DNA of 38,850 nt, taken from positions 1 through 38,850 of the forward strand of contig CAMQVI010000010.1 in the NCBI GenBank assembly GCA_947038195.1, given 5' to 3'. Both the position numbers and the translations under genes were made by a program. The notes beneath the pieces were generated by a model that made no database searches, was not told the origin of the DNA, and was given only the letters and a program-made list of their open reading frames with translations. The stretch is from an uncultured Brevinema sp. (lineage in GTDB: Bacteria > Spirochaetota > Brevinematia > Brevinematales > Brevinemataceae). Positions 1-38,850 of the stretch are shown piece after piece; positions within the stretch are counted from its first letter, which is position 1; each line of letters opens with the position of its first letter.

Positions 1-30
1 GGGCTCCTTGTTGGGATTAATAACTATATA

Positions 31-93
31 AAACACCCCCTCATACTAATGCAAGTGGCAGTCACCCCCTCGCACCCGTATGAGGGGGTGTTT
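31..93. terminator. Long-loop terminator hairpin
   Basis: Arms of 16 bases (31-46 and 78-93) pair perfectly through a core of five C:G pairs, with a 31-base loop. On the plus strand a run of T follows at 91-98, and on the minus strand a short T run follows at 31. It lies just beyond the stop of the minus-strand DAK2-DegV gene and could also end a plus-strand unit entering from the left, so it is probably bidirectional. Confidence 0.7.
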
Positions 94-118
94 TTTTTAT
101 ATATTAATTACTGTTTTA

Positions 119-1930
119 TCAATCCTCATAGGTAATACCAATATCTACAGCTCCATAACCTATATGATTAACGACACAGGGCGAAACTTTATTGATTTCA
201 AGGGGGGGACGTCCAAAGATTAGTTCTAGGCGTTTGAGATAATATTCTTTCATGTTTTCATTTAAGTCTGAGTGAGAAAAAATATAGCCTTTTATAGAGC
301 GATTTTCAGATTTTTTAATAATTGCTTCTATATTTTTAGTGATTGCTTTTTTAAACCCTAAGGCTTTACCTGTAACAGCCAGTTTGCCCTTATTGACTTC
401 TAAAATAGGGAATAAGTTTAAGGCTTTAATAATCCCTCCTGTCCACATTCCTAATCGTCCATTTTTGACTAAATGATCTATGGATAAAAAGTTGAGATGA
501 CTGGTGGTGTTAGTGATATTATTTTCGGCATTTTTAACAATATCCTCCTGAGATAGACCGTCTTGAATATCTTTAGCAATGAAATGGGCAGTAATACTAG
601 CCCCTGCCGCTAATTCTTTAGAGTCAATGATGTCGATTTTCATATCTTTTTTAGAAAGTATTAATTCTTTACCTTGTAAGGCGCTTTGATGTGTTCCACT
701 AACTCCCGAGTCCATTGTTAATACAATAACAGATTTATAATAATGAGATAAATAGCCAAATAAGTCGGCATAGCTTTTTGGGGAGGGTTGGGATGTTTTT
801 ATAGAGACGTTTTTTTGAGTGAAATATTTCTTAAATAGCTCAAGAGTCATGGTACGGATATCTTGATAGTTTACTTTATCAATCTCTACAGATATAGGAA
901 CGAGGTGGATTTGGTGTTCGTCCATAAATTCGGGAGAGAGAGTGATACCAGAATCCACTACAAAAGCAATAGAATGTTTTCTGTGGTGAGTGACATTATA
1001 TTGGAGACGCATATCTTCTACTTTTTGGAAAGTGAAATTTCCAAATTTACGTAATTTATCAAACATATTAGCAGGGTTATTCGTATGAAAATGGAGACGT
1101 ATTTTTTTGTCAGAACCAGCGATAACGATAGAGTCTGAGTCTTCTTCTAAAACTTCAAGGACAGCATCTCGGGACATATTTTCACCGACGAGACAAGTTT
1201 CTGTACAATATCTATTATGTAGGGATTCTTCGGTGAGCGTTTCCGCTTCAGCCATGGGGAAATCGTAATCGTACATGAGAAGGTGTTCCACATCGTGATC
1301 TTCTCGAGAAAAAGAACGAGAAAGAAGTGTTTCTTTCATTCCTTCTATAAAGAGGACAAAACCTTTACCACCAGCATCAACGACTTTGGCTACACGGAGA
1401 GCTTCTAATTGTTCTGTGGTACGAGCAAGTGCTTCTTGAGCGATGACTTCAGCCTTAGTAAATAGGGTATCAAAGTCTGTAAAGGTGTTTTTATTGGTAT
1501 GGATATATTCAGCCCATTCACGAATCACCGTGATGATGGTACCTTCTTGAGGGGAGGGAATAGCTTTATAAACATAGTCGGAAGCTTTTTTGACAATCTC
1601 AGCAAATTTTTGCGTAGAAATATGAGCAGTGTCTTTAATTTCGGCACCCATACCGTAGAGGAATTGGGCTAAAATAACGCCACTATTACCACGAGCTCCG
1701 TCAAGAGCAGCATCACCAACACTAGTCGCTACAATATCAATAGAATCATTTTCTTTAGAGTTATAGATGATAGAAGTAGCTGTAGCAGCGAGGTTGGACC
1801 CTGTATCGCCATCAGGTACGGGGAAAACGTTGATTTTATTTATTTCTTCTTGGTGTTCAATGATTTTTTTGCCACCAGAAATAATAGACCAATAGAGCTC
1901 TTTTCCTGTTAATTTCAATAGAATGGACAT
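119..1930 (-). CDS. DAK2-DegV fusion protein, copy A (FakA-FakB-like fatty acid kinase)
   Basis: Seen: the N-terminal DAK2/DhaL domain (about 10-200) carries the nucleotide/metal motif NVFPVPDGDTGSN at 34-46, GARGNSG at 78-84 and DAGGKGF at 185-191. A middle domain has the HFHTNNP motif at 280-286, typical of FakA-like proteins. A C-terminal DegV/EDD domain (about 320-603) has TSQPSP (379-384), SGVSGTHQSA (408-417) and HLVKNGRLG (486-494). Family knowledge: FakA phosphorylates fatty acids bound to the separate DegV protein FakB; here both halves form one chain. Inference: it activates scavenged fatty acids in the cytoplasm. The ATG has an AGGAGG site. Copy B lies about 0.5 kb upstream; residues 139-230 are identical between copies while the DegV half diverges. 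The usual Ser-Thr before GVSGT is Asp-Ser here, so ligand preference may differ from copy B. Confidence 0.9.
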   Translation of the reverse strand: MSILLKLTGKELYWSIISGGKKIIEHQEEINKINVFPVPDGDTGSNLAATATSIIYNSKENDSIDIVATSVGDAALDGARGNSGVILAQFLYGMGAEIKDTAHISTQKFAEIVKKASDYVYKAIPSPQEGTIITVIREWAEYIHTNKNTFTDFDTLFTKAEVIAQEALARTTEQLEALRVAKVVDAGGKGFVLFIEGMKETLLSRSFSREDHDVEHLLMYDYDFPMAEAETLTEESLHNRYCTETCLVGENMSRDAVLEVLEEDSDSIVIAGSDKKIRLHFHTNNPANMFDKLRKFGNFTFQKVEDMRLQYNVTHHRKHSIAFVVDSGITLSPEFMDEHQIHLVPISVEIDKVNYQDIRTMTLELFKKYFTQKNVSIKTSQPSPKSYADLFGYLSHYYKSVIVLTMDSGVSGTHQSALQGKELILSKKDMKIDIIDSKELAAGASITAHFIAKDIQDGLSQEDIVKNAENNITNTTSHLNFLSIDHLVKNGRLGMWTGGIIKALNLFPILEVNKGKLAVTGKALGFKKAITKNIEAIIKKSENRSIKGYIFSHSDLNENMKEYYLKRLELIFGRPPLEINKVSPCVVNHIGYGAVDIGITYED

Positions 1931-1943
1931 GAGTCCTCCTTTT

Positions 1944-1974
1944 GGTATACCCTATCTAAACTATGTGGTATACC
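1944..1974. promoter_or_regulatory. Twin palindromic boxes in the leader of copy A (possible operator)
   Basis: The 8-bp palindrome GGTATACC occurs at 1944-1951 and 1967-1974. The centres are 23 bp apart, about two helical turns. They lie between the -10 and the Shine-Dalgarno of copy A, where a bound dimeric repressor would block transcription. Copy B lacks these boxes and has a different palindrome, so the two copies may answer to different regulators. The regulator is not identifiable here. Confidence 0.45.
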
Positions 1975-1987
1975 TATTCTCTATTAA

Positions 1988-2016
1988 AATATAATAAAAT
2001 TATGGTAGACAAGCAA
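1988..2016 (-). promoter_or_regulatory. sigma70-type promoter of DAK2-DegV copy A
   Basis: On the minus strand, -35 TTGCTT (2011-2016), a 17-bp spacer and -10 TATATT (1988-1993). The copy B promoter has the same layout and similar bases from -35 through the spacer, so the promoter was duplicated with the gene. Confidence 0.7.
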
Positions 2017-2062
2017 ATTCTATTGATTTTTTGGGGAAGTCCCTACTGAGATACTATAAAAA

Positions 2063-2087
2063 AACAAGCCCTATAATAGGGCTTGTT
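2063..2087. terminator. Terminator of the lost third DAK2-DegV copy
   Basis: A perfect AACAAGCCCTA / TAGGGCTTGTT hairpin with a 3-base loop, flanked by A and T runs on either side so it can work both ways. It lies just beyond the stop of the 3' gene remnant at 2105, as a terminator would lie after an intact gene. Confidence 0.75.
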
Positions 2088-2104
2088 TTTTGTTATATTT
2101 TTTA

Positions 2105-2185
2105 TTAATTCTCATAGGTGATACCAATAGATACATAACCTACATGACTTACAATACAGGGCGAAACCTTATTGATTTCAAGAGG
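2105..2185 (-). pseudogene. 3' remnant of a third DAK2-DegV gene
   Basis: On the minus strand this encodes the last 26 residues of the DegV domain (starts PLEINKVSPCIVSHVGY, ends GITYEN) and a TAA stop. It closely matches the ends of copies A and B but lacks two residues of the GYG(A/S)V loop. Homology stops abruptly near 2186, and everything upstream (the rest of the gene and its promoter) is replaced by the structured block at 2190-2345. A terminator hairpin is still present downstream. It is closer to copy B (shared CIVSHVGY). It is non-functional and shows that the locus once held at least three tandem copies. Confidence 0.85.
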
Positions 2186-2189
2186 GTTA

Positions 2190-2345
2190 TATCCCACAGG
2201 TAGGGACTCTCTTTAGAGGTGCTTATCTCTTTTCCTAGGGATGGCGCTCCCTCTAGCGTAGCATCCCATCTCTGATGTGGGTAAGAACCCCTTTTTTTGG
2301 TAACGTAGCACTCTGTGAGTGGTGGGAGCTATTTGGGGGACACCG
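2190..2345. other. Structured, GC-richer intergenic block with several hairpins
   Basis: No ORF is supportable. Inverted repeats include GGGATG/CATCCC (2238-2267) with an inner CGCT/AGCG stem, CCCATC/GATGTGGG (2265-2281), and CACTC/GAGTG (about 2309-2322). A short GGG/CCC hairpin followed by seven T lies near 2279-2298. The block begins exactly where the third DAK2-DegV copy breaks off, so it may be an inserted or decayed element or a non-coding RNA. Its CTCTAGCG core recurs in the leader of the OM-barrel-like gene near 35150. The nature is unknown. The remaining bases to 2424 are AT-rich with only a weak hairpin. Confidence 0.4.
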
Positions 2346-2424
2346 TAAAATCTCTTTTATATAAAAAAAATCCCACAAATCTTATGTAGATTATTGAAGG
2401 TTTTTTTATGTTTTATACTTTTTA

Positions 2425-4236
2425 TTAATCCTCATAGGTAATACCAACAGATACAGAGCCATAACCTACATGACTTACAATACAGGGCGAAACCTTATTG
2501 ATTTCAAGGGGAGGGCGTCCAAAGATTACTTCTAGGCTTTTGAGAAAATATTCTTTCATATCTTCGTTTAGGTCTGAATGAGAAAATACATAGCCTTTTA
2601 TAGGGCGATTTGCAGATTTTTTAGCAATATCTTCTATATTTTTAGTGATCGCTTTTTCAAATCCAAAGGCTTTACCCGTAACATAAGGTTTACCATCCTT
2701 GATTTCTAGGATAGGACATAAGTTTAAGGCTTTAACTATGCCACCTTTAAACATTCCTAATCTTCCCGTTTTAACCAAATGATCTATTGTTTGAAAGTTT
2801 ATATGATGAGTCGTGTGAGAAATATTATTTTGAATGTTTTTAAGAATATCATCATGAGATACACCATCTTGAATATCTTTAGCCGCAAGGTATGCTATAA
2901 CACCACCCCCACCTGCTAAGTCATTTGAATTGACAACATCGATTTTCATCTCTTTTTTAGCTAGCACTAGCTCTTTACCTTGTAAGGCACTTTGGTATGT
3001 TCCACTAACACCAGTACTCATTGTTAATACAATAACAGATTCATAATAATTAGATAAATATCCAAATAAGTCGGCAAAACTTTTAGGGGAGGGTTGGGAT
3101 GTTTTTACAGAGACGTTTTTTTGAGTGAAATATTTCCTAAATAAGCCAATATCCATAGTACGAATATCTTGGTAGCTGACTTTGTCTATTTCTATATTTA
3201 AAGGATTTAGATGAATTTGATTTTCATCTATAAATTCAGGAGAAAGACTAATACCAGAGTCCACCACAAGAGCAATAGAATGTTTTCTATGGTGAGTAAC
3301 ATTATATTGAAGACGCATATCTTCTACTTTTTGGAAAGTGAAACTCCCAAATTTACGTAATTCATCAAACATATTAGCAGGGCTATTCGTATGAAAGTGC
3401 AGACGCAATTTTTTATCAGAACCAGCGATAACGATAGAGTCTGAGTCTGCTTCTAAAACTTCAAGAACAGCATCTCGGGACATATTTTCACCGATGAGAC
3501 ATGTTTCTGTGCAGTATCTATTATGTAAAGACTTTTCGGTGAGCGCTTCCGCTTCAGCCATAGGGAAATCATAATCGTACATGAGAAGGTGTTCCACATC
3601 GTGATCTTCTCGAGAAAAAGAACGAGAAAGAAGTGTTTCTTTCATTCCTTCTATAAAGAGGACAAAACCTTTACCACCAGCATCAACGACTTTGGCTACA
3701 CGGAGAGCTTCTAATTGTTCTGTGGTACGAGCAAGTGCTTCTTGAGCGATGACTTCAGCTTTGGTAAATAGGGTATCAAAGTCTGTAAAAGTATTTTTAT
3801 TGGTATGGATATATTCAGCCCACACTCGAATAACGGTGATGATAGTACCTTCTTGAGGGGAGGGGATAGCTTTATAAACATAATCGGAAGCTTTTTTGAC
3901 GATTTTAGCAAATTCTTGGGGGGAGAGGCTTACAGAATCTTCTACTTCGACTCCCATACCGTAGAGAAATTGAGCCAAAATGACGCCACTATTACCACGA
4001 GCTCCGTCAAGAGCAGCATCTCCAACGCTAGTAGCTACAATATCAATAGATTCGCTTTCTTTAGAGTTATAGATAATGGAAGTAGCTGTAGCAGCGAGGT
4101 TGGACCCTGTATCGCCATCAGGCACAGGAAAAACATTGATTTTATTGATTTCTTCTTGGTGTTCGATGATTTTTTTACTACCAGCAATAATAGACCAGTA
4201 TAGTTCTTTTCCTGTTAATTTTAATAGAATGGACAT
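2425..4236 (-). CDS. DAK2-DegV fusion protein, copy B (FakA-FakB-like fatty acid kinase)
   Basis: Same length and domain order as copy A: a DAK2 domain with the DGDTGSN motif near 40-46, a FakA-like middle domain with HFHTNSP (280-286), and a C-terminal DegV domain with TSQPSP, STGVSGTYQSA and HLVKTGRLG. The DegV motif here matches the usual family form (S-T-G-x-SGTYQSA) better than copy A does, so copy B is more likely the conserved housekeeping enzyme. Inferred role: phosphorylating fatty acids for phospholipid synthesis. The start follows an AAAGGGG ribosome site. Copies A and B are almost identical at DNA level over the second half of the DAK2 domain but clearly different near residues 430-500, a mosaic suggesting gene conversion. 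No co-transcribed neighbour. Confidence 0.9.
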   Translation of the reverse strand: MSILLKLTGKELYWSIIAGSKKIIEHQEEINKINVFPVPDGDTGSNLAATATSIIYNSKESESIDIVATSVGDAALDGARGNSGVILAQFLYGMGVEVEDSVSLSPQEFAKIVKKASDYVYKAIPSPQEGTIITVIRVWAEYIHTNKNTFTDFDTLFTKAEVIAQEALARTTEQLEALRVAKVVDAGGKGFVLFIEGMKETLLSRSFSREDHDVEHLLMYDYDFPMAEAEALTEKSLHNRYCTETCLIGENMSRDAVLEVLEADSDSIVIAGSDKKLRLHFHTNSPANMFDELRKFGSFTFQKVEDMRLQYNVTHHRKHSIALVVDSGISLSPEFIDENQIHLNPLNIEIDKVSYQDIRTMDIGLFRKYFTQKNVSVKTSQPSPKSFADLFGYLSNYYESVIVLTMSTGVSGTYQSALQGKELVLAKKEMKIDVVNSNDLAGGGGVIAYLAAKDIQDGVSHDDILKNIQNNISHTTHHINFQTIDHLVKTGRLGMFKGGIVKALNLCPILEIKDGKPYVTGKAFGFEKAITKNIEDIAKKSANRPIKGYVFSHSDLNEDMKEYFLKSLEVIFGRPPLEINKVSPCIVSHVGYGSVSVGITYED

Positions 4237-4251
4237 GAATACCCCTTTAGC

Positions 4252-4292
4252 ATACTATATAGTATTATAGTACAATTATAGCAGACTAGCAA
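4252..4292 (-). promoter_or_regulatory. Promoter of DAK2-DegV copy B with overlapping palindrome
   Basis: On the minus strand, -35 TTGCTA (4287-4292), a 17-bp spacer and -10 TATAAT (4264-4269). A perfect 14-bp palindrome ATACTATATAGTAT (4252-4265) abuts and overlaps the -10 on its downstream side, at the expected transcription start, and could be a repressor site. It differs from the GGTATACC pair at copy A. Confidence 0.65.
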
Positions 4293-4410
4293 ATTTAATT
4301 AATTAGAAAAACACAATATTGCACTTTGAATATTTTAGATATGAAGCTAGGGCATTTCATAATTTATGGATAATAAGAATACATAAAAGTGAAAATATCC
4401 CTCTGGTTAC

Positions 4411-4444
4411 AAAAACCCCCTCCACGATAAAAGGAAGGGGGTTT
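4411..4444. terminator. Terminator of the long rpsF-to-methyltransferase gene run
   Basis: AAACCCCCT pairs with AGGGGGTTT across a loop of about 14 bases, with A/T-rich flanks on both sides. It lies about 30 bp beyond the last gene of the minus-strand run (stop at 4475). The stretch 4293-4410 upstream of copy B holds nothing else I can recognise. Confidence 0.75.
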
Positions 4445-4474
4445 ATTTATACTTAAAACAGGCTCTATAGGAGC

Positions 4475-5713
4475 TTATACATCTTTTCTTACTAATAGGG
4501 ATAATAACTCTACATGGTGAGTTTGGGGGAACATATCGACTAAATAGAGCTCTTTTAACTCATATTTTTCGGATAAGATTCCTATATCTCTCGCCATGGT
4601 AGATGCTTTACAAGAAGAGTAGATAATCTTCTTGGGGGCATACTCTAATAAGAGATCTCTTGTTATATCGTCCATTCCAGCTCTTGGTGGATCTACAATG
4701 ATAACATCAGCACTACCTATCTGCTTTAAGCATTCTCCTGCATCTCCTAACATAAAAGACACATTAGAATCTATTTCATTGATTTCTTTATTGTGATTGG
4801 CATCTAGGACAGAAGATTTGGCTATCTCTACCCCTATTGTTTCTTTAGCATAAAAAGATACAAATAAGGTTATAAGTCCTATTCCACAATACAAGTCCAC
4901 AATTTTCTCACTTTTCTCTTCATCAAGAAAACTAATAATTTTTTCTAACCAAAAAGGGACTAAAAAGGGATTTACTTGAAAAAAGCTATCTTTAGAAATT
5001 TTATATTTTAGAGATTTTCCTGCTACACTTATAGTTTCATAGACGGCCTTGTCTTCATAATATTTAGTAGGTACCCAATAAACTCCTATTTCGTCGGTAG
5101 TGGTAGCACGAACTTTGAAATTATGTTTAGGGAAAGGATATTCTTCTAGTTTTTCTAAATGTTGGGTTTTCATTGAGTGTAAAGCTCCAGATATACTAGG
5201 CATCTCTAAAGCGCATTTTTTAATATCTACAATAGATTTAGAGTCTTTACGGAAAAATCCTATAAGCTCCCGTCTAGGGTTTACCTTATAAGTCATATTA
5301 TTACGGTATCCTAGCTCTTTAGGAGATTCTAAGATACCTGTTATAGAAATATCCATATTAGCTACACGTCTAAAAGTTTCTTCTACAAGGGATTTTTTAG
5401 CTTTAATTTGTTCTGCATAGGTGATCATTTGGTAGTCACAGCCACCACACATCGCAAAATACTCACAAGGAGCATCTCTACGTAAAGGGCTGGGTTCTAT
5501 GATTTCTAGAGGATCTGCCATTGCATAATCCTTAGCTTCTTTATAGATTTTCACTTTTACGAGTTCATTGGGAAGGACATAACGGACAAATAATATTTTC
5601 CCATCTTTATCATAAGCTAAGGCAGGACCTTCTCCTGCAAAACGCTCTATACGGACAATTTCTTCTCTGTCCACTGATTTTAGTTTTCTTGATTCTTTTC
5701 CACTAAATTCCAT
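4475..5713 (-). CDS. 23S rRNA (uracil-C5)-methyltransferase, RlmD/TrmA family
   Basis: It transfers a methyl group from SAM to C5 of a uridine in rRNA (RlmD/RlmCD type) or, less likely, tRNA. Seen: an N-terminal TRAM-like domain (about 10-72); a 4Fe-4S cysteine set C83, C89, C92 and C167, with CGGC at 89-92; the SAM site DLYCGIGL (273-280); the catalytic loop DPPRAGM (341-347); and the nucleophile C368 in SSCKASTMARD. The length (412) is normal. The Fe-S cysteines favour the RlmD/RlmCD branch over TrmA, but the exact uridine cannot be told. The ATG overlaps the stop of the upstream CNNM/CBS gene by one base (TAATG), so translation is probably coupled. It is the last gene of the run, followed by a terminator. 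Confidence 0.88.
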   Translation of the reverse strand: MEFSGKESRKLKSVDREEIVRIERFAGEGPALAYDKDGKILFVRYVLPNELVKVKIYKEAKDYAMADPLEIIEPSPLRRDAPCEYFAMCGGCDYQMITYAEQIKAKKSLVEETFRRVANMDISITGILESPKELGYRNNMTYKVNPRRELIGFFRKDSKSIVDIKKCALEMPSISGALHSMKTQHLEKLEEYPFPKHNFKVRATTTDEIGVYWVPTKYYEDKAVYETISVAGKSLKYKISKDSFFQVNPFLVPFWLEKIISFLDEEKSEKIVDLYCGIGLITLFVSFYAKETIGVEIAKSSVLDANHNKEINEIDSNVSFMLGDAGECLKQIGSADVIIVDPPRAGMDDITRDLLLEYAPKKIIYSSCKASTMARDIGILSEKYELKELYLVDMFPQTHHVELLSLLVRKDV

Positions 5714-7020
5714 TATTCCCCAGCCTGCCTTTCTTGTTTGTTTTTATCTTGTTTTTTTATGGTTTTAGTGATAGACACTTCGTTTACTCTTCTCCCTTGT
5801 AAGCTTAGCACTTCAAAGTACCAAGGTTTAGAAAAAATGATATCTCCAACTTGTGGCATACGACCTAGTTCTTCCATAATAAAACCACTAAGAGTTCTCG
5901 AATCTATATCATCAATATTGATTTTAAGATGCTCGAAGAGATCATCGATATCACAAAGTCCGTCGGCAAGGACTACACCATTGCCTCCTGATTTGAAATC
6001 CATCTCCCCTTCTTCAATCACTTCTCCTACGATTTCAGAGACGATATCTTCTACTCTAAGCACCCCTACTACACCACCGTATTCATCAGCCACAAAAGTA
6101 AGGGGCATTTGTTGTCTTTGCATTTGGATAAGTACTTTTTCTAAATAAGTGGTTTCAGGGACAAAAAAAGCTTCTTGAACATATTTTTCCACACTATCAT
6201 AAGGATTCGCTTTTATTAAGTCTTTAGCTCTCACTCTTCCTATTGGCTCATCAATTCTACTTTTATACACAGGAAGAACAGGGGTTTTATTTTCTCTCAT
6301 TAAGTCTAAAGCGACTTGAACACTTTGGTCTTTTTCTATACAGACAATCTGTGCAAGAGGAATCATAGCCTCACTGGCTTGCACCTCTCGGAATTCTAAG
6401 ATATTGTTAATAAAAACTCTCTCTCTTTCGTTCATAGCACCACTTTTTAGAGAAATATCCAAAAAGTCTCCAAATTCGTTTTGACCAAATAAACCACTAC
6501 TTTCTTCATAAGGAATCCTAAGAACAAAGAAAATAATCTTGATTACAATTCTCACAACAAAAGTAATAGGGTAGCATAAAAAATAAATAATAATCCATGT
6601 TATAGATAAAGAATACGATAAGAAATCTGCAAAGGCATGGAAAATCGCCTTAGGGAGTACTTCTCCTAAAACCAAAGCTAAGGGGGTAGATGTCAAGGTA
6701 GTGCACAATAATGCCCAAGTAGGGGGAACATGCATTGCTTCAACAAATAGCTTATTCATGTAAAGGGTACCAGCAATAAGGGTGACATTATTGAGAATCA
6801 CGATAGAAGTGAGAAATTGAGAAGAGTTTTTAACGAGAAACATCAGAATCTTGGCTGAAACTTCGCCTTTACCTTGTTTTGCGTATAATAAAATACGGTT
6901 TAAGGAAAGAAAAGCTGTTTCTGTTCCTCCTAAAAATCCACTCAAAAACATATTTAAGAACGCCCAAGCAAAGTATTCAAGGGCTAACCACCAGTTAATA
7001 TTTAATATAAATTGTTCCAT
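5713..7020 (-). CDS. CNNM/CBS-pair/CorC-domain membrane protein 2 (HlyC/CorC family)
   Basis: Inner-membrane protein of the CNNM/CorC (old name hemolysin C) family, which exports Mg2+/Co2+ or regulates ion flux. Seen: a DUF21/CNNM transmembrane domain (1 to about 170) with GGTETAFLS (31-39) and GEVLPKA (119-125); a CBS pair (about 210-335) containing ADEYGGVVG (301-309); and a CorC_HlyC C-terminal domain (about 345-425), ending in a charged tail. It has the same domain plan as the adjoining 412-residue protein, so the two are tandem paralogues and could form a heterodimer, since CBS pairs of this family dimerise. Both ends overlap neighbouring genes by one base (TAATG). The transported ion is not shown by sequence. 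Confidence 0.87.
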   Translation of the reverse strand: MEQFILNINWWLALEYFAWAFLNMFLSGFLGGTETAFLSLNRILLYAKQGKGEVSAKILMFLVKNSSQFLTSIVILNNVTLIAGTLYMNKLFVEAMHVPPTWALLCTTLTSTPLALVLGEVLPKAIFHAFADFLSYSLSITWIIIYFLCYPITFVVRIVIKIIFFVLRIPYEESSGLFGQNEFGDFLDISLKSGAMNERERVFINNILEFREVQASEAMIPLAQIVCIEKDQSVQVALDLMRENKTPVLPVYKSRIDEPIGRVRAKDLIKANPYDSVEKYVQEAFFVPETTYLEKVLIQMQRQQMPLTFVADEYGGVVGVLRVEDIVSEIVGEVIEEGEMDFKSGGNGVVLADGLCDIDDLFEHLKINIDDIDSRTLSGFIMEELGRMPQVGDIIFSKPWYFEVLSLQGRRVNEVSITKTIKKQDKNKQERQAGE

Positions 7021-8258
7021 TATTTTACTCTTACCAATAAACTTTCTATACGAGTAGCCGTACGCTCTCTTATACTAATAGAAACATCACTTCTCTCTAT
7101 ACTGTAGAAGAGAGGTGGAATACTTCCATTTTGTTCTATCATATACCCTGCCATAGTAGCGTACTCTTCACTCATGAGATTGAGACCAAATTTTTCGTTG
7201 AAGCTGGAAATAGATACATCCCCTTTCACAAGATAACAATTAGGGAGCATTTGGGTAATATCTAGGTTAATATCAAAATCTTCATCAACAACTTCTCCTA
7301 CTAATTCGGCTAAAATATCACTAAGAGTTACAATACCTAAACATTCTCCATATTCACCAGCAATACCAGCAATACGAATGTTTCGGGATTTAAAATCCTC
7401 TAAAAGATTTTCTAAACTTTTAGATTCAGGAACAAAGTATAAAGGGCTCATAAATTCTTCTAAGGTTTTTTGAGCAGATTGCTCGTTGTGAAAAAAACAC
7501 CCTATATCTTCCATGTGCAAAATACCTACAATATGACTATCTTGCTCTTTATAAACAGGTATCTTACTGTGTTGTTCTGGGCGTAATTCTTCTTTTAATT
7601 CGGCAATAGTGGTATTAATATCCACAGAAAACACTTCAGGTCTAGGTGTCATAACGGCAGTAACCTTACGATCAGCTAAAGATAAAATACGTGCTATCAT
7701 TAATTTCTCTGTACTCTGAAGAAAATCTCCTTGAGATACTACCGTATAAAGAGCTACTCGCCTATCATCTTTTTCTTCTTGATCTTTGATGTGTTGAGAG
7801 AAAAAGTCAATGATTTTATCAGACAAAATTAATAAAGGTTTAGATACATTTAAGAAAAATTTGATTATCCCTGTGATAGGAGTGATCACTGCTGGAACAA
7901 TTTTCATTGCATAAACAGAGGCTAAAGATTTAGGAAGTATCTCCCCAAAAATAATTACGATACCTGATACAAATAGGGCTGATTCTAATAAGGAAAAGCT
8001 ATAGCCTAATTGTTTGAAAAAGTTTTCTAATACTAATGCTAGTAAAATATTAGTGATACTGTTAGCGTTAAGAAGAGATACTAACAATAAGGTAAGATCT
8101 TTTAATAGTCTTCGGACACCCTTTGCATGTTGTAAAGAAAGGCGTCTTATTTTAATTTCATCCATTGAGCATACCGCTGTTTCTGAACCAGAAAAAAAAG
8201 CAGATGCTAGAATAAGGGTTATTGCTATTACTAAATATAACAGAGCCTCAGGACTCAT
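7020..8258 (-). CDS. CNNM/CBS-pair/CorC-domain membrane protein 1 (HlyC/CorC family)
   Basis: First of the two tandem CNNM/CorC paralogues. Seen: a hydrophobic N-terminal domain with GSETA (24-28), the signature of the CNNM fold, and GEILPKS (105-111); a CBS pair (about 195-330) with GEYGECLGIVTL; and a C-terminal CorC-like domain (about 340-405). Family knowledge: these proteins sit in the inner membrane and are linked to divalent-cation (Mg2+, Co2+) efflux. The ATG has an upstream AGGAGG-like site (TCCTCC at 8266-8271). The gap to the aminotransferase gene is 28 bp and its stop overlaps the next start. Sequence alone does not separate an Mg2+ exporter from a regulator. Confidence 0.87.
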   Translation of the reverse strand: MSPEALLYLVIAITLILASAFFSGSETAVCSMDEIKIRRLSLQHAKGVRRLLKDLTLLLVSLLNANSITNILLALVLENFFKQLGYSFSLLESALFVSGIVIIFGEILPKSLASVYAMKIVPAVITPITGIIKFFLNVSKPLLILSDKIIDFFSQHIKDQEEKDDRRVALYTVVSQGDFLQSTEKLMIARILSLADRKVTAVMTPRPEVFSVDINTTIAELKEELRPEQHSKIPVYKEQDSHIVGILHMEDIGCFFHNEQSAQKTLEEFMSPLYFVPESKSLENLLEDFKSRNIRIAGIAGEYGECLGIVTLSDILAELVGEVVDEDFDINLDITQMLPNCYLVKGDVSISSFNEKFGLNLMSEEYATMAGYMIEQNGSIPPLFYSIERSDVSISIRERTATRIESLLVRVK

Positions 8259-8286
8259 GGTCTTTCCTCCTAGGAAATTATATTAA

Positions 8287-9390
8287 TTATATATTATTTA
8301 AAACGTCTAAAACGCCATCAATAATAATATTTTGAGTATCGTTATCCATGAAAGCGTGCATCGGTAAACTAAAGACTTTAGTGGACATGTCTTCAGCAAT
8401 AGGATAAGCCCCTTCTTTTAGACCTAAATAAGCAAGGGCAGGCTGTCTGTGTAAAGGTTTTGGGTAATGGATAGCAGTGGGGATTCCTTTTTCTTGAAGA
8501 AGGTCTCTTACTTTATCTCTTTGCTCCACTTTAAGAGTGTATTGAGCCCACGCATGTCTATCTGTAAATTCTTCTATTTTTAAGGGGATAGCCTTAGAGC
8601 CAGCAAAAGCTTTAGCGTAATTGGTAGCAATTTCGTTTCTTCTAGCTAATTCATCATCATAATGTCCTAGTTTGGCTAGGAGAATTGCCGCTTTAAAAGT
8701 ATCAAAACGGGCATTAACCCCTATGTATTGGTGTTCATAACGAACCGACTGTCCTTGATTGACAATAGAAGCACACTTGTCTGCAAAATCTTTATTCTTG
8801 AAGTACATCATTCCACCATCACCATAGGTACCTAGGGGTTTGGCTGGGAAGAAAGATGTGGTAGATACTTCTGCTACACCACAAGATTTTCTCCCTTTAT
8901 AAATAGCACCAAAACTTTGAGCTGCATCTTCTATATGGAAAATATTATGTTTTTTAGCAATTCCATCAATACGATCAAGATCTGTTGTTTGTCCAAATAA
9001 AGAGACAGAGATAATACCTTTTGTTTTAGGAGTAATCGCTCCTTCTATTTTATTAATATCAATATTACATGTTTCAGGGTCTATATCAACAAATACTGGT
9101 TTTAATTTTAGAAAAGATATTACTTCTGCTGTTGCAAAGAACGTAAAAGGAGTGGTAATAATTTCATCCCCTTCTTTCAAATCCATGGCATAAAGAGGAA
9201 TCATTAGGGCGTCTGTCCCTGAGGATAAAGCAACAGCATAAGTCCCTGTGTAATTACTCATCCATTCTTCTAATTCTTTGACGTCTTTACCCATAATGTA
9301 GTCATTTCTACTGAGGACGCCCTCTATTCTTGTATCAATTTCTTTTTTGTACGCTTGGTATTGTGCCTGTAAATCAATAAAAGGGATCAT
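8287..9390 (-). CDS. DegT/DnrJ/EryC1-family PLP aminotransferase
   Basis: Sugar-nucleotide aminotransferase of the DegT/WbpE/ArnB class. These transfer an amino group from glutamate to a keto-sugar nucleotide, feeding LPS O-antigen, glycan or protein-glycosylation pathways. Seen: the N-terminal signature IPFIDLQAQYQAY (2-14); SSGTDAL (56-62) for cofactor phosphate binding; EDAAQSFGA (154-162) with D155 contacting the pyridine nitrogen; and the Schiff-base K184 in FFPAKPLGTYGDGG. The length (367) is normal and all key residues are present. The ATG has a weak purine-rich ribosome site. No other sugar-nucleotide gene is nearby; it follows mlaD by 33 bp, which suggests an envelope role. The closest subtype by feel is WbpE-like, but the substrate is unknown. 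Confidence 0.88.
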   Translation of the reverse strand: MIPFIDLQAQYQAYKKEIDTRIEGVLSRNDYIMGKDVKELEEWMSNYTGTYAVALSSGTDALMIPLYAMDLKEGDEIITTPFTFFATAEVISFLKLKPVFVDIDPETCNIDINKIEGAITPKTKGIISVSLFGQTTDLDRIDGIAKKHNIFHIEDAAQSFGAIYKGRKSCGVAEVSTTSFFPAKPLGTYGDGGMMYFKNKDFADKCASIVNQGQSVRYEHQYIGVNARFDTFKAAILLAKLGHYDDELARRNEIATNYAKAFAGSKAIPLKIEEFTDRHAWAQYTLKVEQRDKVRDLLQEKGIPTAIHYPKPLHRQPALAYLGLKEGAYPIAEDMSTKVFSLPMHAFMDNDTQNIIIDGVLDVLNNI

Positions 9391-9423
9391 AACTTACTCC
9401 TATAATTTATATACTATATAAAA

Positions 9424-10278
9424 TTAACTTCTTAATAATAAACTTGGTTTTGCTTTTACTCTTTCTGTGGTTTCTTCTAGATTAGTGATGATAGTTCTTA
9501 AACTATGTGTCATATTAGGGTCTTTTAATAAAGATAAGGGAGCATTTTTTGAGTTAATATCTTTTAAGAAAAGATCTAAATTTTGGAGACTTCCTTGTAC
9601 GTCTTTTAACATAACAGCAAATTCTTTATCACTTACGGTTGCGAGTTTTCTTTCTACGTTGGCTAAGGTTTTATTAACATGTATAGATGCTGATGCAACA
9701 TTATCTAAAGTAGTATTAATATTAGTTCTATTATCTTTAATAATATTATTAGCTAGGGTGGCTGTTTCATTAAGAGAACCAACAATTCCCGTTATGCCTA
9801 CCATGAGCCCCCCATCCGATCCAGAATCCATTGCCTCTCCAAACATCCCTAAAATACTATTAATAGAGATGGGGTCTTTTCCTTCTACGGTGGAGTTTTT
9901 TTCTAAAAAAGGAGCACTTCCTGTATAATCCACAACAGCTACGTATTTCCCACCGACAAAACTACTAGAGAAGATTTCAAAGCTCGCACCTTGATTGATT
10001 TTATATTTATTCTCAATGAAAGCTTCTACCACTAAAATAGCTCCATCTAGCTCTATAGATTCTACTTGTCCTATATGTTTACCAGAACCTACCGAAATCT
10101 TAGAACCTGGGACTAGACCGTCTAGTTCATTAAAACGAACATAGATAGAGTATCCACCTTTTAATCTGTTTATTAATTTATCAGCAAAAACTACGCTGAT
10201 GAGAATGCTCATAATACCTACCGCCATAAAAATACCGATAGCTAAAAAGTTAGGTTGTTTTCTTATTGTTTTTGGCAT
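9424..10278 (-). CDS. mlaD: MCE-family periplasmic lipid-binding protein, MlaD-like
   Basis: Substrate-binding component of an MCE-type ABC transporter that moves phospholipids between inner and outer membrane. Seen: one N-terminal membrane anchor (about 11-33), an MCE domain (about 41-117, starting YSIYVRFNELDGLVPGS), then a long helical, Asn/Thr-rich periplasmic tail with KTLANVERKLATV-like heptads. At 284 residues it is longer than E. coli MlaD (about 180), as in many non-proteobacterial MCE proteins where the extra helix forms a tunnel or stalk. The upstream genes encode the ATPase and permease. No mlaB or mlaC is visible. The gene symbol is by family and synteny. Confidence 0.85.
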   Translation of the reverse strand: MPKTIRKQPNFLAIGIFMAVGIMSILISVVFADKLINRLKGGYSIYVRFNELDGLVPGSKISVGSGKHIGQVESIELDGAILVVEAFIENKYKINQGASFEIFSSSFVGGKYVAVVDYTGSAPFLEKNSTVEGKDPISINSILGMFGEAMDSGSDGGLMVGITGIVGSLNETATLANNIIKDNRTNINTTLDNVASASIHVNKTLANVERKLATVSDKEFAVMLKDVQGSLQNLDLFLKDINSKNAPLSLLKDPNMTHSLRTIITNLEETTERVKAKPSLLLRS

Positions 10279-10312
10279 TGTTCTTTTCCTTCCACATTTT
10301 TTTACTAAGCAT

Positions 10313-11068
10313 TTAATCCGTCATAGGACCATGAGGGTCACCTTTTAAGAATTGGAGCATAAAAGGGTCTTTCGTGTGTTCTAATTCTTCAACGGTACCT
10401 ACAAAGATAACTTTTCCGTTAAAAAGCAAGGCTATTCTATCCGCCACCCTCTTAGCACTAGCCATATCATGGGTTACTATAATAAAAGTAGTCCCAAGTT
10501 TTTTCTTAACATTTATAATAAGTTCGTCTACAACTGCTGTCATAATAGGGTCCAGTCCCGTCGTAGGCTCGTCAAATAGTAATATTTCTGGCATGGTTGC
10601 AATAGCTCTTGCCAAAGCTGCTCTTTTACGCATACCCCCTGACAATTCAGCAGGCATGGTGTTTTCTAAGCCTTCTAATCCCACCACGTCTAAACAATAG
10701 GCTATTCTTTGATCTTTTTCGCTATTAGTCATGTGAGGCATTAAATGCTCTAAAGTAAATAGTATATTTTGTCCTACAGTCATAGAGTCAAAAATAGCCC
10801 CACTTTGGAAAAGCATTCCTATACTAGGTCTTATATCATACCAATCTTTTTCAGTGGCATGACTCATTTCTTTTCCTTTGATACGAATAGAGCCCTCATC
10901 GGAATACATTAAGCCTGTTAAATGTTTTAATAAAACACTCTTACCTGTACCACTTTGCCCTACAAGGACGAAAGTCTCACCTTCTCTCACTTCAATATCT
11001 AAGCCATCTAGTACATTACGATCACGTAGTCGTTTTTTGAGATTTTTTACTTCTATAATATGATTCAT
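10313..11068 (-). CDS. mlaF: ABC transporter ATPase of the MCE lipid system, MlaF-like
   Basis: Cytoplasmic ATPase driving the MlaE permease. Seen: Walker A GQSGTGKS (37-44), Q-loop Q88 in MLFQSGAIFDSMTV (the FQ.GALFDS-type stretch is typical of MlaF), signature LSGGM (142-146), Walker B and D-loop LLFDEPTTGLDP (163-174), and the H-loop histidine in IIVTHDM. The length (251) is standard and all catalytic motifs are intact. It starts 11 bp after mlaE and precedes mlaD by 34 bp, the usual E-F-D order. Confidence 0.92.
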   Translation of the reverse strand: MNHIIEVKNLKKRLRDRNVLDGLDIEVREGETFVLVGQSGTGKSVLLKHLTGLMYSDEGSIRIKGKEMSHATEKDWYDIRPSIGMLFQSGAIFDSMTVGQNILFTLEHLMPHMTNSEKDQRIAYCLDVVGLEGLENTMPAELSGGMRKRAALARAIATMPEILLFDEPTTGLDPIMTAVVDELIINVKKKLGTTFIIVTHDMASAKRVADRIALLFNGKVIFVGTVEELEHTKDPFMLQFLKGDPHGPMTD

Positions 11069-11079
11069 TAAAAATATCC

Positions 11080-11850
11080 TTACAACATAAGAAAAAATGT
11101 ACCCATCACATAATCTAATAAAATAGTAGTGAAGGTGCCTGTTACCACAGCTTTAACGGTAGATTGCCCTACCCCTACAGAGCCTCCTGTCGTACGAAAT
11201 CCATAAAAAGTAGCTATCAATAATAAAACCAGACCAAAAAGTATGAGCTTCAAAATAGATTCTATATAAAATCTTAAAATAAGGATCTCTAATCCTGATT
11301 GAAAAAAGGAATAGGTAGGTACTTGGTGAACCAATAACATAGACATCCAAGCCCCAATAATCCCTACGATAATAGCCATTGTTCCTATTAATGGAACAGC
11401 CACCATTCCTGTAATAATTCTTGGTACAGCTATGTATTCTTCTGGATTTACTGATAACACTCTTAGGGCATCTATTTGTTCGGTAACCACCATAGAACCT
11501 ATTTCTGCCGTAACAGAAGAACAGATTCTACTAACAACTACCAAAGCTGTTAATACAGGAATCATTTCACGAACGAGGGCTATAACTACCCCTCCGCTAG
11601 CGATAATAGCAGACCCACTAATAACGTGATTAATCGCCCCACCAATCTGTATTCCTGAAATTGCCCCCATAAAAAAGCCTGTCATTATAATAATAGGCAT
11701 AGAGGAAATCCCAATACCAGTTAATTGAATAAAAAATTCTTTTCTGTATTTGAATACGGAAGGGAAAGCTTTAATAATCCTTATGCTGTACATCCCAAAT
11801 TCGCCTAATTCTATAAAAGCTCTTTCGAACTTATGTTTATTTTTTTTCAT
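11080..11850 (-). CDS. mlaE: MCE transporter permease, MlaE-like
   Basis: Integral inner-membrane permease of the MCE phospholipid transporter. Seen: about five to six hydrophobic segments, a cytoplasmic amphipathic N-terminus, and the MlaE family stretch with MVVTEQIDALRVLSVNPEEY (starting near residue 118), which couples to the ATPase. It ends in a GGSVGVGQSTVKAVV-type segment, also family-typical. The length (256) is normal. It is 46 bp downstream of dnaB, a wider gap than elsewhere in this run and the place where a secondary promoter for the mla genes would be most likely; none is obvious. Confidence 0.92.
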   Translation of the reverse strand: MKKNKHKFERAFIELGEFGMYSIRIIKAFPSVFKYRKEFFIQLTGIGISSMPIIIMTGFFMGAISGIQIGGAINHVISGSAIIASGGVVIALVREMIPVLTALVVVSRICSSVTAEIGSMVVTEQIDALRVLSVNPEEYIAVPRIITGMVAVPLIGTMAIIVGIIGAWMSMLLVHQVPTYSFFQSGLEILILRFYIESILKLILFGLVLLLIATFYGFRTTGGSVGVGQSTVKAVVTGTFTTILLDYVMGTFFLML

Positions 11851-11896
11851 AGCTATTTTCTCTCTTTATCTAAAATAAGGTCATATATAAAATATA

Positions 11897-13372
11897 CTAA
11901 AAAGATGATTCATTGTCATTTCTATTGAAATAATCATTTCTCTGAAATTTAGGACGATTGGCTTCGCCCGTTAATTTTGCATTTTTATAATCTTTATATT
12001 CCTGTTGAGCATCTTCCTCTAAGCTTTCAAAACGCATCGTTTCTGGGAAGAATCTCAGAGGAATCATATCTGTTCGTCCATTTCTATGTTTAGCAAAACT
12101 CAATTCTGTCACTCCTTTTGCAATTTCACTCGTATTATCTTTTTCATAATACTCTTCTCTATAAAGCATTGCTACAATATCAGCATCTTGCTCAATAGAA
12201 CCAGACTCTCTAAGGTCCGATAACTGAGGTGTTTTATCCGATCGAGATTCCACACCACGAGATAGTTGAGATAAGGCAATAATAGGAATTCCCAGCTCTT
12301 TAGCAAGGCCTTTTAGAGTCCCTGTAATCTGACCTAGCATACTTGTTCTGTTACCAAAAGCATTACCTGGTAGAGAAATAATCTGAATATGGTCAATAAG
12401 CATTAATTGGTAAGGATATTTTCTCATTATCGTACGAGCTCTTGCTCTCAAGGTGTTTAGTTGAATATTACCTGTATCATCTATAATAATATTTAAAGGA
12501 TCTAAGCTAGCAGCTGCAGCCATAAGGTAATCTGCCTCGTCTTCATTCATTTGGGCTTTGTTGATTTTGGATAAATCGACTTTAGATTCTGCAGATAAAA
12601 GACGCATAGCAATCTCTTCTCCTGTCATTTCTAAGGAGAACATCAATACGCCCAAACGATTATCTTGATCTTGAGGCATTGTTTTTAGATATTTGCGGGC
12701 TATATTTAAGGCAAAAGCTGTTTTACCCATAGCAGCACGAGCCGCTAAAATAATAAGAGACCCTTTAGATAAGCCATTGGTAAGCTCGTCAATATCTTTA
12801 TAGCCTGTAGGGATTCCCATTAGGGAGTTCCCAGAGGCTTCTCTTTGACGTATTAATTCTAAGGCTCTTGTGATATATTCGGAAATTCTGTGGTATTCAG
12901 AAGTTTCTTTTCTATTGATAATATTGAACATCAAACTATCTGCTTTATCAAGGATATCATCGACATCTTCTTCTCTTTTCATCGCCATATCGATGATTTG
13001 ACGGGAAGCACTAATTAATGCTCTTAGAAGAGAATAATCCTTAATAAGCTTAATATGATATTCAATATTTGCAACAGATGCATATTTATCGACAAGGTCT
13101 ATAAGAGTATGATGTCCTCCGATTTTTTGAAAATCGTTAGATTTAGTGAGAAGGTCCGTAACTGAAATAATATCGACAGGTCTACTATTTTGCTCTAAAA
13201 TTTGCACCACTCTATAAATAGCTTGGTGGCTAGGATCATAAAAATCCTCTTCATTTAGAGACTCTGTAATAGTATATAAAGAACGTTGATTGGATAGGGC
13301 TGCCCCTAAAACAGCCTGTTCCGCCTCAGCTGAATGAGGCGAAATAAGCATATTTTTTTCGTTTGTAGTCAT
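11897..13372 (-). CDS. dnaB: Replicative DNA helicase DnaB
   Basis: Hexameric 5'-3' helicase of the replication fork. Seen: an N-terminal DnaB domain (about 10-115, starting SPHSAEAEQAVLGA), a linker, then a RecA-like domain (about 180-455) with Walker A AARAAMGKTAF (210-220), Walker B LMLIDHIQI, and DLRESGSIEQDADIV, which carries the arginine region. No intein interrupts the P-loop. The C-terminal tail (about 460-491) is polar, rich in Asn and Arg. It follows rplI by 20 bp, an arrangement common to many bacteria. Confidence 0.97.
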   Translation of the reverse strand: MTTNEKNMLISPHSAEAEQAVLGAALSNQRSLYTITESLNEEDFYDPSHQAIYRVVQILEQNSRPVDIISVTDLLTKSNDFQKIGGHHTLIDLVDKYASVANIEYHIKLIKDYSLLRALISASRQIIDMAMKREEDVDDILDKADSLMFNIINRKETSEYHRISEYITRALELIRQREASGNSLMGIPTGYKDIDELTNGLSKGSLIILAARAAMGKTAFALNIARKYLKTMPQDQDNRLGVLMFSLEMTGEEIAMRLLSAESKVDLSKINKAQMNEDEADYLMAAAASLDPLNIIIDDTGNIQLNTLRARARTIMRKYPYQLMLIDHIQIISLPGNAFGNRTSMLGQITGTLKGLAKELGIPIIALSQLSRGVESRSDKTPQLSDLRESGSIEQDADIVAMLYREEYYEKDNTSEIAKGVTELSFAKHRNGRTDMIPLRFFPETMRFESLEEDAQQEYKDYKNAKLTGEANRPKFQRNDYFNRNDNESSF

Positions 13373-13392
13373 ACAATTTACTCAATAAATAA

Positions 13393-13839
13393 TTATTGAT
13401 CCATTGTCTCAACAGTAATTTTCATATCAGCTGTAACACCTTCGTCAAGACGAACATGGAAAATATGTTCTCCAATGGTTTTAACATGCTGAATAACAAC
13501 TCTTTTTTTATCAATAGTAAAACCATGTTCAGCTACGAGATTTACGATATCACTACTGGTAACAGAGCCAAAAATTTTACCTTCAACGCTGGATTTTTTG
13601 GGGACAACTAAAGCTATTAACTCTAATTTTTCTTTTAACTCTTGAGCAGAATCAAACATAAGCTGAGCTTTTTTAGATAAAGCCGCTTTTTTGCGCTCTA
13701 AGTATTTTTCACGACTAAGAGTCGCCATTTCCGCCAATTTTTGGGGAATTAAATAATTTCTACCATAACCGTCACGTACTGTTTTAATATCACCAGCACG
13801 TCCAAGTCCAGGAATGTTTTCTAAAAGAATAACTTTCAC
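13393..13839 (-). CDS. rplI: 50S ribosomal protein L9
   Basis: L9 binds 23S rRNA domain V near the base of the L1 stalk. Seen: the N-terminal signature MKVILLENIPGLGRAGDIKTVRDGYGRNYLIP (positions 1-32), a long central helix (about 41-75), and a C-terminal domain with KIFGSVTSSDI. The length (148) is typical. The ribosome site AGGAGAT is 6 bp before the ATG. It lies 11 bp after the membrane-protein gene. Confidence 0.97.
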   Translation of the reverse strand: MKVILLENIPGLGRAGDIKTVRDGYGRNYLIPQKLAEMATLSREKYLERKKAALSKKAQLMFDSAQELKEKLELIALVVPKKSSVEGKIFGSVTSSDIVNLVAEHGFTIDKKRVVIQHVKTIGEHIFHVRLDEGVTADMKITVETMDQ

Positions 13840-13850
13840 AGGGATCTCCT

Positions 13851-14561
13851 TTAATTACTAAAATCTAAACTAAATACCATAGATGCAGCGTTTCTTTTAT
13901 GGTAATCCATCCATATATCCGACATACCTATCCCTACAGTAGCTACAAGCACTAGTAGGAAATATTCTCCAACGAGAATTATAGGCACGATTTGTAACAA
14001 TATTCCTACACTATAAGGAACATAGTACTTTTTAAAGATATATAAAATAGTGGAAAATCCAAATCTCCAATAATATACTGCTGTATATAAAGCAATATTT
14101 AATAAGAGAACATTTAGTGGTTCACCTAATTTCAAAGGCTGTACCAAAAAATACACTATTAAAACTCCAACCATAATAAGTAATTTATTATGGTTAAAGT
14201 CTTTCATCATACGATGTCTATTACTATAAGGGTGGCTAGAAGCCTCTAAGCCTATAGCTAATATTGCCAATATAAGTGCTGACCACACATTTCTAAAGAA
14301 AACAACACTATGCCATACCTCAATCATGAGGTGTGAATTGGTTAAATTTCTAATATAAGGATCTAAAGATTTATTGAAATTTAAAAATATTTGCATAGAA
14401 TAAGGAGTAAATATCATGCTTATAAGCACTAATAACCCTAATCCTGTGAGGTAGGTATACACTATCTTAGTAGTATCTATTCTTTGGAGGAGCAAGCTCC
14501 ACAATCCAGAAAGCATGAAAAAAAATCCACATACTCCCCATACAAATAATGAAAATTCCAT
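13851..14561 (-). CDS. Unknown polytopic membrane protein between rpsR and rplI
   Basis: 236 residues with about six to seven hydrophobic segments (roughly 6-25, 33-52, 91-108, 128-141, 148-165 and a long one at about 180-215) and a short hydrophilic tail. I do not recognise a family motif. Its place between rpsR and rplI is where several phyla carry a DUF2232/YybS-like membrane protein, so it may be a divergent member, but I see no sequence signature for this. It is spaced 37 bp from rpsR and 11 bp from rplI, so it is expressed with the ribosomal genes. Confidence 0.7.
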   Translation of the reverse strand: MEFSLFVWGVCGFFFMLSGLWSLLLQRIDTTKIVYTYLTGLGLLVLISMIFTPYSMQIFLNFNKSLDPYIRNLTNSHLMIEVWHSVVFFRNVWSALILAILAIGLEASSHPYSNRHRMMKDFNHNKLLIMVGVLIVYFLVQPLKLGEPLNVLLLNIALYTAVYYWRFGFSTILYIFKKYYVPYSVGILLQIVPIILVGEYFLLVLVATVGIGMSDIWMDYHKRNAASMVFSLDFSN

Positions 14562-14598
14562 AAAACTCTTTCAACCTTTTTCGGAATATATCTGTTTA

Positions 14599-15015
14599 TT
14601 AACGCGCAGAGAACGGTAAGAAAGCCATAATACGAGCTTTTTTAATTTCTCTAGCTAAAACACGTTGGTATTTGGAACATGTTCCTGTAATACGACGTGG
14701 AACGATTTTCCCACTAGACATTATAAATCTTTTTAATAATTCGATATTTTTATAATCGATAGTAGCAGGATCCATTTGCCCTGTGGTAAACTTACATACT
14801 TTTTTAGCAAAGAAAGATTTTTTCTTTCCACCAGGACGGAAGTTTCTGTTCATAGGGGGTCTTGTTCCATCTCTGTTTTCACGTGGGGCATACCCTTCTC
14901 TATTTTCACGAGGGGCGTTTTCTTTGTTATCAGACATGTTTTTATTGAGATCATCTATAGCATTACTTGCATCTTCAAGATCTACATTTACGTTTATGTT
15001 TTGTTCTTCAGACAT
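14599..15015 (-). CDS. rpsR: 30S ribosomal protein S18 with a long acidic/Arg-Pro N-terminal extension
   Basis: S18 pairs with S6 on the 30S platform. Seen: the S18 core in the C-terminal half (from [20 protein letters not shown] to the [12 protein letters not shown] end), with the family stretches [19 protein letters not shown] and [14 protein letters not shown]. Ahead of it is an unusual extension of about 65 residues, first acidic/Asn-rich and then with two copies of APRENR(E/D)G and a basic [13 protein letters not shown] stretch. S18 is normally 70-90 residues; this is 138. Start choice: the ATG at 15015 has GGAG nine bases upstream, whereas the in-frame ATG at 15030 has no ribosome site. 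Confidence 0.93.
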
Positions 15016-15042
15016 GTTATTTTTCTCCATTATTTTTGAAAT

Positions 15043-15555
15043 TTAGAAAGGTACGTCTTCGTCAAAAGGGTCGTACTTATCTAAAGGGGCATCATTGAAA
15101 TCGGTATTATCGTAATAGTCTTCTTCTTTAGGGGCTGGTACTGGAGCATCACCTCTAGTGGGGGCTGCAGCAGCCTGCGGTTTCTGATAAGAACCCTGAC
15201 CACCTTGAGTGTTACTATTACCACCTGTACCACCTGTAGAAAGAAACTCTACTCTTTCTGCGATGATTTCAACTACGGAACGGCGTGCGCCATCTTGAGC
15301 TGTCCAAGTGCGTTGTTCTAAACGACCATCTATAGCAACTTGCTTACCCTTACTTAGGTATTGATTAGCATTTTCTGCAGCTTTATTCCATACCACAACA
15401 GTAAAGAAAGATACAGAATCTTGACCATCTTTAGAAGGTTTCCCTCCTACAGCCATACCAAAACGAGCTACAGCAACTCCACTGGGGGTATAACGAAGTT
15501 CTACGTCGTTAGAAAGTCGTCCTACAAGAACTACTCTATTAATATCCCAAGCCAT
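15043..15555 (-). CDS. ssb: Single-stranded DNA-binding protein
   Basis: SSB protects single-stranded DNA and recruits repair and replication partners. Seen: an OB fold (about 1-105) beginning MAWDINRVVLVGRLSNDVEL, with the typical FFTVVVWNKAAENA; a Gly/Gln/Pro-rich linker (about 110-140); and an acidic tail ending DPFDEDVPF, close to the standard DDDIPF protein-docking tip. Start choice: the ATG at 15555 is preceded by GGAGG six bases upstream and lies one base after the rpsF stop; the longer reading from 15573 would need a TTG start inside rpsF. 170 residues. Confidence 0.95.
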   Translation of the reverse strand: MAWDINRVVLVGRLSNDVELRYTPSGVAVARFGMAVGGKPSKDGQDSVSFFTVVVWNKAAENANQYLSKGKQVAIDGRLEQRTWTAQDGARRSVVEIIAERVEFLSTGGTGGNSNTQGGQGSYQKPQAAAAPTRGDAPVPAPKEEDYYDNTDFNDAPLDKYDPFDEDVPF

Positions 15556-15556
15556 C

Positions 15557-15847
15557 CTATACCTCCAAGACAACCATGTGTCTTATGATTCCTTGATCGT
15601 ACTTGATTGCTTCTTCAAAAGCATTTAATTGCTCTGGGGTAGCACCAATATTCACAAAATAATAAAAAGCTCTATGGAATTTTTCTCGATTTTTAACAAT
15701 AGTGTATGCTAATTCACGAACTCCCATATTATCATTTTCGGAACTTAATTCCGTTTGTGCTTTACCTAGCGCAGCTTTAATACGCTCGATAACCACTACA
15801 TGCTCGCTTTCTCTCAAAAGAAATGCGATCTCATATTTTCTAGACAT
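15557..15847 (-). CDS. rpsF: 30S ribosomal protein S6
   Basis: First gene of the long minus-strand run. Seen: the S6 fold with the start MSRKYEIAFLLRESEH, ELAYTIVKNREKFHRAFYYF in the middle and the final strand GIIRHMVVLEV. The length (96) is normal. A strong AAAGGAGG site lies five bases before the ATG. A consensus promoter and a hairpin leader that could bind the S6:S18 complex lie upstream, which would give autogenous control. Confidence 0.96.
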   Translation of the reverse strand: MSRKYEIAFLLRESEHVVVIERIKAALGKAQTELSSENDNMGVRELAYTIVKNREKFHRAFYYFVNIGATPEQLNAFEEAIKYDQGIIRHMVVLEV

Positions 15848-15857
15848 TTTTCCTCCT

Positions 15858-15898
15858 TTCGGACCATGCCCATAAAATTATTTATGGGAAGAAGGTCA
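15858..15898 (-). promoter_or_regulatory. Candidate S6:S18-binding leader hairpin of rpsF
   Basis: In the minus-strand leader, GACC/GGTC form an outer stem and CCCATAAA/TTTATGGG a perfect inner 8-bp stem, separated by an asymmetric internal loop. A CCG triplet starts in the last base pairs of the outer stem and leads straight into the Shine-Dalgarno (GGTCCGAAAGGAGG). Family knowledge: many bacteria have an rpsF leader motif with a conserved CCG that mimics the 16S site of S6:S18. This match is by layout only. Confidence 0.5.
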
Positions 15899-15923
15899 GA
15901 AACACATCAATTATAGATTGAAT

Positions 15924-15952
15924 ATTATAGCACACAAAAAAAAGAATGTCAA
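15924..15952 (-). promoter_or_regulatory. Consensus sigma70 promoter of the rpsF run
   Basis: On the minus strand, a perfect -35 TTGACA (15947-15952), 17-bp spacer and perfect -10 TATAAT (15924-15929). The predicted start near 15917 gives a leader of about 70 bases holding the hairpin. It is as strong as expected for a ribosomal-protein operon and is the only clear promoter for the 13 genes down to 4475. Confidence 0.85.
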
Positions 15953-16069
15953 CACTTAATCGTTAGCTTAATTTATTGAAATTTTTCACTAAAAAGATCA
16001 AAACAGTGATTAAATTAATCAATATTTTGATAATTTTTGTTAATTTATTGTACAATTGTCATCAATATC

Positions 16070-16098
16070 TTGATTTTTTTTTACATTTACCTTATACT
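16070..16098 (+). promoter_or_regulatory. Promoter of the LysM/M23 peptidase gene
   Basis: -35 TTGATT (16070-16075), 17-bp spacer, -10 TATACT (16093-16098), leaving a leader of about 60 bases. It diverges from the rpsF promoter across about 115 bp of AT-rich DNA (15953-16069) in which nothing else is recognisable. Confidence 0.55.
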
Positions 16099-16163
16099 TA
16101 TTGTAAAATTTCTAACCAAACAATTAAATTTCGTTAGATAAATCCATCCTCATCGAGGTCTTT

Positions 16164-17198
16164 ATGCTAGCTCAAAAATGGGAACACTTGAAAACGATAT
16201 TAACTCCCACTCGCTCTTTTACCACACATTTCAAACTGAAAAAAAAGTCACCTAAGCTGGTCTTAGCTACCCAATTTTTGGTTTCTGGGTTATTCGCATT
16301 TTCTATTTTATTCTTTACAGGTATCTTCACCCAAGGAGCTAAGCCCCTCCCTTTAGGAGACTCTATTCTTACTAATTTAATTATAGAAAAAGATATAGAC
16401 CAAGTTTTTACTTATAAAACGATTGGGACTAAGAACGAATTAGAAGAGATAGCTAAAGAAAAAACTTTGGGATTTAGCTTTTATCGGATTCTGCCAGGGG
16501 AAAACCTCTACTCTGTCGCTACTAAATTCGGATTATCTATCGCTACCGTATTATCGTTGAATAGCTTAGATAATGCGCACTCTCTTACCATAGGGCAAAA
16601 AATATTATTATCTACAAGATCGGGCATCATTCTTAATACTACCAATCAAGAGTCCGTCTTTAATATTGCAGAACGCTATGGGATTTCTGCAGAAGAAACC
16701 TCTTTAGTAAATACCTTAAAAGGTACTCACGTAGATGCAGGAACAACTCTCTTCCTCCCAAATGCAAATCTTACTATTAAAGCAATGGCAGATATTTTAG
16801 GTTTCCAATTTGTCAACCCAGTTCCTGGGTATAGAAGATTGTCATCTCATTTTGGGTGGAGAAGACACCCCATCCTAAAACGTAGACTCCTTCATAAAGG
16901 GATGGATTTTGCAGCTTCTATTGGAACTCCTATTTATGCGGCTAAAGAAGGACGTATCGTATCTTCAGGTTGGACTGGGAGTTTTGGACTCACAATAGTC
17001 ATTAGACATAACAACGGATTCTCTACCCTATATGCCCATCAATCTAAACTATATGTCAAAGCTGGGCAATGGGTTAAAGCTGGGGAAAGGATTGGTTCTG
17101 TGGGTAATACAGGGCGTTCTACTGGTCCTCATTTACATTTTGAAGTTAGAAAATATGGTCAACCTAAAAACCCTATTTATCATGGATTACAGTTATAA
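16164..17198 (+). CDS. LysM-domain M23 peptidoglycan endopeptidase (membrane-anchored)
   Basis: Zn2+ endopeptidase acting on peptidoglycan cross-links in the periplasm, or a NlpD/EnvC-like amidase activator. Seen: a basic N-terminus, one membrane segment (about 33-53), a LysM domain (about 106-150, starting YRILPGENLYSVATKFGLS), a second degenerate LysM-like stretch (about 160-200), and the M23 domain (about 225-340). The zinc ligands H244 and D248 (HKGMD), H292 in YAHQSK, and HLH (323-325) are all present, so it is probably active rather than degenerate. The ATG has GAGG five bases upstream. No terminator separates it from the aminotransferase remnant 27 bp downstream. Confidence 0.92.
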   Translation: MLAQKWEHLKTILTPTRSFTTHFKLKKKSPKLVLATQFLVSGLFAFSILFFTGIFTQGAKPLPLGDSILTNLIIEKDIDQVFTYKTIGTKNELEEIAKEKTLGFSFYRILPGENLYSVATKFGLSIATVLSLNSLDNAHSLTIGQKILLSTRSGIILNTTNQESVFNIAERYGISAEETSLVNTLKGTHVDAGTTLFLPNANLTIKAMADILGFQFVNPVPGYRRLSSHFGWRRHPILKRRLLHKGMDFAASIGTPIYAAKEGRIVSSGWTGSFGLTIVIRHNNGFSTLYAHQSKLYVKAGQWVKAGERIGSVGNTGRSTGPHLHFEVRKYGQPKNPIYHGLQL

Positions 17199-17225
17199 TT
17201 ATTAATTAAAATATGAGGGTACTAG

Positions 17226-17495
17226 ATGAATATCACCTTTGATACCAAGATTGACAGATTTAACACAAACTGTAAACTCTGGGATTCCGCTCAAAACCAA
17301 TATGATAAGCCTATGGGGATCTCAGACTTGGACTTTTCTTTTCCTTTTGAAATGACAGAAGCTATAAAAAATCGTGCTGAACACTCTTATTTTGGACATA
17401 CTTATCCTGCAAATAGCTTATATGGTACTATTATTCGATATATGAATCGATTATACCACTGGAAAATAGATAAAGACAAGATTAATTATGTATAA
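17226..17495 (+). pseudogene. Truncated MalY/PatB-type PLP aminotransferase (N-terminal 89 residues)
   Basis: The 89-residue reading frame aligns with the N-terminus of MalY/PatB cystathionine beta-lyases (about 390 residues): FDTKIDRFNTNCKLWD, then ISDLDFSFP (family ISDMDF / VADMDF), then FGHTYP (family FGYT), and it ends at a point matching the family VVYG strand. The PLP-binding lysine domain is entirely absent, so it cannot be an enzyme. It still has a good ribosome site (GAGGG six bases before the ATG) and overlaps the next gene by eight bases, so it may be translated and act as a coupling leader for the 904-residue protein. Confidence 0.75.
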
Positions 17496-20202
17496 AATTT
17501 TAGGTATTATTATTTTATCTTTTTCTCTAAGCTATGGATTTAAGTATGAATACCCTTTTGATTCTAGCACCTATACTTTAAAAGAAATTCGGACTACTAA
17601 TTTTAATATTATTTTTGATGAAGACTCCAAAGAAAAAGCATTTGAGCTCGTACGTTATGTAGAAGAGGAATTTGAATCTATGGTTTCTCATTATGGAGTA
17701 TTTGAGCTTAAAAATTATATCTTCAATCAAAAAATCCGTATCGTTGTTTCTTCTGATTACCAATTAGCCGATACAGCTGGTAGTAATTTTATCTTCCCTA
17801 CTATTCATCTTTATTCATCCGTCCCCCCTGAAATATCAGGCTCTAGATCTTATAGTGACCCAGAATATCTAAGAACTATTTTTAGGCATGAACTTACTTA
17901 TGTTTTCACCTCTGCTATTCGAACATATTTTCCCAAACATTACCTAATAAATGTTTTAAATAATGCGGTAAATCCCAGTGCTCTTTTCAGTGCCCCTTCT
18001 TTTTCAGCAGGAGCAGCCATTGCAAGAGAGAGTGATGGGGATTATGGTCGTTTGAAAGACCCCTATACCTATCATCTTATGAGAAGAGATCTCTTAGATA
18101 ATAAGCTCCCTTCTTTTGCTGAATTTGGAGGGGGAAATACTCGTTTTGATACATTGGATTACCCCTATACTTATGGAGCTTTATTTCACCAACATCTTAT
18201 AGATAATTTTGGGAAAGAAGAGGATTTAGCCTACTGGAAACAAGCTGGACAATGGCGTATCTCTAGCTGGTCTTTGAAAAATGTTACTAAAACACCGCAA
18301 AAAGACCTCTACAAATCTTTCAAAGAAAGCTTAGAGACTCACGAAAAGTATATTACTCATACAAATGCCTTGCTCTCTAAAAGAAGAAAACGCTTGAATT
18401 CTTTCCAAAAAATCAATGATAAAATCTACTACTTCAACCAGCAAAATCGTGAATTAAGAGTATACAACCTCAAAAAACAAAAAGATGAACATATCTTATT
18501 TGGGGGAAATAATTGGAGTAAAGTGGCCGTTTCTCCCGACGAAAAGTACCTCTTAGTATCTGCTATAGCAGATAAAAAAGTCTTTTCTATTGTGGTGCAT
18601 AGGCGATCTCTCCTTCCTAAAACAAGACCTTATATGGGTTTTAATGATGGAACTTTTCTTTCAACATCTACCCCAGATAATATTCAAATAGTAGCTATAA
18701 ACAGGAACACCCCTTATCCCGAACTTACAATTATTAGTAATAAAAATTACTACCCTCTATACACAGGAAATCCTGTCGAGTACTTCAACAGCCCCCTTAG
18801 TGTAGATGATCAGTATATCTATTTTCTCCACTCTTATAAAGGAACAAAGAAAGTATCTCGAATTGATATTCATAATAAAAAAGTTTCTAGCATAGATAAC
18901 GACAAACTATCTATTCCTAGATTCTTGACAGGGGATAAAGAGCATATTAGTGTATCTTACGCCAAAGAGGGGAACTCTTTTTATAAAAGAGCTATTATTA
19001 AAGACGATAATATCACTTTTATTAATGATAATATCAAAGGAGAGCTCTTTGAATCTTATTTATATGAAGATATTCTTTATTACAAATCTTCTTTTTCTAA
19101 ACAAGATAATTTAATGGCTCTCCCTTTAGACCAATTTAACACGAGCACAGAAAAGGCTCTTTTTGTGGCTCATAATACCCCTGTAATGGAGCCCTATACT
19201 TATGATGGGATTATTGATGACTATAATCTATCTGCTGATTTTGCCACTATGTCTTGGCTCCCTGTTATCACTTTTGAAAGGTTCGGCGTACGTACTATTA
19301 TGCAAGATAGTACAGGGGCACACCACATCTATACAAGTATAGTAATAGAGTACCAAAGAGGCACCCCAGAGTTTACATTCTCTTGGGAGAATGAAGAACT
19401 TCCTATCGTTTTTACTGCTGACTTCTATAATATGTACATGAAAAAAAACAGTGCCCTACAACTAGGTGAGCATCACTTAGTATCTGTAGGAATGGCCGCC
19501 TCCTATAGTGCCGAATCTGTATTACTAGCAGGGGACTTTTTTATTTCTTATGGGATAGAATGGCAGGGGCGGTTCATTGGGGACACAAGAAAACATCCCT
19601 ATACCTGGGACATCTTAGGTACCTCACAGGTCATAGGGACGGCAAAGATGATTTGGCAGTATTACGTGTCAGAGGGAGCTTTTGGTTTTTACAGAAAAGT
19701 GGAATTTACTGTTGAACAGAAGACGGATTACTTGAACCCTGAATGGCATCGTGTAGAAGGCTCCATGGTACTCTCTCTTCCTATCTTACCTATAGTACTC
19801 CGAGCCTATACAACTTACGATACCTCAGAGTTATCAATACGAGGCTCTTCTGTTTTGGGGGATAGCTTAATCCCTATATACAAAGAATTCCAAGATGAAA
19901 ATATCTTTAGCCCTTATGTAGCCTATGGAGATATAAATCTTATGATTTTCTCTTGGGAAATTCAAAATGGATTTGGATTTGGGGAGCTGTTTATTGAGCG
20001 TTGGGCGTTTTATACAGGCTATAGAATCGCTTATTGGGGGGCAGAAAATCCTTTCCTCCATTCTGTTTATATAAAGACACATCTGGATTTTACTATTCTT
20101 TTCAAATATATCCCTTTGTCTTTCGAGGTAGAAGGTACCTACTCTATCAACACTAAGCAATGGAATTATTTCCTAAGCTTAGAGGCTATTGTGCATATTT
20201 AA
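17488..20202 (+). CDS. Large exported protein: peptidase-MA-like domain, propeller-like middle, beta-rich C-terminus
   Basis: 904 residues with a signal peptide (about 1-17). Residues 35-290 resemble the peptidase-MA (gluzincin) fold: after LRTIFRHELTYVF the expected zinc motif HExxH reads H134-E-L-T-Y138, so the second histidine is replaced by Tyr and zinc binding is doubtful. Residues about 310-580 have repeated short strands with VSPDEKYLLVS and DDQYIYFLHS patterns, like TolB/WD-type propellers. From about 610 to the end it alternates aromatic and hydrophobic strands, as in outer-membrane barrels. Inference: a surface or periplasmic protein with an adapted protease domain. There is no clear Shine-Dalgarno; the start lies in the stop region of the aminotransferase remnant, suggesting coupled translation. 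Confidence 0.75.
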   Translation: MYKILGIIILSFSLSYGFKYEYPFDSSTYTLKEIRTTNFNIIFDEDSKEKAFELVRYVEEEFESMVSHYGVFELKNYIFNQKIRIVVSSDYQLADTAGSNFIFPTIHLYSSVPPEISGSRSYSDPEYLRTIFRHELTYVFTSAIRTYFPKHYLINVLNNAVNPSALFSAPSFSAGAAIARESDGDYGRLKDPYTYHLMRRDLLDNKLPSFAEFGGGNTRFDTLDYPYTYGALFHQHLIDNFGKEEDLAYWKQAGQWRISSWSLKNVTKTPQKDLYKSFKESLETHEKYITHTNALLSKRRKRLNSFQKINDKIYYFNQQNRELRVYNLKKQKDEHILFGGNNWSKVAVSPDEKYLLVSAIADKKVFSIVVHRRSLLPKTRPYMGFNDGTFLSTSTPDNIQIVAINRNTPYPELTIISNKNYYPLYTGNPVEYFNSPLSVDDQYIYFLHSYKGTKKVSRIDIHNKKVSSIDNDKLSIPRFLTGDKEHISVSYAKEGNSFYKRAIIKDDNITFINDNIKGELFESYLYEDILYYKSSFSKQDNLMALPLDQFNTSTEKALFVAHNTPVMEPYTYDGIIDDYNLSADFATMSWLPVITFERFGVRTIMQDSTGAHHIYTSIVIEYQRGTPEFTFSWENEELPIVFTADFYNMYMKKNSALQLGEHHLVSVGMAASYSAESVLLAGDFFISYGIEWQGRFIGDTRKHPYTWDILGTSQVIGTAKMIWQYYVSEGAFGFYRKVEFTVEQKTDYLNPEWHRVEGSMVLSLPILPIVLRAYTTYDTSELSIRGSSVLGDSLIPIYKEFQDENIFSPYVAYGDINLMIFSWEIQNGFGFGELFIERWAFYTGYRIAYWGAENPFLHSVYIKTHLDFTILFKYIPLSFEVEGTYSINTKQWNYFLSLEAIVHI

Positions 20203-20208
20203 TAAAAA

Positions 20209-20233
20209 AAGCCCTCTATACTGGTGAGGGCTT
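20209..20233. terminator. Bidirectional terminator between convergent genes
   Basis: AAGCCCTC pairs with GAGGGCTT across a nine-base loop, with an A run before and a T-rich stretch after. It ends the 904-residue gene on the plus strand and the cupin gene (stop at 20238) on the minus strand. Confidence 0.8.
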
Positions 20234-20237
20234 GCTT

Positions 20238-20561
20238 TTACTTTAAAAAATCTTCTCTAATAGGAGAAAAAACATCGAGCAATTTCCCTTTTTTAAGGCA
20301 GATTGCTTGGTGAAAGGCATCAGATGGAATATACAAGGTATCTCCCTTCTTAGCTATATGCTGGGTTTCTTCTATGATAAACTCAAACTCACCTTCTAAA
20401 ATATAAGTCATCTGTTCATGAGGGTGATTGTGCCTAGCACCTACTGTTCCCTCATCAAAAGATACCTCAACGCCCATAACAGTACCTCCATGAGCCAGTA
20501 CCTTGCGAGACACGCCTTCCCCCATTGAGACTACAGCTTGCTTATCGTATTCAAAAAACAT
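20238..20561 (-). CDS. Small cupin-domain protein 1
   Basis: A 107-residue single-domain cupin of the RmlC-like fold. Seen: cupin motif 1, GTVGARHNHPHEQMTYILEG (39-58), with three histidines and a Glu for metal binding, and motif 2, GDTLYIPSDAFHQAICL, with a further His. The motifs match the small dioxygenase-like/sensor cupins often annotated only as cupin domain proteins; the substrate is unknown. It is a paralogue of the next gene (same length, shared GVSRKVLAHGG / GITKKMLAYGG and SPIREDFLK / TPLREDLIR patterns). Each has its own promoter, so they can be regulated apart. The ribosome site is AGGAG. Confidence 0.85.
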   Translation of the reverse strand: MFFEYDKQAVVSMGEGVSRKVLAHGGTVMGVEVSFDEGTVGARHNHPHEQMTYILEGEFEFIIEETQHIAKKGDTLYIPSDAFHQAICLKKGKLLDVFSPIREDFLK

Positions 20562-20586
20562 TATTTAAGCTCCTACATTTTTTCAT

Positions 20587-20615
20587 AGTATAAAGCAAAA
20601 TTCTATTTTTCACAA
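20587..20615 (-). promoter_or_regulatory. Promoter of cupin gene 1
   Basis: On the minus strand, -35 TTGTGA (20610-20615), 17-bp spacer, -10 TATACT (20587-20592), leaving a leader of about 20 bases before the ATG. Confidence 0.6.
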
Positions 20616-20618
20616 TAG

Positions 20619-20644
20619 AAAACCCCTCAAATAGAGGGGTTTTT
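20619..20644. terminator. Terminator after cupin gene 2
   Basis: AAAACCCCTC / GAGGGGTTTT hairpin with a five-base loop, directly abutting the stop of cupin gene 2. The long T run is on the plus-strand side, while the minus-strand side has only four T, so on the minus strand it may be leaky. Confidence 0.7.
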
Positions 20645-20968
20645 TTATCTAATAAGGTCTTCTCTTAAGGGGGTAAATAGGCTTAGAAGCCTGCCCTTTT
20701 CAGTACATTTACCCTGATGAGAAGTGTTGGAGGGGATATATACCGTGTCTCCTTTGGTGCAAGTTTGGGTGATGTCATCTACGGTAAACTCAAACTTACC
20801 ATCTAAAATATAGACAATTTGTTCCTGTTCATGGTGGTGGTGAATGCCGTCCACACCTTCCTCAAAGGCGATTTCTGTACTCATTAGCACTCCACCATAA
20901 GCAAGCATTTTTTTGGTGATCCCTTCGCTTATAAGGGTGCTGGGCTGTTCTTGGTTATTGAAATACAT
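20645..20968 (-). CDS. Small cupin-domain protein 2
   Basis: A 107-residue cupin paralogous to the neighbouring gene. Motif 1 reads GVDGIHHHHEQEQIVYILDG (37-57 region) with a cluster of four histidines and a Glu, and motif 2 is GDTVYIPSNTSHQGKC. The metal-binding residues are kept, so a metal-dependent activity or small-molecule binding is likely, but the substrate cannot be inferred. The extra histidines in the metal loop distinguish it from cupin 1. The start is supported by GAGGAG upstream. Tandem duplication is the simplest origin. Confidence 0.85.
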   Translation of the reverse strand: MYFNNQEQPSTLISEGITKKMLAYGGVLMSTEIAFEEGVDGIHHHHEQEQIVYILDGKFEFTVDDITQTCTKGDTVYIPSNTSHQGKCTEKGRLLSLFTPLREDLIR

Positions 20969-21006
20969 TGTAGGCTCCTCTATTGGTATTTATACATTTC
21001 TTATAT

Positions 21007-21035
21007 AATATACTAATAAAATTCGTTTTTTCCAA
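21007..21035 (-). promoter_or_regulatory. Promoter of cupin gene 2
   Basis: On the minus strand, -35 TTGGAA (21030-21035), 17-bp spacer, -10 TATATT (21007-21012), about 32 bases from the ATG beyond the expected start site. Confidence 0.6.
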
Positions 21036-21099
21036 AAAAACCCCCATTTAAAAGACTAGTATCAAAAATATTTAATCTTATCTTTAAAAAGCATTGGAT

Positions 21100-21570
21100 T
21101 TTCTTTAAATAAGTCAAAAATGGGAATTTTTAATCATTTTTTTGAGCTATACACTCATATTATATGATCGTTTTAGATCATTTGAAATGATTGAAAATGG
21201 GCTGAAATGAGTATTTGATTGTTTTTAGAGAATTTTTGAGGATTTTTTATAAAATAATTGGTGATTTTTAAAATATCTTTGAGGGGGAAATTTTTCATGA
21301 AATCAGAATTTTTTAGAATAATTGAAAGAGGGGGATTTTTCGGGATGGGATTTTTAGTAAATAATCTGTTTTGAAAAATTTGTTTAGTGAATTTCAAAAA
21401 TTATTGAAATTTTTTTAAATAGCTGAAAGAAGAAGTTTTTTGTGAAAGATTTTTAGGGATATCAAAAAAGATGATTTTGGTGGAATTTTTCAGAATAATT
21501 GAAAAAGATAGCTTTGGACATTAGAAAAATAATTAGAAGAGGGAATTCAAAAATATTGGGAGGGATTTTT
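21100..21570. repeat. Cytosine-poor, T/A/G-rich stretch with degenerate short repeats
   Basis: About 470 bp of plus strand with very few C, and no credible gene. A recurring unit of the form GAATTTTT(C/T)AGAATAATTGAAA is seen near 21307 and 21483, with related pieces ending in ATTATTGAAAT near 21400. A 74-codon frame on the minus strand (21173-21397) consists only of Lys/Asn/Phe/Ile/Pro repeats from this composition and lacks a ribosome site. It could be an expanded degenerate repeat or decayed sequence. Confidence 0.6.
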
Positions 21571-21577
21571 ATTAAAT

Positions 21578-21620
21578 TAAGTATAAGCTTGATTTTTTAG
21601 GACAATAAAGCTTATACTTA
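21578..21620 (+). promoter_or_regulatory. Perfect 13-bp inverted repeat overlapping the methyltransferase promoter
   Basis: TAAGTATAAGCTT (21578-21590) and its exact complement AAGCTTATACTTA (21608-21620) surround a 17-base loop. A promoter-like pair, -35 TTGATT (21589-21594) and -10 TATACT (21613-21618) with an 18-bp spacer, is embedded so that each arm touches one element. This suits a repressor operator. As RNA it would be a strong hairpin just ahead of the AAAGGAG ribosome site. Confidence 0.5.
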
Positions 21621-21639
21621 TTTAAAGGAGAGACTCTCT

Positions 21640-22245
21640 GTGAATAAATATGTAGAACGTTCCAAGAATAACTATAATAAAGCTGCTGATAAATTCGATC
21701 AATCTTTTGAGGCTAAATTAACGCTTCCTTTCAAAAAAAAACTAGTATCATTAATTTCTATGGAAGAAAACAGTAAGGTTTTAGATGTCGGCTGTGCCAC
21801 AGGGACTTTATTGAATATCTTATCTCAAGAATTTAGTTTTGAAGGTTATGGTACTGATATTTCCGAAAATATGATTAAAAATGCCCAAATCAAAAATCCT
21901 TCTATGCGTTTTGAAACAGCTTTTTGTGAAAATATCCCTTTTGATAGTGCTATTTTTGATAGAATCACCCTTAGCCTAGCCTATCATCATTTTCCTAATG
22001 GGGCAGAGTTCGCTAAAGAGGCTCATAGACTTTTGAAACCAAAGGGATTGATTTATATTGCCGAAATGTACAGCCCTCCTTTTTTAAGAGATTTTTTAAA
22101 TATCTTTGTTTCTCGTTCTCCCGCAGGCTGTATTAAGATTTTCTCTCCTGAAGAAATTTCACAAACTTTTATAAATTCGGGATTTGTAACACATTCTTTT
22201 ACTCAATCTGGATTTATGCAGGTACTCGTTCTACAGAAAGTATAA
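21640..22245 (+). CDS. Class I SAM-dependent methyltransferase
   Basis: 201 residues with a Rossmann methyltransferase fold. Seen: motif I VLDVGCATGTLLNIL (46-60), an acidic motif after the second strand (GTDISENMIKNA), motif IV with ITLSLAYHHFP, and motif V LLKPKGLIYIAE. It resembles UbiE/Methyltransf_11 members; the substrate (small molecule, lipid or arsenic-type) is not evident, and no cysteine cluster suggests arsenite. The GTG start follows AAAGGAG with a nine-base gap, and the upstream ATG-free leader supports it. A stand-alone gene with its own palindromic control region. No clear terminator follows (22246-22317 AT-rich, only weak hairpins). Confidence 0.88.
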   Translation: MNKYVERSKNNYNKAADKFDQSFEAKLTLPFKKKLVSLISMEENSKVLDVGCATGTLLNILSQEFSFEGYGTDISENMIKNAQIKNPSMRFETAFCENIPFDSAIFDRITLSLAYHHFPNGAEFAKEAHRLLKPKGLIYIAEMYSPPFLRDFLNIFVSRSPAGCIKIFSPEEISQTFINSGFVTHSFTQSGFMQVLVLQKV

Positions 22246-22317
22246 ATTCCAGCCCTTCTTTTTTCAAGGAAGTATCTCCTTATCTTATTATGTCCTATCG
22301 TTTTAAAAACTACACCC

Positions 22318-22346
22318 TTGACAAAATTATAGAAAATATATATATT
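22318..22346 (+). promoter_or_regulatory. sigma70-type promoter of the HXXEE gene
   Basis: -35 TTGACA (22318-22323), 17-bp spacer, -10 TATATT (22341-22346). The predicted leader is about 78 bases, ending in an AGGAGG ribosome site. Confidence 0.75.
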
Positions 22347-22430
22347 TAACTTCATATAAAATAATTTTTTAGGGAATATTCACTTGAAAACATCTCTAAA
22401 AAAATTATAACAATAAATTAGGAGGATTTT

Positions 22431-23024
22431 ATGAGAGATAGTATGCTTATTAAAATCAATCATCTATGGCAAAGAGCGACAGCACTGTTAGGAGCGATAT
22501 TAACTACTCTATTAATTTTAACATGGTCTGATTTAGGGATATCAAATTTTTTTAGTTGGTTATTATGCTTACATTTGCCTCTCACAATGTTTCATGAATT
22601 TGAAGAATATGTACTTCCCGGAGGCTTCAAGCACCTTGCAAATTATAATTCTCTATTATCTAAGCCAGTACCACAAGAAAATTCACCACTCAATGAACCC
22701 TTTATATTTATTATTAATGTTGGTTTTTGGGTGTGGATTATTATAGGAGCGATGAGTGCTGAAACAATGCCTTGGATAGGAGTTGGTGCCGTAGTTTTTC
22801 AAATAGTCAATGTTATTGGTCATATCTTCATTTTTCAAATTAAAACACCTGGATATAATCCTGGAATAATTACAACTATCTTTTTATTAGTTCCTTATAT
22901 AACTGTTTTGACATGGAATATCTGCACACAAAATTTGTTGAAACCTTTAGAATGGGCTTTGTCATTTGGAATAGGGTTTTTAGGTATTATACTTATGATT
23001 GGAACATCTCGTTTTAATAAATAA
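22431..23024 (+). CDS. HXXEE-domain membrane protein
   Basis: 197 residues with about five to six membrane segments. Seen: the family-defining HEFEE at the end of the second hydrophobic stretch (FHEFEEYVLPGGF, about 54-66), then NVIGHIFIF and YNPGIITTIFLLVP, both matching conserved positions of the HXXEE family (conserved His/Glu facing the membrane, a possible metal site). The function of this family is not established; it may be a membrane-embedded enzyme. It has an AGGAGG site and its own promoter. Its stop codon is just inside the left edge of the duplicated OM-barrel block, so the block begins at the gene boundary. Confidence 0.82.
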   Translation: MRDSMLIKINHLWQRATALLGAILTTLLILTWSDLGISNFFSWLLCLHLPLTMFHEFEEYVLPGGFKHLANYNSLLSKPVPQENSPLNEPFIFIINVGFWVWIIIGAMSAETMPWIGVGAVVFQIVNVIGHIFIFQIKTPGYNPGIITTIFLLVPYITVLTWNICTQNLLKPLEWALSFGIGFLGIILMIGTSRFNK

Positions 23025-23030
23025 AATCTA

Positions 23031-23060
23031 TTGTATTAATTAAAAAAAAAAGAGTATAAT
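23031..23060 (+). promoter_or_regulatory. Promoter of OM-barrel-like copy 1 with a poly-A10 spacer
   Basis: -35 TTGTAT (23031-23036), 18-bp spacer containing ten consecutive A (23042-23051), -10 TATAAT (23055-23060). The copy 2 promoter is the same but with nine A and a 17-bp spacer. A homopolymer here can slip during replication and change promoter strength. Confidence 0.7.
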
Positions 23061-23090
23061 ATAGGGATACAGAATTATAAGGGATCGAAA

Positions 23091-23717
23091 ATGAAAAAAA
23101 TATTATTACTAAGCTTGCTTATAGCTAGTCCATTACTAGGACAAGAAGTGGAGAAAAAAGATACATCCACTAAAACAGTAAGCAAAGATCCTAATAAAAA
23201 ATTCAAATCAGATACTGTGGGTCTTGGACTAAGCACATCTATCCTAGGTGGAGGATATTTTGAGGGGGATGGTGGACTTTTATCTTCTGTTTCTTTAGAA
23301 ATATTTGGAATATTAAAACCAAATTCAAATAATTATCTCTATGTAGTTTGGAATGTTTTAATGCCTGTTATAGAGCCTACCCCTAAAAATATCTTTTCAG
23401 AAGTATCTGTAATAGTTGGCATAGGATATGGAAATTGGGTTTATAAAAATTTGGACAGTAATCAAAAAGGTTGGCTCATCGGAATAAATACAGCATTCTT
23501 ATCAGGGGTATATAGTCAATATGTGGCTGATCAAGATAGCTATGCAAGTGGTTGGATTTTTAGTATTGGTGCTACCGTGAATATGAGAGCTATATATCAA
23601 TTACATAGAAATTTTGGTTTTCTCATAGGAGCTGATTTTTCTTACTATCATTCTTTTACAGGATTAGATCCAGCCGATGGATTTACTAGTGGAATAACAG
23701 CAGGGATAGTATTTTAA
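23091..23717 (+). CDS. Exported beta-barrel-like outer-membrane protein, copy 1
   Basis: 208 residues: a signal peptide (about 1-18, MKKILLLSLLIASPLLGQ), a short Lys/Thr/Asp-rich linker (19-40), then alternating hydrophobic/aromatic strands with Gly-rich turns to a terminal Phe, as in small outer-membrane beta-barrels. I see no defined motif; it resembles spirochaete DUF2715-type proteins in general make-up only. Copy 2 at 34482-35108 is about 90% identical. Residues 27-102 are identical, and about a third of the last 37 residues differ, consistent with a variable exposed loop. The start is supported by the signal peptide and AAGGGA upstream. Confidence 0.75.
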   Translation: MKKILLLSLLIASPLLGQEVEKKDTSTKTVSKDPNKKFKSDTVGLGLSTSILGGGYFEGDGGLLSSVSLEIFGILKPNSNNYLYVVWNVLMPVIEPTPKNIFSEVSVIVGIGYGNWVYKNLDSNQKGWLIGINTAFLSGVYSQYVADQDSYASGWIFSIGATVNMRAIYQLHRNFGFLIGADFSYYHSFTGLDPADGFTSGITAGIVF

Positions 23718-23756
23718 TATCCCACTTTAAGAATAGTACATTAATGATAATAAAAA

Positions 23757-23784
23757 ACACCACCTAAAAATCAGGTGGTGTTTT
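23757..23784. terminator. Bidirectional terminator of the duplicated block, arm 1
   Basis: AACACCACCT / AGGTGGTGTT hairpin with a loop of about eight bases, followed by T on both strands. It ends OM-barrel copy 1 and the convergent 145-residue gene. Arm 2 carries the same hairpin with base changes. Confidence 0.85.
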
Positions 23785-23822
23785 ATTTGATATTTATTAG
23801 TATTGATTTAGTAGCTTTTAGA

Positions 23823-24260
23823 CTATTTCATCTTTGCTGTTACTTTAGCAACAAGATCTTTAACAGTAGTTCCTACATTAGCTTTAGAAGCTGTAGAAAT
23901 AACGTCCACACCTTTAGCTACAGGTGGAACTGCACCTCTTTTGAAGGTATGTAAGTACACGGAGTTAGCATTTTTAGCAACATAAGCTCTCATGGAATCA
24001 CTCCAAGGTTGCCCTTTGGTAGCACCTTCGCCATATACTACAAGAGTACCTGCTGCTGGAGCAATGAACGCTTCAGGAGTAACTACGGAAACATAGTACC
24101 CAGCTGCTGCCATTTGTGTGCCAAACTGTTCAAATACGCTTTTTTTGAAGGGCGTGTCAAAACTAGCCACGAGGATTTTTTTGGCTGCATTAGCATCTCC
24201 GTATTCTTGAGCGGATGCTAAAACAGGAAGTAAAAGCATAATTAACAATAAGTTTTTCAT
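23823..24260 (-). CDS. Secreted 145-residue protein of unknown function, flavodoxin-like pattern
   Basis: Seen: a signal peptide (about 1-17, ending ASAQ, a plausible signal peptidase I site), then KKILVASFDTPFKKSVFEQF, a strand-loop-helix opening like Rossmann/flavodoxin folds; TLVVYGEGATKGQPW (about 71-85), reminiscent of a nucleotide- or flavin-loop; SVYLHTFKRG; and a Lys-rich helical end. I do not recognise a named family. Exported flavodoxin-like proteins are unusual, so the fold call is tentative. It has an AAGGAG site and its own promoter. Bases 24317-24656 upstream are non-coding. Confidence 0.65.
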   Translation of the reverse strand: MKNLLLIMLLLPVLASAQEYGDANAAKKILVASFDTPFKKSVFEQFGTQMAAAGYYVSVVTPEAFIAPAAGTLVVYGEGATKGQPWSDSMRAYVAKNANSVYLHTFKRGAVPPVAKGVDVISTASKANVGTTVKDLVAKVTAKMK

Positions 24261-24287
24261 AAAAACTCCTTAAATTTATATTGTATT

Positions 24288-24316
24288 ATTATAACTCATT
24301 ATAACAAGCCATTCAA
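24288..24316 (-). promoter_or_regulatory. Promoter of the secreted 145-residue gene
   Basis: On the minus strand, -35 TTGAAT (24311-24316), 17-bp spacer, -10 TATAAT (24288-24293), leaving a leader of about 20 bases. Confidence 0.65.
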
Positions 24317-24656
24317 TACTTATTCCTTGAAGGAATTTTTATTTAATGGGAGTATAGTACTTTAAACATCTAAAAATATATTATTTTACGCGTGGAAATA
24401 TTGATTGTTTGCCTTAAAGAAATTCCCCCTCTTAGGATTATAGATTTATATGGGAATACTAAACAAACTTAGAGCTTATAGATTGATTTACATAGGGGTA
24501 AAGACCATTTTAGTAAGCTTAAAAAACTCATCTTGTGCTCTTAGTGGGAGAGAACATTTTCAGCTTAGAAAGTATTTTAAAATACCCTAAAGCAATCCCC
24601 CAATACTCCGAAAAATAACTACAAAGAATAAAAAACTGAACATATGCGAGAGCTAA
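24317..24656. other. Intergenic stretch without recognisable features
   Basis: About 340 bp between the divergent secreted-protein gene and yraN. Apart from a 13-bp palindrome TTCCTTGAAGGAA (24336-24348 region) I see no gene, tRNA, terminator or consensus promoter. It is slightly richer in CCCC/GGGG than other intergenic DNA here and may be a decayed gene. Confidence 0.4.
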
Positions 24657-25010
24657 ATGTTGAAAAATAACGAGTTAGGTAAAATAGGCGAAAAAGTCGC
24701 AAAAAAATATTTAATTGATAAAGGCTTTGAGTTTATTACCGAAAATTATTTTACAAGGAAAGGCGAAATTGATCTCGTCTTTAAAAACCAAGATATATTA
24801 TTATTTATTGAAGTCAAGACTAGACGTAACAAAAAGGACTTAGAAACGGCCATTGGATTTCGAAAAGTTAAAAATCTGAAAGCTAGCGCAGAGATTTTTC
24901 TTGAGAAGGAAGATGTTTCTTTTAAAGAGATGCAGTTTGACGTTATTTTTGTTACCCTAGATGCCAAAGGCGAAGTTGTGGAGATTGGGCACAGACCAGA
25001 TTATTTTTGA
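24657..25010 (+). CDS. yraN: YraN-family (UPF0102) endonuclease-like protein
   Basis: 117 residues, the usual size. Seen: the family N-terminus LGKIGEKVAKKYLIDKGF, then GEIDLVF (catalytic Asp of the restriction-endonuclease-like fold) and FIEVKTRR (the E-x-K pair), and a Tyr/Phe-rich end. Family knowledge: UPF0102 proteins have a Holliday-junction-resolvase-like fold; the role in DNA uptake or repair is unproven. The ATG has a weak GAGAG site. It is followed after ten bases by the flgM-like gene, so both are co-transcribed. Confidence 0.9.
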   Translation: MLKNNELGKIGEKVAKKYLIDKGFEFITENYFTRKGEIDLVFKNQDILLFIEVKTRRNKKDLETAIGFRKVKNLKASAEIFLEKEDVSFKEMQFDVIFVTLDAKGEVVEIGHRPDYF

Positions 25011-25020
25011 CGAGGATACC

Positions 25021-25227
25021 GTGTCCGAAAACTTATTTGACACAAAACGTAACTTTAGGCGTCTTATAGTAAGAACCAATGCATCTTCTCTCACTCCTGA
25101 AAGGGAACAATTCTTGAGAGAACATATCAATGATCCTAGCTACCTAGATAATTCTATTGAAAAACTTGCTGACACGCTCAGTAATGCTTTCTCGGATGGA
25201 TATTTAGCTGATCACATTGCGGATTAA
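25021..25227 (+). CDS. Small FlgM-like protein (putative anti-sigma28)
   Basis: 68 residues. The C-terminal half (REHINDPSYLDNSIEKLADT) resembles the spirochaete FlgM end, which typically has K(I/L)xDPxYIN followed by IADxIM helices and binds the flagellar sigma factor FliA. The N-terminal half is basic and lacks further motifs. Start choice: GTG at 25021 with GAGG five bases upstream, just after the yraN stop; a longer ATG reading from 24961 would lie inside yraN without a ribosome site. Inference: a negative regulator of late flagellar genes. The call rests on a short match, so an unrelated small protein is possible. Confidence 0.5.
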   Translation: MSENLFDTKRNFRRLIVRTNASSLTPEREQFLREHINDPSYLDNSIEKLADTLSNAFSDGYLADHIAD

Positions 25228-25262
25228 TCGCTATAAGCCGACTATATGATCGTTTTTCACAA

Positions 25263-25290
25263 AACCCCTTCTAGTTTTCTAGGAGGGGTT
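25263..25290 (+). terminator. Terminator after the flgM-like gene
   Basis: AACCCCTTCTAG pairs with CTAGGAGGGGTT (one wobble position) over a TTTT loop, followed by CTGTTTTTTA. Confidence 0.8.
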
Positions 25291-25311
25291 CTGTTTTTTA
25301 TAGAGGATTTA

Positions 25312-25340
25312 TTGACAATTATTAAAATACTATATAAAAT
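25312..25340 (+). promoter_or_regulatory. Promoter of the thioesterase-to-BatE-like run
   Basis: -35 TTGACA (25312-25317), 17-bp spacer, -10 TAAAAT (25335-25340). The expected transcription start near 25347 coincides with an in-frame ATG and therefore favours the downstream ATG at 25371 as the true start of translation. Confidence 0.75.
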
Positions 25341-25370
25341 ATAGGTATGCTTACTATAGGGGGAAATATC

Positions 25371-25796
25371 ATGATTCATTCATTTGAAGTGATAGTGCGT
25401 TACGCAGAGACAGATATGATGGGCATTGTGCACCATTCCGTTTATCCTATTTGGGCAGAAGCTGCGCGTACCGATCTTATGAAAGCCATGGACTATAGCT
25501 ATACAGAAGTAGAAAAATCGGGAATAATGCTCCCCGTTACGGAAATACGCTTTATTTATAAAAAGCCTACTTTCTATGAAGATATTGTAACTATTAACTG
25601 TGCTGTTACGCACTTAGATAATAGACGCTTAAAATTAGATTATTCTGTCAAAAATAAAGAGGGAGAGGTGTGTGTAATTGGCTACACGAAACACCTATTC
25701 ATGGGGGTAGAAACAAGAGCCTCTATGAGAATCCCTTCAGCAGTTTTAGATAAATTTAAAAGCTTCTATCACCCAGAATTTACCCAAATCCCTTAG
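25371..25796 (+). CDS. Acyl-CoA thioesterase, YbgC/FadM (4HBT hot-dog) family
   Basis: Hydrolyses an acyl-CoA or acyl-ACP thioester. Seen: the 4HBT signature RYAETDMMGIVHHSVYPIWA, with the catalytic Asp in ETDMMGIVHHS near residue 17, followed by a single hot-dog domain to about residue 125. 141 residues, normal for the family. Start choice: the ATG at 25371 has AGGGGG ten bases upstream, while the ATG at 25347 lies on the predicted transcription start. It is first in a five-gene set in which most neighbours overlap. The exact acyl substrate is unknown; a Tol-Pal-type YbgC role is possible but no tol genes are here. Confidence 0.88.
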   Translation: MIHSFEVIVRYAETDMMGIVHHSVYPIWAEAARTDLMKAMDYSYTEVEKSGIMLPVTEIRFIYKKPTFYEDIVTINCAVTHLDNRRLKLDYSVKNKEGEVCVIGYTKHLFMGVETRASMRIPSAVLDKFKSFYHPEFTQIP

Positions 25797-25807
25797 AATA
25801 AGGAATA

Positions 25808-26380
25808 TTGTTGAAAAATAAAAAAGTGCAAAAACTCCTCCATGCTAAGAATCTCCCTCCTAGAGAGAGATTAAATCCAGACCGTTTCTTTTTACTAACA
25901 CTCACGAAACAACGTAAAGATATTATCACAAGAACAGCTATTCTCTTTACTAAGATTGGGAATGGACAATTGTGGCTTTTTTTTGCAACTCTTGTTTTTT
26001 TATATCATGTGCCTACAGGATATGTCTTTCTTCTTGCTATTCTCATCCAACTCTACGCACAGATAGCTGTTAAACATCTCTTTAAAAGAGCCAGACCTTA
26101 TATGATTTATACGGACTTGGATTCTTTATATTCCCCTCCTGACCCTTATTCTTTTCCCTCTGGTCATACTTGCGCAGCATTTACGATGGCTTTTGTAAGT
26201 AAAATAGCTATTCCTATGCTGTGGCCTTATTTTTTAGTTATTGCTTTGGTTATTGCTTTCTCTCGTATTTATCTCGCCGTCCATTATCCTTCTGACGTTT
26301 TAGCTGGGGTAGTTATAGCCTATATTTCTACGAAAATAAGCGTACTTATTACTCCTTTTATCACAGGTTTACCTTTATGA
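25808..26380 (+). CDS. PAP2-family membrane phosphatase
   Basis: Lipid or polyprenyl (undecaprenyl) phosphate phosphatase in the inner membrane. Seen: all three catalytic motifs, K89-x6-R96-P97 (KHLFKRARP), PSGH (117-120), and S152-R153-x5-H159-x3-D163 (SRIYLAVHYPSD), between hydrophobic segments at about 45-65, 70-88, 125-150 and 165-185. 190 residues. There is no ATG start; two adjacent TTG codons (25808 and 25811) follow AAGGA, and the second has the better spacing. It ends with ATGA, overlapping the DUF115 gene by four bases. A role in recycling undecaprenyl pyrophosphate or remodelling phosphatidic acid is likely but not separable. Confidence 0.88.
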   Translation: MLKNKKVQKLLHAKNLPPRERLNPDRFFLLTLTKQRKDIITRTAILFTKIGNGQLWLFFATLVFLYHVPTGYVFLLAILIQLYAQIAVKHLFKRARPYMIYTDLDSLYSPPDPYSFPSGHTCAAFTMAFVSKIAIPMLWPYFLVIALVIAFSRIYLAVHYPSDVLAGVVIAYISTKISVLITPFITGLPL

Positions 26381-27963
26381 GTGATCTCTTAAGCAAACTT
26401 TCCCAAAATCCCAAACTTATAAGTACCCCAGATGGGGCTTATACTTTAAAAGAGGACAATCGCTATATTCATAGTAGTAGAGCCCCTCTAAAAGAAGCTC
26501 AAAAACTACTACAAAATATTCCTCCCGATTATCCTAAAGATAAAACCCTTATTATTGCTTGGGGCACAGGGCTAGGGTATCATATAGAAATCCTACTCAA
26601 TCAAGGATTCAAAGTTTTAGCTATTGAAACAAGACCTGAGTCTGCCCGATTATTTGAAGAAAATTTCCCTATAGAAAATCTCGTGGGTTTTGTGTCTGGT
26701 GATGAAAGTGGTTTATTTGATATAATGGCTAATTTGGATTCTAAGGAATACCAACTATTTATAGATATTGCTATGCTCGGTTTTAGTGTCTCTCCTATTC
26801 TTTATGAGGAATCCCAACAAGGAAAAAGAGTACTTCGTTCTATCCATGGGCTTTACAGTAGAGCGATGGAAGCGTGGTACTATAATATTATAAACAATCT
26901 ATCTCTCCCTATCACGTACACAGACGATGCTATTTTTGAAGGGGAACACCTTCTTATCTGTTCCGCTGGGCCTTCCCTAAAAGAAAGTATTCCTTTTTTA
27001 AAGAAATATCAAGATAAATTTACTATTATGGCAGTAGATACAGCTTTTACCACTCTTGTACAAGGGGGGATTATCCCCGACTATATTCACTCTGTGGATA
27101 CAAAGATACATAATATTGCTGATTTTAGAGGGGTAAGCCATGATATTATTTCCCAAATTACCCTCATTATAGATATTAGTTTAAACGCTCAAGTGACAAT
27201 GCTTCCTTGGAAAAAGGTCTTATACACCTCTACGTCTCATCTTATTAAAATAGAAGAAATCGAAATCTATAAACGTATCCATATCCTACAATATTTATGG
27301 GATAATGGAATAAAATTCCCTGAAGTACAAACAGGGGGTTCTGTCGCTACTTCCGCTTTTTACTTGGGATTGCTGTATAAAGCTAAAAAGATATATCTTG
27401 TGGGGCAAGACCTTGCTTACTCTCAGCATAGAGGGCACGCTATTGGATCTCCCTACGATATGGAGTATCGATTGCAGGCTTCTCGCTTGAGTCCTATAGA
27501 TACCATACATATCCATAAAATCCCTTTTGAATATTCTGTGGATTCTTTAGACGGTACTCATACTTATACCGATCCTCTTTTGAGTCAATATAGAGAGTGG
27601 TTTGAAATATCTTTAAAAAACAATACGCACTTAAAAACAAAGACGGTGAACGCTTCCGAAAGTGGGGCTTATTTTAAATATTGGGATAATACACCTTTAT
27701 CTGCTATGAGAGACCTAGATACTCTTCCTAAAAAATCTTTAAAAGAATTTCAAATAAAAAGCTATACTAAGGATGAGATTCTAGTCATTATGGCTCAATT
27801 AGAAAAAATCGTTTTTGATTTGGAGTCATCTAATCCATTGGTAGAAGAATTTTTCTACAGAGAACTCCAAAATCCTCTCTTAGAAGATTTTCGTATAACA
27901 AACAAAAAAAATAAAATAAAAAAGGTACTTCGCCATGCACAAGCCCAAATTAGTAGCTCCTAA
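26377..27963 (+). CDS. DUF115 / motility-associated-factor-like protein
   Basis: 528 residues. Seen: an N-terminal domain (about 1-160) with TLIIAWGTGLGYHIEILL and LAIETRPESARLFEENFP, reading like a Rossmann nucleotide fold; then a DUF115 domain (about 185-400) with LLICSAGPSLKESIPFLKKY, the glycine/proline phosphate-binding turn, IMAVDTAFTTLVQGGIIPDY, and IYLVGQDLAYS near 356. Family knowledge: DUF115 (MptE-like) proteins include the Maf proteins that glycosylate flagellins with nonulosonic acids, and spirochaetes carry several. Inference: flagellin or surface-protein glycosyltransferase. Its start overlaps PAP2 by four bases and its end overlaps the hydrolase gene by 29. Confidence 0.85.
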   Translation: MSDLLSKLSQNPKLISTPDGAYTLKEDNRYIHSSRAPLKEAQKLLQNIPPDYPKDKTLIIAWGTGLGYHIEILLNQGFKVLAIETRPESARLFEENFPIENLVGFVSGDESGLFDIMANLDSKEYQLFIDIAMLGFSVSPILYEESQQGKRVLRSIHGLYSRAMEAWYYNIINNLSLPITYTDDAIFEGEHLLICSAGPSLKESIPFLKKYQDKFTIMAVDTAFTTLVQGGIIPDYIHSVDTKIHNIADFRGVSHDIISQITLIIDISLNAQVTMLPWKKVLYTSTSHLIKIEEIEIYKRIHILQYLWDNGIKFPEVQTGGSVATSAFYLGLLYKAKKIYLVGQDLAYSQHRGHAIGSPYDMEYRLQASRLSPIDTIHIHKIPFEYSVDSLDGTHTYTDPLLSQYREWFEISLKNNTHLKTKTVNASESGAYFKYWDNTPLSAMRDLDTLPKKSLKEFQIKSYTKDEILVIMAQLEKIVFDLESSNPLVEEFFYRELQNPLLEDFRITNKKNKIKKVLRHAQAQISSS

Positions 27964-28654
27964 TATTTACCTCCTCCCTGCCCTAAAACCCTCTGCTCAT
28001 TGCTATCTTATAAGAGGGGAGAAAAATACCCTAATTGATACGAGTATTAAAGATTATAGAGATCATATTGTGCAACAGTTAGCCTCTTTAGAGCTTACTT
28101 TAGACGATATAGATGATGTTATCTATACTCATTGTCATCATGACCATACAGGAGGAGGAGAGCTTTTTCCTAACGCTACTATCTATGCTCACCCTCTTTG
28201 TGCTTTTAAATTACGTTATCAAGATGAAAATTGTATTCATTCTTTAAAATATCAATTACCTCTTCCTGCGCATCTTCCTGATAAATTACTAGAAGAAGGG
28301 GATACCTACACCAATGGAGATTATAGCTTTACCGTCATCCATACCCCAGGGCATACGGATGATAGTATCTGTCTTTTGGAAAAAAATCACAAGATTCTTT
28401 TCAGTGCTGATACTGTTTTTGTGAAGGGAATTCCCCCTCTCATTACAGATTCAGGCTCTATAGGGAGTCTTATTTATAGTATTGAAAAATTACAACAATA
28501 CGATATAGAGCTTATTTTACCGGGGCATGGGCCACTGGAAAAAAATGTTGTAGAATGTTTGATAAAATTAAAAGAAAATTTAATTAAAAAAATAGCTCAA
28601 GACAATAAAAAAACAATAGAAGAGGCAAAAAAATGGCAAAAATCCAGATATTAA
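27935..28654 (+). CDS. MBL-fold metallo-hydrolase
   Basis: 239 residues of the metallo-beta-lactamase superfamily, glyoxalase-II/hydroxyacylglutathione-hydrolase-like subgroup. Seen: the metal motif H66-C-H68-H69-D70-H71 (THCHHDHTGGGELF), IHTPGHTDDSICLL with the third-ligand His, SADTVF with the bridging Asp, and LPGHGPLE with the last His. All ligands are present, so a di-zinc hydrolase is expected; the substrate is unknown. The C-terminal helix is Lys-rich. It overlaps the preceding gene by 29 bases and the following one by 22 bases, indicating tight coupling. Confidence 0.9.
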   Translation: MHKPKLVAPNIYLLPALKPSAHCYLIRGEKNTLIDTSIKDYRDHIVQQLASLELTLDDIDDVIYTHCHHDHTGGGELFPNATIYAHPLCAFKLRYQDENCIHSLKYQLPLPAHLPDKLLEEGDTYTNGDYSFTVIHTPGHTDDSICLLEKNHKILFSADTVFVKGIPPLITDSGSIGSLIYSIEKLQQYDIELILPGHGPLEKNVVECLIKLKENLIKKIAQDNKKTIEEAKKWQKSRY

Positions 28655-29334
28655 TCTTACTATTGATGATGATAACGAACTCCTTTACTTATGGGAAAGA
28701 GTACACTCACCCTACGAAACTATATAATACTGCTCTAGAATCTTATAACAATAAAGATTTGGGACAAGCTATGTATTATGTTAAGCAAGCTCTCCTTCTT
28801 AATCCTGCTCGCTCAGAATACAGAGCTCTTTTCTATCAAATTAGAAAAGATATAGGACTTCCTCAGATATATTCCACAGATACTCTAGGAGGACAAGTAC
28901 TTAGTCAAGTATTTGGATCTATTCCTCCTCATATTAATGCTTTATTAGGGGGTATTTTGTTTATCTTTGGGTCTTTTTTAGTTTCAGCCCTTTTTCTTAA
29001 AAAACTCCAAAAATATAAATATACCCAAATAGGGATATGGATTAGTTTTTTAGGAGCAGGCTTATTTTTCATTACTGCTCTTTTACAATACTATGCTTTT
29101 TTTAGCCCACAGCAGGGGGTACTCCTCTCAATGTCTAACGCCTATGAAGAACCATCCTTAGATAGCTTCAAAGTCTTAGAGCTCCCCCCAGGAACGGAAT
29201 TATCTATCGTGGATAAGGTAGACAATTTTTATCTCATTAAGACATTGGAAGGGAAAGAATACTGGATACTACAAAAAAAAGTACCGATTTTATTTGAGGG
29301 TGATGTTTCTAAAAGCCCTGACAATACCTTATAA
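28633..29334 (+). CDS. BatE-like TPR / membrane / SH3-like protein
   Basis: 233 residues: a signal peptide or first membrane segment (about 1-20), a tetratricopeptide-like pair (about 27-70, with KLYNTALESYNNKDLGQAMY and ALLLNPARSEYRAL), two membrane helices (about 105-124 and 133-155), and a C-terminal SH3-like strand region (about 165-220, with LPPGTELSIVDKV and EGKEYWILQKK). This order matches BatE of the Bat aerotolerance loci of spirochaetes and Bacteroidetes, but no batA-D genes are adjacent, so the assignment is by architecture. Last gene of the run; a strong terminator follows. Confidence 0.6.
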   Translation: MAKIQILILLLMMITNSFTYGKEYTHPTKLYNTALESYNNKDLGQAMYYVKQALLLNPARSEYRALFYQIRKDIGLPQIYSTDTLGGQVLSQVFGSIPPHINALLGGILFIFGSFLVSALFLKKLQKYKYTQIGIWISFLGAGLFFITALLQYYAFFSPQQGVLLSMSNAYEEPSLDSFKVLELPPGTELSIVDKVDNFYLIKTLEGKEYWILQKKVPILFEGDVSKSPDNTL

Positions 29335-29351
29335 AAATGATAGAGACATAT

Positions 29352-29399
29352 ATTCCAAAAAACAAGAGCCTGCTAAAAGGGGCTCTTGTTTTTTGGAAT
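29352..29399 (+). terminator. Very long perfect terminator hairpin
   Basis: ATTCCAAAAAACAAGAGCC (29352-29370) and its exact complement (29381-29399) form a 19-bp stem with a ten-base loop. The GC-rich part is followed by six T. It ends the thioesterase-to-BatE-like run. Confidence 0.85.
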
Positions 29400-29408
29400 G
29401 GTGTTATT

Positions 29409-29630
29409 ATTGATTGACGAATTGCTCTTTAGTAGATATTTGAACTCTTATCTTTTAGAGTGATATCGTTATCTGATTGGTGAATAGCTTTGATAAAAAA
29501 AAGAGCTCCTTTAGTGGGCTCTTTTCCTATTAATAGATATTTTAAATTTGATAGATTCTTATTCTTTCTAGAGGGTGATGATTAGTAGATAGATGAATTG
29601 TTTTTGATAGATATTTTAAAGAGTTCTTTA
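29409..29630. repeat. Degenerate tandem repeats with an internal terminator-like hairpin
   Basis: Three diverged copies of a unit containing GATATTT(G/T)AA, then TCTT(A)TCTTT(T/C)TAGAG(T/G), then GATGAAT(T/A)G(T/C)T. They begin near 29409, 29475 and 29584. The middle unit contains a hairpin AAAAGAGC / GGCTCTTTT (29497-29525). No gene is visible between 29335 and 29677. The repeats may be remnants of duplicated intergenic DNA. Confidence 0.5.
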
Positions 29631-29632
29631 AA

Positions 29633-29661
29633 AAAAGAGCCCTTTATTAAAGGACTCTTTT
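29633..29661 (-). terminator. Terminator of the coiled-coil ankyrin gene
   Basis: AAAAGAGTCCTTTA / TAAAGGGCTCTTTT-type hairpin (one mismatch) on the minus strand, followed by a run of seven T. It lies 17 bases beyond the stop of the gene at 29678. Confidence 0.8.
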
Positions 29662-29677
29662 ATTTTATATAGTATTT

Positions 29678-30811
29678 TTATTCTTCGTATTCGTAGCCTT
29701 CGCCATAAGCATCATCATAACCAGATTCGTATGCTGCTTCATCGTAAGTTCCTTCATCATAAGCAGCTTCACCCTCAACAGGAGCTTCTTCAACAGGAAC
29801 TTCTTCAACAGGCACGACAGGAGCTATTACCACTACAGGAACAACAGGAGGTTCTCCCCCTAGCTCTACAGTATGAGAACCATTAGGAATAGGCATTTGG
29901 TTTAGGATATTTACAGGAACAGGTGCTCCATCAGGGTCTACCAAGGTATAACCTTCTGGGATCATTTGTCCCACAGAACCAGGTAATTTTTTATCGTTAG
30001 GGGTGTAATTAATCCCTTGTCTTAAAAATTCTTCTGTGAGATTATCAATAGCAGCATCTGTGGCTCTTTGAGCGGAGAGGGCTGCTGCTTGAGCTTCGTA
30101 GGCTCTAATTTGAGCAACAGTATTAGCACTTTGTTCTCTAAGAAGTCTTTCTGCTGCGTTACGTGCTAAACGTTCGGCTTGGAAATTTTGTTCCGCTGCT
30201 GTCTTTTCAGACATGATTTTTTCGTAACGTTCTTTAGCCAATTGATCAATTTGTACTTGTTGGTCTTTTAGAGTATTGGCTTCTGTGGTCCATTTTTCAG
30301 CTTCAGATCTCCAATGTTCTGCTTCTTTAGTCCATTCAGACGCTTGCTGTCTTAGACGTTCGGCTTCTGCTCTAGCTTTAGCTGCTTGAGCAAGATCTGT
30401 GCTAACACGTTCTTGTTCTGTATGAGCTTTTAATTGTTCTACTCTTGTGGATCGCATTTTAATAAAAAGATAATCAACGATTTTTTGTTCTCCAGCTTGA
30501 GCGGCTAAAGTCATAGGAGTAATATTTCTGTTGTTTACGATATAAACATCGGAGCCACTATTTACGAGAAATTCTACACCCTCGAAAGTCCCAGCTGCTG
30601 CAGCATAGTGTAAAGGGGTAAATCCATTGTCATCTTGAATGTTTACGTTATAACCTTTATCCACTAAAACTCTCATCATCTCTACATAGCCTTGAGCTGC
30701 TGCCCAATGTAAAGGGGAGTAGTTGGACGATACCGTTTGGAGTGACTGTCCATAGTTAGCTGTAGGAAAAATTATTCCTAAAAATGTAAATAATAATATA
30801 ATTTGTTTCAC
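29678..30811 (-). CDS. Exported ankyrin-repeat protein with coiled coil and acidic Tyr-rich tail
   Basis: 377 residues: a signal peptide (about 1-21, ending TANYGQ), three ankyrin repeats (about 29-120, e.g. SPLHWAAAQGYVEMMRVLV and TPLHYAAAAG), a long Ala/Glu/Arg coiled coil (about 125-255, repeating AEAERLRQQA and EAEHWRSEAEKW), a globular stretch (about 260-325), and a tail rich in Val-Pro-Glu and Asp-Glu-Ala-Tyr repeats. Start choice: the GTG at 30811 is preceded by AGAGGG and opens the signal peptide; a longer ATG reading from 30889 would place 26 charged residues before it. Inference: periplasmic or surface scaffold protein. It is adjacent to another ankyrin protein on the same strand. 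No enzymatic domain is seen. Confidence 0.8.
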   Translation of the reverse strand: MKQIILLFTFLGIIFPTANYGQSLQTVSSNYSPLHWAAAQGYVEMMRVLVDKGYNVNIQDDNGFTPLHYAAAAGTFEGVEFLVNSGSDVYIVNNRNITPMTLAAQAGEQKIVDYLFIKMRSTRVEQLKAHTEQERVSTDLAQAAKARAEAERLRQQASEWTKEAEHWRSEAEKWTTEANTLKDQQVQIDQLAKERYEKIMSEKTAAEQNFQAERLARNAAERLLREQSANTVAQIRAYEAQAAALSAQRATDAAIDNLTEEFLRQGINYTPNDKKLPGSVGQMIPEGYTLVDPDGAPVPVNILNQMPIPNGSHTVELGGEPPVVPVVVIAPVVPVEEVPVEEAPVEGEAAYDEGTYDEAAYESGYDDAYGEGYEYEE

Positions 30812-30937
30812 GTCTTGCCCTCTCAATCTTAAAATAAATCTAGTTCTATGATTATTATAATATATATCGGATGATTTATTAAAATACATGACTAAAATAT
30901 CTTGTCATTTTTTATGATTTTTCTTTTTTTTAGCTTT

Positions 30938-31588
30938 TTAGTTTAATACTTGGAGATTGTTTCTATATTCGACAATATCACCACGTTGACTAGTAGTATC
31001 TACGATACGTACTTGCTTAGGAGCATACTGTTGGTAATTAACATACACACCAGCAGACACCATATAATCCAAAATATCACCGAGCCCTTGCCTAGAGGCA
31101 TAATCAACAGGATATCTTCCCATATTGTTTTTAGGGTTAGGATTTATATTTTGTTCTATGAGAAATTGTACCAAATCTAAATGTCCACTGATAACAGCAT
31201 AATGTAATACGGTATTACCATTAGGGTCTCTATCTTCTAAGTTAGCCCCATAGAATCCTAAAAGGACTACTAACTCGTAATTACCTTGTTGAGCGGCTAA
31301 GAGTATAGGACTATGTCCCATGACACTCTTATGAGTTACAGAGGCATTATTTTCGATGAGAAAACGAGCAGTACTTGTGTGTCCATTATAGATAGCCCAC
31401 ATAAGGGGGGTAAAATTATTTTCATCTAGCACATCTATAGAAGCACCTAGTTTCAAGGATTTTTGCACAAGAGCAGTATCACCCACATAAGCAAAAGAAC
31501 GCAAGCTATCGCTAGAAGAAATAGCATAACTCAAATTAAAGGTAACAAAGCATAAGCATGCACAAAAGATAATTTTTAGATAAGTCAT
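30938..31588 (-). CDS. Exported ankyrin-repeat protein
   Basis: 216 residues: a signal peptide (about 1-21, MTYLKIIFCACLCFVTFNLS) followed by about five ankyrin repeats (25-200), with TPLMWAIYNGHTSTARFLIE, SPILLAAQQGNYELVVLL and TVLHYAVISGHLDLVQFLIE clear. A short C-terminal tail has no motif. Start choice: the ATG at 31588 has AAGGA eight bases upstream and begins the signal peptide, against an ATG at 31645 lying in the promoter. Exported ankyrin proteins bind other proteins; a partner is not indicated. Bases 30812-30937 to the next gene contain only a weak TATAAT. Confidence 0.85.
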   Translation of the reverse strand: MTYLKIIFCACLCFVTFNLSYAISSSDSLRSFAYVGDTALVQKSLKLGASIDVLDENNFTPLMWAIYNGHTSTARFLIENNASVTHKSVMGHSPILLAAQQGNYELVVLLGFYGANLEDRDPNGNTVLHYAVISGHLDLVQFLIEQNINPNPKNNMGRYPVDYASRQGLGDILDYMVSAGVYVNYQQYAPKQVRIVDTTSQRGDIVEYRNNLQVLN

Positions 31589-31616
31589 AATGTCATCCTT
31601 TTCCACTATTAACAAT

Positions 31617-31645
31617 AGTATAACAATATATTTAAAATTATGCAA
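31617..31645 (-). promoter_or_regulatory. Promoter of the ankyrin gene
   Basis: On the minus strand, -35 TTGCAT (31640-31645), 17-bp spacer, -10 TATACT (31617-31622). It overlaps the codons of the longer reading frame, supporting the shorter start at 31588. Confidence 0.7.
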
Positions 31646-31938
31646 ATTTAAATATATACCTATTGTACTATATTATTACATTTTTTTAAATATAATTCCA
31701 ATAATTTTTCAGTATTTTTTTACATTAAAAATAAATAAAATATATTTTGATTTACTCTTCCTTTTTAGAAAAAAGTATGCTACAATACTAAATCGATATA
31801 AAAATCGTTCCCTATAAGTAATCAGATAGCATTAAGCTATTTTATCCCGAAATTACTAGATAATATCTAATTAACCAAAAAAAAACCTCCTTTTAGAACA
31901 TTAGTGGCTTATCTAAAATTTCATGTCAAATAGTTTTG

Positions 31939-31969
31939 TGCTATAGTAAAAATTAGATAGTACACTATC
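31939..31969 (+). promoter_or_regulatory. Extended -10 promoter and palindrome before the DEAD-box helicase gene
   Basis: TGCTATAGT (31939-31947) is an extended -10 element, with only a weak -35 (TTTCAT, 31919-31924). The near-palindrome GATAGT-AC-ACTATC (31956-31969) lies at the expected start site and could be an operator. The rest of 31650-31930 is AT-rich with short hairpins only. Confidence 0.45.
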
Positions 31970-31989
31970 AAAAAATAAGGAGTATTCTT

Positions 31990-33603
31990 TTGAGTACAAC
32001 ATTCGACTTAGACAAAACGTTTTCAGATCTAAATCTACCCGCTGATATTCAGCGCGCTATTGATGATATGGAATATGTCAACCCCACCCTAATCCAGTCC
32101 AAATCTCTTCCCGTCATTCTTGACGGTAATGATATCGTTGGACAAGCTCATACCGGTTCTGGTAAAACTATAGCCTTTGGTATTCCCGCCTTGATGTGCC
32201 TCGATATGGATGCTTACCATACTCAAGTATTGGTTATGTGCCCCACAAGAGAGCTCGCTAACCAAGTAGCCGAAGAAATCGGTAAAGTAGGAAAGCATAT
32301 TTCTAAACTAAAAATAGTACCCGTTTACGGTGGTACTTCTATTGACAGACAAATTAAATCCCTTAAAAGAGGGGCTCATATTGTTGTAGGAACACCTGGA
32401 CGTATTTTAGATCATTTAGATAGAGGAACTATTTCTCTCGATCGTATTTCTATGGTAATCTTAGACGAAGCCGATCGCATGTTAGACATGGGATTTGTTG
32501 ATGATATGAAAACCATCTTATCCAATTCCCCTTCCGACAGACAAACTATCATGTTTTCTGCTACGATGCCTAAACCTATTTTAGAAATTGCTAAAAAGTT
32601 CCAAAAAAACCCTATTAATATCCATCTGGAAAATTCTCAGCTTACAGCGCCTAGAGTGGAGCAATTCTCTTTAGATATAGGAGAAAGCCAAAAATTAGAA
32701 GCAACTCTTAGTATTCTAAAAATAGAAAATCCTCGTTTAGGGCTCATTTTTTGTAACACAAAAAGAAAAACAGACGAAGTGGTTTCTGCTTTACAAGCTA
32801 ACGGTATTTTTGCCGATGGTCTTCACGGAGATATGAAACAAGCTCAAAGAGATTCTGTTCTTCATAAATTTAGACAAGGTACTATCGAAATCCTCGTAGC
32901 TACAGATGTGGCTGCTCGTGGTTTAGACGTGGATGATATTGATCTTGTTATTAACTATGATTTCCCTCAAGACCCAGAACAATATGTACACCGTATTGGG
33001 CGTACCGCTCGTGCTGGTCGTGAAGGTAAAAGTTATGCTTTTATAGGACGTAGAGATCGTTATCAATTAAAAATTGTTCAACGTCTTACGAAATCCGAAC
33101 CCACCCTAATGCGTATCCCTTCTCATAAAGATGTAGAAAAAATACAAAATCAACGTATGATAGAAAAACTTACTAAATTAGCAGATCATGAAGATATTGG
33201 TAACTATGTCTCTAAAATAGAGGACTGGGCTAGTATCGCTGATCTAGAGCCTACTCGATTGGCTGCTGCCCTTCTTAAAATGATGACAGAAGATAGAAAT
33301 GGCACCAATGACAAGAAAAAGAAAAAAGTAGATGGTTCTTTCGCTAATACAGGCGCCGAAGCTGGTATGGTAAGATTCTTTATGAATGTAGGTCGCTTGA
33401 ATAGAACAGCTCCTAGAGAAATTGTTCAAGCTCTTGTTCGTGAGTGTGGTATTACTGGTTCTGATATTGGTAAAATCAACATCTTCGATAAATTTACTTT
33501 CTTTGAAGTGAGTGAAGCAAAAGCTGAGGAAGTCTACTTAGGTATCCAAAAAGCTAGAGTTAGTGGTATATCTGTAAACGTAGAACCTGCTAATAGAAAA
33601 TAA
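31990..33603 (+). CDS. DEAD-box RNA helicase with DbpA-type C-terminal RNA-binding domain
   Basis: ATP-dependent RNA helicase, probably for ribosome assembly or cold adaptation. Seen: Q-motif (about 10-38), Walker A AHTGSGKT (53-60), PTREL (85-89), TPGR (135-138), DEAD (159-162), SAT (190-192), a second RecA domain with HRIGRTARAGREG, and at about 460-537 a DbpA/CsdA-like RRM (VRFFMNVGRLNRTAPREI, FFEVSEAKAE). Family knowledge: this RRM binds 23S rRNA hairpin 92 in DbpA. 537 residues, longer than DbpA (about 460) owing to an insert before the RRM. The start is TTG at 31990 with AAGGAG eight bases upstream. A strong terminator follows. Confidence 0.9.
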   Translation: MSTTFDLDKTFSDLNLPADIQRAIDDMEYVNPTLIQSKSLPVILDGNDIVGQAHTGSGKTIAFGIPALMCLDMDAYHTQVLVMCPTRELANQVAEEIGKVGKHISKLKIVPVYGGTSIDRQIKSLKRGAHIVVGTPGRILDHLDRGTISLDRISMVILDEADRMLDMGFVDDMKTILSNSPSDRQTIMFSATMPKPILEIAKKFQKNPINIHLENSQLTAPRVEQFSLDIGESQKLEATLSILKIENPRLGLIFCNTKRKTDEVVSALQANGIFADGLHGDMKQAQRDSVLHKFRQGTIEILVATDVAARGLDVDDIDLVINYDFPQDPEQYVHRIGRTARAGREGKSYAFIGRRDRYQLKIVQRLTKSEPTLMRIPSHKDVEKIQNQRMIEKLTKLADHEDIGNYVSKIEDWASIADLEPTRLAAALLKMMTEDRNGTNDKKKKKVDGSFANTGAEAGMVRFFMNVGRLNRTAPREIVQALVRECGITGSDIGKINIFDKFTFFEVSEAKAEEVYLGIQKARVSGISVNVEPANRK

Positions 33604-33617
33604 TTATTAATTATCTA

Positions 33618-33650
33618 AAAGAGTCGATGTGAATCGGCTCTTTTTTTTTA
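33618..33650 (+). terminator. Terminator of the DEAD-box helicase gene
   Basis: GAGTCGAT / ATCGGCTC hairpin (one G-U pair) with a four-base loop and a run of nine T. Confidence 0.9.
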
Positions 33651-33745
33651 CGGTGTTTATAAATTTTTGATAGTAGTATCATAAAAACAAAAAACAATCC
33701 GATATTTATTGAAATAATAAAATTGTGTAATTTAAAGAGGCTTTT

Positions 33746-34396
33746 ATGGCTAAAATCTACAAGAATCCTAATCCCCCAGCAAAGAAAAACCTACCTGTTT
33801 CGGATTCTAATCCTATTTCTGAGCAAAGTGAACAAAGTGCGCCTGTAGGAACAGCCCCTGTGGTAGCCCCCCCTGCAGCTGTTCCTGTAGATACTTTTGT
33901 ACTACCCGTAGCTCATGTGGTGCCTTTGGAAGAGTTTGATACTCTTTTACAAAAAGCAAACGATCTCCTCGAAAAAGAACAATTAATGGATGCTTTGTCC
34001 TTGCTGTTGAATTTAGAAGTTACCGATTTTGAGCATATTCAAGTACATGAATTATTAGCAGATACCCTTTTAAGATTAAATCAGCTCAATCTCGCCAAAG
34101 AACAATTACAAATATGCGTTCAACTTTTACAAAAAACTCAAACAAGTGATATTTTTAGTTTGAAAGATTTTGATCAGATTTTAGAAGAAGCTGGAGATTT
34201 GGAAGACTTAGAGACGAAGTTTGATCATTTGTTAGAAACGAAAGTTACGAATGATAACTTTTTAGAGGGAACAAAATTAGCCTTAGGTATTGCTACTCAT
34301 CATATGGCAGAAAGCCGTTATGAAGAGGCTGAAAAATTATTAATAGGGTATAGAGATCAATACCTTGCATTTTTAGAAGCAGAAGAAGAGGAGTAA
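33746..34396 (+). CDS. Unknown protein with a Pro/Ala/Val-rich N-terminus and TPR-like helices
   Basis: 216 residues without signal peptide or membrane segment. Seen: a Lys/Pro-rich start (MAKIYKNPNPPAKKN), an Ala/Pro/Val linker (about 30-60), then helical repeats with TPR-like spacing (about 65-205): LLQKANDLLEKEQLMDALSL, HELLADTLLRLNQLNLAKEQ and HHMAESRYEEAEKLLIGYRD. The C-terminus is acidic (EAEEEE). It resembles cytoplasmic scaffold proteins found near spirochaete morphogenesis genes, but no family can be named. It shares its terminator with the convergent OM-barrel copy 2. The ribosome site AAAGAGG precedes the ATG. Confidence 0.75.
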   Translation: MAKIYKNPNPPAKKNLPVSDSNPISEQSEQSAPVGTAPVVAPPAAVPVDTFVLPVAHVVPLEEFDTLLQKANDLLEKEQLMDALSLLLNLEVTDFEHIQVHELLADTLLRLNQLNLAKEQLQICVQLLQKTQTSDIFSLKDFDQILEEAGDLEDLETKFDHLLETKVTNDNFLEGTKLALGIATHHMAESRYEEAEKLLIGYRDQYLAFLEAEEEE

Positions 34397-34417
34397 TCCT
34401 CCCTATAAAATAATAAA

Positions 34418-34446
34418 ACACCACCTGATTTTTAGGGGGTGTTTTT
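34418..34446. terminator. Bidirectional terminator of the duplicated block, arm 2
   Basis: ACACCACCT / AGGGGGTGT hairpin, the same structure as at 23757 but with one arm changed (GGTGG to GGGGG), followed by T runs on both strands. It ends OM-barrel copy 2 and the TPR-like gene. Confidence 0.8.
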
Positions 34447-34481
34447 TATTATCATTAATGTACTATTCTTAAAGTGGGATA

Positions 34482-35108
34482 TTAAAATGCTATCCCTAAC
34501 GTTATTCCACCTGTAAGTCCATGGGTTAGATCCAATCCTACAAAAGTATAGTAATAAGAAAGATCTGCACCTATGAGAAAACCAAAATTTCTATTTAATT
34601 GATATATAGCTCTCATATTTACTGTAGCACCAATACTAAAAATCCAACCACTTGCATAGCTATCTTTATCAGCAACATATTGATTATATATCCCTGATAA
34701 GAATGCTGTATTTATACCAACGAGCCACCCTTTTTGATTACTATCTATTTTTTTATAAACCCAATTTCCATATCCTATACCAACTATTACAGATACTCCT
34801 GAAAATATATTTTTAGGAGTAGGCTCTATAACAGGCATTAAAACATTCCAAACTACATAGAGATAATTATTTGAATTTGGTTTTAATATTCCAAATATTT
34901 CTAAAGAAACAGAAGATAAAAGTCCACCATCCCCCTCAAAATATCCTCCACCTAGGATAGATGTGCTTAGTCCAAGACCCACAGTATCTGATTTGAATTT
35001 TTTATTAGGATCTTTGCTTACTGTTTTAGTGGGTGTATCTTTTTTCTCCACTTCTTGTCCTATGAGTGGACTAGCTATGAGTAAGCTCAACAGTAATATT
35101 TTTTTCAT
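34482..35108 (-). CDS. Exported beta-barrel-like outer-membrane protein, copy 2
   Basis: 208 residues, about 90% identical to the protein at 23091-23717 and with the same signal peptide (SPLIGQ end) and linker. About 21 residues differ. Thirteen of them lie in the last 37 residues, e.g. YYTFVGLDLTHGLTGG against YYHSFTGLDPADGFTSG, so the terminal strands and a probably exposed loop have diverged while residues 27-102 are unchanged. That pattern suggests diversifying change at one end or replacement by recombination. The start follows AAAGGA about ten bases upstream. Function unknown. Confidence 0.75.
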   Translation of the reverse strand: MKKILLLSLLIASPLIGQEVEKKDTPTKTVSKDPNKKFKSDTVGLGLSTSILGGGYFEGDGGLLSSVSLEIFGILKPNSNNYLYVVWNVLMPVIEPTPKNIFSGVSVIVGIGYGNWVYKKIDSNQKGWLVGINTAFLSGIYNQYVADKDSYASGWIFSIGATVNMRAIYQLNRNFGFLIGADLSYYYTFVGLDLTHGLTGGITLGIAF

Positions 35109-35212
35109 TTTTTCTAATTCCTTTAGAGAATAGCCCGAAGGGTGCTAGCTACGAACGCTAGAGAGACTATTGTCTAATACAGAATTATTCTATGAAAATT
35201 CTGTATTCCTAT
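35109..35212 (-). promoter_or_regulatory. Extended structured leader of OM-barrel-like copy 2
   Basis: 104 bases separate -10 and ATG, against 30 in copy 1. The extra 74 bases contain TACAGAATT / AATTCTGTA (about 35177-35206), AGACTATTGTCT-type and CTAGC / GCTAG stems, and a CCC-TTC-GGG hairpin just ahead of the AAAGGA site. Together these could hide or expose the ribosome site, a possible RNA-level switch. Confidence 0.45.
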
Positions 35213-35241
35213 ATTATACTCTTTTTTTTTAATTAATACAA
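35213..35241 (-). promoter_or_regulatory. Promoter of OM-barrel-like copy 2 with a poly-A9 spacer
   Basis: On the minus strand, -35 TTGTAT (35236-35241), 17-bp spacer with nine A, -10 TATAAT (35213-35218). One A fewer than copy 1 gives the optimal 17-bp spacing, so copy 2 is predicted to be the stronger promoter at present. Confidence 0.75.
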
Positions 35242-35280
35242 TAGATTTTATTATCAATCCCCTCTTTCGACTATCCTTCT

Positions 35281-35470
35281 TTTCTCAACATTAGGATATA
35301 GCGAGAGAGGGCGGGGCGTCCGAACCACTCCAAACGCAAACAGGAGGTTTGCCTTTGGAGTGGGGGATTTTTAAGGGGTGTTCCTACCTCTTAAATGGCG
35401 GGATTGTTTAGAAATAAACGAACGTAAGTAAGATTTATTTCTTAGGTATCGCCAGTGATACCCTTATGAA
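35281..35470. other. Multi-hairpin intergenic region (candidate non-coding RNA)
   Basis: No credible ORF. Three hairpins in a row: 35325-35363 (two 17-base arms with one mismatch and a five-base loop AGGAG), 35410-35442 (AGAAATAAA / TTTATTTCT) and 35445-35462 (GGTATC / GATACC). It is more GC-rich than the surroundings and lies 70-250 bases downstream of the orphan minus-strand promoter at 35542-35570. Alternatives are a decayed mobile element or untranslated leader of OM-barrel copy 2. Confidence 0.45.
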
Positions 35471-35541
35471 AAAAAAAGATTTTTTCACCCTATCATCTTC
35501 TCCAATATAGCTATTTTATAAGATTTTATTTGTTATCCATA

Positions 35542-35570
35542 ATTATATATTGTCTATATATACTTGTCAA
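35542..35570 (-). promoter_or_regulatory. Orphan consensus promoter downstream of the helicase gene
   Basis: On the minus strand, perfect -35 TTGACA (35565-35570), 17-bp spacer, perfect -10 TATAAT (35542-35547), only 18 bases past the helicase stop. The next gene on this strand starts 430 bases away and has its own promoter, so the direct product is probably the hairpin-rich RNA of 35281-35535. Confidence 0.75.
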
Positions 35571-35587
35571 GGATGGGGGGATTATTC

Positions 35588-38395
35588 TCAGTCGATAGCT
35601 GGGGACTCTTTTATATAGTTATTACTATCTTGGTTTAGGGTTTTATAGTCGCTTTTTAGTTGCATTGTATTTTTACAAGAACCATTAGTATAGTTACTAC
35701 AACCAAAAAACTTTTCTTTGGAATTGCTATTGGTACGCTCTATCATTATTCCTTTGCATTTTGGGCAAGAAATAAACTCATCATCTATCATCACCGCATT
35801 ACCGAGATTACTGCGTCCTGGGCAGTGCTGAAATTCACAATCTCCATATTGTTCTTTAGTGGATTTATTTTGTCGTAAAATGATGCGTCCTGTCTTACAG
35901 TAGGGGCATTTGTGGTTTATGTTGATGGAGTCTTGTAAGCTTAAAAATTTAACATTTTTTAGATTTTTAATTTCTTCGATAAATTCGGAGGGGTTAGCAT
36001 TCGATGCCATGAGAATCGTGTGGGTCCTAGTGCGGGTTAGCGCTACATAAAAAAGGCGACGTTCTTCTGCATAAGAATAATTTTCGCTCCCTTCAATAAG
36101 GTATTTGAAAATAGGGTCAGACTCCATTTTATTAGGAAAACCAGAGAGATGATTTTTATTATTAATCACAAAAACTAAATCTGCTTCGGAGCCTTTAGAA
36201 CGGTGTATCGTCCTATATTCAAAATCAATATTGGGGTATGCGTGGTGGCTTAGTTTTATAATTTGTGTACTGGTGGCTAAATTTTTTTTTAACAGAAATC
36301 CTACATCTTGTTCTTTTTTACCGAGTAAACCAGAGTGTTTTAGGTCTGAATTATTCCTTCCTAAAATCAATACCGATTTAATATCTAGCGTGGGATTACT
36401 TAGTACATTTTCCAGAGCAAGGATAAATCGAGAGTATAAACTATCTTTAGAAAAGGTATCAGCAAATTCCTTATACTCAGCTACAATAAGGGGGTTTTTT
36501 AGGGATTTTTTAGAGTTTACTCTTTTAACAAATTGTTCGGGATTTTTTTGAATAAATTGGGCTGAAATTAGAGCCAATTCTTGAGAATGTCTGTAGGTTT
36601 GGGATAAGTCTAATCTATTACACTCCAAAACATAATTTTTAAAGTGGGTAAATATATTGATATTACTTCCTGCAAATCGATAGATTGATTGCCAGTCATC
36701 TCCAATAGCTGTGAGGGTGGAATTGTGTTGTTTCAGTAGTGCGTTGATAAGTTGGAAACGTAAAAACGAGGTGTCTTGAAATTCATCAACAAATACGTAT
36801 TTATAGGGATGCGTATGTTCTACCATAGAGATAGCGTTAATAAGCATATCATTAAAATCAATACAAGATGTCGATTTCAAATGAGCTTCGTAGTGCTTAT
36901 AATAGCGTTCAAAGATAGCAAAAAACAAGGTGTTACGCTTATATAAATAAGGGGGGATATCAGAATCATCTTCAATATTTTTATGTAAATCAGAAATATC
37001 TTTTTCTATATATCCATTCCCTTTATATAAGCTCAAAAAAGTCTTGAGATTTTTCAAGAAAGAAATAAAGGGGGCTTTATTTTGGATTGCATCGATATTT
37101 TGTTGTAGTTTTTCTATACTGGGAGCTTGGGATTTTACTTGGTGTTCTCCTAGTCGTTGCGTTAGAATATCCCAAAAATCTTCATTAATAAATTCATAGA
37201 AATAGGTAGTAATCAGGGTGCTTTCGTTTTCTTCATGAAGACGTATTTTGTGATTCATCTCTGTTATATAACTAGGAGTAAGTCCTACTAAACGATTAGA
37301 AGCATTTTTTAATACTCCGAAATGTTCAATCCATATATCGTATTTTGGGAGATAAAAATCGGGTTTATAAGAAAATTCTGTACTGGGGTAAGGTTTTTCA
37401 TATTCGTATTCAATACCATTAAGAAATAAGTAATTGGCGATAACAAGCTCACCTAAACTCTTAACGATTTCCCCTTGTATTGTTTCGATACGTCCCGAGG
37501 GAGGGGTAAATTTATCTTCCCAATGCTGTTTTAAAGTCTCCATTTTGATGTGTTGCGTTTGTCTTAATAGATCTCCTAAGTTCTCAAAGTCGCTCAGGTC
37601 AGGTAAGGGATACAAATAGTAAGCAAAATATTTCAAAATATCACTCGCTAGCTTACTATCCTTAAGTAAACTGGCTAAAAAACTTTCTTGAAACTTTTTT
37701 TCTGAGTTCTCATCATATACATGAAAAACGCTATCGCTAGTTTTAGTATAAATATCCATACCCAGTTTATGAAAAGTCACGGCATCAATATTTAAGTCTA
37801 TATTTTCAAATCGTTCTTTGATTTCTCTAGCTATTTTCTTATTAAAGGAGAGTACAAGAATGTCTTTTGGGTTAATTCCTTTTTTCACAAGATAGAGGAT
37901 ATTAGCAATAATCGTAAGTGTTTTACCACTGCCAGCACTAGCAACAATGAGATTTCTATTGTCGACTCTAACCGCTATCTCTCTTTGTTCTTCTGTGAGG
38001 GATTTAGATTCTATGGAGTCAAAAAGATCTTTAAAGAGAATAAGCTCTTCGCTTACATATTTATCATTTCTACTCTTGAAAGAGTCTGTGATGTCTATTT
38101 GGTGGGATTGAAATTGTTGATAAATCTTGTAATTAGGGTATTTGTCGGAGATTTTTATGTTTTTGAAAAAATCCTTGGTCTCATGCCAGATGGTAACAAG
38201 CTCATCAATCCCACTACTTGTTAAATATTTACCTTGCCACTCTTCTAGTTTTGTTATAAATTGTTGACACTTCCCTAGATTTTCTTGAAAGAGCTGTTTT
38301 TGGTACTCTACATGTTTTTTATGGGTGCTATGGATATACAAACATCCTGCTGTGGTGGTAGCAGCTATAATGATAGGGGGAATCATAAAAACCAT
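35588..38395 (-). CDS. UvrD/HelD-like helicase with N-terminal membrane anchor, inserted nuclease-like domain and zinc ribbons
   Basis: 935 residues. Seen: a hydrophobic N-terminal segment (about 3-20, IPPIIIAATTTAGCLYI); a helical region; superfamily 1 helicase Walker A AGSGKT (154-159) and Walker B VDEFQDT (536-542), plus YRHSQELA and a late VALTRTRTHTILM motif. Between them lies an insert with GELVIANYLFLNGIEYEYE, KPDFYLPKYDIW and IEHFG (E316, D346, E357), like a restriction-endonuclease fold, and STLITTYFYEF. Two topoisomerase-type zinc ribbons follow (C830, C833, C853, C858 and C877, C880, C899, C907). Helicase IV is the closest relative. Start choice: the ATG at 38395 after AGAGAGG; the longer reading from 38440 lacks a site. 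Role inferred: DNA repair or defence at the membrane. Confidence 0.87.
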   Translation of the reverse strand: MVFMIPPIIIAATTTAGCLYIHSTHKKHVEYQKQLFQENLGKCQQFITKLEEWQGKYLTSSGIDELVTIWHETKDFFKNIKISDKYPNYKIYQQFQSHQIDITDSFKSRNDKYVSEELILFKDLFDSIESKSLTEEQREIAVRVDNRNLIVASAGSGKTLTIIANILYLVKKGINPKDILVLSFNKKIAREIKERFENIDLNIDAVTFHKLGMDIYTKTSDSVFHVYDENSEKKFQESFLASLLKDSKLASDILKYFAYYLYPLPDLSDFENLGDLLRQTQHIKMETLKQHWEDKFTPPSGRIETIQGEIVKSLGELVIANYLFLNGIEYEYEKPYPSTEFSYKPDFYLPKYDIWIEHFGVLKNASNRLVGLTPSYITEMNHKIRLHEENESTLITTYFYEFINEDFWDILTQRLGEHQVKSQAPSIEKLQQNIDAIQNKAPFISFLKNLKTFLSLYKGNGYIEKDISDLHKNIEDDSDIPPYLYKRNTLFFAIFERYYKHYEAHLKSTSCIDFNDMLINAISMVEHTHPYKYVFVDEFQDTSFLRFQLINALLKQHNSTLTAIGDDWQSIYRFAGSNINIFTHFKNYVLECNRLDLSQTYRHSQELALISAQFIQKNPEQFVKRVNSKKSLKNPLIVAEYKEFADTFSKDSLYSRFILALENVLSNPTLDIKSVLILGRNNSDLKHSGLLGKKEQDVGFLLKKNLATSTQIIKLSHHAYPNIDFEYRTIHRSKGSEADLVFVINNKNHLSGFPNKMESDPIFKYLIEGSENYSYAEERRLFYVALTRTRTHTILMASNANPSEFIEEIKNLKNVKFLSLQDSININHKCPYCKTGRIILRQNKSTKEQYGDCEFQHCPGRSNLGNAVMIDDEFISCPKCKGIMIERTNSNSKEKFFGCSNYTNGSCKNTMQLKSDYKTLNQDSNNYIKESPAID

Positions 38396-38499
38396 TTTCG
38401 TCCTCTCTTTATTAATACAATAATATTCTACTCTAAGCACCTAATAGTTTTTTTAAGAATTTTTGAGTGAGAATCTAGCTTAGTCCAATTTTCCAGGAA

Positions 38500-38850
38500 T
38501 TATTGGGTAAAGTTTTTGAAGCTACCGTTTTTTTCTAAAAATTTCACTTCTGGCTCTAAGAGTACATTGAATTGCTCTTTTACGGTTTTTTGAATATGGG
38601 TGATTAAATCTAAAATATCTTGAGCCTTGGCATTATCGACATTTACGATAAATCCTGCGTGTTTGTCGGATACTCCAGCTCCTCCTATCCTAAAGCCTTT
38701 TAAGCCAGCATCGGTGATTAGTTTACCCGTGAAGTGCCCTTGTGGTCTTTTGAAAGTGCTTCCAGCAGAGGGGAACTCTAAGGGCTGTTTTTCTGTTCTT
38801 TGTTCTGTAAGCTCATCTATTTTTTGCTTAATAATACTTTTATCGTTTTT
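38500..38850 (-). CDS. murB: UDP-N-acetylmuramate dehydrogenase MurB, C-terminal part (gene runs off the window)
   Basis: The last 116 residues of MurB, which reduces UDP-GlcNAc-enolpyruvate to UDP-MurNAc in peptidoglycan synthesis. Translation gives [15 protein letters not shown], then [40 protein letters not shown] and a final [10 protein letters not shown], all typical of the MurB C-terminal (substrate-binding) domain. The S-A-G-S-x-F-K-R-P and G-x-L-I-x-D-A-G-L-K-G motifs are intact. The stop is TAA at 38500-38502. The start and FAD domain lie beyond the right edge. It ends about 105 bases before the helicase start on the same strand. Confidence 0.95.

Follow-up and report, generated by a model that had tools for sequence, protein, structure and literature searches.

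Tandem DAK2-DegV fusion genes of an uncultured Brevinema sp. as probable one-piece fatty acid kinases with a homogenised kinase half and older acyl-pocket alleles

Two adjacent genes, A and B, in a 38,850-nucleotide stretch from an uncultured Brevinema sp. (the window) are likely to encode single-polypeptide fatty acid kinases and to have been imported as duplicates, after which gene conversion seems to have made their kinase halves and 3' ends uniform while older alleles of the acyl-pocket region were kept. The window is an entire contig of a draft genome (114 contigs, 89% complete), with the end of gene A 118 bp from the contig start, and assembly could affect copy number, the tandem order and the joining of gene halves across a 188-bp identical tract. 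The open reading frames lie exactly where the initial annotation had placed two tandem 603-codon DAK2-DegV fusions:

119..1930, minus strand: gene A, putative one-piece fatty acid kinase of 603 amino acids (open reading frame and Pfam), with DAK2 at residues 37-199, FakA middle domain at 239-312 and DegV/FakB at 321-600 (Pfam)
2425..4236, minus strand: gene B, 603 amino acids, protein 84% identical to A, same architecture as A

Both proteins score well beyond the Pfam thresholds for Dak2, DegV and the middle domain FakA-like_M (PF21645), and this combination of domains supports their initial reading as FakA-FakB fusions. In an AlphaFold model of gene B (pLDDT 84.8, pTM 0.82), the DAK2 part superimposes on Staphylococcus aureus FakA_N with a TM score of 0.95 (1.1 Å) and the DegV part on FakB2 with TM scores of 0.86-0.90; the best fold match of the whole chain is FakA of the Streptococcus suis FakA-FakB2 complex (PDB 7w7h). 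Residues to which work on S. aureus has assigned functions (PMC9136124, PMC8892158) are kept as well. The Mg-binding FakA residues Asn32, Asp38 and Asp40 correspond to N34, D40 and D42, which are nearly invariant among 12 fusions, and the FakA triad Cys240/His282/His284 corresponds to C242/H280/H282, invariant in the same set. The carboxyl-binding FakB1 residues Thr62, Ser95 and His270 (T379, S411 and H589) and the catalytic Arg173 (R492) are found in both A and B.

The genome (89% complete) yielded no separate FakA or FakB: its DegV matches are three fusions only, and its sole further Dak2 match is a 212-amino acid, DhaL-sized open reading frame. It also encodes one β-ketoacyl synthase and PlsY, a user of acyl-phosphate. 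We suggest that the DAK2 domain would bind ATP-Mg, that the middle domain would supply dimerisation and the Cys-His-His triad, and that the DegV domain would hold a fatty acid and offer its carboxyl group for direct phosphorylation, within one polypeptide or within a dimer, with the resulting acyl-phosphate feeding PlsY.

The proteins depart from known fatty acid kinases at the C-terminus. The two-protein FakA-FakB system of S. aureus has the DAK2 domain, the Cys-His-His middle domain and the DegV/FakB domain with Thr62, Ser95, Arg173 and His270 in common with A and B (PMC9136124, PMC8892158), whereas A and B are each one polypeptide, with the FakB domain in the place of FakA_C (PF13684) and a hydrophobic residue at the Arg205 position. 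The S. suis complex likewise consists of two chains, with a FakA that carries FakA_C. In the YloV family (TIGR03599, 'DAK2 domain fusion protein') the N-terminal two thirds can be aligned, but A and B reach 270-284 bits where the cut-off is 396, their C-terminal domain being DegV rather than FakA_C. A Pfam search recovered PF13684 in canonical FakA from Spirochaetota (L054, L055) and not in A or B.

The C-terminus of canonical FakA is formed by FakA_C, which is related to FakB but non-binding and serves as its docking site (PMC9136124). Arg205 is the FakB residue for docking to FakA and the membrane; it fits into a negative groove on FakA_C, an R205E exchange having raised the Km from 0.09 to 2.6 μM (PMC9136124). 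The corresponding residues of A and B are:

359..361, minus strand: Leu524 of A, at the position of FakB1 Arg205 (FakA_C docking; alignment)
2665..2667, minus strand: Phe524 of B, at the position of FakB1 Arg205 (FakA_C docking; alignment)

When aligned with FakB1 and FakB2 of S. aureus, all 20 fusions of the A/B lineage have F, Y, L or I at this position, against R or K in each of 11 separate FakBs, although lysines remain near it in the fusions. Both the DegV tree (support 93/83) and the DAK2-middle tree (76/88) unite the 20 fusions in a single lineage, so that the change represents one loss that has since been kept rather than 20 independent events. A second, shorter type of fusion from other Spirochaetota (L051-L053, 572-580 amino acids) is likewise a DAK2-middle-DegV single chain, but forms a separate lineage in both domain trees and has kept Arg or Lys at this position (3 of 3). 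The new point, as judged from alignments and domain searches, is the lack of both FakA_C and the docking arginine in fusions with conserved catalytic residues. As S. aureus FakA without FakA_C is still active, with an about 10-fold higher Km for FakB1 (PMC9136124), a covalent tether could by analogy be a sufficient replacement for docking.

Profile matches to the fusion occur in 34 of 296 genomes of the phylum, and full-length fusions are found in the family of the window, in one other family of the same order and in at least three further families. That most bacteria encode FakA and FakB separately, as the initial annotation remarked, therefore does not make these copies special. Outside Spirochaetota a single fusion was seen, in a Bacteroidales record, and the spread beyond the phylum rests on that one locus. 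The fusion represents an old lineage within Spirochaetota, and it is also present in Bacteroidales. We found no papers on DAK2-DegV fusions in open-access text.

Between A and B there are 249 differing sites, unevenly spread and with none over gene nucleotides 478-665 (codons 160-222):

1266..1453, minus strand: codons 160-222 of A, 188 nucleotides without a difference from B (recent gene conversion)
3572..3759, minus strand: codons 160-222 of B, the corresponding 188 nucleotides without a difference from A
371..670, minus strand: codons 421-520 of A, non-homogenised acyl-pocket/lid subdomain, pairing with S12p (trees, alignment)
2677..2976, minus strand: codons 421-520 of B, non-homogenised acyl-pocket/lid subdomain, pairing with S10 (trees, alignment)

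The longest run of silent identity between A and B spans 60 codons (permutation p = 0.0002); with all polymorphic sites the identical run has p < 10⁻⁴, and restricting the test to codons silent in all seven genes, the strictest choice, gives p = 0.06. Over seven blocks, silent differences between A and B are non-uniform (chi-square p = 0.00028), as had been forecast, and eight control pairs gave no comparable signal over the same blocks (p 0.045-0.9). Scaled to the between-species level, the silent divergence of A from B takes, along the gene, the values 0.62, 0.79, 0.15, 0.62, 0.92, 1.17 and 0.46, rising from 0.15 at codons 159-222 to the species level of 1.17 at codons 421-520. The borders of this last block were partly set after the data had been seen, though they lie near codons 420-500, where the initial annotation had expected high divergence and where the peak was indeed found. 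Its companion forecast of near-zero silent divergence at residues 120-330 held at codons 160-222 but not over the whole of that range; similarly, the identity described for the second half of DAK2 is confined to the C-terminal end of the domain.

Tree topology switches along the gene. For codons 1-235, A and B group together (100/99) and a grouping of B with S10, a copy from the sister genome G001, is rejected (p-AU 0.0016). For codons 421-520, B groups with S10 (95/93) and A with S12p, a second copy from G001 (88/93), and both A+B (p-AU 0.00135) and S10+S12p (p-AU 0.003) are rejected. For codons 236-318 and 521-603, A+B is favoured and the alternatives are not rejected (p-AU 0.09-0.15); with no more than two additional genomes of the genus for comparison and S12p truncated at codon 236, these tests are weak. 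A silent-identity tract beyond chance is thus accompanied by a topology switch, which bears out in outline the earlier proposal of gene conversion in the kinase half. The pairing of A with S12p and of B with S10 in codons 421-520, together with the A+B grouping of the kinase half, indicates that conversion homogenised the latter while two older alleles of the binding subdomain were kept. The last 83 codons (521-603), the 3' tail of the DegV half, look homogenised as well; the initial statement that the DegV halves differ is hence accurate for codons 421-520 and not for this tail.

The retained subdomain corresponds to FakB1 residues around 102-201. Within it lie the mobile lid (164-186) and the FakB1 pocket residues Ala121 and Ala158, at which mutants have been assayed for selectivity towards substrates (PMC8892158). 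The differing motif noted initially (MDSGVSGTHQSA against MSTGVSGTYQSA) is real, and the retention of distinct ligand-binding subdomains is supported. At the Ala158 position A has Ser and B has His, which suggests, as a plausible reading, that A and B may differ in fatty-acid preference. The further suggestion that the binding domain diversifies did not stand: we saw no sign of positive or diversifying selection by block, pn being below ps in all blocks, and all pairs show high amino-acid divergence in their DegV halves, including the single-locus orthologues S49 and T2 (39 of 100 in codons 421-520). Weaker constraint and a lack of conversion therefore suffice, and the region is better said to keep older differences. 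The arrangement resembles concerted evolution with local escape, in which a homogenised part likewise lies beside a retained divergent part; here the escape segment would be the acyl-pocket/lid subdomain of a bacterial metabolic enzyme.

The spacer between A and B holds the tail of a third copy that had been noted initially, about 30 codons with a hairpin terminator of its own:

2105..2194, minus strand: 3' remnant of a third tandem fusion gene, about 30 codons (sequence match)
2059..2091, no strand assigned: hairpin terminator belonging to the remnant (sequence)
2193..2424, no strand assigned: patchwork of the genome's dispersed repeats, abutting the truncated third copy (repeat search)

The remnant is 81% identical to B (E = 7 × 10⁻⁸), and in the sister-species genes the 3' ends with their terminator match remnant plus hairpin at 78-79%. 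It breaks off at the start of the repeat patchwork, a 31-bp piece of which recurs at 94-97% on four other contigs. Consensus promoter matches in the region (23, against 17.1 expected by chance, sd 4.1) were near the chance number and were therefore left unused.

A third intact fusion, C36, absent from the initial annotation, lies on another contig of the genome. A downstream neighbour gene encoding a protein of about 900 amino acids is common to C36 and to fusions in G001 (S49), G002 (T2) and G003 (F9), which marks the C36 locus as ancestral and A and B as extra copies. Housekeeping genes place the genome outside G001+G002 (100/99). Silent differences to G001 are 0.41-0.51 for housekeeping genes, 0.42-0.48 for contig neighbours of A and B and 0.47-0.48 for C36, as expected for a resident copy. 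For A and B they are 0.27-0.33, the level seen between G001 and G002, and a clade of A, B and C36 is rejected (p = 0.0007). Because this proximity to the sister-species genes is too great, A and B look imported, and the simplest reading of these few genes is that they were transferred from the G001/G002 side and then converted between each other in the recipient. The window contig could be ruled out as a sister-species contaminant, given the normal divergence of the neighbours of A and B. In G001 the two related copies are not in tandem: S10 adjoins folD and S12p, a partial gene that starts at codon 236 at a contig break, adjoins glyA on a different contig. The sequence upstream of B had no clear counterpart at the upstream end of S10, a gene lying 268 bp from the end of a contig.

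A recent lineage-specific tandem duplication, with the uneven divergence due to stronger constraint on the kinase half alone, would account for the A+B clade over the whole gene (96/99) and for the greater amino-acid conservation of the kinase half in all pairs. We consider it largely refuted and very improbable, as silent sites are uneven too for A and B and not comparably so in the control pairs, their relative silent divergence climbs to the species level, and codons 421-520 reject A+B in favour of B+S10 and A+S12p. That same pairing implies two alleles older than the split of the compared sequences, as would be expected if A and B were vertically inherited ancient paralogues common to this genome and G001, with C36 as another paralogue; this is nonetheless rather unlikely, since vertical descent predicts silent differences of 0.41-0.51, and C36, at the ancestral locus, is the copy that fits it.

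A strain mixture or repeat collapse during assembly could also be invoked for the identical tract or the tandem order, as the window contig ends at the 3' flank of A, sister-genome contigs break in or near the fusions, and 188 bp exceeds usual assembly k-mers. We judge such an artefact improbable: the neighbours show the genome's normal divergence and estimated contamination is 0.37%, swapping of halves at the tract would not make the tract itself, the 5' parts of A and B are closer to each other than to any other copy, and within-genome likeness recurs in the sister genome at codons 236-318 (S10-S12p, ps 0.27). With respect to function, the DegV domain might instead be a lipid sensor or bind another amphiphile, the protein being a regulator or another DAK2 kinase. 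Polar residues (Ser, His or Asn) at the FakB1 Ala158 position would suit this alternative, and the literature searched gave no enzyme of such architecture with published activity; yet every carboxyl-binding or catalytic residue of FakA and FakB is conserved and the genome encodes an enzyme that uses acyl-phosphate, leaving it a slim chance.

We favour single-polypeptide fatty acid kinases with imported, partly homogenised genes, in which tethering of the FakB-type domain would replace docking. A Brevinema-like host would already have had a resident copy when A and B arrived as duplicates; conversion between them would have homogenised the kinase half and the 3' end while the two older alleles of codons 421-520 persisted, and the cell may thereby keep three isoforms, probably differing in lipid preference or expression. 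More broadly, the fusions may represent a one-piece kinase lineage in which a true FakB domain took the place of FakA_C and the docking arginine was lost, phosphorylation would proceed in the FakB fold with no transfer to FakA_C, and only the acyl-pocket subdomain would be retained or exchanged as conversion keeps the kinase uniform, a proposal that we regard as about evenly balanced. A natural enzyme in which a complete FakB domain replaces FakA_C would, if active alone, indicate that hand-over to FakA_C is unneeded. Such a covalent complex may also be an easier structural target for the Fak system, through which bacteria can evade inhibitors of fatty acid synthesis, and the A/B pair, with a near-identical kinase and different acyl pockets, would amount to a natural chimera experiment.

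The fusion loci L051-L053, found in other Spirochaetota, encode DAK2-middle-DegV proteins of 572-580 aa and represent a second, shorter fusion type, which is of separate origin. At the position corresponding to Arg205 of Staphylococcus aureus FakB1, which docks on FakA_C, a basic residue is retained in these proteins, while Thr replaces Ser at the position of the carboxyl-binding Ser95. Fusions of 780-830 aa are encoded at L049 and L050 (in genomes G270 and G074, respectively), with an additional N-terminal region of about 170-220 aa upstream of DAK2; this extension in L049 lacks a match to Pfam families.

Other features of the window are:
2193-2424, patchwork of short dispersed repeats between the tandem fusion genes, with copies across many other contigs of the same genome
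7020-8258, CorC-like gene
17488-20202, ORF of 904 aa with zero Pfam matches
29678-30889, gene for an ankyrin-repeat protein

The CorC-like gene shows 80% identity to G001 versus 53% to G002, despite these two related genomes being sisters by housekeeping genes. It was therefore likely replaced in G002 or else transferred.
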